Below are positions 1 through 64,000 of a DNA stretch of 64,000 nt, piece by piece. How positions within the stretch are numbered: the stretch's first letter is position 1; each line of letters begins with the position of its first letter. The stretch spans positions 248,001-312,000 of the forward strand of contig NZ_CP107811.1 of the NCBI RefSeq assembly GCF_036346105.1, in the 5' to 3' direction. The position numbers were made by a program, and so were the translations under genes. The notes under the pieces were generated by a model. It had not been told where the DNA came from, ran no database searches, and saw only the letters and a program-made list of their open reading frames with translations. This DNA is from Streptomyces sp. NBC_00539. GTDB lineage: Bacteria; Actinomycetota; Actinomycetes; Streptomycetales; Streptomycetaceae.

Positions 1-925
1 CCCCGGTGAAGACCAGCGCGTCCAGCCGGTCCAGCGAGGCGGCCATCGAGGCGATGCCCCTGCGGCAGCTGAGTGTGAACGTCGCCAGCGCCAGCGCGGC
101 CGCGGCATCACCCTCCGCGCGGGCGCGCACCAGGTCCCGGGTGTCTCCCGAAGTACCGGAGAGGCCGAGCAGACCGGAATGCCGGTGGAGCGTGTCATCC
201 AATTCGTCCGTGCTCAGACCGTGCCGCCGCTGCAGCCACAGCAGCGCGCCGGGGTCGAGGCTGCCGCTGCGCCGGCTCATCACCAGGCCTTCCAGCGGAG
301 TGAGCCCCATGGTGGTGTCCACGCTGCGTCCGTTGCGGACGGCGCAGGCCGAGCAGCCGCCGCCCAGGTGCACGAGCACGACCTGGAGGTCGTCGACGGG
401 TCGGCCCAGGGCCTGCGCCGTCCTCTGCAGTGCCCACGAGTAGGAGAGCCCGTGGAAGCCGTACCGGCGCAGCCCGTAGTCGGCGCGCCATCGCTCCGGC
501 ACTGCGTACGTGCGCGCCTGTGCCGGCAGGTCCTTGTGAAAGACAGTGTCGAAGCAGGCGACGTGGGGAACGTCGGGCAGGAGTTCTCGTGCGGCATCAA
601 CCACGGGCAGGGCAGGGGTCACGTGCATCGGCGCGAGATCGGCGACGTCCGCCAGCAGAGCCCGTACGCGTGCGTCGATCAGCGTATGACCAGTCAGGTG
701 CGGACCGCTGTGGACGATGCGGTGACCGACCGCCGCGGGAGCGGGTACCTCGCTGAGGAAGTTCCGCAGTTCCACCGCCGCAGCGGGCCCCGGGGGCTCC
801 GAGGCGTCCCGCTCTGCCACGCGTTCACCGTCCGCCGCGAACAGAGCGATGTGAAGGCTCGATGAGCCGGCATCGAGGACCAGTACGTGACCACCAAGGC
901 TCTCGTCGGAGCGGTCGGCACTCAT
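1..925 (-). CDS. ackA: Acetate kinase (C-terminus beyond window edge)
   Basis: The enzyme interconverts acetyl phosphate + ADP and acetate + ATP in the cytoplasm. The visible 308 residues include the family N-terminal signature (VLVLDAGSSSLHIALF, about residues 14-29) and the second signature RRYGFHGLSYSWA near residue 160, followed by a glycine-rich HLGGGCSACAVRNG nucleotide/phosphate stretch. Full-length members have about 370-400 residues, so roughly the last quarter lies before position 1. The ATG at 925 is chosen because GGAGG sits 5-10 bases upstream. The partner enzyme (phosphotransacetylase or phosphoketolase) would be expected outside the window, in the direction of transcription. 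It neighbours a stress and redox block, which fits fermentative or low-oxygen energy generation; that role is inference. Confidence 0.95.
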   Translation of the reverse strand, partial: MSADRSDESLGGHVLVLDAGSSSLHIALFAADGERVAERDASEPPGPAAAVELRNFLSEVPAPAAVGHRIVHSGPHLTGHTLIDARVRALLADVADLAPMHVTPALPVVDAARELLPDVPHVACFDTVFHKDLPAQARTYAVPERWRADYGLRRYGFHGLSYSWALQRTAQALGRPVDDLQVVLVHLGGGCSACAVRNGRSVDTTMGLTPLEGLVMSRRSGSLDPGALLWLQRRHGLSTDELDDTLHRHSGLLGLSGTSGDTRDLVRARAEGDAAAALALATFTLSCRRGIASMAASLDRLDALVFTG

Positions 926-1070
926 CACACACCTCCAGTGCTCTTGCGTCCCCGGCACGGTGCGCCCACCAGGCAGCAACGGGCCCCGTACATGTGGGTG
1001 GCGGCGCTCGACGCGGCAGGGAGACCACTTCCCGCTCCGGGAGGCGTTACGTTCCCTGCGGCCGGCGCCG

Positions 1071-3353
1071 TCACCCATCCCGGTGCGCCGGCCCTGATCC
1101 GTCACCTTCCGCAGCCGCGGCCGCCCGCACCCGCTGCTCCTCGCGGGCGGAGCCGACGTCCCGTTCCAGGGGTGTGCGGCTCACGGCCGTCGCGAAATCC
1201 TCCAAGGCCCGCTTCTGTAGTTCCGCCTCGCGCCGCACCACCGGGTTCCGGTCCCCGGCGGCAGTGCCCTCCCATGCGTGGAGCGCCTCCTCCACGCGCC
1301 CCCACTCCGGATTCCTGTGCCCACGCACGTCGACTGCCGCCTGCGCGGTATCCGCCTCCAGGGCCTCGGCGAGCCGCTCCGCCTCGGGGGCGAAACGGCT
1401 GTCGGCCCGCGGGACATGGCTCTCCATGAGCATCGCCGCCCGGTCGAACCGCTTCAGCGCCTCCTGCGCCTCTTCCGCCTCGCGCGATGTCAGATCTCTG
1501 GGGCGGACCGGTTCCTGACGTGCCTGGTCGTAGGCATCCTGCCAGGCGGTACGTGCCTCCCTGCTGGCCAGCAGGGCCCTGCGCGTGTCGGCGCGGTGTT
1601 CCCGGGTCGGTTCGGCGTAGCTGCGGAGCACCGCGGCCGCGTAGCGGCCGTCGGCGGCGAGCCAGTCCGCAAGCCGGCCCGGCAGCCGGGGGGTCTCCCA
1701 TGCGGGGAACACCACGTACGCCAGCATGGCCAGGGCCCCGCCGAGCAGGGTGAGCACCACCCGCTCCGGGACCGTCTGCTCCCACGCCTGGCCGCCCATG
1801 CCGAGCAGGAAGACGACGTACGCGGCAGTGAAGCACTGGGAGTAGGCGTAGCCGGTGCGGATCAGCGTGTACGACAGGGCCGCCGAGACCACCGTCAGCG
1901 CGCCGAACACGTGGGCGTCCGGGCCCAGCGCCCGCACCATCCCGGTGGCGAGCGCGACCCCCGCCAGGGTCCCGGCGAGACGGCCCACCGCACGCGCGTA
2001 CGTCCGGTGGAAGTCGGGCCGCATCACCATCACCGAGGCGATGGGCGCCCAATAGCCGTGGCCCACGGGTAGCCGGGAGGCGATGAGATAGCCGAGCGTG
2101 GCCACCGCCGCCAGGCGGACGGCGTGCCGGAACACGGGCGAGTCCCGGCGGAGCTCACGGCGGACCGCCCGGACGACGACCGGGAGCAGCCGGAACATCG
2201 TCGGGCGCACCAGGAACTGGGCGCTCGCGGGGCCGGACGGCGTGGGTGCCTTGTCGCGCGCGCCGCCGCTCCCTGCGATCTCCAACGCTTCGGCGAGGAG
2301 TTCCACGAGCCGCTCGGCGGCCTGCCGGGCGGGCCCCTCCAGCACCTCGTGTTCTTCGTCGACCCGCAGGACGTCCGCGCTCCCGGGCGGCACCTCGGCG
2401 GGAGTGCCGCGGCGGATCGAACGGGCCGCCGCGTCCAGGACGTCGGCGGCCGCGTTGAGCAGCTCCCGTGCGCGGTCCCGCCCGGGTCCCTCCGCCGGGG
2501 CGCCGACGTCCGGGTCGGCGAGCGCGGCGGCGACCGGCAGAATGCGCTCGGCGAGGCCCCGGGGGCCGTGGAGGACGGGGGGACGGGTGCGGGCCTGCGA
2601 CGGCGTCACGGCGGCCGCGTCCCGGGCCGTCATCAAAGGCACGGGGTCGAACGGGGCGGTCGGGTCGTGCCGCAGCCGGCGGGCGTAGTCCGCCACGGCG
2701 GCCAGGGCGTCGGCGAGCGCGTCGCGGTGCGCCCCCCAACGGCGGATCGGGAACAGCAAGATCAGCAGGGCCTGCGCCACGCCTCCGAGCGCGATGGCCC
2801 CGGCGTGTTCCAGGGCCCGCCCGACGCTGGTCGGCAGGGTGACGGTCACCAGCAGGGTGCCGACCGTCGTCGCTGCGACGATCCCGGCGGTCGACCCGAG
2901 GGCCCATGCCATTCCCGCGGCGAACGCCCATACGGCCAGCAGCGGGAGGAACGTCACGAGTCGCCCCGCCGCCAGGTAGCCCACGAAGGTGCTGAGCGCC
3001 AGCCCCGCGCCCGCGCCGAGCGCGATCACCTTGCGCGGACGCCAGGTGCGCTGGAAGGTGGCCCCACCCGCGGAGTAGGCACCGAGGGCGGCGGACGCGG
3101 CGTACTCAGGGGAAACCAGCCACAGCGCCGGCCCGATGACGATCGCCACCCCGGCAGCCGTGCGGAGCGCGAGCAAGGGCTCCAGCCGCGTCTCCTCGAT
3201 CGTGAGCCCGGAGCGCACGACCTCCCCGAGGGCCCGTAGCCACCTCATGGGTGCGAGCCCAGCCGGAACGCTCTGCCTGCCAGGGCGCGTCGGCCGCCCC
3301 GCCGCCCTCCTGACGGCGCCGCGCTCGGACGGGCGCCCCGGACCGAGGTTCAC
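1071..3353 (-). CDS. FUSC-family aromatic acid exporter-like membrane protein
   Basis: A 760-residue integral membrane protein with the FUSC/YccS-like layout. There are two hydrophobic blocks of several helices (about residues 55-205 and 405-540), each followed by a soluble charged region; the second block has the FUSC_2-like GYWAPIASVMVMRPDFHRTYARAVGR segment region. Members of this family are proton-driven exporters of aromatic carboxylic acids or uncharacterised inner-membrane proteins. The GTG at 3353 overlaps the TGA of the upstream gene (GTGA), suggesting translational coupling. The first 35 residues are Arg/Pro-rich, so an internal ATG at 3248 (MRWLRAL) is a serious alternative start. 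Substrate unknown. Confidence 0.8.
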   Translation of the reverse strand: MNLGPGRPSERGAVRRAAGRPTRPGRQSVPAGLAPMRWLRALGEVVRSGLTIEETRLEPLLALRTAAGVAIVIGPALWLVSPEYAASAALGAYSAGGATFQRTWRPRKVIALGAGAGLALSTFVGYLAAGRLVTFLPLLAVWAFAAGMAWALGSTAGIVAATTVGTLLVTVTLPTSVGRALEHAGAIALGGVAQALLILLFPIRRWGAHRDALADALAAVADYARRLRHDPTAPFDPVPLMTARDAAAVTPSQARTRPPVLHGPRGLAERILPVAAALADPDVGAPAEGPGRDRARELLNAAADVLDAAARSIRRGTPAEVPPGSADVLRVDEEHEVLEGPARQAAERLVELLAEALEIAGSGGARDKAPTPSGPASAQFLVRPTMFRLLPVVVRAVRRELRRDSPVFRHAVRLAAVATLGYLIASRLPVGHGYWAPIASVMVMRPDFHRTYARAVGRLAGTLAGVALATGMVRALGPDAHVFGALTVVSAALSYTLIRTGYAYSQCFTAAYVVFLLGMGGQAWEQTVPERVVLTLLGGALAMLAYVVFPAWETPRLPGRLADWLAADGRYAAAVLRSYAEPTREHRADTRRALLASREARTAWQDAYDQARQEPVRPRDLTSREAEEAQEALKRFDRAAMLMESHVPRADSRFAPEAERLAEALEADTAQAAVDVRGHRNPEWGRVEEALHAWEGTAAGDRNPVVRREAELQKRALEDFATAVSRTPLERDVGSAREEQRVRAAAAAEGDGSGPAHRDG

Positions 3354-4504
3354 CGGGCATCACCCGTCCCGTCATCGCCGCGGTCGCGGTCGTGGTCGTT
3401 CCGGAGCGTGAGACGTCGTTCCTGTTCGCGCTTGGAGTAGGCGGCTGCCCGGATCGCATCGTCGCTTTCCAAGCCCGACCCCAGCGCCCCGCCCACGGTG
3501 GCGACCGAAGCGACGAACCAGGACAGCGTCAGGTACTCCTGGGCGTGCAGTGGGGTGCGTGTCACGGAAGCGAACGCCTGGCCGTTGAGGATGAACAGCG
3601 CCCACACCCAGTTGACGACCATCAAACCCACGTAGCAGACGAGCACCCCGATACCCACGGTCACTACCGTCGAGGCGTTGTAGAGCCGCGTCCTCTGCCT
3701 CGCCTCCGGCGAGCTCGCTGCTGACCGGTGCCACAGCTCCGCGTCCACGATCAGCCAGCCGATCATGAGCGCGACAGATCCGACCGTGGCGATGACGAGG
3801 CGTGGCACGCTCAGGCTGACGGCCAGGTTCCAGACGGTGGAGTTCACGGTGGCGACTGCTCCCGTGGCGAGTGCGGCCGCCAGGGCCTTCGACAGGCCCG
3901 GCACCAACCGCCACGGCCGGTTGGCGCGGACCATTCCGACGAGTACCCGCAGGTAACCGCGCGGCCCGCTGACGACGTACCTGAGGTCGACGGTCTCTTG
4001 TTCACCGATCGGGCCAGGATGGATGGGCGCGAGACGACTGACGAAGGGCCCCATAGCGGGCTGACTTCGCGGAGCCCCTTCGGCCCCGGTGATCTGCGAA
4101 CCCGCCAGGCCGAGTACGACTTCTTCCACCACGCGTTGGGTCCTCGTCTGCAGACGCAAGCCCCCCAGCGCGGGAAGGGACAGCAGCGCCAAGCCGTGTT
4201 CGTGGCTCAGATCCACAACGATCTTGCGTCCGTGTGAGTGCAGCGGAAGGTCGGTGAGGGCCACGACGACGTCCCAGTTCTCCGCTCTCCCGCGGTCCGT
4301 GATCCGGCGCATCAAAGTCGGCACGTCCTCCGTTTCCGCGGTGAAGGGTTCACTGACCACCTCGATCTCGAACCGTCGCCCCGGCCCTGACTTGTCTGCG
4401 AGCCGCGTGGGGAGCATCCAGGCCATGCGCTGTGCGATTTCCGTGGGCGCGTCCGGATCCGCCAGGAGAGCCACGACCGTAGTGTCCTGGGGCGACATCC
4501 GCAT
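3350..4504 (-). CDS. Conserved membrane protein of unknown function
   Basis: 384 residues. The N-terminal half (about 1-170) is soluble and mixed alpha/beta, with a segment reading WDVVVALTDLPLHSHGRKIV. The C-terminal half carries about four hydrophobic segments (near residues 205-225, 235-255, 280-310 and 330-350) and a charged tail. I do not recognise a characterised family; similar proteins are usually annotated only as hypothetical in Streptomyces. It lies 11 bases after the flavoprotein gene and its stop overlaps the next start by four bases, so it is embedded in one operon with the flavoprotein and the FUSC transporter. A role in a membrane transport or stress complex would be inference. 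Confidence 0.7.
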   Translation of the reverse strand: MRMSPQDTTVVALLADPDAPTEIAQRMAWMLPTRLADKSGPGRRFEIEVVSEPFTAETEDVPTLMRRITDRGRAENWDVVVALTDLPLHSHGRKIVVDLSHEHGLALLSLPALGGLRLQTRTQRVVEEVVLGLAGSQITGAEGAPRSQPAMGPFVSRLAPIHPGPIGEQETVDLRYVVSGPRGYLRVLVGMVRANRPWRLVPGLSKALAAALATGAVATVNSTVWNLAVSLSVPRLVIATVGSVALMIGWLIVDAELWHRSAASSPEARQRTRLYNASTVVTVGIGVLVCYVGLMVVNWVWALFILNGQAFASVTRTPLHAQEYLTLSWFVASVATVGGALGSGLESDDAIRAAAYSKREQERRLTLRNDHDRDRGDDGTGDAR

Positions 4505-4515
4505 GACCGGGCCCG

Positions 4516-6270
4516 TCAGCTCCGGGACACGGGCCGGCCCGCCACCGGCCGAGGCCCCTCGGGTCCCGCGGTGCGGACGAGGTTGCCCGCCTTTTCCCGG
4601 TGCTCGTGTACGAGGCGGATCGCCATGGCACCCTCACCGGCCGCCGAGGTCACCCGTTTGACCGAGCCGCTCCTGACGTCGCCGGCGGCGAAGACTCCGG
4701 GAAGGGTGGTCTCCAGGAGCAACGGACCACGGCCGAGCGAGTCCCACCGGGTCGCGTCAGCCGCAGCCTGGGCGTCGGCGCCGGTGAGGACGAAGCCCTT
4801 CTCGTCCAGGGCCACCACGCCCTCGAGCCAATCGGTGCGCGGCCGGGCTCCGATGAACACGAACAGGGCCGCCGCCCGCAGCTCCCGGCGCTCACTGCTC
4901 GCGTTGTCCTCCACGATCAGCGACTCCAGCCTCTGCTCCCCGCTGACGCCCCTGACTTCGGTGCGGAGCAGCACCTCGATCTTCGGATGCCGTTCCACCT
5001 GGTCCACCAGGTAGCGCGACATGTCGGCGTTGAGGTCACCACCCCGCACCAGGAGGTGGACCCTGGACGCGTGGTTCGCGAGGAACAGCGCCGCCTGCCC
5101 GGCAGAGTTCCCGCCGCCGACCACGGCGACCGGATCCGCCTGGCAGAGACTGGCCTCGTGGACGGTCGCCGCGTAGTAGACGCTGATGCCCTCCAGACGG
5201 TCGATGCCGGGCACCTCCAGCCGGCGGTACCACACGCCCGAGGCGAGCACCACGGCGCCCGCCCGGGTCGTGGACCCGTCCGCGAAGGTGACGACGTACT
5301 CGTCGTCCTGCGGGGTGAGCCCGCTGACCTGGGCCGGCACCATGAGTCGGGCACCGAACTTGTGGGCCTGGAGCACCGCGCGTTCGATGAGTTCGCCCCC
5401 GGAGATGCCCGAGGGGAAGCCGAGGTAGTTCTCGATGCGGGACGAAGTACCGGCCTGGCCTCCGGTGGCCACGGCCTCGACGGTGATCGCGGTGAGGCCG
5501 TCGGAGGCACCGTACACGGCGGCGGCGAGCCCCGCGGGGCCCGCGCCCACCACCAGCACGTCGCATCGGCCGGCCTCCGGCGAGGGGGCGGGCAGCCCGA
5601 TGAGCCGGGCGAGTTCGGCGTTGCTCGGATTGCGCAGCACCCGCTCGCCCTTCCAGATGACCACCGGAGTCTCCTCGGGACGGATGGCGAACCGACGCAG
5701 GAGCGCTTCCGCCTCCTTGTCCTGCTCCAGGTCCACCCAGCGGTGGGGCAGCCGGTTGCGGGCGGCGAACTCACGCAGCCGCAGGGTGTCCGGCGAGTAG
5801 CACGAGCCCAGGATCCGGAAGCCGGCGCCGAGACCGATGAGCAGGTACCTGCGCCCCAGGTAGGCGCGGAGGATCAGGTCGCCGAGGACGGGGTCGCGGC
5901 CGACCAGGGCGCGCTGCCGCTCCACCGGTACGGCGAGGATCTCGCCCGCCTCGCGCACCACGGCGGTGTCGAACGCCGCCTCGCCCTCCAGCAGCGCGAG
6001 CTCACCCAGGAACCTGCCGGGTCCGTGTACCGCTACCGTGCGCTCCTCGGGCCCGCCGTGGTCCTGGAGGATCTCGACGGTCCCGCTGAGGATCGCGAGG
6101 AACTCCCGGAACGGCTCGCCCTCGCGGTACAGCACCTCGCCCGGGGTGGTCTCGCGGCGCTCACCGTGCGCGGCCAGGTCCTGGAGCTGCGCCGGTGTCA
6201 GGCGGGGGAACGCCCCGTGCAGGTCCGGGGTCTCGTGGACCGCTCCCTGCACGTGCTCGGCGGCGCTCAT
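4516..6270 (-). CDS. Cyclic-nucleotide-binding domain / FAD-dependent thioredoxin-reductase-like protein
   Basis: 584 residues. An N-terminal cNMP-binding beta-roll (about 20-140) contains GRFLGELALLEGEAAFDTAV. A short thioredoxin-like linker follows, then a TrxR-type pyridine nucleotide-disulfide oxidoreductase fold with the FAD-binding GAGPAGLAAAVYGA motif, the NAD(P)H-binding VVGGGNSAGQAA motif, and the C-terminal FAD contact GVFAAGDVRSG. The CxxC disulfide of true thioredoxin reductases is absent: the equivalent stretch reads YYAATVHEASLC. It is therefore probably not a thioredoxin reductase, but an NAD(P)H:acceptor oxidoreductase gated by cyclic nucleotide or redox signals (inference). 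The start at 6270 overlaps the preceding stop by one base (TGATG). Confidence 0.88.
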   Translation of the reverse strand: MSAAEHVQGAVHETPDLHGAFPRLTPAQLQDLAAHGERRETTPGEVLYREGEPFREFLAILSGTVEILQDHGGPEERTVAVHGPGRFLGELALLEGEAAFDTAVVREAGEILAVPVERQRALVGRDPVLGDLILRAYLGRRYLLIGLGAGFRILGSCYSPDTLRLREFAARNRLPHRWVDLEQDKEAEALLRRFAIRPEETPVVIWKGERVLRNPSNAELARLIGLPAPSPEAGRCDVLVVGAGPAGLAAAVYGASDGLTAITVEAVATGGQAGTSSRIENYLGFPSGISGGELIERAVLQAHKFGARLMVPAQVSGLTPQDDEYVVTFADGSTTRAGAVVLASGVWYRRLEVPGIDRLEGISVYYAATVHEASLCQADPVAVVGGGNSAGQAALFLANHASRVHLLVRGGDLNADMSRYLVDQVERHPKIEVLLRTEVRGVSGEQRLESLIVEDNASSERRELRAAALFVFIGARPRTDWLEGVVALDEKGFVLTGADAQAAADATRWDSLGRGPLLLETTLPGVFAAGDVRSGSVKRVTSAAGEGAMAIRLVHEHREKAGNLVRTAGPEGPRPVAGRPVSRS

Positions 6271-6533
6271 CAGACCGGGGCCTCGTCGACGTAGCACCAG
6301 CGCCAGTCCTCTCCGGGCTGGAAGGACTGCACGATCGGGTGACCGACGCTGCCGGCGTGCCGCCTCGCGTGCTTGAGCGGCGAGGAGTCGCAGCAGCCGA
6401 CGTGCCCACAGGTGAGGCAGAGCCGCAGGTGCACCCACGGGGAACCCACCCTCAGGCACTCCTCACAGCCCTGGGGGGTTCGCGGCGTCACCGGGCGGAC
6501 CAGCGCCAGGTGCGGGTCAGGAATCGTTGCCAT
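6270..6533 (-). CDS. UBP-type zinc finger protein
   Basis: A small 87-residue protein made almost wholly of one UBP (ubiquitin-hydrolase-type) zinc finger. Visible ligands are CEEC near residue 23, the C-x2-C pair of LCLTCGHVGCCDSS, and the histidines of KHARRHAGSVGHPIVQSF, ending in GEDWRWCYVD. In eukaryotes this domain binds the ubiquitin C-terminal tail. In actinobacteria it occurs as a stand-alone protein, very often beside the cNMP/TrxR-like flavoprotein, as here with a one-base overlap. It probably acts as a small partner or zinc-dependent adaptor of that enzyme; this is inference from context. It is the first gene of the operon running to the FUSC gene. Confidence 0.88.
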   Translation of the reverse strand: MATIPDPHLALVRPVTPRTPQGCEECLRVGSPWVHLRLCLTCGHVGCCDSSPLKHARRHAGSVGHPIVQSFQPGEDWRWCYVDEAPV

Positions 6534-6654
6534 GAGAACTCTCCTTGCGTGCCGGGGACTGTTCGGCCGCAGCCCGCGCCGGTCCCCTCATCCGGCGGCG
6601 CAGCTGCGTCGGGGCCGGTTTCGTGGGTGAGCGGTGGTGGCCGGCCCATCGTGT

Positions 6655-7113
6655 TCAGCCTCCCGCAGCGGTTTGCCGGCCCGCCATCGCCTGCTCGACC
6701 CAGGAGCGCAGGACGTGCGCGGGCGCCGCGCCGGCCTGCCGGGCGACCGTCTCGCCGCGGTCCAGGACGAGCAGGGTCGGCACCGCCTGCACCTGGAACC
6801 GCCCGCTGAGCCGCGGGTTCTTGTCGACGTCGACCTTGACGAGTTTGATCCGTCCGGCCAGGTCGCGGGCGACTTGTTCGAGAGCGGGGCTGACCATGCG
6901 GCAGGGGCCGCACCAGGTGGCCCAGAGGTCGACGACGACGGGCTGGGTGGCGCGTTCGGCGATCTCGGCGAAGTCGTCGTCGCCCGCGTCGGCGATCCAG
7001 GGCAGGGCCTGCTTGCAGTGGCCGCATCGGGGGCGTCCCTCGGCGGCCACAGGAATCCGGTTGCCGCGCCCGCAGTTCGGGCAGGTCACCGTCGTGGTCC
7101 GGGTGGTGTTCAC
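6655..7113 (-). CDS. trxC: Thioredoxin 2-like protein with N-terminal zinc ribbon
   Basis: 152 residues. Residues 10-35 form a zinc ribbon (CPNCGRG...CGHCKQ) and residues 45-145 a thioredoxin fold with the active site [10 protein letters not shown] and the cis-proline [10 protein letters not shown]. This is the layout of thioredoxin 2 (TrxC): a cytoplasmic dithiol-disulfide reductase with zinc-sensitive activity, classically induced by oxidative stress. The GTG start overlaps the TGA of clpB (GTGA), so it is the translationally coupled last gene of the accessory chaperone operon. This suggests reduction of unfolded, oxidised substrates alongside ClpB and DnaK. The symbol is assigned by domain architecture. 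Confidence 0.88.
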
Positions 7114-9749
7114 GCCGCCCTCGCTTCCCGGGCGTCCTCCTGCTGGTCGTAGGCGACGACCAGCTCTCCGTGTTGGGCGTCGACGCGGACCGTCGCGCCG
7201 TCTTGGACGTCACCGCGCAGCAGGGCGCGCCCGACCATCGTCTCGACCTCGTGGGAGATGTAACGCCGCAGCGGCCGCGCCCCGTACACCGGGTCGTAGC
7301 CCTGATGCGCGATCAACTCCAAGGCCGAGGGCGTGAGCTCGACGCTGATGCGGCGTTCGGCGAGCCGCTGCCGCAGCTCGTCGAACTGCAGCTCCACGAT
7401 GCGCTCGATCTGCCGCTCACCGAGCGGCTTGAACAGCACGATGTCGTCGACGCGGTTGAGGAACTCCGGCCGGAAGTGCCCGCGCAACTCGCCCATCACC
7501 AGCGCCCGGGCATCCGGCTTGATCTCCCCCTCGGCGGTGGCTCCGTCGAGGAGGTGCTCGGACCCGATGTTGGACGTCATGATGATCACGGTGTTGCGGA
7601 AGTCGACCGTGCGGCCCTGGGCATCGGTGATGCGGCCGTCGTCGAGGACCTGCAGCAGGGTGTTGAAGACATCCGTGTGCGCCTTCTCGACCTCGTCGAA
7701 CAGCACGACCGAGTACGGCTTGCGGCGCACGGCCTCGGTGAGCTGGCCGCCCTCCTCATAGCCGACGTATCCGGGCGGTGCGCCCATGAGCCGACTGACG
7801 GTGTGCCGCTCCTGGTACTCGCTCATGTCGAGGCGGACCATGTTCTCCTCGGAGTCGAACAGAGCCCGGGCAAGGGTCTTGGCCAGCTCGGTCTTCCCGA
7901 CGCCGGTGGGGCCGAGGAAGATGAACGAGCCGATGGGGCGGCGAGGGTCGCGGATGCCGGAGCGGGCGCGGATGATGGCGTCGGCCACCAGCTTGACCGC
8001 CTCGTCCTGGCCGATGACGCGCTCGCGCAGGATGTCGTCGAGGCGCAGCAGCTTCTCGCGTTCGCCCTCCTGGAGGCGGGAGACGGGGATGCCGGTCCAG
8101 GCGGCGACGATCTCGGCGATCTCCTCCTCGGTGACGACTTCGCGCAGCAGCCGGTTCTGCCCTTGTTTGGAGGCCAGTTGCTCCTCCTCTGCGGCGAGCC
8201 GGCGCTCCAGGTCCCGGAGGCGGCCGTAGCGGAGTTCGGCGGCGCGGTTGAGGTCGTAGGCGCGTTCGGCCTCCTCCGCCTCGTGGCGGACCTGCTCCAG
8301 TTCCTGGCGCAGTTCCTGGACGCGGCGGATCGCCTGCCGTTCGGCCTCCCACTGGGCGTGTTTGGCGTCGGCCTCGCCGCGCAGGTCGGCCAGTTCCTTG
8401 CGCAGTTCCTCCAGGCGGGCTTTGCTGGCGGGGTCGGTCTCCTTGGACAGGGCGGCTTCCTCGATCTCCAGGCGGGTCACCCGGCGGGTGATCTCGTCGA
8501 GTTCGGCGGGCATCGAGTCGATCTCGGTTCGCAGCCGGGCGCAGGCTTCGTCGACGAGGTCGATGGCCTTGTCGGGCAGGAACCGGTCGGTGATGTAGCG
8601 GTGGCTGAGGGTGGCCGCGGAGACCAGCGAGGTGTCCTGGATCTTCACGCCGTGGAAGACCTCCAGGCGTTCGCGCAGTCCGCGCAGGATCGAGATGGTG
8701 TCCTCCACGCTCGGCTCGTCGACCAGGACCTGCTGGAAGCGGCGTTCGAGGGCGGCGTCCTTCTCGATGTGCTTGCGGTATTCGTCCAGGGTGGTGGCGC
8801 CGATCATGTGGAGTTCGCCGCGTGCCAGCATGGGCTTGAGCATGTTGCCCGCGTCCATGGCGCCCTCGGCGGCGCCCGCCCCTACGACGGTGTGCAGCTC
8901 GTCGACGAAGAGCAGGATCCGCCCCTGGGCGGCCTTGACCTCGCTGAGCACGGCCTTGAGCCGTTCCTCGAACTCGCCGCGGTACTTCGCGCCGGCGACC
9001 AGGGAACCCATGTCGAGGGCGAACACGATCCTTTCACGCAGTCCTTCGGGCACGTCGCCGCGGACGATGCGCTGGGCGAGACCCTCGATGATGGCGGTCT
9101 TGCCGACGCCCGGGTCGCCGATCAGGACGGGGTTGTTCTTGGACTTGCGGCTGAGGATCTGGGTGACGCGGCGGATCTCGGCGTCCCGGCCGATGACGGG
9201 GTCGAGCCGACCGGCCTTGGCCTCGGCGACCAGGTCACGGCCGTACTTCTCCAGGGCCTCGTAGGCCACCTCGGGGTTGGCGGAGGTCACGCGCTGGTTG
9301 CCGCGGATGTGGGTGAGCGCGCCGAGGAAGGAGTCCCGGGTCACGCCGTGCTCCTTCAGCAGGCGCCCGGCGGCGGTCGCCGAGCCCTCCTCGGCCAGCG
9401 CCAGCAGCAGGTGTTCCACGGACACGTACTCGTCCTTGAGGCGTTTGGCCTCCCGCTCCGCCTCGTCCAGCAGCCTGGCCAGGCGCTGGGTGACGAAGAC
9501 CTGGCCCGGCGCCGCGCCCGGGCCGGTCACCTTGGGCCGGCGGGAGATCTCCTTGCGTACGGCCGCGCGCAACTCCTCCGGGTCGGTGCCCGCCTGCTGC
9601 AGCAGCCGCGGGATCAGGCCCTCCTCCTGGTCGAGGAGGGCGAGCAGCAGATGTTCGCCGTCGACCTCGGTGTGGCCCAGGCGGCCGGCGGCGCTCTGGG
9701 CCTCCTGCAGGGCTTCCTGTGACTTCTGGGTCAGGCGGTTCATGTCCAT
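7110..9749 (-). CDS. clpB: ATP-dependent chaperone ClpB
   Basis: 879 residues, typical for ClpB. The order is an N-terminal Clp repeat domain (1-145), AAA+ module 1 with Walker [10 protein letters not shown] near residue 210, and a long coiled middle domain (about 410-525, Glu/Arg/Leu-rich) that marks ClpB rather than ClpA/C. AAA+ module 2 follows with Walker [14 protein letters not shown] near 610 and the C-terminal D2-small domain. It is a hexameric disaggregase that works with DnaK/DnaJ/GrpE. Its start overlaps the end of cbpM by ten bases; a second in-frame ATG lies two codons on. GAGGAG 13 bases upstream is the only ribosome site seen. This is probably a second clpB for the genome, since Streptomyces usually carries another with the main dnaK operon. 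Confidence 0.97.
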
Positions 9750-10108
9750 GGTGGTAGATCACTCCTCATGCCTGCACGCCGCAGCGCGGCTTCGAGCAAG
9801 CTGATGCGGTCGAGCAGGTCGAGCACCAGCGCGAGGGAGGCGTAGTTCAGGCACAGCCCGGTGCGCAGCCGCTGAACGCGGGCGAGGGCGGCCGGGGCCG
9901 TGGGGGCGAACACCAGCCGTCCGGAGGCGTCACGGCCGGCGTCCACCAGTCCGAGGGCGACGAACCGACGGACCAGGTCGGGATGGAGGCCTGCGCGCCG
10001 GGCCACGGTCTCCAGGGAGAGCCCGGGCACGTGCACGATCGCGTACTGCACGCCCACCTCGGTCGTCCGTGCGTGGGACGGGCGGGCCTCGGGCGGTCGG
10101 TCGGTCAT
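9740..10108 (-). CDS. CbpM-like MerR-type chaperone modulator
   Basis: 122 residues with a MerR-like helix-turn-helix ([28 protein letters not shown], about 30-55), the short beta hairpin GRLVFAPTA, and a C-terminal helix pair ([23 protein letters not shown]). It is too short and lacks the dimer helix of a full MerR activator, but fits CbpM, which binds CbpA-type J-proteins and modulates their activity. It lies directly after a J-protein lacking the zinc domain, with a one-base stop/start overlap (TGATG). The main Streptomyces dnaK operon carries hspR in this position; here the CbpM-like gene replaces it. A DNA-binding role cannot be excluded. Confidence 0.8.
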
Positions 10109-11037
10109 CAGGTCCTCCTGGGGTCGAAGGAGGAGACGGCGGCGAGTTCCTCCAGCAGCTCGCGCTCCCGGTCGTTCAGCCGGGGCGGCACCATGATCCG
10201 CAGCTCCGCGTACAGGTCTCCGTTCGCGCCGCGCGGGTTCGGCATGCCCTCGCCGCGCAGCCGTAGGCGCCGTCCGCTGGAGGACCCGGCGGGCACGGTC
10301 ACCTTCGCGGTGGCACCGCTCGGCGTGCGCACCGGCACGGTGGCGCCCAGCGCCGCCTCCCACGGTGTGACCGGAAGAATCACGTGGACGTTCCGGCCCT
10401 CGAGGCGGAACTCGGGGTGCGGCTCGATCCGCACCCTCAGGTACAGGTCCCCGGCGGGAGCACCGTCGCCGCTCCCGCGCCCGCCCTCGCCGGCCAGCCG
10501 GATGCGCTGCCCGTCGGTGGTGCCGGGCGGCACGTCGACCTGGTAGCGCCGCTCCCCGGCCGGCCCGGCGAGGGTGACCGTACGGCGGCCGCCCCGGTAT
10601 GCCTCCTCGACGGTGAGCGGCAGTTCGGCCTCCTGGTCGGCGCCGGGCACGCGTGTCCGCCCGCCGCCGCCGAACAGCGAGCCGAACAGATCCTCGACGT
10701 CGACCCCCTCACCCCCGAAGCCCGCCGTGGAGTACCGCACCCGGGGACCGCCGCCGGTGGTCCACCGGGGGCCACTGCCGGCGCCGGCGGCGACCCGCTC
10801 CTCCCAGTCCTCCGGGACCTTCCGGAAGTCCTCGCCGAAGCGGTCGTACCGGGCTCGCTGCTCCGGATCGGACAGCACGCTGAAGGCCTCGTTGATCTCC
10901 TTGAACCGTTCCTCCGCCTGTGGGTCCTTGTTGACGTCGGGGTGGTGCCTGCGGGCCAGGGTGCGGTAGGCCCGCTGGATCTCGTCCCGGTCGGCGGTGC
11001 GCGGAACGCCGAGCACCTCGTAGAAGTCGCGTGCCAT
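10108..11037 (-). CDS. DnaJ-class J-domain co-chaperone (CbpA type)
   Basis: 309 residues. The J domain covers residues 4-68 with the HPD tripeptide at 32-34, required to stimulate DnaK ATPase. A G/F-rich linker ([21 protein letters not shown]) follows, then two substrate-binding beta domains (about 135-290). The four CxxCxGxG zinc repeats of type I DnaJ are missing, so this is a type II/CbpA protein. It presents unfolded clients to the DnaK encoded two genes upstream. The ATG at 11037 follows the grpE stop by six bases, so synthesis is probably linked to grpE. Confidence 0.93.
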
Positions 11038-11043
11038 GGACGG

Positions 11044-11640
11044 TCACTCCCGCTTGGCGACGGTCACGGCGGCAGGCCGCAGCTGCCGCTCGGCCTCCCC
11101 GTAACCGGGTCGCAGCACCTGGACCACGGTGTTCGGATCGGCGTCGGGATCCTGGACCACTCCGACCACCTCGTGCCGGGCCGGGTCGAACGCCACGCCC
11201 GTCTCCGCGTGGCGCGGGTAGCCCAGCCGCTCCAGGACGTTCACGGCCTGGTCACGCACGGCCCGGACACCTTCGACGATCGCACCGGGGTCGGCGGCCC
11301 CCGCGTGGCTCAGGGCAAGTTCCAGGTTGTCGATGACGGGCAGGAAGGCCGCTGCCGTACGGGCGCGTTCGGCCCCGGCCACCCGCTCCACCTCCCTGGC
11401 ATGGCGTTTGCGCTGGTTGTCGAGGTCGGCCAGGGCGCGCCGCCAGCGGTCCTCCGCCTCTCGCAGCGCGGCCGCGTCTTCGTCATTGGGTGCGGCGGTG
11501 CCGGTTGAGGCGTCGGGCCCGGGCTCCGCCTCCTCGGTCGGCGGTCCAGGCTGCATGAGGTCCCCGCACGACGGCTCTACGGCGCCTTCCGGCGGCGGGT
11601 CGGGCTCTCGGCCCCGGGGTGGGATGGGCATGGCGGGCAC
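11044..11640 (-). CDS. grpE: Nucleotide exchange factor GrpE
   Basis: 198 residues. An acidic, disordered N-terminus (1-60) is followed by the long coiled-coil (about 58-105, with LADLDNQRKRHAREVERV) and the C-terminal beta-wing domain (GVAFDPARHEVVGVVQD, RPGYGEAERQLRPAAVTVAK). The RPGY and RPA.V elements are family hallmarks. It releases ADP from DnaK. Translation probably starts at GTG 11640, one base after the dnaK stop, or at ATG 11631 three codons on; the dnaK terminal codons supply the likely ribosome-binding GAGG. The N-terminal extension is poorly conserved and longer than E. coli GrpE. Confidence 0.92.
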   Translation of the reverse strand: MPAMPIPPRGREPDPPPEGAVEPSCGDLMQPGPPTEEAEPGPDASTGTAAPNDEDAAALREAEDRWRRALADLDNQRKRHAREVERVAGAERARTAAAFLPVIDNLELALSHAGAADPGAIVEGVRAVRDQAVNVLERLGYPRHAETGVAFDPARHEVVGVVQDPDADPNTVVQVLRPGYGEAERQLRPAAVTVAKRE

Positions 11641-11641
11641 C

Positions 11642-13558
11642 TCAGCCCTTGTCGAACTCGGCGTCGATCACATCGTCGTCGCCCCCGGCGCCGCCCGGCG
11701 CGGCCCCGCCGGGACCGGATCCGTCCGGTGAGCCGGTGCCCGCCGGACCGCCTGCGGCGGCTCCCGCCTGGTGGGCCGCGAGCCCCGCGAAGACCTGCTG
11801 GAGTTCGGACGTCAGCGGCCGGACCTCGTCCACCCCGGCCTCGTTCTTGACGGCCTCGCGGGCCTGCGCCACCAGCATCTCGGCGCGGGCCTTCTCGTGT
11901 GCGGGCGCGGCGTCGCCGAGCTCGCCGAGGCGCTTTTCGACCTGGTAGGCGATGGCGTCCAGTTCGTTGCGCGCGTCGACCGCCTCGCGCAGGGCCTGGT
12001 CCTGGCCGCGGTTGCGTTCGGCCTCCTGGAGCATCCGCTCGACTTCGCTGCTGTCGAGGTTGGAGCTCTCGCTGATGGTGATGCCCTGTTCCTTTCCGGT
12101 GTCCTTGTCCCGCGCGGTGACGCTGAGGATGCCGTTGGCGTCGACGTCGAAGATGACTTCGATCTGCGGCTCGCCGCGCGGCGCGGGGCGGATGTCGGTG
12201 AGCTGGAAGCGGCCCAGGACCCGGTTGTCGGCAGCCAGCTCACGCTCGCCCTGCAGGACGACGACGTCGACGGCGGGCTGGTTGTCCACGGCGGTGGTGA
12301 AGGTCTCGGTGCGGCGCACCGGAATGGTGGTGTTCCGCTCGATGATCTTCGTCATCACGCCGCCGCGTGTCTCCACGCCCAGCGACAACGGGGTGACGTC
12401 GAGCAGCAGGACGTCCTTGACCTCGCCCTTGAGGACCCCGGCCTGGATCGCGGCGCCCTTCGCCACGACCTCGTCGGGGTTGACGCTCATGTTGGGGTCC
12501 TTGCCGCCGGTCAGCCTGCGCACCAGGGCCTGGACGGCGGGGATGCGGGTGGAGCCGCCGACGAGGATGACCTCGTCGATGTCGTTGTCACTGACCTTGG
12601 CGTCGTCCATCGCCTGCCGGACCGGGTCGAGGCAGCGCTCCACCAGGTCGCCGGTGATCTGTTCGAACGTGGATCGCATGATCGTCGTGGTCAGATGCTT
12701 GGGCCCGGAGGCGTCGGCCGTGATGAACGGCAGGCTGACCTGCGTCTGGGTCACCGAGCTGAGCTCGGTCTTGGCCTTTTCGGCAGCCTCGAACAGGCGT
12801 TGCAGCGCCTGGGGGTCCTGCCGCAGGTCGATCCCGTTCTCCTTCTGGAACCCGTCGGCGAGCTGGTCGACCAGCCGGCGGTCGAAGTCGTCGCCGCCCA
12901 GATGGCTGTCGCCCGCCGTGGACCGTACCTCCACCACGCCGTCGCCGACGTCGAGGATGCTGACGTCGAAGGTGCCGCCGCCCAGGTCGAAGACGAGCAC
13001 CGTCTCGTGCTGCTTCTTGTCCATGCCGTAGGCGAGGGCGGCCGCGGTCGGCTCGTTGATGATCCGCAGTACTTCCAGGCCGGCGATCCGTCCGGCGTCC
13101 TTGGTGGCGGTGCGCTGGGCGTCGTTGAAGTAGGCCGGCACCGTGATGACCGCCTCCGTGACCCGCTCGCCGAGCTGCTTGGAGGCATCGTCGGCGAGCT
13201 TGCGCAGCACCTGCGCGCTGATCTCCTCGGGAGCGTAGAGCTTGTCGCGCACCTTGATGCGGGCGGCGCCGCCCTCTCCCTCGACCACGTCGTACGCGAC
13301 GGCCTTGGCCTCTTCGGAGATCTCGTCGAAATGCCGGCCGATGAACCGCTTGGCCGAGTAGATGGTGCCCTTGGGGTTGAGGATCGCCTGGCGGCGGGCC
13401 AGCTGGCCCACCAGGCGCTCGCCGGTGTCGGTGAAGGCCACCACGGACGGCGTCGTGCGGTTGCCCTCGCTATTGGGTACGACCGCCGGCTCGCCGCCCT
13501 CCCAGACGGCGATCACCGAGTTGGTGGTGCCCAGGTCGATGCCTACTGCCTTGGCCAT
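11642..13558 (-). CDS. dnaK: Chaperone protein DnaK (Hsp70), accessory copy
   Basis: 638 residues covering the whole Hsp70 plan. The ATPase domain has phosphate-1 motif GIDLGTTNS at the N-terminus, [16 protein letters not shown] near residue 190 and [11 protein letters not shown] near 335. The linker [13 protein letters not shown] is followed by the substrate-binding beta domain, a helical lid, and a Gly/Ala-rich tail ending EFDKG in place of the usual EEVD-like or DDK end. GGAAGGAG lies 8 bases before the ATG. It is the first gene of the dnaK-grpE-dnaJ-cbpM-clpB-trx operon. No HAIR element (CTTGAGT-N7-ACTCAAG), the usual HspR operator, was found upstream, so its control likely differs from that of the housekeeping dnaK. 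Confidence 0.97.
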
Positions 13559-13624
13559 GAGGAACTCCTTCCGCGACGGGCGGCCCCGTTCGCCTCGGAG
13601 TCGCGCCCGGTCTTCCGCACTCGC

Positions 13625-14152
13625 TCAGGTGGCGGTGGAACCGCTCCGTGGGACGCTGCTCTTCGAAGCTCCGCTGCTCGTGCTGGTGCCGGTCCCGCTG
13701 GACAGCGCGGCCAGCAGCCGCACCGCCTCGTCGGCGACCGCTTCGTCGGCGACGACTTCGTACCGGCTGGGCTGCATGGAGCTCACCGAGGCGAAATCCC
13801 GGCGACCACGCTGGGCCGCGTGAACCAGCAGACCGAGCAGCGCACCGACGAGTGCTCCGAAAATCAGCCCGTACAAGGCGAGGAGCAGTCCCGACACGAC
13901 CGGGTTCAGCCAGTTCAGCACCCCGAAGATCCACCCGATCAGTGCGCCGGGCAGGGCGCCGCTCGCCGCGCCGTGCAGCGCGGCCCCGCCATTGCCCATG
14001 CGGCCGGTCACCTGCTCGACCAGGCGCAGGTCCTGCCCGATGATGGCCACCCTTTCTACGGGAAAGCCCTGATCGGAAAGGTGATCGACGGCGCGTTCCG
14101 CCTCTTGGTAGGTCGCGTACGAGGCGATGGTCCTGCGGGCCTGTTCGTTCAT
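13625..14152 (-). CDS. General stress protein 17M-like glycine-zipper membrane protein
   Basis: 175 residues. The N-terminal ~60 residues resemble the general-stress-17M/YflT domain (ASYATYQEAERAVDHLSDQGFPVERVAIIGQDL). A Gly/Ala-rich membrane segment follows (about 70-120, with a GALVGALLGLL zipper), and then a soluble tail with a Ser/Thr-rich end. The ATG at 14152 is preceded by AAGGAG at eight bases. It lies 66 bases upstream of dnaK on the same strand, so it could head the chaperone transcript. Its biochemical function is unknown; family members are envelope-associated stress proteins. Confidence 0.8.
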   Translation of the reverse strand: MNEQARRTIASYATYQEAERAVDHLSDQGFPVERVAIIGQDLRLVEQVTGRMGNGGAALHGAASGALPGALIGWIFGVLNWLNPVVSGLLLALYGLIFGALVGALLGLLVHAAQRGRRDFASVSSMQPSRYEVVADEAVADEAVRLLAALSSGTGTSTSSGASKSSVPRSGSTAT

Positions 14153-14401
14153 CAGCCACTCCTTCCACGGCCACCGGTGCGCCCGGCGACCCTGACGCGC
14201 CCAGAGTGGCAAGAGAGCAGCGCGCTCCGCCTGCGCCCGGCAGGTCAGAAATCGCGGGAGTCGGTCGGCCTGAGAGAGCAAGACGCACATTCGGACAAGC
14301 GGGATGGTTCGACCTAGGCTGGGTGCACACGGTTCGCCCAGACGTGGAGCCCGAGAATCGCCCGATCGCCCCCGCTGACCGGAGGAGAAACGGAGTGATC
14401 T

Positions 14402-16162
14402 ATGGCCGGCCGTCCGTCACGGAGGCTGTCCCCCCACGTCTCCGACCAGGAGGTGACCCGCCGTCCGAGTGACACTGCGGGCACCGAACGGCCCGGCCCC
14501 CGTCCGCTCGCGGCGCTGGACCCGTACGGGCTGCTGGTGCTGTCCCACACCCTTTTCACCTGTGTGCAGCAGGGTGAGATCGTGCGGTTGGCCATGCAGC
14601 ACGTCAGTGCCCTCGGCCCCTACCACGCCGAGGCCGGATACCTCGCGACGGTGGACGGCTTGTCCCGCGTCCCCGGCCACGACGCGGGAGCGCCAACGGT
14701 CGACGACGCGCTGATGAAGGATTTCGGCGGGGCAGACGGCTCCGTATCCCTTCCGGAGCGGTCGTGGACCTGGGCGTTCGGCATGCGCGGGGCCGGTGGT
14801 CTGCTCGGCTACATCCTGGTCTCCTCCCATTCCGAGCCCGACGAGCAGGGGCACTTCCTCCTGTCGACCCTCGTGGGGCTCACATCGGCGGCCCTGTCAC
14901 TGACGGCGACACGCACCGCGCAGCACGACAACGCCGGCGAACTGAGCCGCCTGCGCACCGAACGCGACGACGCACTGCAGCAGCTGGACACCGCGCGCTC
15001 CGAGCTGCACCTCCAGAAGACCGTGCACGAGACCCTCGCCCGTGTCACTGCCCGGGGCGGCGGTGAGGACGCCCTCACCCAAGCGCTGTACGAGCTCACC
15101 GGGCTGTCGGCGCTCATCGAGGACCGGTTCGGAAACCTGAGGTCCTGGGCCGGTCCCGACCGGCCCGACCCCTATCCGGTGCGGTCCTCGACCGACCAGG
15201 AAGAGATGTTGCGGCAGGTCGGGCGCGAGGCGGGTCCGGTCAAAGTCAAGGGCCGGCTGATCGCCCTGGCCCGGCCCCGCGGCGACCTCCTCGGCGTGCT
15301 CGCCCTCGAGGACCCCGAAGCGACGGCCGACGAGTACACACTGTTCGCGTTGGACCACGCTCAGCGGTCGCTCGCCCAGGAACTGATGCACATGCGCGAA
15401 CTCAGCGAGGTCGAACTGCGGCTGCACCGTCAGCTGATGGACGATCTGCTGGAGGGCACGGACGAGACGAACGCCTACGCCCGAGCCGAGGCCATCGGCC
15501 ATGATCTGCAAAGTACCCATTACGTAGTCGTGGTGCACTGGCCGGGCAACGCCGCGAACGGTTCCTTCACCCGTGCCGTCGAGCAGGCGACGGCCACCTC
15601 GGCGATCCGTCCGCTGATCACCCGTCGCGGCGACCGGGTGGTCCTGCTGACCGAAGCGAGGCCCGACGACGATGCCGTGTACGCGGCGCTGGCCCATGAG
15701 CTGGGAACGCCCGACGGAGCGATCGGGGTGAGCACCCGCTGCGACTCCCCGGAGGGCATTCCCCGCTGTTATCAGGAGGCACTGCGGGCCCTGGAGGTGC
15801 GGCAGAACTCCCGCCAGCGCAGCGGGACGACGTTCTTCGACGACCTCGGGCTGTACCGGATCCTGGGGCCCGGAAACGATCTCCGGGAGCTCGAGGACTT
15901 CGTGCGGGAGTGGCTCGGCCGGCTGATCGACTACGACGCACGGCACGACACGGAGTTGGTCGAGACGCTCTCGCACTACTTCGACTGCGGAGGCAACTAC
16001 GACGATGCGGCCGCCGCACTGACAGTCCACCGCAGCACCCTGCGCTACCGGCTGCAGCGCATCCGTGAGATCAGCGACCGCGACCTGGCGGATGTGGACA
16101 CCCGGCTCAATCTCCAGGTGGCAACGCGCGTCTGGAAGATCATCCTGGGCGGGCGGCGCTGA
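14402..16162 (+). CDS. PucR/CdaR-family transcriptional regulator with GAF-like sensor domains
   Basis: 586 residues. A sensory N-terminal region (about 40-160) and a second GAF-like region (about 200-330) are joined by a coiled segment (LSRLRTERDDALQQLDTARSE). Next comes a GGDEF-like/CdaR regulatory stretch (350-490) and a C-terminal PucR-type helix-turn-helix with FDCGGNYDDAAAALTVHRST and LRYRLQRI (about 525-570). Such proteins respond to small ligands through the GAF regions and usually activate nearby operons. It is divergent from the stress-17M/chaperone operon, so that operon is its most obvious candidate target (inference). A GGAG about eight bases before the ATG supports the start. 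Confidence 0.85.
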   Translation: MAGRPSRRLSPHVSDQEVTRRPSDTAGTERPGPRPLAALDPYGLLVLSHTLFTCVQQGEIVRLAMQHVSALGPYHAEAGYLATVDGLSRVPGHDAGAPTVDDALMKDFGGADGSVSLPERSWTWAFGMRGAGGLLGYILVSSHSEPDEQGHFLLSTLVGLTSAALSLTATRTAQHDNAGELSRLRTERDDALQQLDTARSELHLQKTVHETLARVTARGGGEDALTQALYELTGLSALIEDRFGNLRSWAGPDRPDPYPVRSSTDQEEMLRQVGREAGPVKVKGRLIALARPRGDLLGVLALEDPEATADEYTLFALDHAQRSLAQELMHMRELSEVELRLHRQLMDDLLEGTDETNAYARAEAIGHDLQSTHYVVVVHWPGNAANGSFTRAVEQATATSAIRPLITRRGDRVVLLTEARPDDDAVYAALAHELGTPDGAIGVSTRCDSPEGIPRCYQEALRALEVRQNSRQRSGTTFFDDLGLYRILGPGNDLRELEDFVREWLGRLIDYDARHDTELVETLSHYFDCGGNYDDAAAALTVHRSTLRYRLQRIREISDRDLADVDTRLNLQVATRVWKIILGGRR

Positions 16163-16341
16163 CCGCGGACGCCCGGTGGGCCGACCTGCCGGGTCAACCC
16201 GGCACTCGACCGGGTCGCCTGGGAGTCAAAGTCGACGTTGCGGCCTGATCGTCGGCCCCCCAACCCTTCCGACCTGCGGAAACCGTCCGTACATGAGGTG
16301 CGCCGGCGCCCCCCACGGGACGCATCAGCACGGACGTGGGT

Positions 16342-16385
16342 GGTGAGGCCCGGCGTGCAGTCGCACGTCGGGCCTCACCGTTTTT
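16342..16385. terminator. Strong intrinsic terminator hairpin
   Basis: Arms at 16342-16358 and 16363-16379 pair over 17 positions with a single G:T-type mismatch around the loop AGTC. GTTTTT follows directly. It lies 180 bases after the PucR-type gene and 42 bases before the next small gene, so it probably ends the former transcript. The near-perfect stem could also work in the opposite direction. Confidence 0.85.
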
Positions 16386-16397
16386 CGCGAAGATATT

Positions 16398-16411
16398 CGA
16401 ACATGTGTTGC
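16398..16411 (+). promoter_or_regulatory. Near-consensus LexA (SOS) box
   Basis: The sequence CGAACATGTGTTGC matches the Gram-positive/actinobacterial SOS box CGAACRNRYGTTYG at 12 of 14 positions; only the last two bases differ. It ends nine bases before the GTG of the small gene at 16421, where a bound LexA would block initiation of a short-leader transcript. Whether LexA binds is untested. Confidence 0.55.
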
Positions 16412-16420
16412 AATAGAAGG

Positions 16421-16678
16421 GTGAGGCCACCGTTCCGTTTCCCCGATGACCTGCTCGCCCTCCAGGAGGCGTGGCTGCGTACTTACACCGATCTCGCCGA
16501 GGCCCCGCCCGCCTCCGGTTCGACCGTGCTGCGGCGCCGGCTGATCGCCCTGTCCGGGCTCCTGCACACCCACCCCTACTGGACGACCCCCGCCGGGTGG
16601 CGGGCAGGTGGCGTCGAGCTGCGCCGCGCAGCCCGCGGCCACACCCCCGCACCGGTGGAACGGGAGACGACGACATGA
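16421..16678 (+). CDS. Small conserved hypothetical protein, possibly SOS-regulated
   Basis: 85 residues, without membrane or signal segments. The sequence is helical in character (DDLLALQEAWLRTYTDLAEAP, LRRRLIALSGLL) with a conserved-looking HTHPYW stretch and a basic C-terminus. I do not recognise a characterised family. The GTG start is preceded by AGAAGG, and the gene lies directly behind the SOS-like box and a strong terminator, so it is an independent transcription unit. Its TGA overlaps an ATG at 16675 that opens only a 23-codon frame. Participation in DNA damage responses is inference from the box alone. Confidence 0.55.
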   Translation: MRPPFRFPDDLLALQEAWLRTYTDLAEAPPASGSTVLRRRLIALSGLLHTHPYWTTPAGWRAGGVELRRAARGHTPAPVERETTT

Positions 16679-16726
16679 ACGAGCCCGCTGTGGGTGCTGC
16701 GGCGGGCGCAGTACGGAGGGTGAGCG

Positions 16727-16945
16727 GTGTCCGTCCCGCCGCCTGATCTGCCACGTCTGCGGACGTTCGTCACCTACCTGCGCGGAGAGCTGGGGCGCAG
16801 TGCGGGCACCGAACGCGGCCGCGGAAGCCGAGGAGGCCGACGCGCGCCGCCGTCCGCCGGCGCAGCTGCCCGGGTGGCTGGTCGAGGATGGTGTCCCGCC
16901 GGGTGGTGGAGGCCGTGAGGATCTGCGCAGTGGGTGTGGCATGGA
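16727..16945 (+). pseudogene. Frameshifted DUF6233-like gene
   Basis: From the GTG at 16727 (GGAGG seven bases upstream), the frame reads PPPDLPRLRTFVTYLRGELG, the usual opening of the Streptomyces DUF6233 family. About 70 bases in, similarity moves to another frame, reading NAAAEAEEADARRRPPAQLPGWLVEDG, the family's middle section. The two pieces join at about 16790-16800. The C-terminal HxGDC-type part is not recognisable. The family is of unknown function. Assignment rests on remembered family pattern, so moderate confidence. Confidence 0.45.
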
Positions 16946-17009
16946 TGAGCACCGTGCGGTTCGACATAACTGATCGACACTGTGGTCTTGATCGGGTTGG
17001 CTGGGTGGC

Positions 17010-17555
17010 ATGCCAGAGCTGCGAACCGATCGTCTTCTGCTCCGCCGGTGGCGGGAGTCCGACCTCGAACCGTGGGCGGCTATGAACGCCGATCCTGATG
17101 TCCGGGAACACCTGGGGGAACTGCTGACGCGGGAGCAAAGCGATGCCGCGGTGGCGGTCATGCAGGCCGAGTTTGACGAGCGAGGTTTTGGGTGGTGGGC
17201 GCTCGAATCACGGGAGACTGGCGAGTTCATCGGCCGTGCAGGCTTGGACGAGGTGGGCGGGGATATGCCGTTCGCGGGAGTGGATATCGGTTGGCGCTTG
17301 ATGCGTTCGGCATGGGGTCGCGGTTACGCCACCGAGGCCGCCCTGGCCGCCCTGGCTTTCGGCTTCGAGGCCCTCGGGCTGCCGGAAGTGGTGGCGTCGA
17401 CGACCGTCCACAACCTTCGTTCCCAGGCAGTGATGCGCCGCATCGGCATGACCCGGGATCTGGCCGACGACTTCGAGGATCCGAGCGTGCCCGAGGGGCC
17501 GCTTCGCCAGTGTGTGCTGTACCGGATCCGATCGTGCCCCCGCGAAGTGGTGTAG
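17010..17555 (+). CDS. GNAT-family N-acetyltransferase (RimJ/RimL type)
   Basis: 181 residues with the RimJ/RimL order: TDRLLLRRWRESDLEPW at the N-terminus, beta-bulge segment GVDIGWRLMRSAWGRGYATEAA (acetyl-CoA pyrophosphate loop of the Q/R-x-x-G-x-A type, about residues 90-112), and NLRSQAVMRRIGM near 145. It transfers acetyl from acetyl-CoA to an amine, either a protein N-terminus or a small molecule; the substrate is not predictable. It stands alone between a decayed DUF6233 gene and a transposase scrap. Confidence 0.88.
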   Translation: MPELRTDRLLLRRWRESDLEPWAAMNADPDVREHLGELLTREQSDAAVAVMQAEFDERGFGWWALESRETGEFIGRAGLDEVGGDMPFAGVDIGWRLMRSAWGRGYATEAALAALAFGFEALGLPEVVASTTVHNLRSQAVMRRIGMTRDLADDFEDPSVPEGPLRQCVLYRIRSCPREVV

Positions 17556-17585
17556 TCACTGGCCGAGCTGCTTCGGTTTTGGCGG

Positions 17586-17673
17586 GGGAAGACCTGCACG
17601 ACGTCTGCCCTGCGTTTGATCTCCCGGTTCAGCCGCTCCAGCGGATTGGTCGACCAGATCTTCTTCCAGTGGA
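17586..17673 (-). pseudogene. IS256-family (Mutator-type) transposase fragment
   Basis: On the minus strand, about 29 codons read HWKKIWSTNPLERLNREI followed by KRRADVVQVFP. This is the highly conserved stretch near the C-terminus of IS256-type transposases. Similarity stops right after VFP and is not seen further upstream, so only a scrap remains. No terminal inverted repeats or target duplication were found around it. It marks past insertion-sequence activity in this accessory segment. Confidence 0.75.
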
Positions 17674-17879
17674 CGCCTGCGGCCTGCACCATGGCGGCGG
17701 CGACCTCCGCCCCTTCGGCGTCCGACAGCGCGACCGTGGGCGCCTCTCCCGCCTCATCGCGGCCGTCCCGCATCCACCCGCGCCACCGCCTCTGCCCCGA
17801 CGGTGGCGGCCGCTTCCGCAAAGCCGGGTCGGAGGCGGTGGGCGAGCGGAGCGCGGGGACGGTATCCCGCAGGGGATCT

Positions 17880-19055
17880 CTACAGTTCGACGGCGGCGGT
17901 GGGCGTCTTGCCGTCCAGCGCCTGCTGCGCCCGGGTGGCCACAGTCCGGGTGAAAGCATTGAGCGCATCGAGGTCGACCGTGCTGCCATCGTCGTCGGAG
18001 ACGATGACCCGCACCACGAGGCTCCCGCAGCGGGCTACCGCAAGTCCCTCCGATAGGTGCGAGCCGCTGCCCGGCACGGTGCCCATCATGGTGACAGCCG
18101 ACGACTCGTCACCGTAGGACGGCAGCGCGACTTGCGTCACCTGCTTCGCCTCGTTGCTGTCAGCGTTTTCCGCCTCCACTCCCACGTAGCCCTCGGCTGC
18201 CGCGGCCACCGACGGGTACGCGAGAACCTCGACGTACACCTTGTTGTAGCTGACCTCGGCCCCCGGGACATATCCCGACTGCAGGTCGAGAACCGGTCCC
18301 GTCTTGCAGATGTAGTGGGACTCCCTGTCCTTCGAGATGCCGACTCGGCCACGGCGACACTGTTCCGTCGTCGGCGAACCGCTTGCGACGGCCCAGCCCT
18401 GCGGCAGGCTCGCTGCGTCCGGGAGGATCTGCGCGGCCCTCGCCTCGTCACGCACCACCGGACCAGGAGCGTCCGGCGCAGCGGGGGAAGACTTGGATGG
18501 CGTAGCCGTGGGGGCCTTCGGGCCGGACGACTCGCCGGCCGCCCGGCTGGAGGAACCGTCGCCGATGATCAGCTGCACTCCCCGATAGAGGCCCAGGGCC
18601 AGTAATGCGACCAGCAGTGCCGCGATCCCGGCGAGGGAAGCGCGGCCGGCCCGGGTGTTGTTGATGGTCAGCGGCCCCAGCGAGATCTGGCTGCTCCGTA
18701 CCTTGCTGCCGCTTCCGATGATGATGCTGCCGGTGTACTGGGGACTGACGGTCTGTGCGGGCGGCGCGGCCGGCGGCGGCCCGGCAAGCGCCACAGCCAT
18801 ACGGGCGCGGAAATCGGGATCGGCAGCCAGCGCCTCCCTGATCGCCTCCTGCAAATCCTGGACCGCCGACGGATCCGCCGGGTCGGCGCTGACCCCGTCC
18901 AGAGCGGCGCGACCGTCCTCGGTAGTACCCAGCCGCGCCCGCACCAGCTCACCCACCGCCCGCCCGGCCTCGCTCCCCACCGCCGTAGCCACCCCTGTCG
19001 CCAGGCCGGTCAGTATCTGCACGGCGGATAACGCCATGCTCCCTGCCACATCCAT
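17880..19055 (-). CDS. Single-pass membrane protein with extracellular sensor-like domain
   Basis: 391 residues. A cytoplasmic, Ala-rich helical N-terminal region (1-115) is followed by an Asn/Ser-rich strand region (TGSIIIGSGSKVRSSQISLGPLTINNT), one transmembrane helix (about 140-160, ASLAGIAALLVALLALGLYRGV), and a Ser/Pro/Thr linker. The extracytoplasmic domain (about 205-391) resembles the PknH-type sensor-like domains of actinobacteria, with cysteines in EQCRRG, YICKTG and ARCGS. Start ATG 19055 is chosen over 19091 because AGGGGG precedes it. Function unknown; it probably links an external signal to a cytoplasmic partner (inference). Confidence 0.65.
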   Translation of the reverse strand: MDVAGSMALSAVQILTGLATGVATAVGSEAGRAVGELVRARLGTTEDGRAALDGVSADPADPSAVQDLQEAIREALAADPDFRARMAVALAGPPPAAPPAQTVSPQYTGSIIIGSGSKVRSSQISLGPLTINNTRAGRASLAGIAALLVALLALGLYRGVQLIIGDGSSSRAAGESSGPKAPTATPSKSSPAAPDAPGPVVRDEARAAQILPDAASLPQGWAVASGSPTTEQCRRGRVGISKDRESHYICKTGPVLDLQSGYVPGAEVSYNKVYVEVLAYPSVAAAAEGYVGVEAENADSNEAKQVTQVALPSYGDESSAVTMMGTVPGSGSHLSEGLAVARCGSLVVRVIVSDDDGSTVDLDALNAFTRTVATRAQQALDGKTPTAAVEL

Positions 19056-19409
19056 GTGCCCCCCTAGCCGATCGGACCCTGAGACAACCACAGGCCCGGC
19101 CGCAACGCCAGAACGCCCACGACTCCCCCCGCAGCCCTGGTGGGGACCCGAATCGCCTCAGGACGCGCCGAGTTCGAGGTGTGAGCTGATCAACCCACCA
19201 CCAGCTGAGGTCCACGATCGCCGAGCCTCGCCGACCTGAGGGTCGACCAGACCCCGCGCGTGCTCGTGAGGCGAAGAGCGACAGCGGCCGTTTCCCATGC
19301 TGGGACCGTGCTTTCCGTTCTGGCTACGGCAACTGACGGAGCGTGTGGCGTCGGACGAGCCCTCGCACGTGCTACTTTGTGAGCGATCGTTCAACTACGA
19401 GGAGCGCCG
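19056..19409. other. Intergenic region between divergent membrane protein and TetR genes
   Basis: 354 bases with no supported gene. It must carry the promoters of both flanking genes. The only clear element is the palindrome at 19380-19393, annotated separately. Confidence 0.6.
19380..19393. promoter_or_regulatory. Palindrome before TetR gene, candidate autoregulatory operator
   Basis: TGAGCGATCGTTCA is palindromic at 12 of 14 positions (reverse complement TGAACGATCGCTCA). It lies two bases after a TACTTT that could be a -10 box and 16 bases before the GTG of the TetR-type gene, the usual place for autorepression. Confidence 0.5.
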
Positions 19410-20039
19410 GTGGGTCGTAAACAGGTCTGGGACCAGGAAGAGGTACTGGCCTCCGCCATGGGGCTGTTCCGTCGTCGCGGATACCTCGGCGCATCGCTGC
19501 GCGACCTCGAGGAAGCAACCGGAATGCACCCGGGCAGCCTGTACCGGGCGTACCACAGCAAGGAGCGCCTGTTCAGCGCGGCACTGGACGCCTATAACGA
19601 GCTGGTGGTCGACAGCAGGGTCCGCGTCCACCTACGCGAGACGCAGGACCCGGTGGCCGGCATCCGTGCGTTCTTCACCTCGGCGTTCGACGCGAACCCC
19701 GGCCCGGAACCCGATCCCGGGTGCCTGCTCACCAACACCGCGGTGGAGTCGTTCACCGTTCCGCAGGCCACAGCCGGCGTTCGCCGGGGGCTGGAGATGA
19801 TCGAGTCGGGCTTCGCCGACGCACTGACACGCGCCCGCGCCCAGCAGCTGTTGCCCTCGGACATCGACGTCGAGATGTCGGCCACACAGCTCCTGACCCT
19901 CTACCAAGGCCTCCTGGTCCTCGTCCGATCCGGTACGGCCGCCGCCAAACTGCACGCCATCACCGACGGAGCCCTGGCCTCGATCGGGGCCAGGCAAGCC
20001 AAAACCTCCAAGCAAGCCAAGAATGAGGAACAGCGATGA
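19410..20039 (+). CDS. TetR/AcrR-family transcriptional regulator
   Basis: 209 residues. An N-terminal helix-turn-helix (about 12-58) has LFRRRGYLGASLRDLEEATG and HPGSLYRAYHSKERLF, and a ligand/dimer domain follows. The C-terminus resembles the TetR_C subgroup with PGCLLTNTAVE that often controls electrophile or quinone-stress genes. The basic tail ends KTSKQAKNEEQR. GTG at 19410 follows GAGGAG by five bases. It overlaps the following SnoaL-like gene by four bases (ATGA), so it probably represses its own operon through the palindrome at 19380. Confidence 0.9.
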   Translation: MGRKQVWDQEEVLASAMGLFRRRGYLGASLRDLEEATGMHPGSLYRAYHSKERLFSAALDAYNELVVDSRVRVHLRETQDPVAGIRAFFTSAFDANPGPEPDPGCLLTNTAVESFTVPQATAGVRRGLEMIESGFADALTRARAQQLLPSDIDVEMSATQLLTLYQGLLVLVRSGTAAAKLHAITDGALASIGARQAKTSKQAKNEEQR

Positions 20040-20383
20040 GTGACCAACAGCAGCTCTGGAACGACTATGCCGCGTGCTGGTCGGCCGACCCCGCCATACG
20101 ACTCGCCGCACTCGGCTCGGTCGCGGTGGACGACGTTTCCTACCGGGACCCGGGAACCGAGGTGGCCGGTCTGGCCGCACTGGACGCATACATGGACGGG
20201 TTCGCCGGAGCGTTCCCCGGGCACCGCTTCCGTATCGAGGAGGTCTACGACCACCACGGCCGGTCGCTGGCCCGATGGACCCAGGTCGGCCCGGACGGCA
20301 AGGCCTTCATGACGGGTGTGAGCAGCGCGGTGCACCGCGACGGCCTCCTCGCCGACGTGACCGGCTTCTTCCTCACCGCCTGA
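20036..20383 (+). CDS. SnoaL-like / NTF2-fold protein
   Basis: 115 residues forming a single NTF2-like fold. Recognisable parts are WNDYAACWSADPAIRLAAL, the loop YRDPGTEVAGLAALDAYMDGF and the strand pair RIEEVYDHHGRSLARWTQVGPDG. SnoaL-like proteins act as polyketide cyclases, isomerases, hydrolases or small-ligand binders. The catalytic residues cannot be fixed from sequence alone. It is translationally coupled to the TetR-type regulator, suggesting that both deal with the same small molecule. Confidence 0.8.
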   Translation: MSDQQQLWNDYAACWSADPAIRLAALGSVAVDDVSYRDPGTEVAGLAALDAYMDGFAGAFPGHRFRIEEVYDHHGRSLARWTQVGPDGKAFMTGVSSAVHRDGLLADVTGFFLTA

Positions 20384-20403
20384 GCGCTTCAGACGGCCTA
20401 GCC

Positions 20404-20444
20404 GAGCACGCCCGTCAGGTCACGCAGGCCAGACGGGCGTGCTC
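20404..20444 (+). terminator. Hairpin after TetR/SnoaL operon
   Basis: Perfect 13-base arms (GAGCACGCCCGTC at 20404-20416 and its complement at 20432-20444) enclose a 15-base loop, beginning 21 bases after the SnoaL stop. There is no T tract, as is common for actinobacterial terminators. Confidence 0.65.
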
Positions 20445-20745
20445 CTCGCCCCGACGTGGCCGGCGCGCAACTCTCGTTCGCTGCCGCGTGTCGTGGCCGC
20501 CCTCGTCTCGTCGCCGCTCATGAGCATCGGCAAGAACGTCGCCGTGGTCCTTAGGACAACAGTTCTGGCCGCCACTGGCGTTGTCAGCTTCCGCGGCAAT
20601 CGCCGCAGCAAGCAGCAATGGTACGGTCCCACCGGCCAGACGCTCACGGAGCGCCGGGGCGAACGGCTGCCGCAGCGGCTCCGCAAGCGCGTCCTGCACT
20701 ACTCATAGGGCATTGCCTTCCGAGCACACCGGGGGCGGACCGGAC
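20445..20745. other. Intergenic stretch without supported gene
   Basis: 301 bases between the SnoaL operon terminator and the convergent DUF6086-like gene. A 62-codon plus-strand frame starting at 20521 has no ribosome site or recognisable similarity, and I do not support it. Confidence 0.5.
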
Positions 20746-21174
20746 TCACGCCGTCATGAAGCGGCCCAATTCGCGCGACTTGTCCTGGAGGGCGGTTGTC
20801 CACGCCTTCTCAGCGGCAATCGGGGCCGTCGGCACCTGAACATCCTTGTGGCCGCCGCCCTCGCCGGAACCCGTCGGCAGCCAGTTCACCTCGACGCCTG
20901 CCCTCTCCGCCAAGACCAACACCGTGGCGACGAAGCCCTCGGACAGGGCAGTCATGACTGCGTGACTCGTTCGCCGGGGCCACGCGATCAGGGCATCGAC
21001 GAACGTCTTGAACACGAAGGGGTCGATCTGACACTCGTCAGCCTGCATGGGACCGATGCCGGACGGCAGACCCAGCTCGGCTTGGTAGACACTCACCTGG
21101 CTCATGAACAGCCGCGAGGCGCCGGTGGACGGGTTCCACAGGGTCTGGTCGCCCATGTCGTAGTACTGGCTCAA
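20746..21174 (-). CDS. DUF6086-like protein
   Basis: 142 residues starting at TTG 21174, preceded by GGAAGGGG at about six bases. The body (SQYYDMGDQTLWNPSTGASR, then QADECQIDPFVFKTFVDALI and HAVMTALSEGFVATVLVLAERAG) matches what I recall of the Streptomyces DUF6086 family. That family has unknown function and often occurs near secretion- or immunity-like genes. The open frame continues upstream to an ATG at 21459, four bases after the preceding gene, but that extra 95-residue part has low-complexity character and is not needed by the family. If the long start is real the protein has 237 residues. Confidence 0.6.
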   Translation of the reverse strand: MSQYYDMGDQTLWNPSTGASRLFMSQVSVYQAELGLPSGIGPMQADECQIDPFVFKTFVDALIAWPRRTSHAVMTALSEGFVATVLVLAERAGVEVNWLPTGSGEGGGHKDVQVPTAPIAAEKAWTTALQDKSRELGRFMTA

Positions 21175-21462
21175 CGCAGCCCCTTCCTGCTGGCCGTACC
21201 AGCCAGCGTCGCAAGCACATGACATCACAGCCAGTGCGCCCTCCACGGAATGTGAGCCAGAGCTAATAGAGCAGGCCCTCACGGGCGTCACGCCCCTTGC
21301 CTGCGAAACGACGTGCTCCTGCACCATACGGACGACACGTCCTCCCCTGTCAGGGTCGGCTCGGCTCCCCGCAACTCGGTGCACACCGTTGTCGTGGGCC
21401 CCGTCTGAAAGGCGTGGGGCGATCTGCGCCCACCCCGGGATCGCGGGGACTCCAGCCATGGC

Positions 21463-22338
21463 CTATTGGATCAGGTCGGTATGCGTGTAGCACGTCAGGC
21501 AGACGTAGAGCTGCAGATGATTCGCGTCGGAGACTTGGAGACCGGGCGGGTTCGACACGTTGTCGTTGTCGAGCACGGCGATGGCTTGGTCCTCGTACGG
21601 GACCCAACCCCTTCTGTAGTCGCGGCATTCTTCCGAGGCTATGGTCAGCAACGGATGCATCCCGACGCCACAGTTGATGCAGAATCGGGCGATGGGATCG
21701 GTGAGTCCCCACGGCGGCCAGCCACCGACCTTCCATCCGGGGGCGACGGACAGCTCGTCGGAATAGAACTCCTCCGGAGCCGCCTCATAGGAATCATCCA
21801 TCGCGACGCCGGCCGCCTGCCACGCGCTCCGGTCTCTCAGCTGCTGCTGCAACTCCTCGTCCAGCTCCAAGAAGTCGGGGTACTCGGTGACTTGCTCCGG
21901 TGCGAGCACGCACGGCTCCGGCGTGTAGCCGTACTGCGCCTCGGTCGGTTCGGGCGGCGAGTCGAGGACGTGGGTGACGTCGGCGGCGGTTCGCCAGAAC
22001 AGCTCGGTCGTCGGCTTGTGCTCCGGTGGGTGCTCCGAGGGACACCACAGCACCTGGAGCAGATCAGTCCGTCCGGGTGTCCGCAGCAGGGGCACGTCGC
22101 GCGCGTACAGCTGGGCCACTGGCAGAAGGGGGGAGACCGGACCCTCGTGCCACTTGTCGCAGTACAGCCATGGCTGGCCGGCGGGCCACAGCAGCGGCCC
22201 GCCGATCGAGCTGTCGTACGGCGACGGGGAACCGGGCCGGGGATGCAGCCGGGTTGTCGTGCGTGCCAGCGGGGCCAGTTGTGGGAAGACCGCCGCCACG
22301 TCGAGGGGCCGTGGTGGAGTGGTACGGATGACGTTCAC
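21463..22338 (-). CDS. DUF1963/YwqG-like protein
   Basis: 291 residues from GTG 22338. Features typical of YwqG-like proteins are SIGGPLLWPAGQPW, LLQVLWCPSEH, and the late KVGGWPPWGLTDP, followed by two zinc-knuckle-like cysteine sets (FCINCGVG and YVCLTCYTH). These proteins are of unknown function and are often encoded beside polymorphic toxin or DUF6086-type genes. The open frame extends 47 codons further upstream (to 22479), but that part lacks similarity and no clear ribosome site distinguishes the starts. Confidence 0.65.
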   Translation of the reverse strand: MNVIRTTPPRPLDVAAVFPQLAPLARTTTRLHPRPGSPSPYDSSIGGPLLWPAGQPWLYCDKWHEGPVSPLLPVAQLYARDVPLLRTPGRTDLLQVLWCPSEHPPEHKPTTELFWRTAADVTHVLDSPPEPTEAQYGYTPEPCVLAPEQVTEYPDFLELDEELQQQLRDRSAWQAAGVAMDDSYEAAPEEFYSDELSVAPGWKVGGWPPWGLTDPIARFCINCGVGMHPLLTIASEECRDYRRGWVPYEDQAIAVLDNDNVSNPPGLQVSDANHLQLYVCLTCYTHTDLIQ

Positions 22339-23148
22339 GACGGCGATACTGCCAGCAGCCTCTGACAAGCTGCATACGGCGAGATCGGTTACGGCCCCGC
22401 CCTCCCCCGCGAAGACTACCGCCGCGTCAGCATCGGAACACCGCAGCCGGCCCCCGGGCACTACCAACGCATGCTCCACACCTGGTCCACGCGCTATTCC
22501 CCGTGCAGCCTTGATGGCGATCGCCGGCGCCGCGGGTCAGGGCTTGATCCGGAAGAGACGGCCTATGGCCGCAGCCGCCGTGCTCGGGCTTCTCGCTGAG
22601 TCCAGCACCTCTCCGTTCTCCCCGCCGGCCGCGGCGCCACCAGATGCCGAACCGCAGGACGTAGGGCTGGCCCGTGCTGCTGGCACGCGTCACTCGGCGC
22701 TCGTGGACGAGGCGCTGCAGAACCTGCACGGCACCACGCGCTCAACCCTCACCGCCGCCTGGCGAGGCGGAACAACGCCACGGCACCGCTGTGCAGTTGG
22801 CCTAGCTGGTCCCCGCCTACCCCCCGGAGCACGGCGGAGTGCGCAGGGTCCGTGAAGCGGTGGCCGCGCAGCTCGACGCGTTCACCGAACAAGTGGCCTC
22901 ACGTCTCGGGCCGGGCCGACGCGCTGGGTGAGGGCTGGGGTCGGGAGGACCTGCTGATGCCGGCCCAGCTGTACGCCGACCGGACGGTGATGGCGGCGTC
23001 CGGCGAACTTTTTTCGTGTTCCTGTCACATCTTTGGGACCACACGCGTCAATGCGATGACGGCAGTTGCCGTCGACGAACCGTGACGCGACGGCAGAAAC
23101 CCAGGGCACTCAGGTGCGCCGAAGGCTGCCCGAAAACAGAGAGCCGAC
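22339..23148. other. Low-information region with gene debris and downstream promoter
   Basis: 810 bases without an intact supported gene. It contains the frameshifted remnant at 22839-23008 and, from about 23009 to 23148, AT-richer sequence that must hold the promoter of the NlpC/P60-like gene. I looked there for a c-di-AMP riboswitch, which controls many Streptomyces rpf genes, and did not recognise one. Confidence 0.5.
22839..23008 (+). pseudogene. Frameshifted remnant of a small conserved Streptomyces gene
   Basis: A frame starting GTG 22839 reads REAVAAQLDAFTEQVASRLGPG and stops at 22929. The adjacent frame immediately continues with GWGREDLLMPAQLYADRTVM and AASGELF. Together they look like one protein split by a frameshift near 22915, truncated after about 55 residues. 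The parent family is not named here because I cannot identify it securely. Confidence 0.35.
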
Positions 23149-24972
23149 ATGAAGACGTCTGGAATTTCACGTACGACGAACACCGCCGCGGTGCTGACCA
23201 CCGCATTGGCCTTGGGACTGGTCGGCCTGACGGCCCCCCTCGCGAACGCCGACTCCCCCTCCCCCGGCGCGGCCGGCGCCGCTTCGGCCGCGGACGACTA
23301 CCCCAGTCCGGGTCAGGGCCCCACCACTTCCGGGTCCGGAGACGGGAGCCTGGCGGCGTCCATCGCCGCAGCTCAGCCCATCACCCGCAGCGAGGTCCTC
23401 AAGCGGGCCGCCACCTGGGTCGGCCTGGGTCTGCCGTACAACATGGGGGGCTCCTACCAAGGATGGCGCACCGACTGCTCCGGCTACGTCTCGATGGCCT
23501 GGGGGCTGCCCGGCCCCGGGAGAGCCACCCCCGAATTCCTCCCGTCCGGCGTCGCCCACGCGATCACCAAGGACGAATTGAAGCCGGGCGACGCGCTCAA
23601 CAACGACCATCCCGATAAGTACGGCCACATCGTGCTCTTCGAGAAGTGGACCGACGCCTCCAAGTCCGCTTACTGGGGATATGAATTCAGCGGGACCGGT
23701 GTCCACCATCGCGTGATCCCCTACGCCTACTTCTCCCGCTCCTCGGAGTACCAGCCGATCCGGCTCGACAACATCGTGGACGACGAACAGACCCCGGCGG
23801 CCGAGGACGGTTCCAGGGTGAAGGGCGATTTCGACGGTGACGGCCGCGATGACGTCGCGGTGCTCTACGACTACGGCCGCGAGGGCGGGCGGAGCCACTC
23901 CGGACTGTGGACGTTCAGCAGCAACGGCAGCGGCTTCAACAGCCCGAAGAAGGTCTGGGACAGCGGCTCCGACAGCTGGAACTGGGCGTCGAGCAAGCTG
24001 ACCGTCGGCGACTTCAACGGCGATGGCAGGGCGGACATCGCCGCCCTGTACGACATGGGCCGCTCCGAGGACGGCCGCAACCGCACCAAGCTCTTCACCT
24101 TCGCCAACAACGGCAACGGGTTCAGCGCCCCCGAGAAGGTGTGGGACAGCCAGGAGGACGCAGCGGTCAAGAGCTGGAACTGGTCGGCCAGCAAGCTCGG
24201 CGTGGGCGACTTCAACGGTGACGGCAAGGCCGACGTAGGCGTCCTCTACGACTACGGCTCCACCGAAGGCGGCAACCGCACCGGGCTGTGGACGTTCACG
24301 AGCACCGGCAGCGGCTTCGTCGGCCCCAAGAAGCTGTGGGACAGCAACGACGACCTGGTCAGGAGCTGGAACTGGTCGGCCAGCAAGCTCAGCGTGGGCG
24401 ACTTCAACGGTGACGGCAAGGCCGACGTCGGCGTCCTCTACGACTACGACCAGACCGACAGGGGGAACCGCACGGGGCTGTGGACGTTCACCAGCACGGG
24501 CGTCGGCTTCAACAGCCCCAAGAAGGTGTGGGACAGCGAGGGTGACCCGGTCAAGAGCTGGAACTGGGACGTGAGCAAGCCGGTCACCGGCGACTTCAAT
24601 CACGACGGCAAGGCCGACATCGGCGTCCTCTACGACTACGGACCCGCCGAAACCGGCAACCACACCGGGCTGTGGACGTTCACCAGCACCGGCAGCGGCT
24701 TCAACAGCCCCAAGAAGCTGTGGGACAGCAACGACGACCCGGTCAAGAGCTGGAACTGGGACGCGAGCAAGCCGGTCACCGGCGACTTCAACGGCGACGG
24801 CAAGGCCGACATCGGCGTCCTCTACGAGTACGGCAGGACGCACGACGTCAACCGCAGCGGGCTGTGGACGTTCACCAGCACCGGCAGCGGGTTCAGCAGC
24901 CCCCGCCTCGGCTGGGACAGCCAGTCGGACGCCGTGAAGAGCTGGAGCTGGGCCGCCAGCAAGACCGCCTGA
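23149..24972 (+). CDS. Secreted NlpC/P60-like hydrolase with six FG-GAP/VCBS repeats
   Basis: 607 residues. A signal peptide (1-34, cleavage after LANA) precedes a low-complexity linker, then a catalytic domain (about 75-215) with NlpC/P60 features: nucleophile Cys110 in TDCSGYVSMAW, LKPGDALNN, and His160 in YGHIVLFEKW. It would cut peptide bonds in peptidoglycan or act as an amidase outside the cell. Residues 223-607 are six repeats of ~61 residues with Ca-binding DFNGDGKAD loops and a SWNW element, expected to fold as a beta-propeller. It is the first of three tandem genes with the same tail; 34 bases separate it from the next. AGAG is the only ribosome-site-like sequence upstream. Confidence 0.85.
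   Translation: MKTSGISRTTNTAAVLTTALALGLVGLTAPLANADSPSPGAAGAASAADDYPSPGQGPTTSGSGDGSLAASIAAAQPITRSEVLKRAATWVGLGLPYNMGGSYQGWRTDCSGYVSMAWGLPGPGRATPEFLPSGVAHAITKDELKPGDALNNDHPDKYGHIVLFEKWTDASKSAYWGYEFSGTGVHHRVIPYAYFSRSSEYQPIRLDNIVDDEQTPAAEDGSRVKGDFDGDGRDDVAVLYDYGREGGRSHSGLWTFSSNGSGFNSPKKVWDSGSDSWNWASSKLTVGDFNGDGRADIAALYDMGRSEDGRNRTKLFTFANNGNGFSAPEKVWDSQEDAAVKSWNWSASKLGVGDFNGDGKADVGVLYDYGSTEGGNRTGLWTFTSTGSGFVGPKKLWDSNDDLVRSWNWSASKLSVGDFNGDGKADVGVLYDYDQTDRGNRTGLWTFTSTGVGFNSPKKVWDSEGDPVKSWNWDVSKPVTGDFNHDGKADIGVLYDYGPAETGNHTGLWTFTSTGSGFNSPKKLWDSNDDPVKSWNWDASKPVTGDFNGDGKADIGVLYEYGRTHDVNRSGLWTFTSTGSGFSSPRLGWDSQSDAVKSWSWAASKTA
23815..24969 (+). repeat. Six FG-GAP/VCBS coding repeats, array 1
   Basis: Six units of about 183-195 bases encode the pattern GDFNGDGKADxGVLYDYG...NRTGLWTF...GFxSPKKxWDS...SWNWxASK. 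DNA identity between units is high, with recurring blocks such as GGCGACTTCAACGG. Confidence 0.85.
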
Positions 24973-25006
24973 CCCACCCCATCCGACCACCCGAGAGAGG
25001 CAGAAC

Positions 25007-26557
25007 GTGAGGTTTTCCCCGAGCAGGAACAGAAGGCACGCCGGCGCCGTGGCCGCGGCCGTGTCAGGGCTGGCCCTGGCCCTCGTCTCCCCCACCCAGG
25101 CGCATGCAGCCTCCGTGACCACCTGGGAGAAGCTGGCCCAGTGCGAGAGCAGCGGGAACTGGGCGTACCAGGGCCGCTACCACGGCGGTCTGCAGTTCGA
25201 TCCGAACACCTGGGTGGAGTACGGGGGTACCGAGTACGCGCCGTACGCGTACCAGGCCACCAAGGAACAGCAGATCAGGATCGGCGAGAAGGTGCTGGCC
25301 GGCCAGGGCCTGAACGCCTGGCCGAACTGCTGGTGGAAGGCGGGCCTGGCCGACGACCACCAGCCGCCCTTCCCCGACGTCTCCGCGGGCCAGGAGGATT
25401 CCGCCGACCGGACCGAGGGGGACTTCGACGGCGACGGCCGGGACGATGTCGCGGTCCTGTACGACTACGGCCGCGAGGGGGGTGTGAGCCGCACCGGGCT
25501 TTGGATCTTCAGCGGTTCCCGCACGGGCCTGACCAGCCCCAAGAAGGTCTGGGACAGCGGCTCCGACAGCTGGAACTGGGCGTCCAGCAAGCTGACCGTC
25601 GGTGACTTCAACGGCGACGGCAAGGCCGACATCGGCGTGCTCTACGACATGGGCACCGCCGAGGGAGGCCGCAACCGCACCAAGCTCTTCACCTTCACGA
25701 GCAACGGCCACGGCTTCAACGCCCCCGTCAAGGTGTGGGACAGCCAGGACGACCCCGTCCGGAGCTGGAACTGGTCCGCGAGCAAGCCGGTCACCGGCGA
25801 CTTCAATCACGACGGCAAGGCCGACCTCGCGGTCCTCTACGACTACGGCCGGACCGGCGAGGTGAACCGGACCGGGCTGTGGACCTTCAGCAGCAACGGC
25901 AGCGGCTTCAACAGCCCCCGCCTCGTGTGGGACAGCTCGACGGACGCCGTGAAGAGCTGGTCCTGGACCGGCAGCAAGCTGACGGTCGGGGACTTCAACC
26001 TCGACGCACAGCCCGACATCGGCGTCCTGTACGACAACGGCAGGACCGACGGCGTGAGCCACACGGCGCTGTGGGCCTTCACCGGCAACGGCAGCGGCTT
26101 CGACAGCCCGAAGCAGCTCTGGACGAGCGGTCGTGAGAGCTGGAGCTGGAGTGCGAGCAAGCCCGTCTCCGACGACTTCGACAACGACGGCACGACCGAC
26201 ATCGCCGTGATGTACGACATGGGCCGCACCGAGGACGGCCGCAACCGCACCAAGCTGTTCCTCTTCCTGGGCAACGGCCGTGGCTACGAAGCCCCGTTCA
26301 AGGCCTGGGACAGCCAGGACGATCCCCTCCGCAGCTGGAACTGGTCCGCGAGCAAGCCGGTGGTCGGGGACTTCACCGGCATCGGACTGCCCGAGGTGGG
26401 CGTGCTGTACGACTACGGCGTCACCGACGGCGCCAACCGTACGGGGCTGTGGACGTTCCCCAGCGCAGGACGCGGTCTGGCGGGCCCGAAGCAGCTCTGG
26501 GACAGCAAGGACGACGCCGTCAAGAGCTGGCGGTGGGGCGCGTCCAAGGCCGGCTGA
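25007..26557 (+). CDS. Secreted resuscitation-promoting-factor-like protein with six FG-GAP/VCBS repeats
   Basis: 516 residues. A basic signal peptide (1-34, cleavage near AHA-AS) is followed by an Rpf/transglycosylase-like domain (about 36-120) with catalytic Glu47 in AQCESSGNWAYQG, the GGLQFDPNTW block, and YAPYAYQATKEQQIRIGEKVL. These lysozyme-like enzymes cleave the glycan strands of peptidoglycan and promote germination or regrowth. Residues ~135-516 are six VCBS repeats closely related to those of the neighbours; units 4 and 6 have degenerate calcium loops (DFNLDAQPD, DFTGIGLPE). The GTG start follows GAGAGAGG by a few bases. It is probably cotranscribed with the flanking genes. Confidence 0.88.
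   Translation: MRFSPSRNRRHAGAVAAAVSGLALALVSPTQAHAASVTTWEKLAQCESSGNWAYQGRYHGGLQFDPNTWVEYGGTEYAPYAYQATKEQQIRIGEKVLAGQGLNAWPNCWWKAGLADDHQPPFPDVSAGQEDSADRTEGDFDGDGRDDVAVLYDYGREGGVSRTGLWIFSGSRTGLTSPKKVWDSGSDSWNWASSKLTVGDFNGDGKADIGVLYDMGTAEGGRNRTKLFTFTSNGHGFNAPVKVWDSQDDPVRSWNWSASKPVTGDFNHDGKADLAVLYDYGRTGEVNRTGLWTFSSNGSGFNSPRLVWDSSTDAVKSWSWTGSKLTVGDFNLDAQPDIGVLYDNGRTDGVSHTALWAFTGNGSGFDSPKQLWTSGRESWSWSASKPVSDDFDNDGTTDIAVMYDMGRTEDGRNRTKLFLFLGNGRGYEAPFKAWDSQDDPLRSWNWSASKPVVGDFTGIGLPEVGVLYDYGVTDGANRTGLWTFPSAGRGLAGPKQLWDSKDDAVKSWRWGASKAG
25408..26554 (+). repeat. Six FG-GAP/VCBS coding repeats, array 2
   Basis: Six units homologous to array 1. The first two are the most similar to units 1 and 2 of array 1 (identical KKVWDSGSDSWNWASSK segment), which suggests duplication or gene conversion between the two genes. 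Confidence 0.85.
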
Positions 26558-26603
26558 GCCGGCCCTGGCTCACGGCGATCGTGAACCCTCACGGAAGGAG
26601 ACC

Positions 26604-28793
26604 GTGGTTACCGTGAAAACGAAAGAAAGCGGACGAGGAAGAGGAACGCAAAAGGGTCGGGGGGCGGCCCTGGCCGCCTCGGCTCTGTGCGCCCTGTACG
26701 CCGGAACGCTCACCACTGCGACGCCCGCGACGGCGACGCTGACGGCGGCCGTCCCGCAGGACGCGCAGTCCGCCCGGTCACCACAGGCACCGGCCCCCGG
26801 CACGGCCGCGGCCGCGCCGGCACTGCTGGCCGAGCCGGCACTGCGCGTGGTGTCCTGGAACATCTGCGGTGAGGCCGGCGGCGTCCGCGGCGAGGACGGG
26901 TTCTGCGCCTACCGCAACGAACCGCAGCAGAAAGTCGACCAGATCGCCCGGGTCGCAGCGGAACACGACGCCAACGTGATCATGCTCCAGGAGGTCTGCG
27001 GCGAAGCACCCGGCAGCCACATGGAGCGGCTGCGCGCGGCCCTGGGCACCGGATGGTCCATCGAGCACGCGAAAGGAGCCCGGCCGGACGGGACGACGTA
27101 CTGCCGGGGCGGGCTCGGCGGAGAGCTGGGCGTGGGCATCGCGGTGAAGGGGCGGGTGAGCGAGGTCACCGCGGTCAACACCGTGCCCTCGGGCGGAGAC
27201 CTGCAGACGCTGCCGATCCTGTGCGTACGCGTCGAAGGGTGGTCGCCCCGTGCCTGCACGACCCACATCCTCGCCGATGGTGCCGACCCGCGCCGGTCGG
27301 GACAGATCCAGAACGTGAAGAGCGCGATCTGGCCGGACCGCAACCAGATCGTCCTCGGTGGCGACTTCAACATGTTCCCCGGCAGCCCCGACCTCCAGCC
27401 GATCTCCGAGGCCTTCGACGAGTGCGACCGCAGGGCCTACGGCGACGGGGACGAGGTGAACGAGGTGACCCACCACTCCTGGAGCGCGCAGGGCGGCCAC
27501 CAACTGCGCAAGCGCGACCACATCTTCGCCTCCCGGAGCGAGTCGGGCAGCCCCTTCACGGCCTGCGACGTCGACCGCTCCCTGATGGACACCACCGAGA
27601 ACCGGAGCAACAGCGGTCCTCCCAACGGCTATTCCGACCACGCCCCGGTCATCGGCCACCTCCGGCCCGTGAAGCACACCGAAGTCGCCGGCGACTTCAA
27701 CGGCGACGGGCGGGCCGACCTCGCCGTGCTGAGCGGCCAGGGCAAGTCGGCGGACGGGCGCAACCAGACGAGTCTGTGGATGTTCTCCGGAACCGCCACG
27801 GGGTTCGCAGCGCCGCGCCGGGTCTGGGACAGCGGTACCGACAGCTGGAACTGGGCGGCCAGCACCCTGACCGCCGGCGACTTCGACGGCGACGGCAAGG
27901 CCGACCTCGGCGTCCTCTACGACTACGGCCGGAGCGGCGACCGCAACCGCACCGGACTGTGGACGTTCAAGGGCACGGCACAGGGGGTGGAGGCCCCGCG
28001 CAAGGCCTGGGACAGCCAGGACGACCCCGCGAACCCCGACTGGAACTGGAACGCCTCCAAGCCGGTGGCCGCGGACTTCGACGGCGACGGCAAGGCCGAC
28101 GTAGGCGTCCTGTACGACTACGGCTCCTCCGGCGGCAGCAACCGTACGGGGCTGCGGGTCTTCACCGGCACCGGCACCGGGTTCAAGAACCCGCGGCAGC
28201 TCTGGGACAGCCGGACCGATCCCGTCAAGAGCTGGAACTGGGCGGCGAGCAAGCCGGTCGCCGGGGACTTCGACGGCGACGGCAGAGCCGACCTCGGCGT
28301 CCTCTACGACTACGGCCGGACCGGCGACCGCAACCGCACCGGACTGTGGACGTTCACCGCCACCGGGAACGGCTTCGCCGGTCCCCGGCAGGTCTGGGAC
28401 AGCAGCACGGACAGTTGGAACTGGGCGGCGAGCAAGCCGGTCGCCGGGGACTTCGACGGCGACGGCAGGGCCGACCTCGGCGTCCTCTACGACTACGGCC
28501 GGACCGGCGACCGCAACCGCACCGGACTGTGGACCTTCTCCGCCACGGGGAACGGCTTCGGAGGTCCGCGCAAGGTGTGGGACAGCGCCGACGGCGGTGA
28601 CAGCTGGAGTTGGGCGGCGAGCAGCCCGGCGGCCGGCGACTTCAACGGCGACGGCCGGGTCGACCTCGGTGTCCTGTACGACAGCGGCAACGCGTCCAAC
28701 GGCCGGAACCAGACGCGCCTGTGGGCGTTCACCAGCCGGGGTGCGGAGTTCGGCGCACCCCGGCGGTACTGGGACAGCAGCCTGAACGGCTGA
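26604..28793 (+). CDS. Secreted endonuclease/exonuclease/phosphatase-family protein with six FG-GAP/VCBS repeats
   Basis: 729 residues. A signal peptide (about 1-50, with a basic region and hydrophobic AALAASALCALYAG) precedes an EEP (DNase I/sphingomyelinase-like) domain at about 80-355. Metal and catalytic residues are visible in SWNICGE, VIMLQEVCGE (Glu), GGDFNMFPGS (Asp/Asn) and GYSDHAPVIGH (Asp-His). It would hydrolyse phosphodiesters, such as extracellular DNA or phospholipid head groups, outside the cell. Residues ~359-729 form six VCBS repeats as in the two upstream proteins; units 4 and 5 are nearly identical. GTG at 26604 follows AAGGAG by three bases; GTG 26613 is an alternative with a 12-base gap. 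It is the last gene of the three-gene unit. Confidence 0.86.
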   Translation: MVTVKTKESGRGRGTQKGRGAALAASALCALYAGTLTTATPATATLTAAVPQDAQSARSPQAPAPGTAAAAPALLAEPALRVVSWNICGEAGGVRGEDGFCAYRNEPQQKVDQIARVAAEHDANVIMLQEVCGEAPGSHMERLRAALGTGWSIEHAKGARPDGTTYCRGGLGGELGVGIAVKGRVSEVTAVNTVPSGGDLQTLPILCVRVEGWSPRACTTHILADGADPRRSGQIQNVKSAIWPDRNQIVLGGDFNMFPGSPDLQPISEAFDECDRRAYGDGDEVNEVTHHSWSAQGGHQLRKRDHIFASRSESGSPFTACDVDRSLMDTTENRSNSGPPNGYSDHAPVIGHLRPVKHTEVAGDFNGDGRADLAVLSGQGKSADGRNQTSLWMFSGTATGFAAPRRVWDSGTDSWNWAASTLTAGDFDGDGKADLGVLYDYGRSGDRNRTGLWTFKGTAQGVEAPRKAWDSQDDPANPDWNWNASKPVAADFDGDGKADVGVLYDYGSSGGSNRTGLRVFTGTGTGFKNPRQLWDSRTDPVKSWNWAASKPVAGDFDGDGRADLGVLYDYGRTGDRNRTGLWTFTATGNGFAGPRQVWDSSTDSWNWAASKPVAGDFDGDGRADLGVLYDYGRTGDRNRTGLWTFSATGNGFGGPRKVWDSADGGDSWSWAASSPAAGDFNGDGRVDLGVLYDSGNASNGRNQTRLWAFTSRGAEFGAPRRYWDSSLNG
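27678..28790 (+). repeat. Six FG-GAP/VCBS coding repeats, array 3
   Basis: Six units. The blocks beginning at 28241 and 28424 are almost identical over more than 110 bases, offset by exactly 183 bases (61 codons), indicating a recent unit duplication. Calcium loops read DFDGDGRAD or DFDGDGKAD in most units. Confidence 0.85.
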
Positions 28794-28803
28794 CCTGCCC
28801 GCG

Positions 28804-28845
28804 GCGGGGGCCGGCGTATCCCTCGGGGGAGACGCCGGCCCCCGC
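28804..28845 (+). terminator. Terminator after the three-gene secreted-protein unit
   Basis: Perfect 14-base arms (GCGGGGGCCGGCGT at 28804-28817 and its complement at 28832-28845) around a 14-base loop, starting 11 bases after the last stop. It is GC-rich without a T tract. Confidence 0.8.
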
Positions 28846-28938
28846 AGACGTTCAGCCCGTTCCGACAGCGTCGTACGGGCCCGCTCCAAACTGGCATGTG
28901 CAAGGCAAGGCGAAGACGGGGTGGGCTGCTGTGCGTGG

Positions 28939-29514
28939 TCAGCGCATGCTGACGGTGATCTCGGGGAGCGGTATGTCGGACAGGTTGAGCTGGAGCCCGG
29001 TCATGGTCAGGTAGGTCTGGGAGTCACTGAGGGTGTTGGACGGTGCCTGGGTCTTCCCGCGGGTGCTCACCAGTAGGTGCCAGCCCCCGCGCTTGTAGCT
29101 GCGTGAGGCGTCGGCGCTGTCGCCGTTCGGGTTCAGCACCCAGCCCTGGCGCTCCAGGTCGGCGCAGATCGCGTGCATCTCCGACTTTGCGGCGGTCTTC
29201 TCGCGGACGGCCATCCAGCCCGTCCTGTTCGAGTCGGCGCCGGCCGGGACGGTCGGACGGCCCTGCGCCGGGTCGAGGCCCGCCGCGCTGACCGCGGTCC
29301 GGATCACCTCGTCCACGGCCTCCCGTGTGAGGGGCGGTGACGTGGACTCCGGTGTGGGCGGCGCCGTGTACGGGGACGGCGTGGACGCGGGCGCGCCCAG
29401 GTGAATGCGCCCGTCGTCGTTTATCTGGATGTGGTCCGGCAGGGCCACGGCGGCCAGGCTCACGATCAAGGTCGCGGCCAGCCCGATCCACACCCTCTTC
29501 AACAGCGCGTTCAA
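28939..29514 (-). CDS. Membrane-anchored hypothetical protein
   Basis: 191 residues starting at TTG 29514, preceded by GGGGGGAG at the right distance. An N-terminal hydrophobic segment (about 8-26, VWIGLAATLIVSLAAVALP) acts as a signal anchor. A Pro/Thr/Ser-rich linker follows, then a small extracytoplasmic alpha/beta domain with two cysteine-free halves apart from one ICADLE cysteine. No family recognised. It converges on the secreted hydrolase unit and is transcribed away from rox. Confidence 0.6.
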   Translation of the reverse strand: MNALLKRVWIGLAATLIVSLAAVALPDHIQINDDGRIHLGAPASTPSPYTAPPTPESTSPPLTREAVDEVIRTAVSAAGLDPAQGRPTVPAGADSNRTGWMAVREKTAAKSEMHAICADLERQGWVLNPNGDSADASRSYKRGGWHLLVSTRGKTQAPSNTLSDSQTYLTMTGLQLNLSDIPLPEITVSMR

Positions 29515-31390
<1,876 letters not shown>

Positions 31391-31628
31391 CCGCACCGCC
31401 GCACGCCTCCCCGCACCCGCGGCCCTTCCGTCAGGACTCGTGCGACCTGGATGCCGTGGGCGGCGAGCCAGGTGGCGGCGACCAATGGTGCCCGGCCGGT
31501 CACGCCGCGCAGTCGAAGCTGTTGCCGCGCCGGCCGGCCGGACTCCGGGAGTGCCGGAATCCGTGTGCCCCCGCCACCTGTCCGCGGTTACCCTGCTTCG
31601 TCGGACCAGGCCGCGGAGGAACCCCATC

Positions 31629-32171
31629 ATGACCAGCACGAACCCGTCGTTTCCGGAGCGGATCGAGCTCAAGGGAGAAGGCCTCGTCCTACGGGACTGG
31701 ACGGAGGCGGACCTGGCCGCGATGCCGGGACTCTTCGATCACCCCGACATCGCCTACTGGACACCGATCGTCTCCCCCTTCGACGCCGCGGCCGCCCGCG
31801 CGCGCCTGGACCGGGACCGCAAGCTGCGGGCGGAAGGCACGACCATCCTCCTCGCCATCACCGTCGACGGCGGGGCACCGCTCGGCGAGGTGATGCTGCG
31901 GCGCGCTCCGGAGGGAACCGAGATCGGTTACGCGGTCGGCCCGGCGCACCGCGGCCGAGGCCTGGCGGCCCGAGCCGTCCGGATCATGTCCGCCTACGCC
32001 TTCGAGCAACTGGGCGCGGAGCAGGTGATCCTGGAACTGGAGGCGGAGAACGCCGCCAGCGTCGCCGTGGCCACCAAGGCGGGCTTTCGCCTGCTCGACG
32101 TGCCGCTGATCACCGGTGAGGAGAAGGGACGGCCCTACAGCCTGCAGACATGGGGACGCACCCGCTCCTGA
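31629..32171 (+). CDS. GNAT-family N-acetyltransferase
   Basis: 180 residues of the RimJ/RimL-like GNAT type: LKGEGLVLRDWTEADLAAMPGL at the N-terminus, GYAVGPAHRGRGLAARAVRI (acetyl-CoA loop, about 100-120) and ENAASVAVATKAGFRLLDV near 145. GGAGGAA stands eight bases before the ATG. It is 238 bases downstream of rox on the same strand, so readthrough from the rifamycin-induced transcript is possible, but nothing ties its substrate to rifamycins. Confidence 0.87.
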   Translation: MTSTNPSFPERIELKGEGLVLRDWTEADLAAMPGLFDHPDIAYWTPIVSPFDAAAARARLDRDRKLRAEGTTILLAITVDGGAPLGEVMLRRAPEGTEIGYAVGPAHRGRGLAARAVRIMSAYAFEQLGAEQVILELEAENAASVAVATKAGFRLLDVPLITGEEKGRPYSLQTWGRTRS

Positions 32172-32275
32172 GGCCTCCCCCGCCGCGAGGGACGCCGTAC
32201 CGCCCGCCCGCGACCGTCACCGCCCCGCCGTCCGGCTCCCGCGCCGTTGTCCTACCCGTTCCGTACGCTGGCAGC

Positions 32276-33190
32276 ATGCGCACGCGCCCCACTCTGAGCT
32301 GGACGCCCACCGAGGACCCGCCCCCCGGCACCACGGAGCCGGCGCCGGTCGTCGACGCGCTGAGGAGCGGTGGTGTGCTGGTGCTCAGCGGGGCGGGCAT
32401 CTCCACGGAGTCGGGCATCCCCGACTATCGGGGAGAGGGCGGGAGCCTGAGTCGGCACACCCCGATGACCTACCAGGAATTCACCGCCAGTGCCCGTGCC
32501 CGGCGCCGGTACTGGGCACGCAGCCACCTCGGCTGGCGCACGTTCGGTCGCGCCCTGCCCAACGCCGGGCACCGGGCGGTGGCGGCGTTCGGGCGGCAGG
32601 GCCTGCTCTCGGGTGTGATCACCCAGAACGTCGACGGGCTGCACCAGGCCGCCGGGAGCGAGGGCGTGGTGGAACTCCACGGCAGCCTGGAGCGCGTGAT
32701 CTGCCTTTCCTGCGGCGCCCTCACCTCGCGCCGTGAGCTCGCCCACCGGCTGGAGGAGGCCAACGCGGGCTTCGCGCCGGTGGCGGCGGCACTCAACCCG
32801 GACGGCGACGCCGACCTCACCGACGAGCAGGTCGGGGACTTCTGCGTGGCGCCCTGCCACGAGTGCGGGGGCGTCCTCAAGCCGGACGTGGTGTTCTTCG
32901 GCGAGAGCGTTCCGCCGCCTCGGGTCGAGCACTGCCGCGGCCTGGTCGAGGCGGCCACGTCGCTGCTGGTCCTGGGCTCCTCGCTGACGGCGATGTCAGG
33001 GCTGCGGTTCGTCCGCCAGGCGGCCCGGGCCGGGAAGCCCGTCCTGATCGTCAACCGGGATCCGACCCGGGGCGACCGGCACGCCGTCACCCGGGTCGCG
33101 CTGCCCTTGGGGGCCACGCTCACCACGGTGGCCGAGCGACTGGACGTCCCGCTGGACGCCCGATCGGAGGGGCCGGCACGGCGGCCTTGA
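32276..33190 (+). CDS. Sir2-family NAD-dependent protein deacylase
   Basis: 304 residues with all sirtuin landmarks: NAD-binding GAGISTESGIPDYRG, catalytic TQNVDGLHQAAG and HGS, four zinc cysteines (CLSC and CHEC, about 25 and 50 residues apart in the usual arrangement), KPDVVFFGESVP, and LGSSLTAMSGLRFV. It removes acyl groups from lysines using NAD, giving nicotinamide and O-acyl-ADP-ribose. The ATG lies seven bases after a TACGCT -10-like box, so the transcript may be leaderless. The second GNAT gene just upstream could be its acetylating counterpart, which is inference. Confidence 0.92.
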   Translation: MRTRPTLSWTPTEDPPPGTTEPAPVVDALRSGGVLVLSGAGISTESGIPDYRGEGGSLSRHTPMTYQEFTASARARRRYWARSHLGWRTFGRALPNAGHRAVAAFGRQGLLSGVITQNVDGLHQAAGSEGVVELHGSLERVICLSCGALTSRRELAHRLEEANAGFAPVAAALNPDGDADLTDEQVGDFCVAPCHECGGVLKPDVVFFGESVPPPRVEHCRGLVEAATSLLVLGSSLTAMSGLRFVRQAARAGKPVLIVNRDPTRGDRHAVTRVALPLGATLTTVAERLDVPLDARSEGPARRP

Positions 33191-33208
33191 GGGGAACTCA
33201 AGGCCGCC
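33180..33208. terminator. Bidirectional terminator between convergent genes
   Basis: Perfect 12-base arms (GGCGGCCTTGAG at 33180-33191, complement at 33197-33208) around GGGAA. The TGA of the sirtuin gene lies inside the left arm. It separates the sirtuin gene from the convergent acyl-CoA dehydrogenase. Confidence 0.8.
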
Positions 33209-33256
33209 GGCGCCGGGCCGGTGCGACGCGGGGCCGCCCCGCGTCGCGCCGGGCCC

Positions 33257-33295
33257 CGTCTCGTCTCGTCTCGTCTCGTCTCGTCTCGTCTCGTC
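33257..33295. repeat. Pentanucleotide microsatellite (TCGTC)7
   Basis: Seven perfect TCGTC units at 33261-33295, preceded by a partial unit. Its last bases overlap the stop codon of the acyl-CoA dehydrogenase gene on the minus strand (TGA from 33296 to 33294). Such perfect short tandem repeats are uncommon in Streptomyces chromosomes. Confidence 0.9.
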
Positions 33296-35018
33296 AGGGC
33301 GCCATCTCGTACGCCCCGGCCAGTGCCTCCACGCGCGCCCAGACGCGCGCCGCGCGGTCGGCGTCGACGACCGGGCGCCGAACCGCCCCGAGCGCCCAGC
33401 TCTGCTGGTCCGCCGTCGCGGAGTCCTTGCCGTACAGCTCCACCGCGTGGGCGGAGAAGTCCCGCACGAGGACGGCGAACAGTTCGTCGAGCACGTCCTC
33501 GTCCAGGCCCGACAGGCGTGCCTGCTCCAGGATCAGCTGGCCGTGGACGACCAGGGCGAAGAGCTGGCCCACGGCCAGGAGGAGGTCGAGGTCACGGCTC
33601 TGCTCCTCGTCGGGGGCGGCGGTCTTGACGAACTCGCACAGGGCGTCGGCCTGCTCGCGGAAACGGCCGACGTTGGGCAGGGAGGCGTACGCGTCGAAGG
33701 CCGGCCGCCAGTCGTGGAAACGTACGGAGCCCAGGCCGCGCGCGGGCCCCTGGCGGAAGAGGAACGCGTCGTCGGCCGCGTCGAGGCGGGTCGGCACGGG
33801 CGCGTAGTCGGCGGACTCCAGCAGGTGGTTGCGCATGAACTTGAGGATCAGCGCGAGGTTGACGTGGACCGTGCCCTCCAGCTTCGGCAGGCTGCGGATC
33901 TCCACGGCCGCCTGGGCGAAGTAGGCGTCCTTCTCGAAGCCCTTGGCTGCGATGACGTCCCACATGAGGTCGATGACCTTCTCGCCCTCCGTGGTCACCT
34001 TCATCTTGGTCATCGGGTTGAAGAGCAGGTAACGGCGGTCGTCGGGACCGGCGGAGCGGAAGTAGTCGACGGCACGGTCGCTGAACAGCTTCATGCCGAC
34101 GAGTCGGACATAGGCATCGGCCAGCTCACGGCGCACGTGCGGGAAGGCGGTGACGGGGCGGCCGTAGAGGATCCGGTTGTGCGCATGGGTGACGGCCTCG
34201 TACATCGCGTGCTCGCAGATGCCGATGGAGGCGGTGCAGAGGTTGAACTTGCCGACGTTGACGGTGTTGAGCGCGGCGTCGAAGGCGGCGCGGCCGGTGT
34301 GCAGGACGTCCTCGGCCCGGACGGGGTAGTCGTCGAGGCGGAACTCGCTGACGTACTTGGACGAGTCGACGACGTTCTTCACCAGGTGGTAGGCCGGGTG
34401 ACGGCTGTCGGCGGCGAAGAAGACGTACCCCTCGGGCCCCTCGACGTCGGTGCGGCGTCCGAAGACGGACACGAGGCCGGCGGCGTTGCCGTTGCCGATG
34501 TAGTACTTGGACCCGCGGGCGCGGAAGCCGCCTTCGCCGTCGGGCTCCAGGAGCATGTCGGTGGAGTAGATGTCGGCGCCGTGCGTCTTCTCGGACAAGC
34601 CGAACGCGAACACTTCGCCCTCGCCGAGGAGTTGCGCGGCGCGGGAGCGGGCGGCGGCGTTGTCGCTCTGCCAGACCGGGCCGAGACCGAGGATCGTGAC
34701 CTGCCAGGCGTACCAGTAGTCGAGGCCGTAGAAGCCGAAGATCTCGTTGAGGGCGGCGATCCGCGCGGTGTCCCAGCGCTTGTCCGGCTCGTCGTCGCCG
34801 GCCTCGGGCGCCGGGGTCAGGAAGGTCGCGAAGAGGCCCTCCTTCGCGGAGAACGCGAGGAAGTCCGCCAGCCAGGCCCGCGAGCGGTAGTCCTCGATCA
34901 GCTTGCGCTTGCCGCGGGCCTCGAACCAGTCGACGGTGGCGCGGAGCAGCCTGCGGGTCTCGGGGTCGAAGTGGGCGGGGTCATAGGTGTGCGGGTTGAA
35001 CAGCAGCGTGTCGGTCAT
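33294..35018 (-). CDS. Acyl-CoA dehydrogenase family protein
   Basis: 574 residues. A flavoenzyme of the ACAD fold: N-terminal helical domain, middle beta domain with FGLSEKTHGADIYSTDM and GSKYYIGNGNAAG (substrate/FAD loops, about 160-200), and C-terminal helices with GRPVTAFPHVRRELADAYV and AAKGFEKDAYFAQAAVEIR. The length exceeds the classic 380-residue enzymes and matches the longer acyl-CoA oxidase-like or very-long-chain branch; the C-terminal ~150 residues are an additional helical domain. ATG 35018 is preceded by AAAGG. The PadR gene lies upstream on the same strand 197 bases away and may control it. Substrate unknown. Confidence 0.85.
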   Translation of the reverse strand: MTDTLLFNPHTYDPAHFDPETRRLLRATVDWFEARGKRKLIEDYRSRAWLADFLAFSAKEGLFATFLTPAPEAGDDEPDKRWDTARIAALNEIFGFYGLDYWYAWQVTILGLGPVWQSDNAAARSRAAQLLGEGEVFAFGLSEKTHGADIYSTDMLLEPDGEGGFRARGSKYYIGNGNAAGLVSVFGRRTDVEGPEGYVFFAADSRHPAYHLVKNVVDSSKYVSEFRLDDYPVRAEDVLHTGRAAFDAALNTVNVGKFNLCTASIGICEHAMYEAVTHAHNRILYGRPVTAFPHVRRELADAYVRLVGMKLFSDRAVDYFRSAGPDDRRYLLFNPMTKMKVTTEGEKVIDLMWDVIAAKGFEKDAYFAQAAVEIRSLPKLEGTVHVNLALILKFMRNHLLESADYAPVPTRLDAADDAFLFRQGPARGLGSVRFHDWRPAFDAYASLPNVGRFREQADALCEFVKTAAPDEEQSRDLDLLLAVGQLFALVVHGQLILEQARLSGLDEDVLDELFAVLVRDFSAHAVELYGKDSATADQQSWALGAVRRPVVDADRAARVWARVEALAGAYEMAP

Positions 35019-35215
35019 GAGGGTTCGCCTTTCGGGCCCGGGTGCGGTCCGGGCTCTGTCGGGGGCTGGGGACACGGGGATGGGGAAGCGTCGGGGGGGG
35101 CTCGTCGGGCGGTTGCGGCGTGGCGGGGACGGACGGTGGCGAGGTGGTGCACGCCCGACGACGGGCTGCCGGAGCGGCCGGGTGGGCCGGACCGTTCGCG
35201 CGCCCGGCCGGCGGT

Positions 35216-35764
35216 CTAGGCGATCCGGCGGAGCGTGGCAAGGACGTCCTCGAGCCAGGCGAGCATCATCCGCTCGTAGGCGATACCACCGCGCAACACC
35301 ACGTGTTGCAGCTCCTCACCGGTGTCCGGCGCGGCGGGAGCCTCCGGGCCGGTGAAGTCCCGCAGCTCCCCCGCGAGGTAGTGGGTCAGCCGGTCGGCGT
35401 GCGCCTGGTGGTGCCGCTCGACCTCGCTGATCAGCGCGGCCGGGTCGTCGAAGGCCGCGCCACGGATCTTGACGGCGATCTCGTGACGGACGCTGTCGGG
35501 TTGGACGGGGTCGCGGAGCCAGGCCGAGAGGGCGGCGCGGCCGGCCGGGGTGACGGAGTGTTCCTTCTTGTCCGGCCTGGCCTGCTGCTGAACAGCGCGG
35601 ACCTCGATCCAGCCGTCGTTCTCCATGCGCTTGAGCACACGGTAGATCTGCTGATGGGTCGCGGTCCAAAAGTAGCCGATGGACCGGTCGAACCGCCGGG
35701 CCAGCTCATAGCCGGAGCCCGGCTGCTCCAGCAGGGAGACGAGGATCGCGTGCTCTAGCGCCAT
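35216..35764 (-). CDS. PadR-family transcriptional regulator
   Basis: 182 residues with the PadR winged helix (about 1-85: ALEHAILVSLLEQPGSGYEL, HQQIYRVLKRMENDGWIEVR, KKEHSVTPAGRAALSAWL) and a Vir-type C-terminal helical domain for dimerisation. PadR proteins are repressors relieved by phenolic acids or drugs. The start at ATG 35764 fits the family (MALEHAIL). The promoter holds a perfect inverted repeat between its -35 and -10 boxes, consistent with autorepression. The acyl-CoA dehydrogenase downstream is the likely co-regulated gene. Confidence 0.9.
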   Translation of the reverse strand: MALEHAILVSLLEQPGSGYELARRFDRSIGYFWTATHQQIYRVLKRMENDGWIEVRAVQQQARPDKKEHSVTPAGRAALSAWLRDPVQPDSVRHEIAVKIRGAAFDDPAALISEVERHHQAHADRLTHYLAGELRDFTGPEAPAAPDTGEELQHVVLRGGIAYERMMLAWLEDVLATLRRIA

Positions 35765-35773
35765 ACCCCGATC

Positions 35774-35800
35774 TTTATATGCAACTCGTTGCATGGACAA
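35774..35800 (-). promoter_or_regulatory. padR-type promoter with operator between -35 and -10
   Basis: On the minus strand TTGTCC (35800-35795) and TATAAA/TAAAGA form a plausible promoter. The stretch between them is the inverted repeat ATGCAAC-GA-GTTGCAT (35794-35779), with perfect 7-base arms. PadR operators typically have ATG...CAT dyads, so this is the likely autoregulatory site. Confidence 0.7.
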
Positions 35801-35857
35801 GCGCCACCGGACCGATGAGACACGCCTCACCCCCGGGGCCGCCCGCGCCCGACGTCC

Positions 35858-36475
35858 CTACTGGCTCAGCCCCACGACTCCCCAGCCCCGCCGCGCCGCC
35901 TCGGACAGGACGCGGTCCCAGTCCTCCAGCAGGTCGGCGAACTCGTCGAAGTCGCAGACCCATGCCCCCGGGGTGGCGGCGTACCGGTCGAAGGCCGGAC
36001 GCAGGTCGCCCAGCCGGGGGCGCAGCCGCTCCGATGTCGCGGCCAATTCGCGCACGCTGTCCGGCGAACGCGCCAGCAACACGCCGTAGTTGACGGCGGG
36101 GTCGGGGCAGAAGAAGCCCGGATCGACGTGCTCGGCCTCGCCGTCCATCCCTCCCCAGATCAGCCCGCGCAGCAAGGCGTCCAACTCGGCACGCATCGGC
36201 CGGTCGGTGTGATCGCGTGCGGACTCCCACCGCTCCCCGGCCCAGAAGTGCGCCTTGAACGAACCGAGGGTGTTCCGGAACTCGTAGACGGAGAACGCGG
36301 CGCGGTGCGGACCTCGGGGCCAGTGCCAGTCACCCTCCACCACCGGCGCGTCGTCGTCCCACAGCCCGGTCTCCTCGGCGTACCAGGCGTTCCTCAGTTT
36401 CGACAGCCTGCCGTTTTCAGGGGCTTCGCCGAGCCAGGACCAGTCCGCGATCAGCACGTTGATGTCCAGCCCCAT
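35858..36475 (-). CDS. Conserved hypothetical protein
   Basis: 205 residues, soluble, rich in Trp and Asp/Glu. The N-terminus GLDINVLIADWSWLGEAP and DDDAPVVEGDWHWPRGPH, plus a late WGGMDGEAEHVDPGFFCPDP, look like a conserved Streptomyces orphan family of unknown function. ATG 36475 is preferred because the family-like sequence starts there; ATG 36487 is four codons upstream. It is divergent from the alpha/beta hydrolase at 36653 and the two operator-like palindromes lie between them. Confidence 0.65.
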   Translation of the reverse strand: MGLDINVLIADWSWLGEAPENGRLSKLRNAWYAEETGLWDDDAPVVEGDWHWPRGPHRAAFSVYEFRNTLGSFKAHFWAGERWESARDHTDRPMRAELDALLRGLIWGGMDGEAEHVDPGFFCPDPAVNYGVLLARSPDSVRELAATSERLRPRLGDLRPAFDRYAATPGAWVCDFDEFADLLEDWDRVLSEAARRGWGVVGLSQ

Positions 36476-36580
36476 GTCCCGGAGCATACCGGTCACCGAT
36501 CTCCGGACCCCGCGGCCTTCCGCCGGATGCCTACGTTGAGCGAGACGCTGCCGGCGCCCCCGACCGGGTCGGTGCCTGGA

Positions 36581-36629
36581 TGCGACTTTGGTCGCAGAGG
36601 GCGTGCCTCGGACTGCGACTTCGGTTGCA
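36581..36629. promoter_or_regulatory. Tandem operator-like palindromes
   Basis: TGCGAC-TTTG-GTCGCA at 36581-36596 is a perfect 6-base dyad. A second copy, TGCGAC-TTCG-GTTGCA, at 36614-36629 has one change. They are 33 bases apart, about three helical turns, on the same face, as expected for cooperative dimer binding. They lie 24 bases before the hydrolase GTG. Confidence 0.6.
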
Positions 36630-36652
36630 CCTGACGGCGACCCGGGAGCGAT

Positions 36653-38140
36653 GTGGTGGGGCTGCCCCGCACCAAGGATGGGCGGGTGACCGAGATCATC
36701 ACGGGACTGCACATGTCCCCCCTGGAAATCCTTGCCTTGCTGGGTGCCGTTGCGCTGGTGGTGGCGCGCTGGCTGCCTCCCGCCGCCCGCCCACGCGTGA
36801 CGATCGCGGCGGGATCGGGTTTCGTACTGTCCGTGCTCGTGCTGAGCGTGGTGGGGCTCCGCTGGCAGATGCTGCCGGTACTGGCAGGCGGCGCCCTCAC
36901 GTTGCCGTTCGCCGTACCTCCTCTGCTGCGTCGCCGTCCCGGCCGGCCGGTGGGGCGGGCCCGGTGGTGGCTGGCGTTGCCGGGGGCGGTGGTCTGCGTC
37001 GGCCTGATCGCCGCAGGGCCTGTAGCCGCCTGGGCCTGTCCCGTACCCGTGTTCCCCGAACCGACGGGCAACTTCGCGGTCGGCACCCGCGTGGTGCAGT
37101 GGACCGACCCGAACCGCCCCGAGACGGCCACCGCCACGCCCGACGACCGGCGCACGGTCGTCGTCCAGCTCTGGTACCCCGCACGGAAGAGCCCCGCAGG
37201 TACGCAGCCGGCCCAGTACCTGGGCCGCACACAGCAGGAGGCACGCACCGTCTCCGACGCCCTGGCGCGCTACGCCGGCCTCCCGGGCTTCCTGGTCGAC
37301 GGTGTTCCGCGCGCCCACACCCATGCGGTCTTCGACGCCCCGGTGGCCGACGGCGCGGGACGGTTCCCCGTCGTGTTGTTCTCCCCCGGGCTGGGCGGAG
37401 TGCGCACACAGAACACCGCCTGGGCGGAGGAACTGGCCGGCAACGGCTACGTGGTCGCCGCCCTCGACCACCCCTACGACTCCGCCGCCGTCGTCCTGAC
37501 CGACGGCCGGACGATCAACACCGAGATCGCCTCCACCGGCGACGACGACGAAGACGACAAACGAGCCGCCGAAACCACGCGCATACGGGCCGCAGACCTC
37601 AGCTTCGTCCTCACCCAGCTGGAGCGGCTGGACCGAGGTGAGATCGCCGGCCCGCTGACCGGACACCTGGACACCGGCCGGGCCGCGGCGACCGGCCACT
37701 CCCTCGGTGGCGGCGCAGCCCTCCAAGCAGCCCGCCAGGACAGCCGGTTCGCCGCCGTCATCAATATGGACGGCTACCCCCGCGACCCCGATCCGCGTCC
37801 CTTCCACCAGCCGGCGCTCGCGCTCACCCAAGCCATCGGCCCGCAAACCGACCCGCGCTACATACCCCGCCTCACCGAGGTCCTCCAGCGCAGCACCGCG
37901 ACGAGCTACCGGCTCACCCTCCCCGGCGCCGCGCACCTCACTTTCACGGACGCCCCCCTGTACCTGCCGCCGGTGCCCTCGATCGTCGGCTCACTGGGCC
38001 GCACCGAGAGCCCGCGCGTCGTCGCCGCAACCACCCTCGCCTTCCTGAACACCACCTTGCGGCACGACCCCGGTGACCTGTCCGGCGCCCTGTCGGCCTA
38101 CGGCGACCTCAGCGTCTACCGCCCGGGCAGCAACCGCTGA
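36653..38140 (+). CDS. Membrane-anchored alpha/beta hydrolase, PAF-acetylhydrolase-like
   Basis: 495 residues. Three hydrophobic helices at the N-terminus (about 22-40, 48-68 and 100-122) are followed by an extracytoplasmic alpha/beta hydrolase domain. This contains VVQLWYPAR, FPVVLFSPGLGG (oxyanion loop), the nucleophile elbow GHSLGGGAALQ and a late PGAAHLTFTD with a candidate catalytic His. The pattern matches platelet-activating-factor acetylhydrolase-like lipases of actinobacteria, which hydrolyse short acyl esters or phospholipids. GTG 36653 gives the longest frame; GTG 36686 or ATG 36713 are alternatives, the last directly before the first helix. Confidence 0.8.
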   Translation: MVGLPRTKDGRVTEIITGLHMSPLEILALLGAVALVVARWLPPAARPRVTIAAGSGFVLSVLVLSVVGLRWQMLPVLAGGALTLPFAVPPLLRRRPGRPVGRARWWLALPGAVVCVGLIAAGPVAAWACPVPVFPEPTGNFAVGTRVVQWTDPNRPETATATPDDRRTVVVQLWYPARKSPAGTQPAQYLGRTQQEARTVSDALARYAGLPGFLVDGVPRAHTHAVFDAPVADGAGRFPVVLFSPGLGGVRTQNTAWAEELAGNGYVVAALDHPYDSAAVVLTDGRTINTEIASTGDDDEDDKRAAETTRIRAADLSFVLTQLERLDRGEIAGPLTGHLDTGRAAATGHSLGGGAALQAARQDSRFAAVINMDGYPRDPDPRPFHQPALALTQAIGPQTDPRYIPRLTEVLQRSTATSYRLTLPGAAHLTFTDAPLYLPPVPSIVGSLGRTESPRVVAATTLAFLNTTLRHDPGDLSGALSAYGDLSVYRPGSNR

Positions 38141-38244
38141 TCGGCCGTGCCGCCGCAGCCGGGGGCACGACCGATCCCGCGCGTCGCCGGCTGTTCGGCA
38201 CGGTGCGGAAGCCACGTCACCGATTTGGACGACGCCTGCGAGGT

Positions 38245-38427
38245 TCAGCGGCGACGGCGACGGGTGGTCGCGGTCCAAGCGCTGCCTACGCCTGCCACGT
38301 GGAGGGCGAGCAGCATCAGGCCCAGGACCATGAAATTGCCGGACGAGAACACGTGGTTCGTCGAGATCTCCGCCGCGTTGATCAGGAAGCTGATGAAGAA
38401 CAAGACCGCGGCTGCGATACCAAGCAT
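38245..38427 (-). CDS. Small two-helix membrane protein
   Basis: 60 residues: two hydrophobic segments (2-19 and 32-48) separated by NAAEISTNHVFSSGN and a short basic tail WTATTRRRRR. GGAAGGAG eight bases before the ATG strongly supports the start. Small proteins with this layout are widespread in Streptomyces and have no assigned function. Confidence 0.7.
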   Translation of the reverse strand: MLGIAAAVLFFISFLINAAEISTNHVFSSGNFMVLGLMLLALHVAGVGSAWTATTRRRRR

Positions 38428-38596
38428 CACTGCTCCTTCCAGAAGGTGGGGCGCGTCTGCCCGCACATTGCGGCCCCATGCGGGCGACGCGGCAGCCCCG
38501 CAGCGATCAGGTCCGTACGGGCGCGCCAGAGGGGGGCGAACACGACGGAGCCCGGTGGACGGCCTCACGGGCAGCGGCCCCACTTCCGAGGCGATT

Positions 38597-38905
38597 TCAG
38601 AGGCGATGCCCCTGGGCGGCGAGCCAACGGTGGACGGCCGACTTGTCGGAGACGCTGATGCGGGTGGGTCCCGTCTGAGTCGGCCCCTCCTCCTCATTGA
38701 ACGCCGTATCGGTGACACGAGCCGTCACCCAATCGGCCAACTCGCGCGCGGCCTCGCCCGACAGACGCCGGTGCTCCCAGTCCTTCCCGGCTTCGTCGGC
38801 CGTGGGGGAACCATGCACCGCCGCCTCACGCAGCCAGACCGGCACGAGCCGTTCGACGACTTGTTCGTCCGACTGCGCGGAGGATGCCTCACCCGATTCG
38901 CTCAT
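38597..38905 (-). CDS. Small hypothetical protein
   Basis: 102 residues, acidic, soluble. The middle contains EQVVERLVPVWLREAAVHGSP and ELADWVTARVTDTAFNEEEG. No family recognised. The ATG at 38905 is immediately preceded by GGGAGG, an unusually short spacing, so the start is uncertain, although no better in-frame start was seen. It is followed after 169 bases by the small membrane protein on the same strand. Confidence 0.5.
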   Translation of the reverse strand: MSESGEASSAQSDEQVVERLVPVWLREAAVHGSPTADEAGKDWEHRRLSGEAARELADWVTARVTDTAFNEEEGPTQTGPTRISVSDKSAVHRWLAAQGHRL

Positions 38906-39073
38906 CCTCCCAGGCTGACAGCTCCGCCCCCGAGCACCGCTCTCACACTCCACCCGATCCCCCTGATGCCACACCCTGCGGGGCGGGAGGACCTCCCTGC
39001 CTGGCGACGCCCTCGGCATTCACCCTCCGGGGCGGTGCGGCGGGCCCGTAAGCCCGCCGCCCGACTCCCACGC

Positions 39074-40459
39074 TCAGGCTCGTCCCAGCAGCGCCGTGCC
39101 GGCGACGGCCTCGCTCCGCGCGGTGAAGAACTGGGCGAACGCGGCGACGAACTCCTCCTCGTCGATCCGCCCGTCTCCATCGGCGTCCAGTTCCCGGAAG
39201 CCGTCGTTGAGTTCGGCCGGGTGCACTCGGGTGCCGCCGAACAGCACCCGGTACTCGTCCGGGCCCAGGTACCCGCTCCCGTCGCTGTCGGCAGCCCGGA
39301 ACAGTGCCCGCACCGCGGGTACCAACCCCTTCTCCAGGTACTCAGGGTCCTCGTCCACCCCGGCCAGCATCGCGCCGACGAACTCCGCGCACGTCACAGC
39401 GCCGTCCCCGTCGGCGTCAGAGCTCTGGCGCAACTGCTGCCACCAGCCCTCGAACGCGGCGTACACGGTGTCCTCCCGCTCCACGGGCAGTTCGAGCCGC
39501 CAGCACATGGTGTGGACCATGGCCTGGAGGTCGGCGGAGTCGACGCGGCCGTTTCCGGTCTGGTCCAGCACCTGACGGAAGAAGGTCTCCAGCCGGGCCG
39601 GACGGGAGTCGACGCCCCTCGGCCGCGGCACGCGCGCGGGCGGTGCGCCGCCGGCCTCGGACCGGTGGCGGTAGCGCACGCGGTCCGGCGCGAGGTTCAT
39701 GGCGTGCCGCAGTCCGCGGTGCAGGCTCCACGACAGTGCGGCGCCCACACGCCCGCGGGACGTCCCGAACCGCTCGTGCCAGGCCGGCGGCAGATCGCTG
39801 ACGGTCAGGGTGGTCAGAGTCCATGCGATCACCGCCCGCACCACCGGCCACGCGGGCCCCAGCCCGGCCAGCCGCCGCGGTACGGGGGCCTCGCGCAGCA
39901 TCTCGTAGAGCATGTGGCGGACCTCGTCGCCGTACTCCAGCACCTCCCGCACATGCCGGTCGACGTACGCGGCCACCTCCGCGGCGCTCGCCGGGACCGC
40001 CTCACCGGGAATCCCCAGCGCCCCGCACACCTCCAGGAACTCGCCGTACAGGACGTCGAGCTCACGCGCCGACAGCGGATCGCCACCCAGCTCGCGCATG
40101 GTGGTCATCGCCTCGTACAGCGTCACCATCACCCAGCCGCGCACCTCGGGATCCTCGGCGGAGTACGCCCGTCCGGCCGCGTCCGTCCCCTGGATCCGGC
40201 GGTGCGTCCGGGCCAGCCGCGCCACTTCCAGCAGCCGCTCCTCGGGCCCGGCGAAGAACAGCCGACTCCCGCTCTCCATGGTGTGCTCGATCCGCCGCCA
40301 CGGGTGCGCGCGGTAGGTGGAGTACCGGGCCATTCCGGCCGCGACGACAGGATGCGCGATCTGCAACACGAGCAACCGCCAGGCCACCAGCCCGATCCGC
40401 CGCTCTCCGAGCGTCCGCCTTAACAGGGTCTCGACTTCAGTTGACACCGCAGAGGGCAC
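39074..40459 (-). CDS. MpaB-family (DUF2236) oxygenase-like protein fused to four EF-hands
   Basis: 461 residues. The N-terminal ~250 residues match the MpaB/DUF2236 family (RLLVLQIAHPVVAAGMARYS, HRRIQGTDAAGRAYSAEDPE, AYVDRHVREVLEYGDEVRHM), related to latex-clearing oxygenases that bind haem through conserved histidine. After a Pro/Arg linker, four EF-hand loops follow at about 299, 347, 390 and 423: DQTGNGRVDSAD, DADGDGAVTCAE, DSDGSGYLGPDE and DADGDGRIDEEE. All keep acidic residues at the Ca positions, like calerythrin. GTG 40459 follows GGGGAG by six bases. The fusion predicts a Ca-controlled oxidoreductase; the substrate is unknown. Confidence 0.85.
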   Translation of the reverse strand: MPSAVSTEVETLLRRTLGERRIGLVAWRLLVLQIAHPVVAAGMARYSTYRAHPWRRIEHTMESGSRLFFAGPEERLLEVARLARTHRRIQGTDAAGRAYSAEDPEVRGWVMVTLYEAMTTMRELGGDPLSARELDVLYGEFLEVCGALGIPGEAVPASAAEVAAYVDRHVREVLEYGDEVRHMLYEMLREAPVPRRLAGLGPAWPVVRAVIAWTLTTLTVSDLPPAWHERFGTSRGRVGAALSWSLHRGLRHAMNLAPDRVRYRHRSEAGGAPPARVPRPRGVDSRPARLETFFRQVLDQTGNGRVDSADLQAMVHTMCWRLELPVEREDTVYAAFEGWWQQLRQSSDADGDGAVTCAEFVGAMLAGVDEDPEYLEKGLVPAVRALFRAADSDGSGYLGPDEYRVLFGGTRVHPAELNDGFRELDADGDGRIDEEEFVAAFAQFFTARSEAVAGTALLGRA

Positions 40460-40719
40460 AGGAGACTCCCCGTCTCACTAGAGAAACCACATCACCCCTA
40501 CAACGCCGCCACTCGCCATCCCGCCCCACCCACCACCCTGACGTGCGTCTCCCCGAACACCCACACGCCTCTCAGCACCCGCATCAGCCCCGAATCCCGG
40601 CGGTGAACCCTCCGTGAGGCGCCGGCGCCGAGCCGGCGCCCACCGGTATCGCCGGACTGCGTAGCCCGCCGTCCGTGGGGTAAGCGCGGCGTAATGCCGG
40701 CGAGTAGAGGAGGTCCCGC

Positions 40720-42123
40720 ATGTCGGCGCGCCCGAGTTCGGCCCACGCAGTGCAGACCCCGCTCGGCTCCCTGCTCGGAGGCCGCTACCGGCTTCGAGCC
40801 CTCATCGGTTCCGGCGGGACGGCGGACGTGTTCCGCGGTGTCGACCAGGTCCTGGAACGAGAGGTGGCGGTCAAACTCTTCCGCCCCGGAGCCGACACCG
40901 TCACCGCCGACCACTTCTGTGACGAGGCGCAGACCCTGGCCCGGCTCTCCCACCGCGCCCTGGTCACCGTGTACGACATCGACCGCCACGGACAAGGGGC
41001 CTACATGGTGACGGAGTTGATACCCGGCATCACCCTGCGCACCCGTATAGATGCCGGTCCCCTGAGCCCCGTACACGTCATCCGGCTCGGTACCGAGATC
41101 GCGTCGGCCCTTGACCACGTCCATGCGCACGGCATCATCCACCACGACATCAAGCCGTCCAACGTCCTGCTCAGCGACGACGGCTCCCCCTTCCTGGCCG
41201 ACTTCGGGCTCGCCCGTGCCGTCGACGACCACTCCCGCAGCGAACCGGAAACGCTCGTCGGAACGCTCGCCTACATGGCTCCCGAGCAGCTGCGCGGCCA
41301 GGGGGCGGGCATGGCGAGCGACGTCTACGCCTTGGGCTTGACACTGCTGGAAGCGCTCACCGGCGTCCGCGAGTACGTGGGCACGCCCGCCGAGATCGGT
41401 GTCGCCCCGCTGTTGCGTCCTCCTGAGGTGCCCGAGCGGATACCCGGCGGCCTGGGCAGGTTGCTGAGGGCGATGACGGATCCGGACCCGCAGGCACGCC
41501 CCGACGCCGCCCGCGTACACCTGACCCTGCAAAGCCTCGGGGCGGTGCGAAAGCCACCCCGGGGCATGCCGGTGCGTCCGGTTCCCACCGCCGTTCCGGC
41601 GGAGCCGGTATCGGACACGCACCGCGCACCCAGCCCGCTCGGCCACCTCCCGCATGTTTCCGGTCCGCAGAAGCGCCCGCGCCGCCCGTCCCGCCGTACC
41701 GCGGGAGTCGTCACGCTGGCCGCGAGCGTGGTCGGCGCGTCCGTGCTCCTGGTAGGGGCGACCGACTCCTCCCACGCGCCCTCCGGCAGCCGGCCGACGA
41801 CGCCCCAGGCGGTCGCGCGTCCGTCGCTCACACCCACGACGCCCGCGGCGCCCGCTCCCTCCGCGCCCGGGGCCACGAGCTCGGACGCCACCACCCCGGG
41901 CACCGCGACCCAGGTTGCCGGGGCCCAGGCTGCCGGGGCCCGTAACCGGACATCCACTGCCGGTACTGCTGCCTCGACCTCCGTCGACCCCCGTGTCGAC
42001 CCCCGTCAAACGGGCCACGGGCCGGCGCCCAAGGAGAAGGAGCAGCAGGCCGGAAACAAGGGAAGCAACGGGAAGAAGGAAAAGGAAAAGGGCAGGGAGA
42101 AGGAGAAGGCGCCGTCGGAATGA
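40720..42123 (+). CDS. Eukaryotic-type Ser/Thr protein kinase with one membrane helix
   Basis: 467 residues. The kinase domain (about 22-275) has glycine loop IGSGGTADVFRGVD, AVKLF lysine, catalytic IIHHDIKPSNVLL (Asp143, Lys145), DFGLARAV and APEQLRGQG. The usual HRD arginine is His142 (HHD). A juxtamembrane Arg/Pro-rich region precedes one helix (about 330-350, AGVVTLAASVVGASVLLVGA), then a Thr/Ala/Pro-rich extracytoplasmic part ending in a very Lys/Glu-rich tail (KEKEQQAGNKGSNGKKEKEK). No PASTA repeats. GGAGG seven bases before the ATG supports the start. Confidence 0.9.
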   Translation: MSARPSSAHAVQTPLGSLLGGRYRLRALIGSGGTADVFRGVDQVLEREVAVKLFRPGADTVTADHFCDEAQTLARLSHRALVTVYDIDRHGQGAYMVTELIPGITLRTRIDAGPLSPVHVIRLGTEIASALDHVHAHGIIHHDIKPSNVLLSDDGSPFLADFGLARAVDDHSRSEPETLVGTLAYMAPEQLRGQGAGMASDVYALGLTLLEALTGVREYVGTPAEIGVAPLLRPPEVPERIPGGLGRLLRAMTDPDPQARPDAARVHLTLQSLGAVRKPPRGMPVRPVPTAVPAEPVSDTHRAPSPLGHLPHVSGPQKRPRRPSRRTAGVVTLAASVVGASVLLVGATDSSHAPSGSRPTTPQAVARPSLTPTTPAAPAPSAPGATSSDATTPGTATQVAGAQAAGARNRTSTAGTAASTSVDPRVDPRQTGHGPAPKEKEQQAGNKGSNGKKEKEKGREKEKAPSE

Positions 42124-42217
42124 GACGGTGAAGGCCTGCTTGGGGCACTGAGCCGCCACCACCCCGCTTACGGAACGGGCGAGCCCTTCTCCAGCCCACA
42201 CCTGGTCGCTGTCGAGT

Positions 42218-42745
42218 TCAGGAGGCTTCGACCGGCCCGGCCCGATCCCATCCGGGCGCCCGCACGTCGATCGTGAGACCTCCCGACCCGACCTCCTCAC
42301 CGCAGGTACGGCACGTCGACGTCAGATCGAGGTCGTGCTCGGCGTCGTGCTCGGAGCCGGGCCCGCCCCGATGCCGGAACGCGACCGGCGGGGTGTCCAC
42401 CGCCCAGCGATCACCCCAGGCCAGCAGCGCGCGCATCACCGGCGCGAGATCCCGGCCGGCCTCCGTGAGGTGGTACTCGAAGCGCAACGGGCGCTCGCTG
42501 TAGGCGCGGCGCTCGACCACGCCCGCCTCCTCCAGTGCGCGCAGCCTGGCGGCGAGACGGTCGCGGGGGGCGCCGGTGTTGCGGACGATCTGGTCGAAGC
42601 GCCGATTGCCGTAGAAGATCTCGCGGATCGCCAGGAGGGCCCAGCGTTCGCCGACGAGTTGCAGCGCGGCGGCCACGGAGCACGGCCGGCCGGGCACTTC
42701 GGGGTGCGGAACCGAGTTCTCGCCCTGCTTCACGTTCGAGGTCAC
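42218..42745 (-). CDS. HxlR-family transcriptional regulator
   Basis: 175 residues. The HxlR winged helix occupies about 15-110: CSVAAALQLVGERWALLAIREIFYG, RFDQIVRNTGAPRDRLAARL and LRFEYHLTEAGRDLAPVM. A C-terminal zinc-knuckle-like end reads CRTCGEEVGSGGL. HxlR proteins bind short repeats as dimers and often sense oxidants or drugs. It is divergent from the MFS exporter with 59 bases between starts, the usual layout for a dedicated repressor-exporter pair. GTG 42745 is the annotated start; GTG 42733, better placed behind GGGGAGG, is an alternative. Confidence 0.9.
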   Translation of the reverse strand: MTSNVKQGENSVPHPEVPGRPCSVAAALQLVGERWALLAIREIFYGNRRFDQIVRNTGAPRDRLAARLRALEEAGVVERRAYSERPLRFEYHLTEAGRDLAPVMRALLAWGDRWAVDTPPVAFRHRGGPGSEHDAEHDLDLTSTCRTCGEEVGSGGLTIDVRAPGWDRAGPVEAS

Positions 42746-42768
42746 CTCCCCATCATCCCCCGAGTCCG

Positions 42769-42829
42769 TTGCGTTCTCAAACTCACACCGCTAGCCTCCG
42801 GTCCATGACAGTTGGATTTTCAAACTCAC
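42769..42829 (+). promoter_or_regulatory. MFS gene promoter with repeated HxlR-type half sites
   Basis: TTGCGT (42769-42774) and TAGCCT (42792-42797), 17 bases apart, make a promoter whose start point would fall on or near the ATG at 42805. TCAAACTCAC occurs at 42777-42786, inside the spacer, and again at 42820-42829, 43 bases on and inside the coding sequence. Two identical sites four helical turns apart suit a dimeric HxlR repressor. Confidence 0.6.
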
Positions 42830-44244
42830 GCGCGGCGTCCCGAGCCGTGCTCGCGACGGTCACGGCCGCGGTCTTCATGTCGAACCTCGACCTCTTCATC
42901 GTCAACGTGGCCCTCCCGGCGATCGGCCACTCGTTCGGCGGCAGCGGCCTCGGCTCCCTCTCCTGGGTCCTCAACGGCTACGCGATCGTCTTCGCGGCAC
43001 TCCTCGTGGTCGCCGGCCGCGTCGCCGACCGCTCCGGCCACAAGCCGGTCTTCCTGACCGGATTGGCGGTGTTCACCCTCGCCTCGGCCGGCTGCGCCCT
43101 CGCTCCCCACGTCGGGACGCTGGTCGCGGCACGGCTCGTGCAGGCCGCGGGCGCTGCGCTGCTGATGCCGACGTCGCTCGCGCTGCTGCTCGATACGACG
43201 GCGCCCGAGAAGCGCGCCGGGGCGGTGCGGGCCTGGGCGTCGATCGGCGGGATCGCCGCCGGACTCGGGCCGGTGGTCGGAGGGCTGCTGGTCGAGGCCG
43301 GATGGCGCTGGGTGTTCCTCGTCAACGTGCCGGTGGGGGTCGCGGCGTTCGCGCTCGGCGTCAAGGTGCTGCCGTCGCCCGGACGCGCCGGGGCGGAGAA
43401 GAGTCCGCTGCCCGACCTGTTCGGCGCCGCCCTGCTCACCGGATCCATCGCAACGCTCGCGCTCGGCCTGGTCAAGGCGCCCGACTGGGGCTGGATGAGC
43501 GCCGGCACCCTCGGCGGCCTGGCTGCCGCGGTGCTGCTCGGCGTCTGGTTCGTCGTGCGCTCGGCCCGCCACCCCGCGCCCATCGTCGAGCTGCCGCTGC
43601 TCCGGGTTCCGTCGTTCGCCTCCGCGGCGGCCGCCCTGACGCTCTTCACCGTCGCCTTCGCCGGAATGCTGCTCGGCACGGTGCTGTGGTGCCAGGGCGT
43701 CTGGGGCTACTCGGCTCTGCGCACCGGCTTCGCCATCGCGCCGGGGCCATTGCTGGTGCCACCGGTCGCCTTGCTGATCGGGCCCGCCGTCGCCAGATTC
43801 GGTGCGGGCCGCATCGCGCTGGCGGGAACCGTCCTGTTCGCGACCGGCATTCTGTGGTGGGCCGCGACGCTCGACACCGGCTCCGCCTACGCGACCTCGC
43901 TCCTGCCCGGCATGGTACTGACCGGCCTCGGCGTCGGCATGACGCTCCCGGTCCTGACCGGGGCATCGGCGGCCGCCCTGCCGCCGGGCCGCTTCGCCAC
44001 CGGCTCGGCCATCACCTCGATGGGCCGCCAGCTCGGCGCGGTCCTCGGCGTCGCGATCCTGGTCGGCATCCTCGGCACCCCGGCCCCCGGACACGCTGTC
44101 GCCGCGTTCCGGCACGGCTGGTACGCGGTCGCCGCGGCGTCCCTGCTCGCCGCGTGCGCGTCGGTACCGCTGGTCCGCACACCGCGACCGGCCGCCGCCA
44201 AGACGACCGACGTAGCGGAGTCCGCGAAGGTCGGCGCCGCCTGA
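42805..44244 (+). CDS. MFS drug exporter (DHA2/EmrB-QacA type)
   Basis: 479 residues with 14 predicted hydrophobic helices. It has the DHA2 start motif MSNLDLFIVNVALPAIGHSFGG, motif A GRVADRSGHKPVFLTG, and motif C-like GPVVGGLLVEAGWRWVFLVNVP. Such proteins export cationic or amphipathic drugs in exchange for protons. The divergent HxlR gene is probably its repressor. The ATG at 42805 lies where transcription is expected to begin, so the mRNA may be leaderless; ATG at MSNLDLF (25 codons on) is an alternative. Confidence 0.92.
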   Translation: MTVGFSNSRAASRAVLATVTAAVFMSNLDLFIVNVALPAIGHSFGGSGLGSLSWVLNGYAIVFAALLVVAGRVADRSGHKPVFLTGLAVFTLASAGCALAPHVGTLVAARLVQAAGAALLMPTSLALLLDTTAPEKRAGAVRAWASIGGIAAGLGPVVGGLLVEAGWRWVFLVNVPVGVAAFALGVKVLPSPGRAGAEKSPLPDLFGAALLTGSIATLALGLVKAPDWGWMSAGTLGGLAAAVLLGVWFVVRSARHPAPIVELPLLRVPSFASAAAALTLFTVAFAGMLLGTVLWCQGVWGYSALRTGFAIAPGPLLVPPVALLIGPAVARFGAGRIALAGTVLFATGILWWAATLDTGSAYATSLLPGMVLTGLGVGMTLPVLTGASAAALPPGRFATGSAITSMGRQLGAVLGVAILVGILGTPAPGHAVAAFRHGWYAVAAASLLAACASVPLVRTPRPAAAKTTDVAESAKVGAA

Positions 44245-45554
44245 GAAGCGGGTCCCGCCCGTCGACGGACGGGACGGGGTGTTTCCGGCCGCGGGTCCAG
44301 CCGCCGGCGCCCGTAGGCCACCAGGTTCGGCTCCATGGGTGGTTCAGGACGGTGGGCCGGTGTTCTTGGACAGTGGGATGCGGTCCGTCGGAGCCGTGCC
44401 AGCCAGCGGATGGCCGGTCAATTCTGCTGGCCGTACCGGTTGTTGGCCTGCTCTCCGTCCGAAGCAGGCCGACTACCGCCATGACTTGGACGGACGGATG
44501 TCGGGGGCGCGAAATCGATGACCGGCGGCAGCGCCAGCCCGTGACGGAGACCCATACGCCCCATGTCCCAGCGAAGCTCGCACCCCGGCACGGTGTCGAC
44601 GCGGGCGATCCGGCACGCGCCGCTGCGGCAGATGGTGAGCGCGGGCCGGCGGCCGAAGTGCAGGTGGTCGACACGACCAGCACCATGGCGTCGGCGATGG
44701 TGAGGCCGCCCGCCCAGTGGGCGCACTCGTCCTGCGGGCGGCGGAAGCGCGCGCCCGTGACCACGCCCGGGTCAACGCGCTTCTGCCACCCGTCTCCAGG
44801 ACCCGGGCGGCGAGGCGCACCAGCCGCCTGCCGCCCTGCCGGCCGCCCTTCCCGTGCCTTGGGGACGAGGCCATCCGACGCCCCGGCAAGCGTGCCGCCC
44901 GCCCGACCCGAAGGGGACCGCCTGTCAGTCTGCGGCCGCGCACGGCCCGCATTGCCCACGGGCGGACGGCCACACGACGTGTGCGGCCGACGAGCTGGTG
45001 CTCCTGGTCGGCATCGGCACCGGCTGCCAGGGTGGCGCCGACGGCCCTGCCCGGTCGTGTGCGAGGCCGCCCGCTTCCCCACCCACCTCCCGGCCGAGAC
45101 CCGGACGGCACGCAAGCGACCTGCACAACACACCACCGTCGCGGCCGCCCGCGAGCTGGGCGCCGACCAGGACTTCGCGGCGAACACCCCTCTTCGGGGC
45201 ACAACCCCAGATTTCCGATGTACACCGACCCGGAGCAACCCCAGGGGCAACGTGGGAAGCACCCGGCGAGGTGCCTCGTCTGCGTGATGAGGTCATCACC
45301 GCACTCGGAAGCCGACGGGCGATGCCGGCTGCACACGTGCGGCCCATTCGGATCGGTCGGCCGCTGCTCCGGCTCCGGCTCCGCGAGGTCAAGCGGGGCC
45401 GGACCGCACCCACCCCTGACGCCTCCCTCCCCCGGCCGATCGCGTCAAGCGCGTGAACCGTGACGCCGGACGCCCGCGGGAGGTCCCGCTGGCTTTCGAG
45501 CCGCGGCTGTCGGACGGTTGGGCAGGATCTCACGCCGCGTGGCGGTGCGCGGCC
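44245..45554. other. 1.3-kb region without a supported gene
   Basis: Open frames exist on both strands, as expected at high GC, but none shows a convincing ribosome site, composition or family pattern. A minus-strand segment near 44620-44720 (LTIADAMVLVVSTTCTSA) faintly recalls anti-sigma/histidine-kinase-type ATPases and could be debris. A short hairpin right after the MFS stop (arms 44252-44260 and 44267-44275, one mismatch) may terminate that gene. Confidence 0.5.
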
Positions 45555-46292
45555 TCAGATGCCCGGGGCGGGAGGGGTGTTGCCGTAATAGGCGTCCGGA
45601 CCGTGCTTACGGGTGAAGTGCCTCTCCAGCAGATGCCTCGGCGGTGCGGAGGCGTCCCCCAGGTGGGACCCCAGCGCCAGCGTGTGCAGCGCCATCTCCG
45701 CCACGGCCTCGCAGACGATGGCGTTCTCCAGCGCAGCCTTCGCGGTGGCGCCCCAGGTGAAGGGGCCGTGCCGTGAGACGAGCGCTCCGGGGACCTCTTC
45801 GGCCCGCCGGGGGTCGCCGTCGAGCCGGGCGACGATCACTTGTCCGGTGTTGTACTCGTAGTCCTGCGCGCACTGCTCGGCAGTGAGATCCGCCGTCACG
45901 GGTACGGGCCCGTTGAAGGTGTCGGCATGTGTCGTGCCGAGCACGGGGATCGGGCGGCGCGCCTGGGCGAAGGCGACGGCGTGCGTCGAGTGCGTGTGGG
46001 TGACGCCGCCGATGGAGGGGAAGGCCCGGTAGAGGCACCGATGGGTCTCGGTGTCGGTGGACGGCTTGAGGTGCCCGTCGACGACCCGCCCGTCCTCCAG
46101 CGCCACCGCCACCAGGTCGTCCTCGGTGAGGTCGGCGTAGGAGACCCCGGACGGCTTGATGACGAAGACGCCGGCGTCTCGATCCACTCCGCTGGCGTTT
46201 CCCCAGGTGAGGGTGGCCAGACCGGCCTCCGGGATGCGCAGGTTGGCTGCGAGGACCTCGCGACGGAGGTCCTTGAGATGGTTCTCGCTCAC
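45555..46292 (-). CDS. araD: L-ribulose-5-phosphate 4-epimerase
   Basis: 245 residues of the class II aldolase/AraD fold. It converts L-ribulose 5-phosphate to D-xylulose 5-phosphate, the last arabinose-specific step. Motifs are LTWGNASGVDRD (phosphate loop), KPSGVSYADL, the zinc site in GGVTHTHSTHAVAFAQ (two His), the later LVSRHGPFTWG with the third ligand His, and the Tyr of the C-terminal DAYYGN. The GTG at 46292 follows GGTGAGAG. The operator at 46457-46472 overlaps its promoter-like boxes (TTGAGA, 17 bases, TCACAA). It stands next to its presumed repressor. Confidence 0.95.
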   Translation of the reverse strand: MSENHLKDLRREVLAANLRIPEAGLATLTWGNASGVDRDAGVFVIKPSGVSYADLTEDDLVAVALEDGRVVDGHLKPSTDTETHRCLYRAFPSIGGVTHTHSTHAVAFAQARRPIPVLGTTHADTFNGPVPVTADLTAEQCAQDYEYNTGQVIVARLDGDPRRAEEVPGALVSRHGPFTWGATAKAALENAIVCEAVAEMALHTLALGSHLGDASAPPRHLLERHFTRKHGPDAYYGNTPPAPGI

Positions 46293-46456
46293 TAAGCTCT
46301 CACCGTCTGTCTGACATGCGCGGCGGTTTCCCCGGAACCGGCTGCCGGCGGGCCCCGCAGTCGCGCATGAGTGGGCTGGACTGATCGGGGGCCGCACCAG
46401 GCATGGCGGCTGCGCTACCGCAGCCATCCCACCTTCCCCAGCTACCCTGATCGAAT

Positions 46457-46485
46457 TGTGAGCGCTAACAAGCAGCAATCTCAAG
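46457..46485 (-). promoter_or_regulatory. Arabinose operator O1 over the araD promoter
   Basis: TTGTGAGCGCTAACAA at 46457-46472 is a 16-base near-palindrome typical of LacI-family sites (central CG-containing AGCGCT). Read on the minus strand, TTGAGA (46485-46480) and TCACAA (46462-46457) stand 17 bases apart, so the operator covers the -10 and part of the spacer. It sits between araD and the LacI-type gene and could control both. Confidence 0.85.
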
Positions 46486-46630
46486 AGTTACGAGCAGATT
46501 CCTGCCCACGCCACGGGGCCAACGCTGCATAATGTGAACGCGAACATCGCTGCCTGGCCGCCGATCTCCCGGTCGGCCCGAGATGTGTGCGGGCCGCGGC
46601 TGGTTCGGTACCGTGAGGGAAGGCCGCTCG

Positions 46631-47707
46631 ATGAGGAAAGGAAGAGAGTTGACCCAGCTCCCAGACGTCTCGCGAGCGCCCACCATGACGGACGTCGCGC
46701 GCGTCGCCGGCGTGTCCCACCAGACCGTTTCACGCGTGCTCAGCGACCACCCGAACGTCAGCGCCAAGACCCGGGCCGCCGTGACGCAGGTCATCGAGCA
46801 GCTGGGGTACCGCCGCAACTCGGCAGCACGGGCCCTGGCCACTCGCCGGACCCACACGCTGGGCGTCATCGCGGTGAACACCACTTTGCACGGGCCCGCC
46901 AGCACCGTGGCGGGAGTTCAGGAGGCGGCTCGCGACCGCGGCTATCTGACGTCCGCCGTCACACTGCGGACCGCCACGCAGACGGCCCTCGCCGAAGCCA
47001 TGCAGCACCTCGCCGGGTGGGGCGTCGAGGGGATCGTCGCCGTCACTCCCCAACGCGCCGCGGTGAGGGCCCTGGCTGCATTGGAGGCCCCGTGCCCGGT
47101 GGTCACCGTGGAAGGCGGTCACACCCTCGACCTGCCAGGGGTGTCGCTGGACCAGAGCCTCGGGGCTCGCATGATCACCGAACATCTTCTCGCGTCGGGC
47201 CACGCCACCGTCTGGCACGTCGCAGGCCCCGCCGACTGGCTCGAAAGCGAGGCCCGCACGCAGGGGTGGGAGGACGCGCTACGAGATGCCGGCGCCGAGG
47301 TGCCGCCCGTGCTGCGCGGCGACTGGAGTCCGCTGTCGGGATACCAGGCCGGCCAGCAGCTCGCGGGCCGGGTCCGGGCGTCACGGGGACAGGGAGCGGG
47401 CCTCACCGCGGTGTTCGTCGCCAACGACCAGATGGCCCTCGGTGTCCTACGGGCCTTGCGGGAAGCGGGCCTGCGCACGCCGGAGGACGTGGCGGTCGCC
47501 GGCTTCGACGACATCCCCGAGGCGGAGTTCTTCCCACCCCCGCTGACGACCATCCGTCAGGACTTCGCCTCGCTCGGCCGCGACAGCATCGGCCTGCTCC
47601 TGGACCACATCGAAGGCCGGACCGACGAGTCGACACACCTGGTGGTGGCGCCCGAGCTCATCGTGCGCGCCAGTACGGCCCGCAGGATCGGTCCCCCCAG
47701 CTCATGA
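46631..47707 (+). CDS. LacI-family repressor, probable regulator of the arabinose locus
   Basis: 358 residues. The LacI helix-turn-helix (about 20-75) reads MTDVARVAGVSHQTVSRVLS with the hinge helix NSAARALATRRT. A periplasmic-binding-protein-like sensor domain follows with LGVIAVNTTLHGPASTV, GWEDALRDAGAEVPP, AVFVANDQMALGVLRAL and VAGFDDIPEAEFFPPPLTTI. The ATG at 46631 has GGGAAGG seven bases upstream. The five shared LacI-type operators around arabinose genes make it their likely repressor, released by arabinose or a phosphorylated derivative (inference). It is unrelated in fold to E. coli AraC. Confidence 0.9.
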   Translation: MRKGRELTQLPDVSRAPTMTDVARVAGVSHQTVSRVLSDHPNVSAKTRAAVTQVIEQLGYRRNSAARALATRRTHTLGVIAVNTTLHGPASTVAGVQEAARDRGYLTSAVTLRTATQTALAEAMQHLAGWGVEGIVAVTPQRAAVRALAALEAPCPVVTVEGGHTLDLPGVSLDQSLGARMITEHLLASGHATVWHVAGPADWLESEARTQGWEDALRDAGAEVPPVLRGDWSPLSGYQAGQQLAGRVRASRGQGAGLTAVFVANDQMALGVLRALREAGLRTPEDVAVAGFDDIPEAEFFPPPLTTIRQDFASLGRDSIGLLLDHIEGRTDESTHLVVAPELIVRASTARRIGPPSS

Positions 47708-47798
47708 CCCCCATCGCCCAGGGATTGCCCCTTCCCCGGGGGTAGGTGGCCCGGGCACCGACGTGTTGTCGGTGCGGACAGGGCCGACGCCGCCCCTC

Positions 47799-48932
47799 TC
47801 AGGCGATGACGGTTGTGAAACTGTGGATCGTGCTGGACCGGTACGGCTCGCCCGGGCGCAGGAGGACCGTCGGGTAGTCGGGGCGGTTCGGCGAGTTGGG
47901 GAAGTGCTGGGTTTCCAGCGCGACCCCCGCGTAGGCCTGGTAGGGCTTGCCCCCCTTGCCCGTGATGTCACCGGTCAGGCCTTGGGCGGTGTGGACCTGG
48001 AGGCCCGGTTCCGTGGTGCGCACGTCCATGCGGCGGCCGGATGCGGGGGCGTACAACACGGCGGCCTTCCGAGGACGGAGTCGCCGGGCGCCGCCGAGGA
48101 CCCAGTTGTGGTCGAAGCCGCCACCGGCGAGGGCCAGTTGCTCATCGGCATGGGTCAGGACGTCGGAGAGCCGCCGGGGCCGGCGAAGGTCGAACGGGGT
48201 GCCCCTGACCGAGCGGTGCGGGCCGTCGGGGATCAGCTCGGCGTCGACGGGGGTGTACAGGGGGGCCTCGACCTGGAGGTGATGGGCCAGGACGTCGCCG
48301 CACCCCTCCCCTTCGAGGTTCCAGTAGGCGTGGTTGGTGAGGTTGACGATCGTCGGCGCGTCGGCGACCGCCTGGTACGACAGGGTCAGGTTGTCGCCCC
48401 GGTCCAGCGTGTAGGTGACGCGGACGTCGAGGGCGCCGGGGAATCCCTGGTCTCCGTCGGGGCTGTGCAGGAACAGGCGGAGACCGGTGCGGTGCGCGGA
48501 GTGGAAGGGTTCGCACCGCCACACGCGCTGGTCGAAGCCGTCGGGACCCCCGTGCAGCGTGTGCCCGGTCTCCTGGGTGGCGAGCCGGTGCGTGACGCCG
48601 TCGACGACGAGCCGGCCGCGCGCGATCCGGTTGGCGCAACGGCCCACCGTCGCACCGAAGTAGCGTGCGGAGCCCGCGCGGGCACCGGGGTCGCGGGCGG
48701 CGAGCACCACGTCGGCGATGTGGCCCCAGCGGTCCGGCAGGGTCAGGGAATGGAGGCGGGCGCCGCGTGTGTGGACCTCCGCGCAGGCCCGTCCGGGGAA
48801 GCCGAACCGCCACCTCTCCCCCGGTCCTTCATCGTCCAGGCGCAGGGGGTGGACCGTCGGCGGACAGCCGACGGTCGGCCTGGGCTCGGCGCCCTCGGCG
48901 TCCTGGCGGACGGATTCGTATGCGTGGTCCAT
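47799..48932 (-). CDS. galM: Aldose 1-epimerase (mutarotase)
   Basis: 377 residues with the GalM fold. It interconverts alpha and beta anomers of aldoses. Visible elements are ATVGRCANRIARGRLVVDG, the catalytic-region HTLHGGPDGFDQRVW (His), IVNLTNHAYWNLEG (second His), and late ETQHFPNSPNRPDYPTVLL with the catalytic Glu. It follows the sugar-importer permease gene by 92 bases on the same strand and is the last gene of that operon, so here it probably acts on arabinose or galactofuranose-type sugars. GGAAAGAG precedes the ATG. Confidence 0.93.
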   Translation of the reverse strand: MDHAYESVRQDAEGAEPRPTVGCPPTVHPLRLDDEGPGERWRFGFPGRACAEVHTRGARLHSLTLPDRWGHIADVVLAARDPGARAGSARYFGATVGRCANRIARGRLVVDGVTHRLATQETGHTLHGGPDGFDQRVWRCEPFHSAHRTGLRLFLHSPDGDQGFPGALDVRVTYTLDRGDNLTLSYQAVADAPTIVNLTNHAYWNLEGEGCGDVLAHHLQVEAPLYTPVDAELIPDGPHRSVRGTPFDLRRPRRLSDVLTHADEQLALAGGGFDHNWVLGGARRLRPRKAAVLYAPASGRRMDVRTTEPGLQVHTAQGLTGDITGKGGKPYQAYAGVALETQHFPNSPNRPDYPTVLLRPGEPYRSSTIHSFTTVIA

Positions 48933-49024
48933 GGCGGCTCTTTCCTGGAAGTCGGTCCACAGGGGGGCGCGCCGGGAAACGAGCCGTGGTCGCGGCGCGA
49001 ACGCGGTGGCACGGGCTGATGGAG

Positions 49025-50047
49025 TCAGTCGGTGGCGGTGCCGCGGCCGCTCATCAGACGCTGCAGCACGATGAACACGAGCAGCAGGGCGCCGATGACG
49101 ATCCGGGCCCACCAGGAGCTGAGCGTGCCCTGGAAGTTGACGACCGTCTGGATCAGGCCGAGGACGAGCACGCCGAGGGCGGTGCCCAGGACGAAGCCGG
49201 AACCTCCGGTCAGCAGCGTGCCGCCGATCACGGTGGCGGCGATCGCGTCGAGCTCCATGCCCATGGCGTGGAGGGCGTAGCCGGAAAGCATGTAGAAGGT
49301 CAGCAGCAGGCCGCCGAGTGCGGAACACAAGCCGCTGACGGCGTACACGGCGATCTTGGTGGAGCCCACCGGAAGGCCCATCAGGCGGGCGGAGGACTCG
49401 TTGCCGCCCAGCGCGTACACGTTGCGGCCGAAGCGCGTGTGGTGCAGTACGACGAAGGCGATCACCAGCACGGCCAGGGCGATGAGCACCGGGATCGAGA
49501 CGAACAGTCCCCCCGGACCGTACAGCCGGGTCTGCGCGATTTTCGCCGTGGCGGGGTCGTTGACCGTGATGGATTCGGTGCTGATCGTGTAGCAGAGCCC
49601 GCGGGCGAGGAACATGCCCGCCAGGGTGACGATGAACGGCTGGATCTCGAAGGTGTGGATGATCCAGCCCATGAGCGTCCCGCTCGCGGCGCCGACCAGC
49701 AGGACGAGGGGGATGACGGCGGCCAGGGGCCAGCCGTGCGACTCGACCAGCCAGGCGGTGAGCATGGTCGACAGGGCCACCACGGAGCCGACGGACAGAT
49801 CGATGCCGCCGGTGAGGATGACGAAGGTCGCCCCGACCGCGACGACCAGCAGGAATCCGTTGTCGATCAGCAGGTTCAGCACGACTTGCGCGGAGAGGAA
49901 GCCCTCGTAGCGCACCGACCCGACACCGAAAAGGACGACCAGCAGGACGGCCGTGACGATCAGCGGGATACGGGTACGCGTGCGCGGCGGCACGGTCGCG
50001 AAGGGACGGGTGAGTCGCGCCGCGGCGCTCGCGATGCCGGTACTCAT
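49025..50047 (-). CDS. Sugar ABC transporter permease (YjfF type)
   Basis: 340 residues, about 9-10 membrane helices. The BPD_transp_2 family loop GFLLVVAVGATFVILTGGID with LSVGSVVAL and the late IAATVIGGTLLTGGSGFVLG are present. It forms one half of a ribose/galactofuranose-class importer channel with the preceding permease. Its ATG overlaps the stop of that gene (ATGA), so the two subunits are made in step. Confidence 0.92.
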   Translation of the reverse strand: MSTGIASAAARLTRPFATVPPRTRTRIPLIVTAVLLVVLFGVGSVRYEGFLSAQVVLNLLIDNGFLLVVAVGATFVILTGGIDLSVGSVVALSTMLTAWLVESHGWPLAAVIPLVLLVGAASGTLMGWIIHTFEIQPFIVTLAGMFLARGLCYTISTESITVNDPATAKIAQTRLYGPGGLFVSIPVLIALAVLVIAFVVLHHTRFGRNVYALGGNESSARLMGLPVGSTKIAVYAVSGLCSALGGLLLTFYMLSGYALHAMGMELDAIAATVIGGTLLTGGSGFVLGTALGVLVLGLIQTVVNFQGTLSSWWARIVIGALLLVFIVLQRLMSGRGTATD

Positions 50048-51144
50048 GCGCCTGCCTCCTGCTGCCGCGGGGCGGCGCCCGCTGTGGTGTGGGATCGGGG
50101 AGTGGTCCTCCTGCGGCGGCGCAGGACCTTGGCCCGGAAGGCCGGGGACTGCACGAGGCAGACGACGATGACGACGAAGGCCTTGAAGACGAGGGTGGTC
50201 TCGGGTGGGACGCCGAGGGTGTAGACGGTGGTGGACAGGGTCTGGATGGTCAGGGCGCCCAGGACGGTGCCGCCGAGGGAGAAGCGTCCTCCGGTCAGGG
50301 CGGTGCCTCCGATGACGACGGCGAGGATCGCGTCGAGTTCGATCCACAGGCCGGCGTTGTTCCCGTCGGCGCTGGAGACGTTGGAGCTGATCATCAGCCC
50401 GGCGACGGCCGCGCACAGCGCGCTGGAGACGTAGACCAGGGCGAGCAGACCGCCGGCCCGGATGCCGACCAGGCGGCTGGCGGCGGGGTTGCCGCCGACC
50501 GACTCGATCAGCATGCCGAGTGCGCTGCGACGGGTGACGAAGGCGGTGAGCGCGACGAGGGCGGCTGCCAGGAGGACGGCGAACGGGAAGGTCAGCCAGT
50601 AGCCTCCTCCGATCATCTTGTAGGGGGCACTGGTCACCGTGATGATCTGACCGCCGGTGATCAGCTGGGCGACGCCGCGGCCCGCGACCATGAGGATCAA
50701 GGTGGCCACGATGGGCTGCACCCCCAGCCCGGACACCAGGAAGCCGTTGGCCAGGCCCAGCACGAGGGCGAAGCCGAGCGCGAGGGCGACGGCCGTGAGC
50801 GTGGTGGCGACACTTCCCGGATCTGCGGCGGTGGAGAGGTGCCCACAGGCGAGGGCGCCGGCGATGGCGACGGTGGAACCCACCGAGAGGTCGATCCCGC
50901 GGGTGGCGATGACCAGGGTCATGCCGAGCGCCACCAGGATGAGGGGCGCACCGAACTGGAGGACGTCGATGAGGCTGCCGTAGAGGTGGCCCTCGCGCAT
51001 GCGGACGGAGAAGAAGTCGTGGTGGAACGCGAGGTTGCCGAGGAGCAGGGCGAGCAGGACGAGCGCGGGCCACAGCAGGCGGTGGCCGGCCAGTCGTCTT
51101 CCGATTCCGCCGGCCGCCTCGGACGTGGCGGGCTGGGTGGTCAT
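50044..51144 (-). CDS. Sugar ABC transporter permease (YtfT type)
   Basis: 366 residues, about 9-10 helices, with FGAPLILVALGMTLVIATRG followed by IDLSVGSTVAI and the late LDAILAVVIGGTALTGGRFS block of the ribose-type permease family. It is the second channel subunit of importer 1. The ATG overlaps the TGA of the ATPase gene (ATGA). The C-terminus has a basic cytoplasmic tail (RRRRRTTPRSH). Confidence 0.92.
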   Translation of the reverse strand: MTTQPATSEAAGGIGRRLAGHRLLWPALVLLALLLGNLAFHHDFFSVRMREGHLYGSLIDVLQFGAPLILVALGMTLVIATRGIDLSVGSTVAIAGALACGHLSTAADPGSVATTLTAVALALGFALVLGLANGFLVSGLGVQPIVATLILMVAGRGVAQLITGGQIITVTSAPYKMIGGGYWLTFPFAVLLAAALVALTAFVTRRSALGMLIESVGGNPAASRLVGIRAGGLLALVYVSSALCAAVAGLMISSNVSSADGNNAGLWIELDAILAVVIGGTALTGGRFSLGGTVLGALTIQTLSTTVYTLGVPPETTLVFKAFVVIVVCLVQSPAFRAKVLRRRRRTTPRSHTTAGAAPRQQEAGA

Positions 51145-52703
51145 GAGTCCGTTCCGGTGGCGATGGTCGTGAGGAGGCGTTCGGGCGTGACGGTGTCGTC
51201 GTTCGCGAGGGTGGCCACCATGCGGTGGTCGCGGAGCACGGCGATGCGGTGGCTCAGGCGCAGGACCTCTTCGAGTTCCGCCGAGATGAACAGCACGGAG
51301 GTGCCTTCGCCCGCCAGGCGGGCCACGAGTTTCTGGATCTCCGCCTTGGCCCCGATGTCGATGCCCCGGGTGGGTTCGTCGAGGATCAGGAGCCGGGGGG
51401 CGGTCAGCAGCCAGCGCGCGAGCAGCACCTTTTGCTGGTTGCCTCCGCTGAGGTGGCGTACCTGCGCTTCGGGATCGGCGGGGCGGATGTCCAGGGCTTC
51501 GATCCATTGCCGAGCCAGTTCGTCCTGTTGCGCACGGGCCACCGGCCTGGTCCAGCCGCGAGCGGCCTGCAACGCGAGGATGATGTTCTCGCGGACCGTG
51601 AGCTCGCCCACGAGTCCCTCCGACTTGCGGTTCTCGGAGCAGAACGCGATGCCCCGGGCGATGGCGTGCCGGGGGGTGCGCAGGACCACCTTCTCGCCCT
51701 CGATCCTCACCTCTCCGGCGTCCGCGCTGTCGGCGCCGAACAGCAGGCGCGCCACCTCGGTGCGGCCCGAACCCAGGAGGCCGGCGAGTCCGACGACCTC
51801 GCCGGCGTGGACGTCGAGGTCGTACGGTTCGATCGAGCCCGCGCGGGTCAGTCGTCGCGCACGGAGGAACGGCTCTCCGGTGGTCGCCCGTTCGGCCGCT
51901 TCCTCGTGGGCACGGCCCGACAACTGGTCGAGGGTGGCCAGTTCTCCGCCGATCATGCGCTGGACCAGCGTCACCGCAGTGAGTTCGCCGATCGGGTACT
52001 CGCCCTCCAGCCTGCCGTTGCGCAGGATGGTGACGCGGTCGCAGAGGTCGAATACCTGGTCGAGGAAGTGCGTGACGAACAGGATGGCCACACCGCGGTC
52101 CCGCAGGCGCCGCACCAGGGTGAAGAGCTGGGCGACCTCTTCGCGGTCCAGGCTGGAGGTGGGTTCGTCCAGCACGAGCACCTTCGCCGAGACGTCCACG
52201 GCCCTCACGATGGCGACCAGTTGCTGGACCGCCAGGGAATGCGAACCGAGCAGACTGGTGACGTCCAGGTCGAGGTCCAGTTCCGTCAGCAGCTCGGCCG
52301 CCCGCTGCCGCATCGCGGACCAGTGGAGGAGACCGAACCGGCGCGGTGCGCGCCCGATGAGGATGTTCTCGGCGACCGAGATGTTCGGGCAGAGGTTGAC
52401 CTCCTGGTAGACGGTGCTGATGCCGGCCTGCTGCGCCTGGAGGGGGTCCGCGAACGCGTGGGCCCGGCCGTCGACGACGATGGTGCCGCCGTCGGCGGGG
52501 TGGACACCGGTGAGCACCTTGATCAAGGTGGACTTCCCGGCGCCGTTCTCGCCCATCAGGGCGTGCACCTCACCGGGGAACAGCCGCAGGGCGACTCCGT
52601 CGAGGGCGAGCACGCCCGGGAACTGCTTGCGGATGCCGTGCGCTTCAACGACCGGCCGCGGGCCGCCGCCGCCCGTGGACGGCGGGGTGGTCGGAAATGC
52701 CAT
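51141..52703 (-). CDS. Sugar ABC transporter ATPase (YtfR type, duplicated domain)
   Basis: 520 residues with two ABC cassettes. The first has Walker [14 protein letters not shown]-loop VYQEVNLCPN and Walker B VLVLDEPTSSLD. The second has the degenerate Walker A region GLLGSGRTEVA, the signature [15 protein letters not shown] and Walker [17 protein letters not shown]. This is the carbohydrate-uptake CUT2 layout, in which one polypeptide supplies both cassettes. ATG 52703 lies behind AGGAGGG. It energises the two permeases encoded directly downstream. Confidence 0.94.
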   Translation of the reverse strand: MAFPTTPPSTGGGGPRPVVEAHGIRKQFPGVLALDGVALRLFPGEVHALMGENGAGKSTLIKVLTGVHPADGGTIVVDGRAHAFADPLQAQQAGISTVYQEVNLCPNISVAENILIGRAPRRFGLLHWSAMRQRAAELLTELDLDLDVTSLLGSHSLAVQQLVAIVRAVDVSAKVLVLDEPTSSLDREEVAQLFTLVRRLRDRGVAILFVTHFLDQVFDLCDRVTILRNGRLEGEYPIGELTAVTLVQRMIGGELATLDQLSGRAHEEAAERATTGEPFLRARRLTRAGSIEPYDLDVHAGEVVGLAGLLGSGRTEVARLLFGADSADAGEVRIEGEKVVLRTPRHAIARGIAFCSENRKSEGLVGELTVRENIILALQAARGWTRPVARAQQDELARQWIEALDIRPADPEAQVRHLSGGNQQKVLLARWLLTAPRLLILDEPTRGIDIGAKAEIQKLVARLAGEGTSVLFISAELEEVLRLSHRIAVLRDHRMVATLANDDTVTPERLLTTIATGTDS

Positions 52704-52797
52704 CCGCCCTCCTCTCATGTGTGGGGTGGTGGAGTGGGCTCCGGATGGCGAAGTGGACACCGGGGCCGGGCCCCGCGCGACACCGGAACCTGCTGTT

Positions 52798-53796
52798 TCA
52801 GTAGTTCCGGGACGGCAGCGCGGCCGCGGCCTTGTCCTGCGGGAAGACCCCCTCCTGGGTCTCGACCCGGGTCGGCACGCTCTCCCCTGCGACGACCTTC
52901 TTGGCCAGCTCCATCAACTGGTCGCCGAGCAGCGGGTTGCACTCCACCACGACGTTGATCTTGCCCTCGGTCATGGCGACGAAGGCGTCCTTGATCCCGT
53001 CCACCGAGATCACCTTGATGTCCGTACCGGGCTTCTTGCCGGACTCCTCGATGGCCTGGATGGCGCCGAGGGCCATGTCGTCGTTGTGGGCGTAGAGGAC
53101 GTCGATGTCCTTCTGCGACTTCAGGAACGCTTGCATGACTTCCTTGCCCTTGGCGCGGGTGAAGTCGCCCGACTGCGAGGCAACGATCTTGAACTTGCCG
53201 TCGGCGCGGATGACGTCGGCGAAGCCGGCCCTGCGGTCGTTGGCGGGTGCGGAGCCCGTGGTGCCCTGGAGCTCGACGATGTTGACCGTGCCCTGTTCGT
53301 TCGCGTACGCGCTGGTCAGCCACTCGCCCGCGGACTTGCCTTCCTTGACGAAGTCCGAGCCCAGGAAGGCCTTGTAGAGGGAGGTGTCCTTGGTGTCCAC
53401 GGCGCGGTCGGTGAGGATGACCGGGATACCCGCGTCCTTGGCCTCCTTCAGCACCGTGTCCCAACCGGACTCCACGACCGGCGAGAAGGCGATCACATCG
53501 ACCTTCTGCTGGATGAAGGTACGGATCGCCTTGATCTGGTTCTCCTGCTTCTGCTGCGCGTCGGAGAACTTGAGGTCGATCCCGGCCTTCTTCGCCGCCT
53601 CCTGGACGGACTTGGTGTTGGCGGTTCGCCAGCCGCTCTCGGCGCCGACCTGGGCGAAGCCCATGGTGATGGCGCCGCCGGAGTGCGCCTTGGCTCCGGA
53701 GGCCGGCCCGGAAGCGGGGCCCGAGGTCGAGCAGGCGGTCAACGCCGAGGAGGCCAGAAGGATGGCGGTGAGGACGAGAGCTGCTCTGCGAGGCAT
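52798..53796 (-). CDS. Sugar-binding lipoprotein (YtfQ type)
   Basis: 332 residues. The lipoprotein signal peptide has lipobox LTAC near residue 22. The PBP domain opens GAITMGFAQVGAESGWRTAN, which is characteristic of the YtfQ galactofuranose-binding branch, and continues with VDVIAFSPVVESGWDTVLKE and VLYAHNDDMALGAIQAIEES. It delivers sugar to importer 1. The ATG follows AAAGGA by eight bases. Operator O2 lies 147 bases upstream, so the whole importer-galM operon is placed under the arabinose repressor. Arabinofuranose or galactofuranose are the most plausible ligands. Confidence 0.93.
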   Translation of the reverse strand: MPRRAALVLTAILLASSALTACSTSGPASGPASGAKAHSGGAITMGFAQVGAESGWRTANTKSVQEAAKKAGIDLKFSDAQQKQENQIKAIRTFIQQKVDVIAFSPVVESGWDTVLKEAKDAGIPVILTDRAVDTKDTSLYKAFLGSDFVKEGKSAGEWLTSAYANEQGTVNIVELQGTTGSAPANDRRAGFADVIRADGKFKIVASQSGDFTRAKGKEVMQAFLKSQKDIDVLYAHNDDMALGAIQAIEESGKKPGTDIKVISVDGIKDAFVAMTEGKINVVVECNPLLGDQLMELAKKVVAGESVPTRVETQEGVFPQDKAAAALPSRNY

Positions 53797-53942
53797 GACG
53801 GGTGTCCTTTCGGGGTGTGCGGAAGGGGCTCTGCACGACCGGGGCCGGGCTGTGCGCGGAGGCAGGGGCGGGGCGGGGTGGGGCCGGGGTCGGAGCCGGA
53901 ATCGACAGGAGGGGATGCCCTTGAGAAGGCGGCGCCGTCGCA

Positions 53943-53971
53943 TTGTGAGCGCTAACAAGCGTGGTTCTCAA
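53943..53971 (-). promoter_or_regulatory. Arabinose operator O2 over importer 1 promoter
   Basis: TTGTGAGCGCTAACAA at 53943-53958, identical to O1. On the minus strand TTGAGA (53971-53966) and TCACAA (53948-53943) are again 17 bases apart, so promoter and operator overlap exactly as at araD. Confidence 0.88.
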
Positions 53972-54169
53972 CCCCCTTGCGTGCGTTACCTGTCCGTTAC
54001 CAACGCATGAGGCGCGAAGGAAACCCCCGTCCCTTCGCGCGATCCTCGACGCCGCCAACCGGATCAGGAGGCCTCAACCCGCCCCGCCTCACCAGCAGAT
54101 CGAGTCGAGCCCCTGACATTGGGAGGCTGCTGCACCGCAGCAGCCCCTCGCATGATCCGCGCAACCCTC

Positions 54170-54198
54170 TTGCCTAGCGACATTGTTAGCGCTCACAC
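54170..54198 (+). promoter_or_regulatory. Arabinose operator O3 over araB promoter
   Basis: TTGTTAGCGCTCACAC at 54183-54198 is the inverted form of O1/O2 with one end base changed. TTGCCT (54170-54175) and TCACAC (54193-54198) are 17 bases apart, giving the same promoter-operator overlap. It is 104 bases before the araB start. Confidence 0.85.
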
Positions 54199-54302
54199 TG
54201 CATGACATCGGACCTCCGCCGACCGCCAGGATGGTCGGGACGGCATCTCCGGCTGCCGGGCCGCACCGCTCGCCGCCCCAGGCTCCTTCGAAAGGCACTC
54301 TG

Positions 54303-55997
54303 TTGACGTCACCGCACCCCCTCACGCCCACCCCGCCTTCCGAGGCATCGGAGCAGTACACGGTCGGCGTCGACTTCGGCACGCTGTCGGGCCGCGCCGT
54401 GGTGGTGCGGGTTCGCGACGGCCAGGAGCTGGCCACGGCGGTCCACGCCTACCGGCACGGCGTCATCGACCGCCACCTGCCGCACGACGGTGCGCAACTG
54501 CCTCCGGACTGGGCCCTGCAACACCCCCAGGACTGGCGGGACGTACTGCGTCACGCCGTCCCGGAGGCCGTGACGGCGGCCGGGATCGATCCCACCGCAG
54601 TGATCGGTATCGCCACCGACTTCACCGCCTGCACCGTCCTGCCCACGCTGGCCGACGGGACCCCCCTCTGCGAGACCGAGCTCGCCGCCCGGCCGCACGC
54701 GTGGCCCAAGCTGTGGAAACACCACGCGGCCCAGTCGCATGCCGACCGCATCAACGCACTCGCCCACGCCCGGGGGGAGAAATGGATCGCCCGCTACGGC
54801 GGCCGGATCTCCGCCGAATGGCAGTTCGCGAAGGCCCTCCAGGTCCTGGAGGAGGATCCCCTCGTCTACGAAACCTGCGCGCGGTGGATCGAGGCCGCCG
54901 ACTGGATCGTGTGGCAACTCGCCGGAGCCGAGTCCCGCAACGCCTGCACCGCCGGGTACAAGGGCATCCACCAGGACGGCGCGTACCCCAGCGAGGAGTA
55001 CCTGGCCGCGCTGAACCCCCGGTTCGCCGACTTCGCACGTACCCGCCTCGCGTTCCCCCTCTCCGCGCTGGGCTCACGCGTGGGCTCGCTGAGTGCGGAG
55101 GCGGCGGCGTGGACGGGGCTGCGCCCCGGCATCGCCGTGGCCGCGGGCAACGTCGACGCCCATGTCACCGCAGCGGCGGCCCGGGCCGTCGAGGACGGCT
55201 CGCTGCTCGCCATCATGGGCACCTCCACCTGCCACGTCGTGAACGCCCCCGTCCTCGCCGACGTACCCGGCATCTGCGGTGTCGTGGCCGGTGGGATCGT
55301 CGAGGGGACCTACGGCTACGAGGCCGGGCAGAGCGCGGTCGGCGACATCTTCGCCTGGGTACTGGACCAAGGCGTCCCGTCGGACTACCTCGCCGAGGCC
55401 GCCGACCGCGGCGAGGACCTGCACGCCCTGCTGACCAGGAAAGCCGCCCGACAGCCGGTCGGCGGACACGGACTGATCGCTCTCGACTGGCTGAACGGCA
55501 ACCGTTCGGTCCTCGTCGACCACCACCTCTCCGGAGTCATCGTGGGTCTCACCCTCGCGACCCGCCCCGAGGACGTCTACCGCGCGCTGCTCGAAGCCAC
55601 CGCGTTCGGCACCCGCGTCATCGTGGAGGCCCTGGAAGCAGGCGGCGTGCCGGTGCACGAGTTCATCGTCGCCGGCGGACTGGCCAAGAACGCACTGCTG
55701 ATGCAGATCTACTCCGACGTGCTGCGCCGCCCCGTCTCCCTCGCCGCCTCAGACCAGGCCCCCGCCCTCGGGTCTGCCATCCATGCCGCCGTGGCGGCCG
55801 GCGCGCACGCCGACGTGCGAGCGGCCACCGCCGTCATGGGCCGCCGCCTGCCCGCCGTCTACACGCCCGACGCCTCCCGGGCCGACGCCTACGACGCCCT
55901 TTTCGCCGAATACCGCCTCCTGCACGACCACTTCGGCACCGGCGGCCTGCTGCACCGCCTGAGGAAGATCCGCGACACCACCCACACCGCGGACTGA
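54303..55997 (+). CDS. araB: Ribulokinase
   Basis: 564 residues of the FGGY kinase family. It phosphorylates L-ribulose at C5 with ATP. Visible are the N-terminal [19 protein letters not shown] phosphate motif, [14 protein letters not shown] with the catalytic-region Asp, [33 protein letters not shown], and the late [20 protein letters not shown] adenosine motif. The TTG at 54303 is chosen because GAAAGG precedes it by about eight bases and it reaches the family N-terminus. It is followed by araA after 82 bases. Expression is probably governed by O3. Confidence 0.96.
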
Positions 55998-56079
55998 TCC
56001 CGCCCCACCGTTCGTCACCACTCCCCCACCCGCCCGCCGCCCTCACCACTGGTGCGGGACGTCACCCCCAGGAGTCCAT

Positions 56080-57591
56080 GTGCCCAGCCGAACATCCCCC
56101 GCCCAGGACATCTGGTTCCTCACGGGCAGCCAAGGCTTGTACGGGGAGGAGACGCTGAAGCAGGTCGCCGAACAGTCGCGGCGGATCGCCACCGCCCTGG
56201 CGGACGTCTCCGGCATTCCCGTACGTGTCCTGTGGAAGCCGGTACTGACCGGCGCCGACCCCGTCCGCCGGGTGTGCCTCGACGCGAACGCCGACGACCG
56301 GTGCATCGGGCTCATCGCCTGGATGCACACGTTCTCGCCGGCCAAGATGTGGATCGCCGGACTGGACGCGCTGCGCAAGCCGTTGCTGCACCTCCACACC
56401 CAGTCGAACGTGGCCCTGCCCTGGGACACCATCGACATGGACTTCATGAACCTCAACCAAGCCGCCCACGGCGACCGCGAATTCGGGCACATCCAGACCC
56501 GTCTCGGCGTACCCCGCAAGACGGTGGCCGGCCACGTCACCGATCCGGTGACGACCACACGCATCGCGATCTGGGCGCGGGCGGCAGCCGCACGGTCCGA
56601 ACTGGCCACCCTCAAGGTCGCCCGCTTCGGCGACAACATGCGCGACGTGGCCGTCACCGAAGGCGACAAGGTCGAGGCCCAGCTGCGCCTCGGCGTGTCC
56701 GTCAACACCTACGGCGTCAACGACCTGGTGGAGGTCGTCGACAGCGCGGACGAGACCGAGGTGGCTTCCCTCGTCGAGGAATACGCCGACCTGTACGACC
56801 TGGCGCCGGAGCTGCGACCGGGCGGCGAACGGTACGACTCCCTGCGTTACGCGGCCCGCATCGAAGCAGGCCTGCGCACCTTCCTCGAAACGGGCGGCTT
56901 CGGGGCCTTCACCACCAACTTCGAGGACCTGGGCGGACTGCGCCAGCTGCCCGGCCTCGCGGTCCAACGACTCATGGCCCAGGGGTACGGCTTCGGAGGA
57001 GAGGGCGACTGGAAGACCGCCGTCCTGCTGCGCGCCCTCAAGGTGGCTGCCGCCGGCCTCCCCGGCGGCACCTCCTTCATGGAGGACTACACCTACGACC
57101 TGACACCCGGCAACGAGCTCATCCTCGGCGCACACATGCTGGAAGTCTGCCCCACCATCACGGCCGCCAGACCCGGCTGTGAGATCCATCCCCTCGGCAT
57201 CGGCGGGCGGGAGGACCCGGTGCGCCTGGTGTTCGACGCCGCCCCCGGCCCGGCCGTGGTGGTCGGGCTCGCCGACCTCGGCGACCGCTTCCGCCTGGTC
57301 GCCAACGACATCGACGTGGTGGCACCCCCCCACCCGCTGCCCGCGCTGCCCGTTGCCCGCGCGCTCTGGCGGCCCCACCCCGACCTGCGGACCTCCACCG
57401 AATCCTGGCTGACGGCCGGAGGACCGCACCACACCGTCCTGAGTACCGCTCTCACCTCCGACCACCTCGACGACCTCGCGGAGATGCTCCGCCTGGAACT
57501 CGCCCTCATCGACAAGACCACCACCACGAGGCAGTTCCGGCGCGATCTGCGCTGGAACCAGGCGTATTACCGGCTGGCACTGGGACTGTGA
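56080..57591 (+). CDS. araA: L-arabinose isomerase
   Basis: 503 residues, the normal length. It converts L-arabinose to L-ribulose using Mn2+. Family stretches are [20 protein letters not shown] at the N-terminus, [60 protein letters not shown], and the metal ligands around TNFEDLGGL (Glu), [11 protein letters not shown] (Glu) and [11 protein letters not shown] (His). The GTG start follows CAGGAG by five bases. It is the second gene of the araBA operon, and with araD it completes the pathway to D-xylulose 5-phosphate. Confidence 0.97.
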
Positions 57592-58104
57592 ACCGCTCGA
57601 AGCCCGGGGCGACGCCACGTCATCGATACCGACGCGGCCCGGGCGTCCGGGAGAGCTGCGACGGGTGGACGCGTAGGAGCCGGGCAGGCCCTCGCGGGCT
57701 GCCGGCCTCGTCGTACGCGGGGCTGTCGGGCCGGCCAGGGCGATGTCCGCCCGGGACCGGATCCGGTGGTGGCGTGAAGGGCGGGCCACATGTGAGCGGC
57801 CACAATTTTTCCGCACGGCAGCCCGGGGCGGGGCGAAGCAGGCGGACCCAGGATGTCGCCGAAGCCTACGAGCTTCGGAGAGGCGGTAGTTCGCCTGCGC
57901 CGTTGTTGGCCCGACAGTGATCCGAACAGACCCTTGACGGCACTCTTGTGAGCGTTAACACTCAGGTATCGCCAGGCCGGAGCCGCTGCACACCCGGACT
58001 TCGCGCAGCGCGAGGAATTGACTCCCGGCCTGCCCCGCTCGACCGCTTCCGGTTCTCCCAGCCGGGTCGCACCGTGCCGGTCGCGGAACATCACTGGAGG
58101 AACT
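57592..58104. other. Intergenic region carrying operator O4
   Basis: 513 bases without a supported gene between araA and the second importer. The only recognised element is the promoter/operator at 57934-57962. The 140-base leader that would follow it shows no recognised RNA motif. Confidence 0.6.
57934..57962 (+). promoter_or_regulatory. Arabinose operator O4 over importer 2 promoter
   Basis: TTGTGAGCGTTAACAC at 57946-57961 differs from O1 at two positions. TTGACG at 57934-57939 is a good -35, and TAACAC or AACACT 16-17 bases later would be the -10, inside the operator. It lies 143 bases before the chvE-type gene. Confidence 0.82.
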
Positions 58105-59199
58105 GTGCGGAAGCTTTCAGCGGGCCTTGTCACCCTGGGCCTGACGCTGTCGCTGGCGGCCTGCGGCCAGAGCGCCAACGGAGCAGGCGACGGCGGGGGC
58201 GGCGGGGACGCAAAAGGCGGCCTCGTCGGCATCGCGATGCCGACCAAGTCGTCGGAGCGCTGGATCAACGACGGCAACAACATGGTCAAGGAGTTCCAGG
58301 CCAAGGGTTACAAGACCGACCTCCAGTACGGCGACAACGTCGTGGAGAACCAGGTCTCCCAGGTGGAGAACATGATCACCAAGGGGGCCAAGCTGCTGGT
58401 GATCGCCGCCATCGACGGTTCCTCGCTCACCAACGTGCTGCAGAAGGCCGCCGACGCCCACGTCCGCGTCATCTCCTACGACAGGCTGATCCGCGGCACC
58501 GGGAACGTCGACTACTACGCGACCTTCGACAATTACAAGGTCGGCGTCCTCCAGGGCAGTTACATCGTCGACAAGCTCGGCGTCAAGAACGGCAAGGGCC
58601 CCTTCAACATCGAGCTGTTCGCCGGCTCGCCGGACGACAACAACGCCGCGTTCTTCTACAACGGCGCGATGAGCGTCCTCAAGCCGTACATCGACGACAA
58701 GAAGCTGGTCGTGCAGAGCGGCCAGACCTCTCTCAACCAGATCGCCACGCTGCGCTGGGACGGCGGTCTCGCCCAGTCCCGGATGGACAACCTGCTGAGC
58801 AAGTCGTACACCGGCGCCCGCGTCGACGCCGTGCTCTCGCCGTACGACGGCATCTCGATCGGCATCATCTCCTCGCTCAAGGGCGTCGGCTACGGCGTCG
58901 GCCGGCCACTGCCCGTCGTCACGGGCCAGGACGGCGAACTGGCCTCGGTGAAGTCGATCATCGCGGGCGAGCAGACCCAGACCGTCTACAAGGACACCCG
59001 CCAATTGGCCAAGGCCGCCGTCCAGATGGGCGACGCTCTGCTGACCGGCGGCAAGCCCGAGGTCAACGACACCAGCCAGTACGACAACGGCGTCAAGACC
59101 GTACCCGCGCAGCTGCTCCAGCCGGTCAGCGTCGACAAGGAGAACTACCAGAAGGTCCTGGTGGACGGCGGCCAGTACACCGCGGACCAGCTCAAGTAG
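58105..59199 (+). CDS. chvE: Multiple-sugar-binding lipoprotein (ChvE type)
   Basis: 364 residues. Signal peptide with lipobox LAAC at about residue 20, then the ChvE-type ligand-binding domain: [60 protein letters not shown] and [20 protein letters not shown]. ChvE proteins bind L-arabinose, D-glucose, D-galactose or xylose. GTG 58105 follows GGAGG by four bases. It starts the second importer operon behind O4; two different binding proteins in one locus suggest uptake of both pyranose and furanose or oligomeric forms (inference). Confidence 0.93.
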
Positions 59200-59302
59200 C
59201 ACACGGAACCGGACCGGCGGGTCCGGCGACGACGAAAACGGCGGTGCGACGCCCGGGAGACCGCCCGGCACCGCACCGCCCCGACGATACGGATGCACAA
59301 CC

Positions 59303-60850
59303 ATGGCCCGACACGTTCTCGAGATGCGGTCGATCAGCAAGACCTTTCCCGGCGTCAAGGCCCTCTCCGAGGTCACCCTGACCGTCGCCCCAGGTGAGGT
59401 GCACGCCGTCTGCGGCGAGAACGGCGCGGGCAAGTCCACCCTGATGAAGGTGCTCAGCGGGGTCCACCCCCACGGCGACTACCAGGGCGAGATCTACTTC
59501 GAGGGCGAGCCCTGCCGGTTCCGGGACATCCGGGCCAGCGAGCAGCGGGGCATCGTGATCATCCATCAGGAACTCGCGCTGGTGCCCTACCTGTCCATCG
59601 CCGAGAACATCTTCCTCGGCAACGAGCACGCCACCCGGGGCGTCATCAGCTGGCACCGGACGCTGACCCACGCCGCGGCGCTGATCCGGCGGGTCGGACT
59701 CGACGAGAGCCCGCACACCAGGGTCGCCGATCTCGGCGTGGGCAAGCAGCAGTTGGTCGAGATCGCCAAGGCGCTCGCCAAGGAGGTCAAGCTGCTCATC
59801 CTGGACGAGCCGACGGCCGCCCTGAACGACGAGGACAGCCGCAAGCTGCTCGACCTGATCATCGAACTCAAGGCCCAGGGCATCTCCTGCATCCTCATCT
59901 CACACAAGCTGAACGAGATCGCCCGGGTCGCCGACGCCGTCACCATCCTGCGCGACGGGCGGACCATCGAGACCCTCGCGATCGGTCCCGAGGGCATCTC
60001 CGAGGAGCGGATCATCCGCGGCATGGTCGGCCGCGACCTGGAACACCGCTACCCCGAGCGCACCCCGGAGATCGGCGAGGTCGCCTTCGAGATCGAGGAC
60101 TGGAGCGTCCAACACCCGATCGACCACCGTCGCAAGGTGGTCGACGGCGTCTCGCTCAACGTCCGTCGCGGCGAGATCGTCGGCATCGCCGGCCTCATGG
60201 GTGCCGGCCGCACCGAACTGGCCATGAGCGTCTTCGGCCGCTCGTACGGACGGTGGACCGGCGGCCGGGTGCGGCTGGACGGACGGGAGATCCGAACCCG
60301 GACGGTCCCGGAGGCGATCGGGCACGGCATCGCCTACGTCACCGAGGACCGCAAGCAGCTCGGCCTCAACCTGGGCGACGACATCAGCCGGAACATCTCG
60401 CTGAGCGCCCTCGGCAAGGTCGCCCGGCGGGGCTGGGTCGACCGGCACGAGGAGGCGCGGATCGCCGAATCGTTCCGGCAGACCATGAACATCAAGGCCC
60501 CCTCGGTGTTCGCGCAGACCGGCAAGCTCAGCGGCGGCAACCAGCAGAAGGTCGTCCTCAGCAAGTGGGTCTTCGCCGAGCCGGAGGTGCTGATCCTCGA
60601 CGAACCCACCCGGGGCATCGACGTCGGCGCCAAGGCGGAGATCTACGCCGTCATCGCCGCACTCGCCGCCCAGGGCAAGACCGTACTCGTCATCTCCTCC
60701 GAACTCCCCGAACTCCTGGGCCTGTGCGACCGGATCTACACCATGGCCGAAGGCCGGATCACCGGTGAGGTCGACCGCGCGGAAGCCACCCAGGAATCCC
60801 TCATGCGGCTCATGACCATGAGCGCGGCATACCCCGACAAGCAGGTGTGA
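59303..60850 (+). CDS. gguA: Sugar ABC transporter ATPase (GguA/MmsA type)
   Basis: 515 residues with two ABC cassettes. Cassette 1 has Walker [19 protein letters not shown]-loop [16 protein letters not shown] and Walker [14 protein letters not shown]. Cassette 2 has [17 protein letters not shown], signature [16 protein letters not shown] and [15 protein letters not shown]. The [11 protein letters not shown] segment is typical of the MmsA/GguA branch. It pairs with the ChvE protein and the permease three bases downstream, energising import of arabinose-class sugars. Confidence 0.93.
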
Positions 60851-60853
60851 GGC

Positions 60854-62089
60854 ATGGCCCAGACCAAGACCACCCCCGACACCACGCCCCGCACACCGCA
60901 GACCGGTCGACGCGCGTCGGCCGGTGCCGTACTGGCCCGAGCGCTGCGCGGCAACCTGCGCCAGTACGGGATGCTGCTCGCGCTGGCACTGATCGTGCTG
61001 CTGTTCCAGTTCTGGACGGACGGCATCCTGCTCCAGCCGCTCAACGTCACCAATCTGATCCAGCAGAACGGCTACATCCTCATCCTGGCCATCGGCATGA
61101 TGATCGTCATCATCGCCGGGCACATCGACCTGTCGGTCGGGTCGCTCGCCGCCTTCGTCGGGGCGGCCGCGGCGGTGATGATGGTCGAACACCACGCGCC
61201 GTGGCCCGTGGCGCTGGTGGCCGCACTGCTGATCGGGGCTCTCGCCGGAGCCTGGCAGGGGTTCTGGATCGCCTACCTCGGGATCCCCTCGTTCATCGTC
61301 ACGCTGGCTGGCATGCTGCTCTTCCGCGGGGGCACCCAGATCCTCCTGCAGGGCCAATCGGTGGCGCCGTTCCCCAAGGGCTTCCAGAGCATCAGCAGCG
61401 GCTTCCTCCCCGAGGTAGGCCCCCACACCAACTACCACAACCTCACCCTGCTACTGGGCCTCTCGGTGCTGGCCGTCACGGTCCTGCAGGAGGTGCGCGG
61501 GCGGCGGCGGACCGCCTCGTACGGCATGGAACCGCTCCCGGCCGGGCTGTTCCTGGTGAAGCTCGGCGCGATCACCGCGGCCGTGGTGGCCTTCACCCTG
61601 CTGCTGGCCAGCTACCACGGGGTGCCGATCGTCCTGCTGATCCTCGGCGTCCTGCTGGTCGGCTTCGGATACCTGATGCGCAACTCGATCCTCGGCCGGC
61701 ACACCTACGCCATCGGCGGCAACGAGGCGGCGGCGCGGCTGTCCGGGGTGAAGAGCAAGCGGGTCGTCTTCCTGGCCTTCGTGAACATGGGCGTCCTCGC
61801 GGCCCTGGCCGGCATGGTCTTCGCCGCGCGACTCAACGCCGGTACGCCCCAGGCCGGCGTCAACTTCGAGTTGGAGGCGATCGCCGCCGCCTTCATCGGC
61901 GGCGCCTCCGCGAGCGGCGGTGTGGGAACCGTCCTCGGTGCGCTCACCGGCGGTCTGGTGCTGGGCGTGCTGAACAACGGCATGTCGCTGGTCGGCGTGG
62001 GTACCGACTACCAGCAGGTGATCAAGGGCCTGGTACTGCTGGCGGCCGTCGGCTTCGACGTCTACAACAAGCGCAAGGCCGGATCCTGA
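60854..62089 (+). CDS. gguB: Sugar ABC transporter permease (GguB type)
   Basis: 411 residues, about ten helices, with the BPD_transp_2 stretch ILILAIGMMIVIIAGHID followed by LSVGSLAAFVG, the late FELEAIAAAFIGGASASGGV, and a long cytoplasmic loop region (QEVRGRRRTASYGMEPLP) typical of XylH/GguB-type permeases. It probably forms a homodimeric channel with GguA and ChvE, since no second permease gene is present in this operon. The ATG stands three bases after the gguA stop. Confidence 0.93.
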   Translation: MAQTKTTPDTTPRTPQTGRRASAGAVLARALRGNLRQYGMLLALALIVLLFQFWTDGILLQPLNVTNLIQQNGYILILAIGMMIVIIAGHIDLSVGSLAAFVGAAAAVMMVEHHAPWPVALVAALLIGALAGAWQGFWIAYLGIPSFIVTLAGMLLFRGGTQILLQGQSVAPFPKGFQSISSGFLPEVGPHTNYHNLTLLLGLSVLAVTVLQEVRGRRRTASYGMEPLPAGLFLVKLGAITAAVVAFTLLLASYHGVPIVLLILGVLLVGFGYLMRNSILGRHTYAIGGNEAAARLSGVKSKRVVFLAFVNMGVLAALAGMVFAARLNAGTPQAGVNFELEAIAAAFIGGASASGGVGTVLGALTGGLVLGVLNNGMSLVGVGTDYQQVIKGLVLLAAVGFDVYNKRKAGS

Positions 62090-62503
62090 CCTCGCCCCTG
62101 CCCCCACCCTGCCCCCCTCCTCGGCCCGGCGCCGCCGCCGCTCGCCCGAGGAGGGGGCGCCCTTTTGTCGGGGCCCCGACTCCCGCTGCTCCGGCCGGAC
62201 TTCGACGATCTGCGCGAAGACGAACTCCGAACTCGGCGGCCGAGCGCCCAGTTGCAGCAAGCACTGGCGGCCTGGCCGAAGGCCCGGCACGGGCTGCCCG
62301 CCCCGCTGCGGGTCGCCCGCATCGCCCCGCGAGGGCGCGGAACACACAGGTCGCTCATCCGGCGGTCACGGCCGCCGTGGCGTACGGGACAACGCCGCCC
62401 GGTCGCCCCGAGGACCCGCCCGCTCCCCATATCGCCGGCAACCTTTTCGCGTCCTGCGGCGACCAGGCAGTGCACCTTGACCCGGATCTTCGAACGGACG
62501 GAC
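62090..62503. other. Intergenic region after importer 2
   Basis: 414 bases. It contains the terminator at 62113-62166. The rest has open frames on both strands but no supported gene; the promoter of the expansin-like gene must lie in its last part. No arabinose operator was seen here. Confidence 0.55.
62113..62166 (+). terminator. Intrinsic terminator of importer 2 operon
   Basis: Perfect 12-base arms CCCCCTCCTCGG (62113-62124) and complement (62146-62157), followed by CGCCCTTTTG. The stem plus T run is a canonical intrinsic terminator, starting 24 bases after the gguB stop. Confidence 0.85.
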
Positions 62504-63451
62504 ATGCAGACTGCACGGCAGGCCGCGCGGCAGCGCAGGCGTAGACACAGGCTGATGCTGGCGACGGCAGTGATACTGACCGCCGCCGGCGTCCTCTCCT
62601 GCCTGGTACCGGCCATGCTCCCCGGCGCCAAAGCCGGGGCCGGCGCCCCGGCCGACGTGGCCGCCCCCGCCGCCACCCTGACGGGAGCCACGCCCCCGGC
62701 CCCGACGAGTCCGTCGCCGGCGGACAGCTCCCCCGCCGCGCCAACCCCGGGTGCGGCCGGTGCGACGGCCACCGCGCAGACGCCACGGCCTTCGGCGAAG
62801 GAAACCCCACCGTTGGCGGCCACCCCGGCTCCGGCCGCAGGGCGCATCCAGCCCTGGACCACCTACAAGGGCTTGGCCACCGCCTACGCCGCCGGCGACG
62901 GCAACGGCGCCTGCCTGTTCGGCCCGAGCGACGACCTCATGATCGCGGCGATGAACACCACCGACTACGAGTCGTCCAGGGCCTGCGGCGCGTACGTGCG
63001 CGTACGCGCCGGGAACGGCGCTTCGATCACGGTCCGGATCACCAACGAATGCCCGCTGCCCTGCGCCCCCGGACAACTGGACCTCAGCCAACAGGCCTTC
63101 GCGAAACTGGCCGACCCCGAGCTCGGCCGCATCCCGATCACCTGGAGCCTGCTGAGCCCCCACACATCCGGCGCGATCTCCCTCCGTTACAAGACCGGGT
63201 CCAGCCCCTACTGGTGCGGCATCCAGGTGATCGACCACCGCAATCCGGTCGCGCGGCTGGAGGTACGCACCGCCGCGGGCTGGCGGAGACTGCCCCGTAC
63301 CGACTACAACTACTTCCTCTCCGCCGACGGCGGCGGGTGCGGCGGCGCGGTGAGGATCACCGACGTCTACGGAGAGCAGCTGACGGTCGAGGGCACCGCG
63401 CTGCTCCCGGACGTCGCACAACCGACCCGGGTCCAGTTCGCCCCGCACTGA
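62504..63451 (+). CDS. Secreted or membrane-anchored expansin-like protein
   Basis: 315 residues. A basic N-terminus and hydrophobic segment (17-38) anchor or export it, and an 80-residue Ala/Pro/Thr linker follows. The C-terminal ~200 residues match the bacterial expansin EXLX layout. Domain 1 is a double-psi beta barrel with GLATAYAAGDGNGACLFGP, VRITNECPLPCAPGQLDLSQ (with the functionally required Asp) and AFAKLADPELGRIPI. Domain 2 is CBM63-like with YWCGIQVIDHRNPVARLEV and TDYNYFLSADGGGCGG. Expansins loosen cellulose/hemicellulose or peptidoglycan networks without hydrolysis. Placement beside arabinose catabolism fits plant-wall colonisation (inference). No strong ribosome site was seen before the ATG. 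Confidence 0.85.
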   Translation: MQTARQAARQRRRRHRLMLATAVILTAAGVLSCLVPAMLPGAKAGAGAPADVAAPAATLTGATPPAPTSPSPADSSPAAPTPGAAGATATAQTPRPSAKETPPLAATPAPAAGRIQPWTTYKGLATAYAAGDGNGACLFGPSDDLMIAAMNTTDYESSRACGAYVRVRAGNGASITVRITNECPLPCAPGQLDLSQQAFAKLADPELGRIPITWSLLSPHTSGAISLRYKTGSSPYWCGIQVIDHRNPVARLEVRTAAGWRRLPRTDYNYFLSADGGGCGGAVRITDVYGEQLTVEGTALLPDVAQPTRVQFAPH

Positions 63452-63536
63452 ATCCACACGGCGGCCGGGGGGCCGCTCCGGTCCGGCGGATCGGAGCGTC
63501 CTGGGCCGCGCCGGGCGCTGATACGCTGCCACCCGA

Positions 63537-63552
63537 TTGTTAGCGCAAACAT
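63537..63552 (+). promoter_or_regulatory. Degenerate arabinose-type operator O5
   Basis: TTGTTAGCGCAAACAT matches TTGTKAGCGCTMACAA at 13 of 16 positions, keeping the left half and core AGCGC. It ends 24 bases before the sigma factor ATG. Unlike O1-O4, no TTG box stands 17 bases before its right half. Confidence 0.55.
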
Positions 63553-63576
63553 TGGCGGAAGGGACGACGCCCGGAC

Positions 63577-64000
63577 ATGGTCCTCGATGACGCGTCCGCG
63601 GAGTTCCACGACTTCTTCGAACGCCACTACGCCGAACTCGCCCGTCTCGCCCATCTCCTGACGGGCGAGACGGACGGCGCCGACGATCTGGCCGCGGACG
63701 CCTTGATCGCACTGTGGCAGCGCTGGGACCGGCTGCGCCAGGCCGAGTACCCGCTCGCCTACGCCCGTGGCGTGGTCGCCAACCTGGCGCGGTCACGGAT
63801 CCGCAGCGCGGTGCGCGAGCGCCGCCGGACCGCCCTGTTCTGGTCCCGCGGTGCGGAGCCGTCGCGCGGTCCGGACGTGGCCGCCGTGGTGGACGTGCGG
63901 ACCGCTCTGGCCCGGTTGCCGTTCCGGAAGCGGACGTGCGTGGTCCTGCGTTACGCCTTCGACCTGTCGGAGAAGGACACCGCGCTGGCGCTCGGCATCT
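63577..64000 (+). CDS. SigE-family ECF RNA polymerase sigma factor (C-terminus beyond window edge)
   Basis: 141 residues visible. Region 2 appears as FHDFFERHYAELARLAHLLT and DDLAADALIALWQRWDRL. Region 4 begins with DVRTALARLPFRKRTCVVL RYAFDLSEKDTALALGI, where the helix-turn-helix is cut by the window end. This is the small SigE-type ECF group common in Streptomyces, usually about 170-190 residues. The ATG lies 13 bases after GGAAGGGA. O5 just upstream would link it to the arabinose repressor if functional. The cognate anti-sigma, if any, lies outside the window. Confidence 0.88.
   Translation, partial: MVLDDASAEFHDFFERHYAELARLAHLLTGETDGADDLAADALIALWQRWDRLRQAEYPLAYARGVVANLARSRIRSAVRERRRTALFWSRGAEPSRGPDVAAVVDVRTALARLPFRKRTCVVLRYAFDLSEKDTALALGI

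Follow-up and report, generated by a model that had tools for sequence, protein, structure and literature searches.

A tandem trio of putative secreted cell-wall enzymes with matching propeller-type tails in Streptomyces sp. NBC_00539 and its kinship to umbrella-toxin lectins

Results

Gene layout and flanking elements

The 7.5 Mb genome of Streptomyces sp. NBC_00539 is present on two contigs, C1 (7.07 Mb) and C2 (437 kb). The analysed stretch of 64,000 nucleotides, referred to as the window, corresponds to C1:248001-312000, and coordinates without a prefix refer to it. Three consecutive genes were located on its + strand. Gene 1 (23149..24972) encodes 607 aa with an NlpC/P60-like head, gene 2 (25007..26557) encodes 516 aa with an Rpf-type transglycosylase-like head, and gene 3 (26604..28793, GTG start) encodes 729 aa with a head of the EEP superfamily. 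A signal peptide was recognized by eye in each product, and all three end with a six-repeat tail. The coordinates, the gene order and the intergenic gaps of 34 and 46 nt, proposed earlier in an interpretation of the letters alone (hereafter the sequence-only reading), were confirmed by the open reading frames.

The leader 5' of gene 1 (22998..23148, + strand) is conserved with S. cirratus (locus L087; blastn) and resulted in no Rfam match. A riboswitch preceding the trio, for c-di-AMP or another ligand, was considered and rejected, as there was no Rfam match up to E 1 between positions 20000-30000 of the window. In eight related loci, the sole matches at the gathering thresholds were RNase P (L049) and two glycine aptamers (L047). 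A G+C-rich hairpin lies 3' of gene 3 (28804..28845, + strand). The single terminator of the sequence-only reading was retained in part: the hairpin at the end of the trio is strong (-47.5 kcal/mol over an 80-nt stretch, z -3.2), but it has no T run and is thus not a classical terminator, and neither a promoter nor a terminator was found on the trio strand by consensus scan. The block 22998-28843, which runs from 151 bp before the ATG of gene 1 to the hairpin, is collinear with S. cirratus L087 with a DNA identity of 83.9% (blastn). This collinearity supports the trio as one unit, and the three genes are probably expressed as one transcript.

Enzyme heads

The Rpf head (25097..25351, + strand) matched the Pfam family Transglycosylas/Rpf (PF06737) with the E value of 7.1e-25 and contains the motif CESSGNW, the Glu of which we take to be catalytic. 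The score of the gene 2 product with PF06737 was 87.9 bits against a cut-off of 27, while the head was under the NCBIfam equivalog cut-offs for named Rpfs. The NlpC/P60-like head (23371..23814, + strand) was assigned by alignment, its Pfam match (E 0.026) being below the cut-off. The gene 1 product reached 15.0 bits with NLPC_P60 against a cut-off of 23, and the corresponding scores in the relatives L047 and L048 were 21.4 and 19.1 bits. C36 of the DCSG motif and H86 are invariant in 14 of 14 aligned NlpC heads.

The EEP head (26838..27668, + strand), also assigned by alignment, matched PF03372 (Exo_endo_phos) only when it was scanned alone (E 1.1e-14; 55.2 bits against a cut-off of 24.5), whereas no EEP family was matched by the whole gene 3 product. 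Exo_endo_phos was matched by all 11 aligned EEP heads including the trio's own, and N8, E52, H143, D176, N178, D227, D267, H268 and eight Cys residues are invariant in the same 11 heads. The three heads are therefore of the kinds named in the sequence-only reading, the NlpC assignment resting on the Cys/His motifs with Pfam below the cut-off. The conserved motif residues of all three heads are presumably catalytic, as is known from their families; judged by sequence, they are intact and none of the catalytic domains appears inactive.

The profile of the EEP heads matched several kinds of PDB entries, including an unnamed EEP protein, sphingomyelinases, TDP2, nocturnin and others. These matches are weak (best E 1.7e-5) and do not decide the substrate. 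The EEP head is rare in the genus, being present in 9 of 296 genomes at E 1e-20, the host genome included, and the NlpC head is common (251 of 296). EEP heads were observed also in L079, L080, L083 and L084 with other FG-GAP-like tails and no same-tail ORF in the locus stretch, and in L085 with a different C-terminal region.

Repeats of the tails and their kinship to UmbA lectins

The tails of genes 1, 2 and 3 are located at 23824..24969, 25418..26554 and 27690..28790, respectively (+ strand). Tail 2 is 64% identical to tail 1, and tail 3 is 60% and 55% identical to the other two. Six FG-GAP repeats were found in each of them with a repeat profile built from these tails. The six repeats of the sequence-only reading were thus verified, whereas its repeat length of ~61 residues and its uniform SWNW element had to be corrected: the period is 61-66 residues, and the element occurs as SWNW, SWSW, SWRW and DWNW. 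The last repeat of the gene 3 product stops before the element, leaving 17 elements in 18 repeats. With Pfam at E values up to 0.1, the trio tails matched FG-GAP families and no choline-binding family.

The sole PDB sequence matched by tail 1 up to E 0.1 was 9oee_A (E 6.3e-30), an entry with the name 'Secreted esterase', to the propeller of which the tail is homologous. A profile of 27 tails matched 9oee_A at 1.4e-65, far ahead of 8w20_C (3.5e-9), a fungal propeller lectin and integrins. The entry 8w20 represents the Umb1 particle (PMC11062931). 9oee_A is evidently UmbA4 of S. coelicolor, because it shares the entry name with 8w20_C and because the known sugar contacts of UmbA4, Y551, N633 and W668 (PMC13274773), fit its sequence after an index shift. 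When index shifts between -60 and 59 were tried, Y, N and W fell on the contact positions only at -31, which corresponds in length to a signal peptide; the check covers residues 403-667 of 9oee_A, and at +15 two residues agree while the third lies outside that part. The PDB code itself does not appear in the text of PMC13274773. Based on the six repeats and this homology, the trio tail is expected to fold as a six-bladed beta-propeller.

At the shift of -31, the counterpart of both Y551 and W668 is the x of xLWTF, directly preceding its L. Over the trio's 18 repeats, this position is occupied by Gly in 12 cases, Lys in three, and Ala, Ser and Arg in one each, without any aromatic residue. The alignment to the 27-tail profile instead assigns Y551 to the W of LWTF, two residues further on. 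N633 corresponds to the S with which the SWNW element begins. In UmbA4, the contact positions are described to diverge between the blades (PMC13274773). By alignment, the sugar-contact site of UmbA4 is not kept in the trio tails, and their ligand may consequently differ, or may not be a teichuronic acid at all. The trio tail is akin in its sequence to the UmbA propeller lectins, from which the same ligand does not follow.

Occurrence of the tail family

The search with tail 1 matched 27 of 296 genus genomes at E 1e-30. The heads were classed in the stretches from the 26 other tail genomes, with a second match in G249 left out. The close tail was found on UmbA-like trypsin heads in 15 of the 27 genomes, where some ORFs are partial; trypsin was matched with Pfam in both heads tested (L068 and L076) and the others were classed by similarity to L068/L071. 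On wall-enzyme heads, it was found in five genomes including the host: CHAP and Rpf in G078, CHAP+Rpf and NlpC+Rpf in G060, Rpf+NlpC in G258, and Rpf alone in G051. The tail was joined to a subtilase in G024 and to proteins of ~1500-1670 aa in G015, G042, G243 and G249, and the genomes G227 and G075 were left outside the head classes. In the tail tree, the tails of UmbA-like proteins, subtilase and wall enzymes were intermixed, and the subtilase tail of L069 paired with that of the UmbA-like L077 with a support of 1.0. The subtilase (Peptidase_S8) in question is encoded at L069:4504-7143 as a fusion to the same six-repeat tail family. Proteins of ~1500-1670 aa in L204, L205, L215 and L216 contain six more distant repeats of the tail family.

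An umb locus was identified at L086:5549-11991, in which the UmbA-like protein has the tail family of the trio and its UmbC-like neighbour contains eight ALF repeats and Ntox17, as in UmbC proteins. UmbB-like genes with the AVED motif were found in L076 and L086; the AVED screen flagged also three unrelated ORFs (L043, L093, L142). In both L076 and L078, a gene resembling hexapeptide acetyltransferases (below curated cut-offs) is found in the vicinity of the UmbA-like genes, joined in L078 by a GalE-type epimerase gene (over the cut-off). These two neighbourhoods recall the utr cluster of S. griseus, where umbA adjoins utrJ (PMC13274773). A glycosyltransferase-like gene (below cut-offs) is situated near the UmbA-like gene of L076.

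Recurrence of the trio and of same-tail sets

The conservation of the trio in relatives, on which the sequence-only reading depended, was observed: the same three genes in the same order are present in S. cirratus (L087), and four same-tail genes in S. olivoreticuli (L088), where a GH25-like gene (Rv2525c-type, by eye) is added between the NlpC and Rpf genes and EEP is the last. The recurrence in these two named species, together with the intact motifs, is consistent with a coordinated secreted set guided by one targeting propeller, as that reading proposed. A sister trio with NlpC-like, Rpf and SASA-esterase heads was found on C2 of the host at ~79.8-85.2 kb (L009:7833-13178). Its tail differs from that of the trio, with 8w20_C as the sole PDB match (E 2.3e-25). 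The C2-type tail was detected in 5 of 150 genomes at E 1e-30, among them G036 and G048 with UmbA-like trypsin heads.

To find further sets, the tail of each NlpC-head ORF was compared with the other ORFs of its locus at E 1e-6. The sample of NlpC ORFs is non-random: selection was based on resemblance to the NlpC head, to the tail or to the EEP head, and the contig scan contributed the best 80 of 585 relatives. Before filtering, 33 of 106 NlpC ORFs in this sample had a same-tail match in the locus. The removal of duplicates (L089=L041, L093=L043, L094=L045, L102=L048, L118=L052) left 101 distinct ORFs. Loci L120, L145 and L147 (short or distant matches), L107 (masked bases) and L114 (a 56-residue match, possibly a broken partner) were left out of the sets. 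Same-tail sets were counted for 24 of the 101 distinct NlpC ORFs, a number which includes some near-duplicates and the weak L090 (42%, with an unassigned partner head) and refers to the sample with the best 80 of 585 relatives. In each set, the NlpC-head gene is near one to three same-tail genes. The tails of the other NlpC ORFs had a PG_binding-like motif by pattern (49 of 101), were shorter than 60 residues (15) or of another kind (13). Ten of the last 13 are propeller-like by eye with no counted partner, two being at the locus end or cut by it.

The 35 partner heads, many of them labelled by eye and the masked locus L107 included, were 13 Rpf, 6 lysozyme-like, 5 GH25-like, 4 M23, 3 EEP, 1 SASA and 3 unassigned. 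The lysozyme-like heads were recognized by eye from a GLFQQR-type motif, with no Pfam lysozyme family in the three scanned; GH25-like heads matched PF08924 in both cases tested and were assigned by eye in the rest, and M23 was matched with Pfam in the one tested. The co-occurrence search suggested by the sequence-only reading thus returned sets of shared tails, in which the partners are mostly Rpf and other peptidoglycan-cutting heads and EEP is only an occasional one. Same-tail sets were found also in Kitasatospora, Actinosynnema and Lentzea. Three further sets (L195, L196, L197) were detected by tail search alone and were included in the comparison of tails below; the L195 set extends over 10 kb, with genes on either strand. 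The fourth gene of the Kitasatospora set (L096:12153-15149) encodes 998 aa with no Pfam family and a tail 53-56% like the others.

Matching of tails within sets

In 16 loci with both NlpC and Rpf, the best Rpf tail for 14 of the NlpC tails was that of the own locus. The two exceptions were the NlpC tails of the window and S. cirratus, with the best Rpf tail in L088. The distances between NlpC tails correlated with those between Rpf tails in the Mantel analysis of 13 loci (r=0.95, p=0.0002), for which L042, L074 and L087 were dropped as near-identical. The corresponding head-head correlation was r=0.13 (p=0.14), and the head-tail r values ranged from -0.19 to 0.20 with NlpC head-tail p values of 0.058 and 0.072, which are close to significance. 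With all 16 loci, r values of 0.40 (p 0.0015) for head-head and 0.54-0.56 for NlpC head-tail distances were determined; the 13-locus run is reported since these are inflated by near-identical pairs. The tail-tail r was at least 0.95 in both runs. At 35% identity, the tails of the 13 loci form five groups, and because the distances of unrelated tails are saturated, r reflects group matching, not clock-like co-evolution. As compared by identity, the tails vary between the loci and match within a locus.

The orthologous NlpC tail of S. cirratus is 86% like that of the window, whereas the trio's own tails are only 55-64% identical. The matching is therefore old in the trio, and concerted evolution within it was ruled out on the same grounds. 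In the locus pairs L041/L042, L045/L049 and L043/L044, the within-locus tails are closer than the between-locus ones.

Discussion

The results are best explained by lectin-guided wall-lysing sets which would draw on a lectin repertoire shared with the umbrella toxins and might be aimed at other actinomycetes. We assign a probability of roughly 0.57 to this interpretation. All three enzymes of the trio would be secreted and steered by one lectin-like tail, which would bind a repeating wall glycopolymer, perhaps of teichuronic or teichoic acid type. Stem peptides would be cut by NlpC and the glycan by Rpf in one place, and the EEP enzyme would be a phosphodiesterase with the wall polymer, not DNA, as its substrate. 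Most probably, the sets would lyse or weaken the walls of other actinomycetes bearing the matching polymer. The rarity of the EEP head, the two different tails in one genome and the kin of the tails in weapons make us lean to the walls of rivals as the target. Several observations count against this interpretation. By alignment, the trio tails keep none of the aromatics Y551 and W668 of UmbA4; the matching in the trio is old, and the NlpC tails of the window and S. cirratus have a closer Rpf tail in another locus; no partner was counted for ten NlpC ORFs with propeller-like tails; the host genome showed no UmbA-like head in a search run without a positive control and only two ALF repeats; and the NlpC head-tail correlation approaches significance.

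A glycan chain whose backbone is polyol phosphate and whose end sugar is O-acetylated is described in PMC13274773. It offers a phosphodiester and an ester as possible substrates of EEP and SASA, respectively, and the third heads of the two host sets may use such bonds; the SASA-type esterase of the C2 set could remove O-acetyl groups. The breakdown of nucleic acids, which the sequence-only reading had included among the possible functions, was not supported, as nothing found points to DNA, the partner heads are mostly peptidoglycan-cutting and the tail is homologous to a wall-glycopolymer lectin.

The main alternative, which we regard as rather unlikely, is the remodelling of the producer's own wall, where the tails would anchor hydrolases of germination or hyphal growth to the producer's polymer. 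The domains Rpf and NlpC are known above all from enzymes that act on the wall of their producer. The trio is kept with the same tail in S. cirratus, the synergy of an NlpC/P60 enzyme with Rpf is described in mycobacterial division (PMC2262848), and choline-binding proteins are described to attach to cell-wall teichoic acids (PMC5137146), all of which would fit an own-wall function. Unfavourable to it are the two sets with different tails in one genome, the rarity of the EEP head (9 of 296 genomes) and the close tail (27 of 296), the sharing of the tails with UmbA-like proteins and the lack of a significant correlation between head and tail distances.

Tandem duplication with subsequent replacement of the heads, without any functional need for tail matching, is improbable as the whole explanation. 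It agrees with the mostly tandem layout and with the 89-99% identity of the within-locus tails in L041, L042, L043, L044, L045, L049 and part of L096. Nevertheless, the head types return in combination with different tails. The 13 loci comprise five tail groups, three of which (L045/L049, L088, L096) show the gene order NlpC, GH25-like, Rpf; repeated independent rebuilding of such head sets by chance is unlikely. Scavenging in soil, in which the set would digest dead walls, nucleic acid and phosphate sources and the propeller would bind polysaccharides in general, would suit the nucleases and phosphatases among EEP enzymes, several kinds of which were matched at weak E values, and the subtilase with this tail family in L069, but it is the least probable reading, since the partner heads elsewhere are mostly of peptidoglycan-cutting kinds and a general module would not require tails that are matched set-wise and otherwise variable.

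If the preferred interpretation of lectin-guided wall lysis is correct, the lectin repertoire of umbrella toxins also serves ordinary secreted hydrolases. The sets would then be lysins of natural origin that target actinomycetes by species, would offer a natural experiment in the re-aiming of enzyme sets, and would allow lectins to be linked by sequence to the wall glycopolymers that they recognize. The question of self or rival becomes testable with laboratory Streptomyces with or without a given polymer. A more speculative extension, which we propose tentatively and at less than even odds, is that the sets form a second, particle-free weapon of actinomycetes based on the lectin repertoire of the umbrella toxins: lysin sets, every member of which bears one common lectin, would be re-aimed by a joint exchange of all tails as the polymers of rivals change, and EEP or SASA would trim the receptor polymer and thereby give the peptidoglycan-cutting enzymes access to the wall.

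Comparison with known systems

No description of same-tail wall-enzyme sets was found in open-licence papers, and NlpC is not mentioned in the available text of the umbrella-toxin papers PMC13274773 and PMC11062931. The claim of the sequence-only reading that no such system has been described agrees with this search outcome for the sets themselves and requires qualification, as the tail is kin to UmbA and the pneumococcal choline-binding proteins are a precedent for the architecture. The common NlpC/P60 proteins of Streptomyces share the head family of the trio, but they have PG_binding-like tails and no counted same-tail neighbour. Mycobacterial RipA (NlpC/P60) and RpfB combine the pair of activities that would be expected of the NlpC-like and Rpf heads of the trio, acting synergistically and on the own wall in cell division. 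To our knowledge, RipA and RpfB have no shared lectin tail.

In pneumococcus, the wall hydrolases LytA, LytB and LytC and the phosphodiesterase Pce have one shared repeat tail which binds wall teichoic acid. The genes of the choline-binding proteins are scattered, the tail is of one kind and the target is the own wall. Both these proteins and the trio comprise several known or putative wall enzymes with one tail, while the trio repeats are of propeller type.

In umbrella toxins, the lectin tail of UmbA decides the target, and the UmbA heads are trypsin-like, those of S. coelicolor having no complete catalytic triad, and bind UmbB and thereby UmbC, as described in PMC11062931 and PMC13274773. 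The trio differs in that its heads are NlpC-like, Rpf and EEP with intact motifs and in that the aromatic contacts of UmbA4 are not kept. No UmbA-like head was found in the host genome by a search run without a positive control, and its ALF content was two repeats in one 446-aa ORF (C1:6530573-6530977, L201), which is far short of the eight repeats in the UmbC-like protein of L086. Like UmbA, the trio proteins are predicted to be secreted, judging by their signal peptides recognized by eye, and have C-terminal tails homologous to propeller lectins. The UmbA proteins and the wall-enzyme sets are also alike in having many variable tail families.
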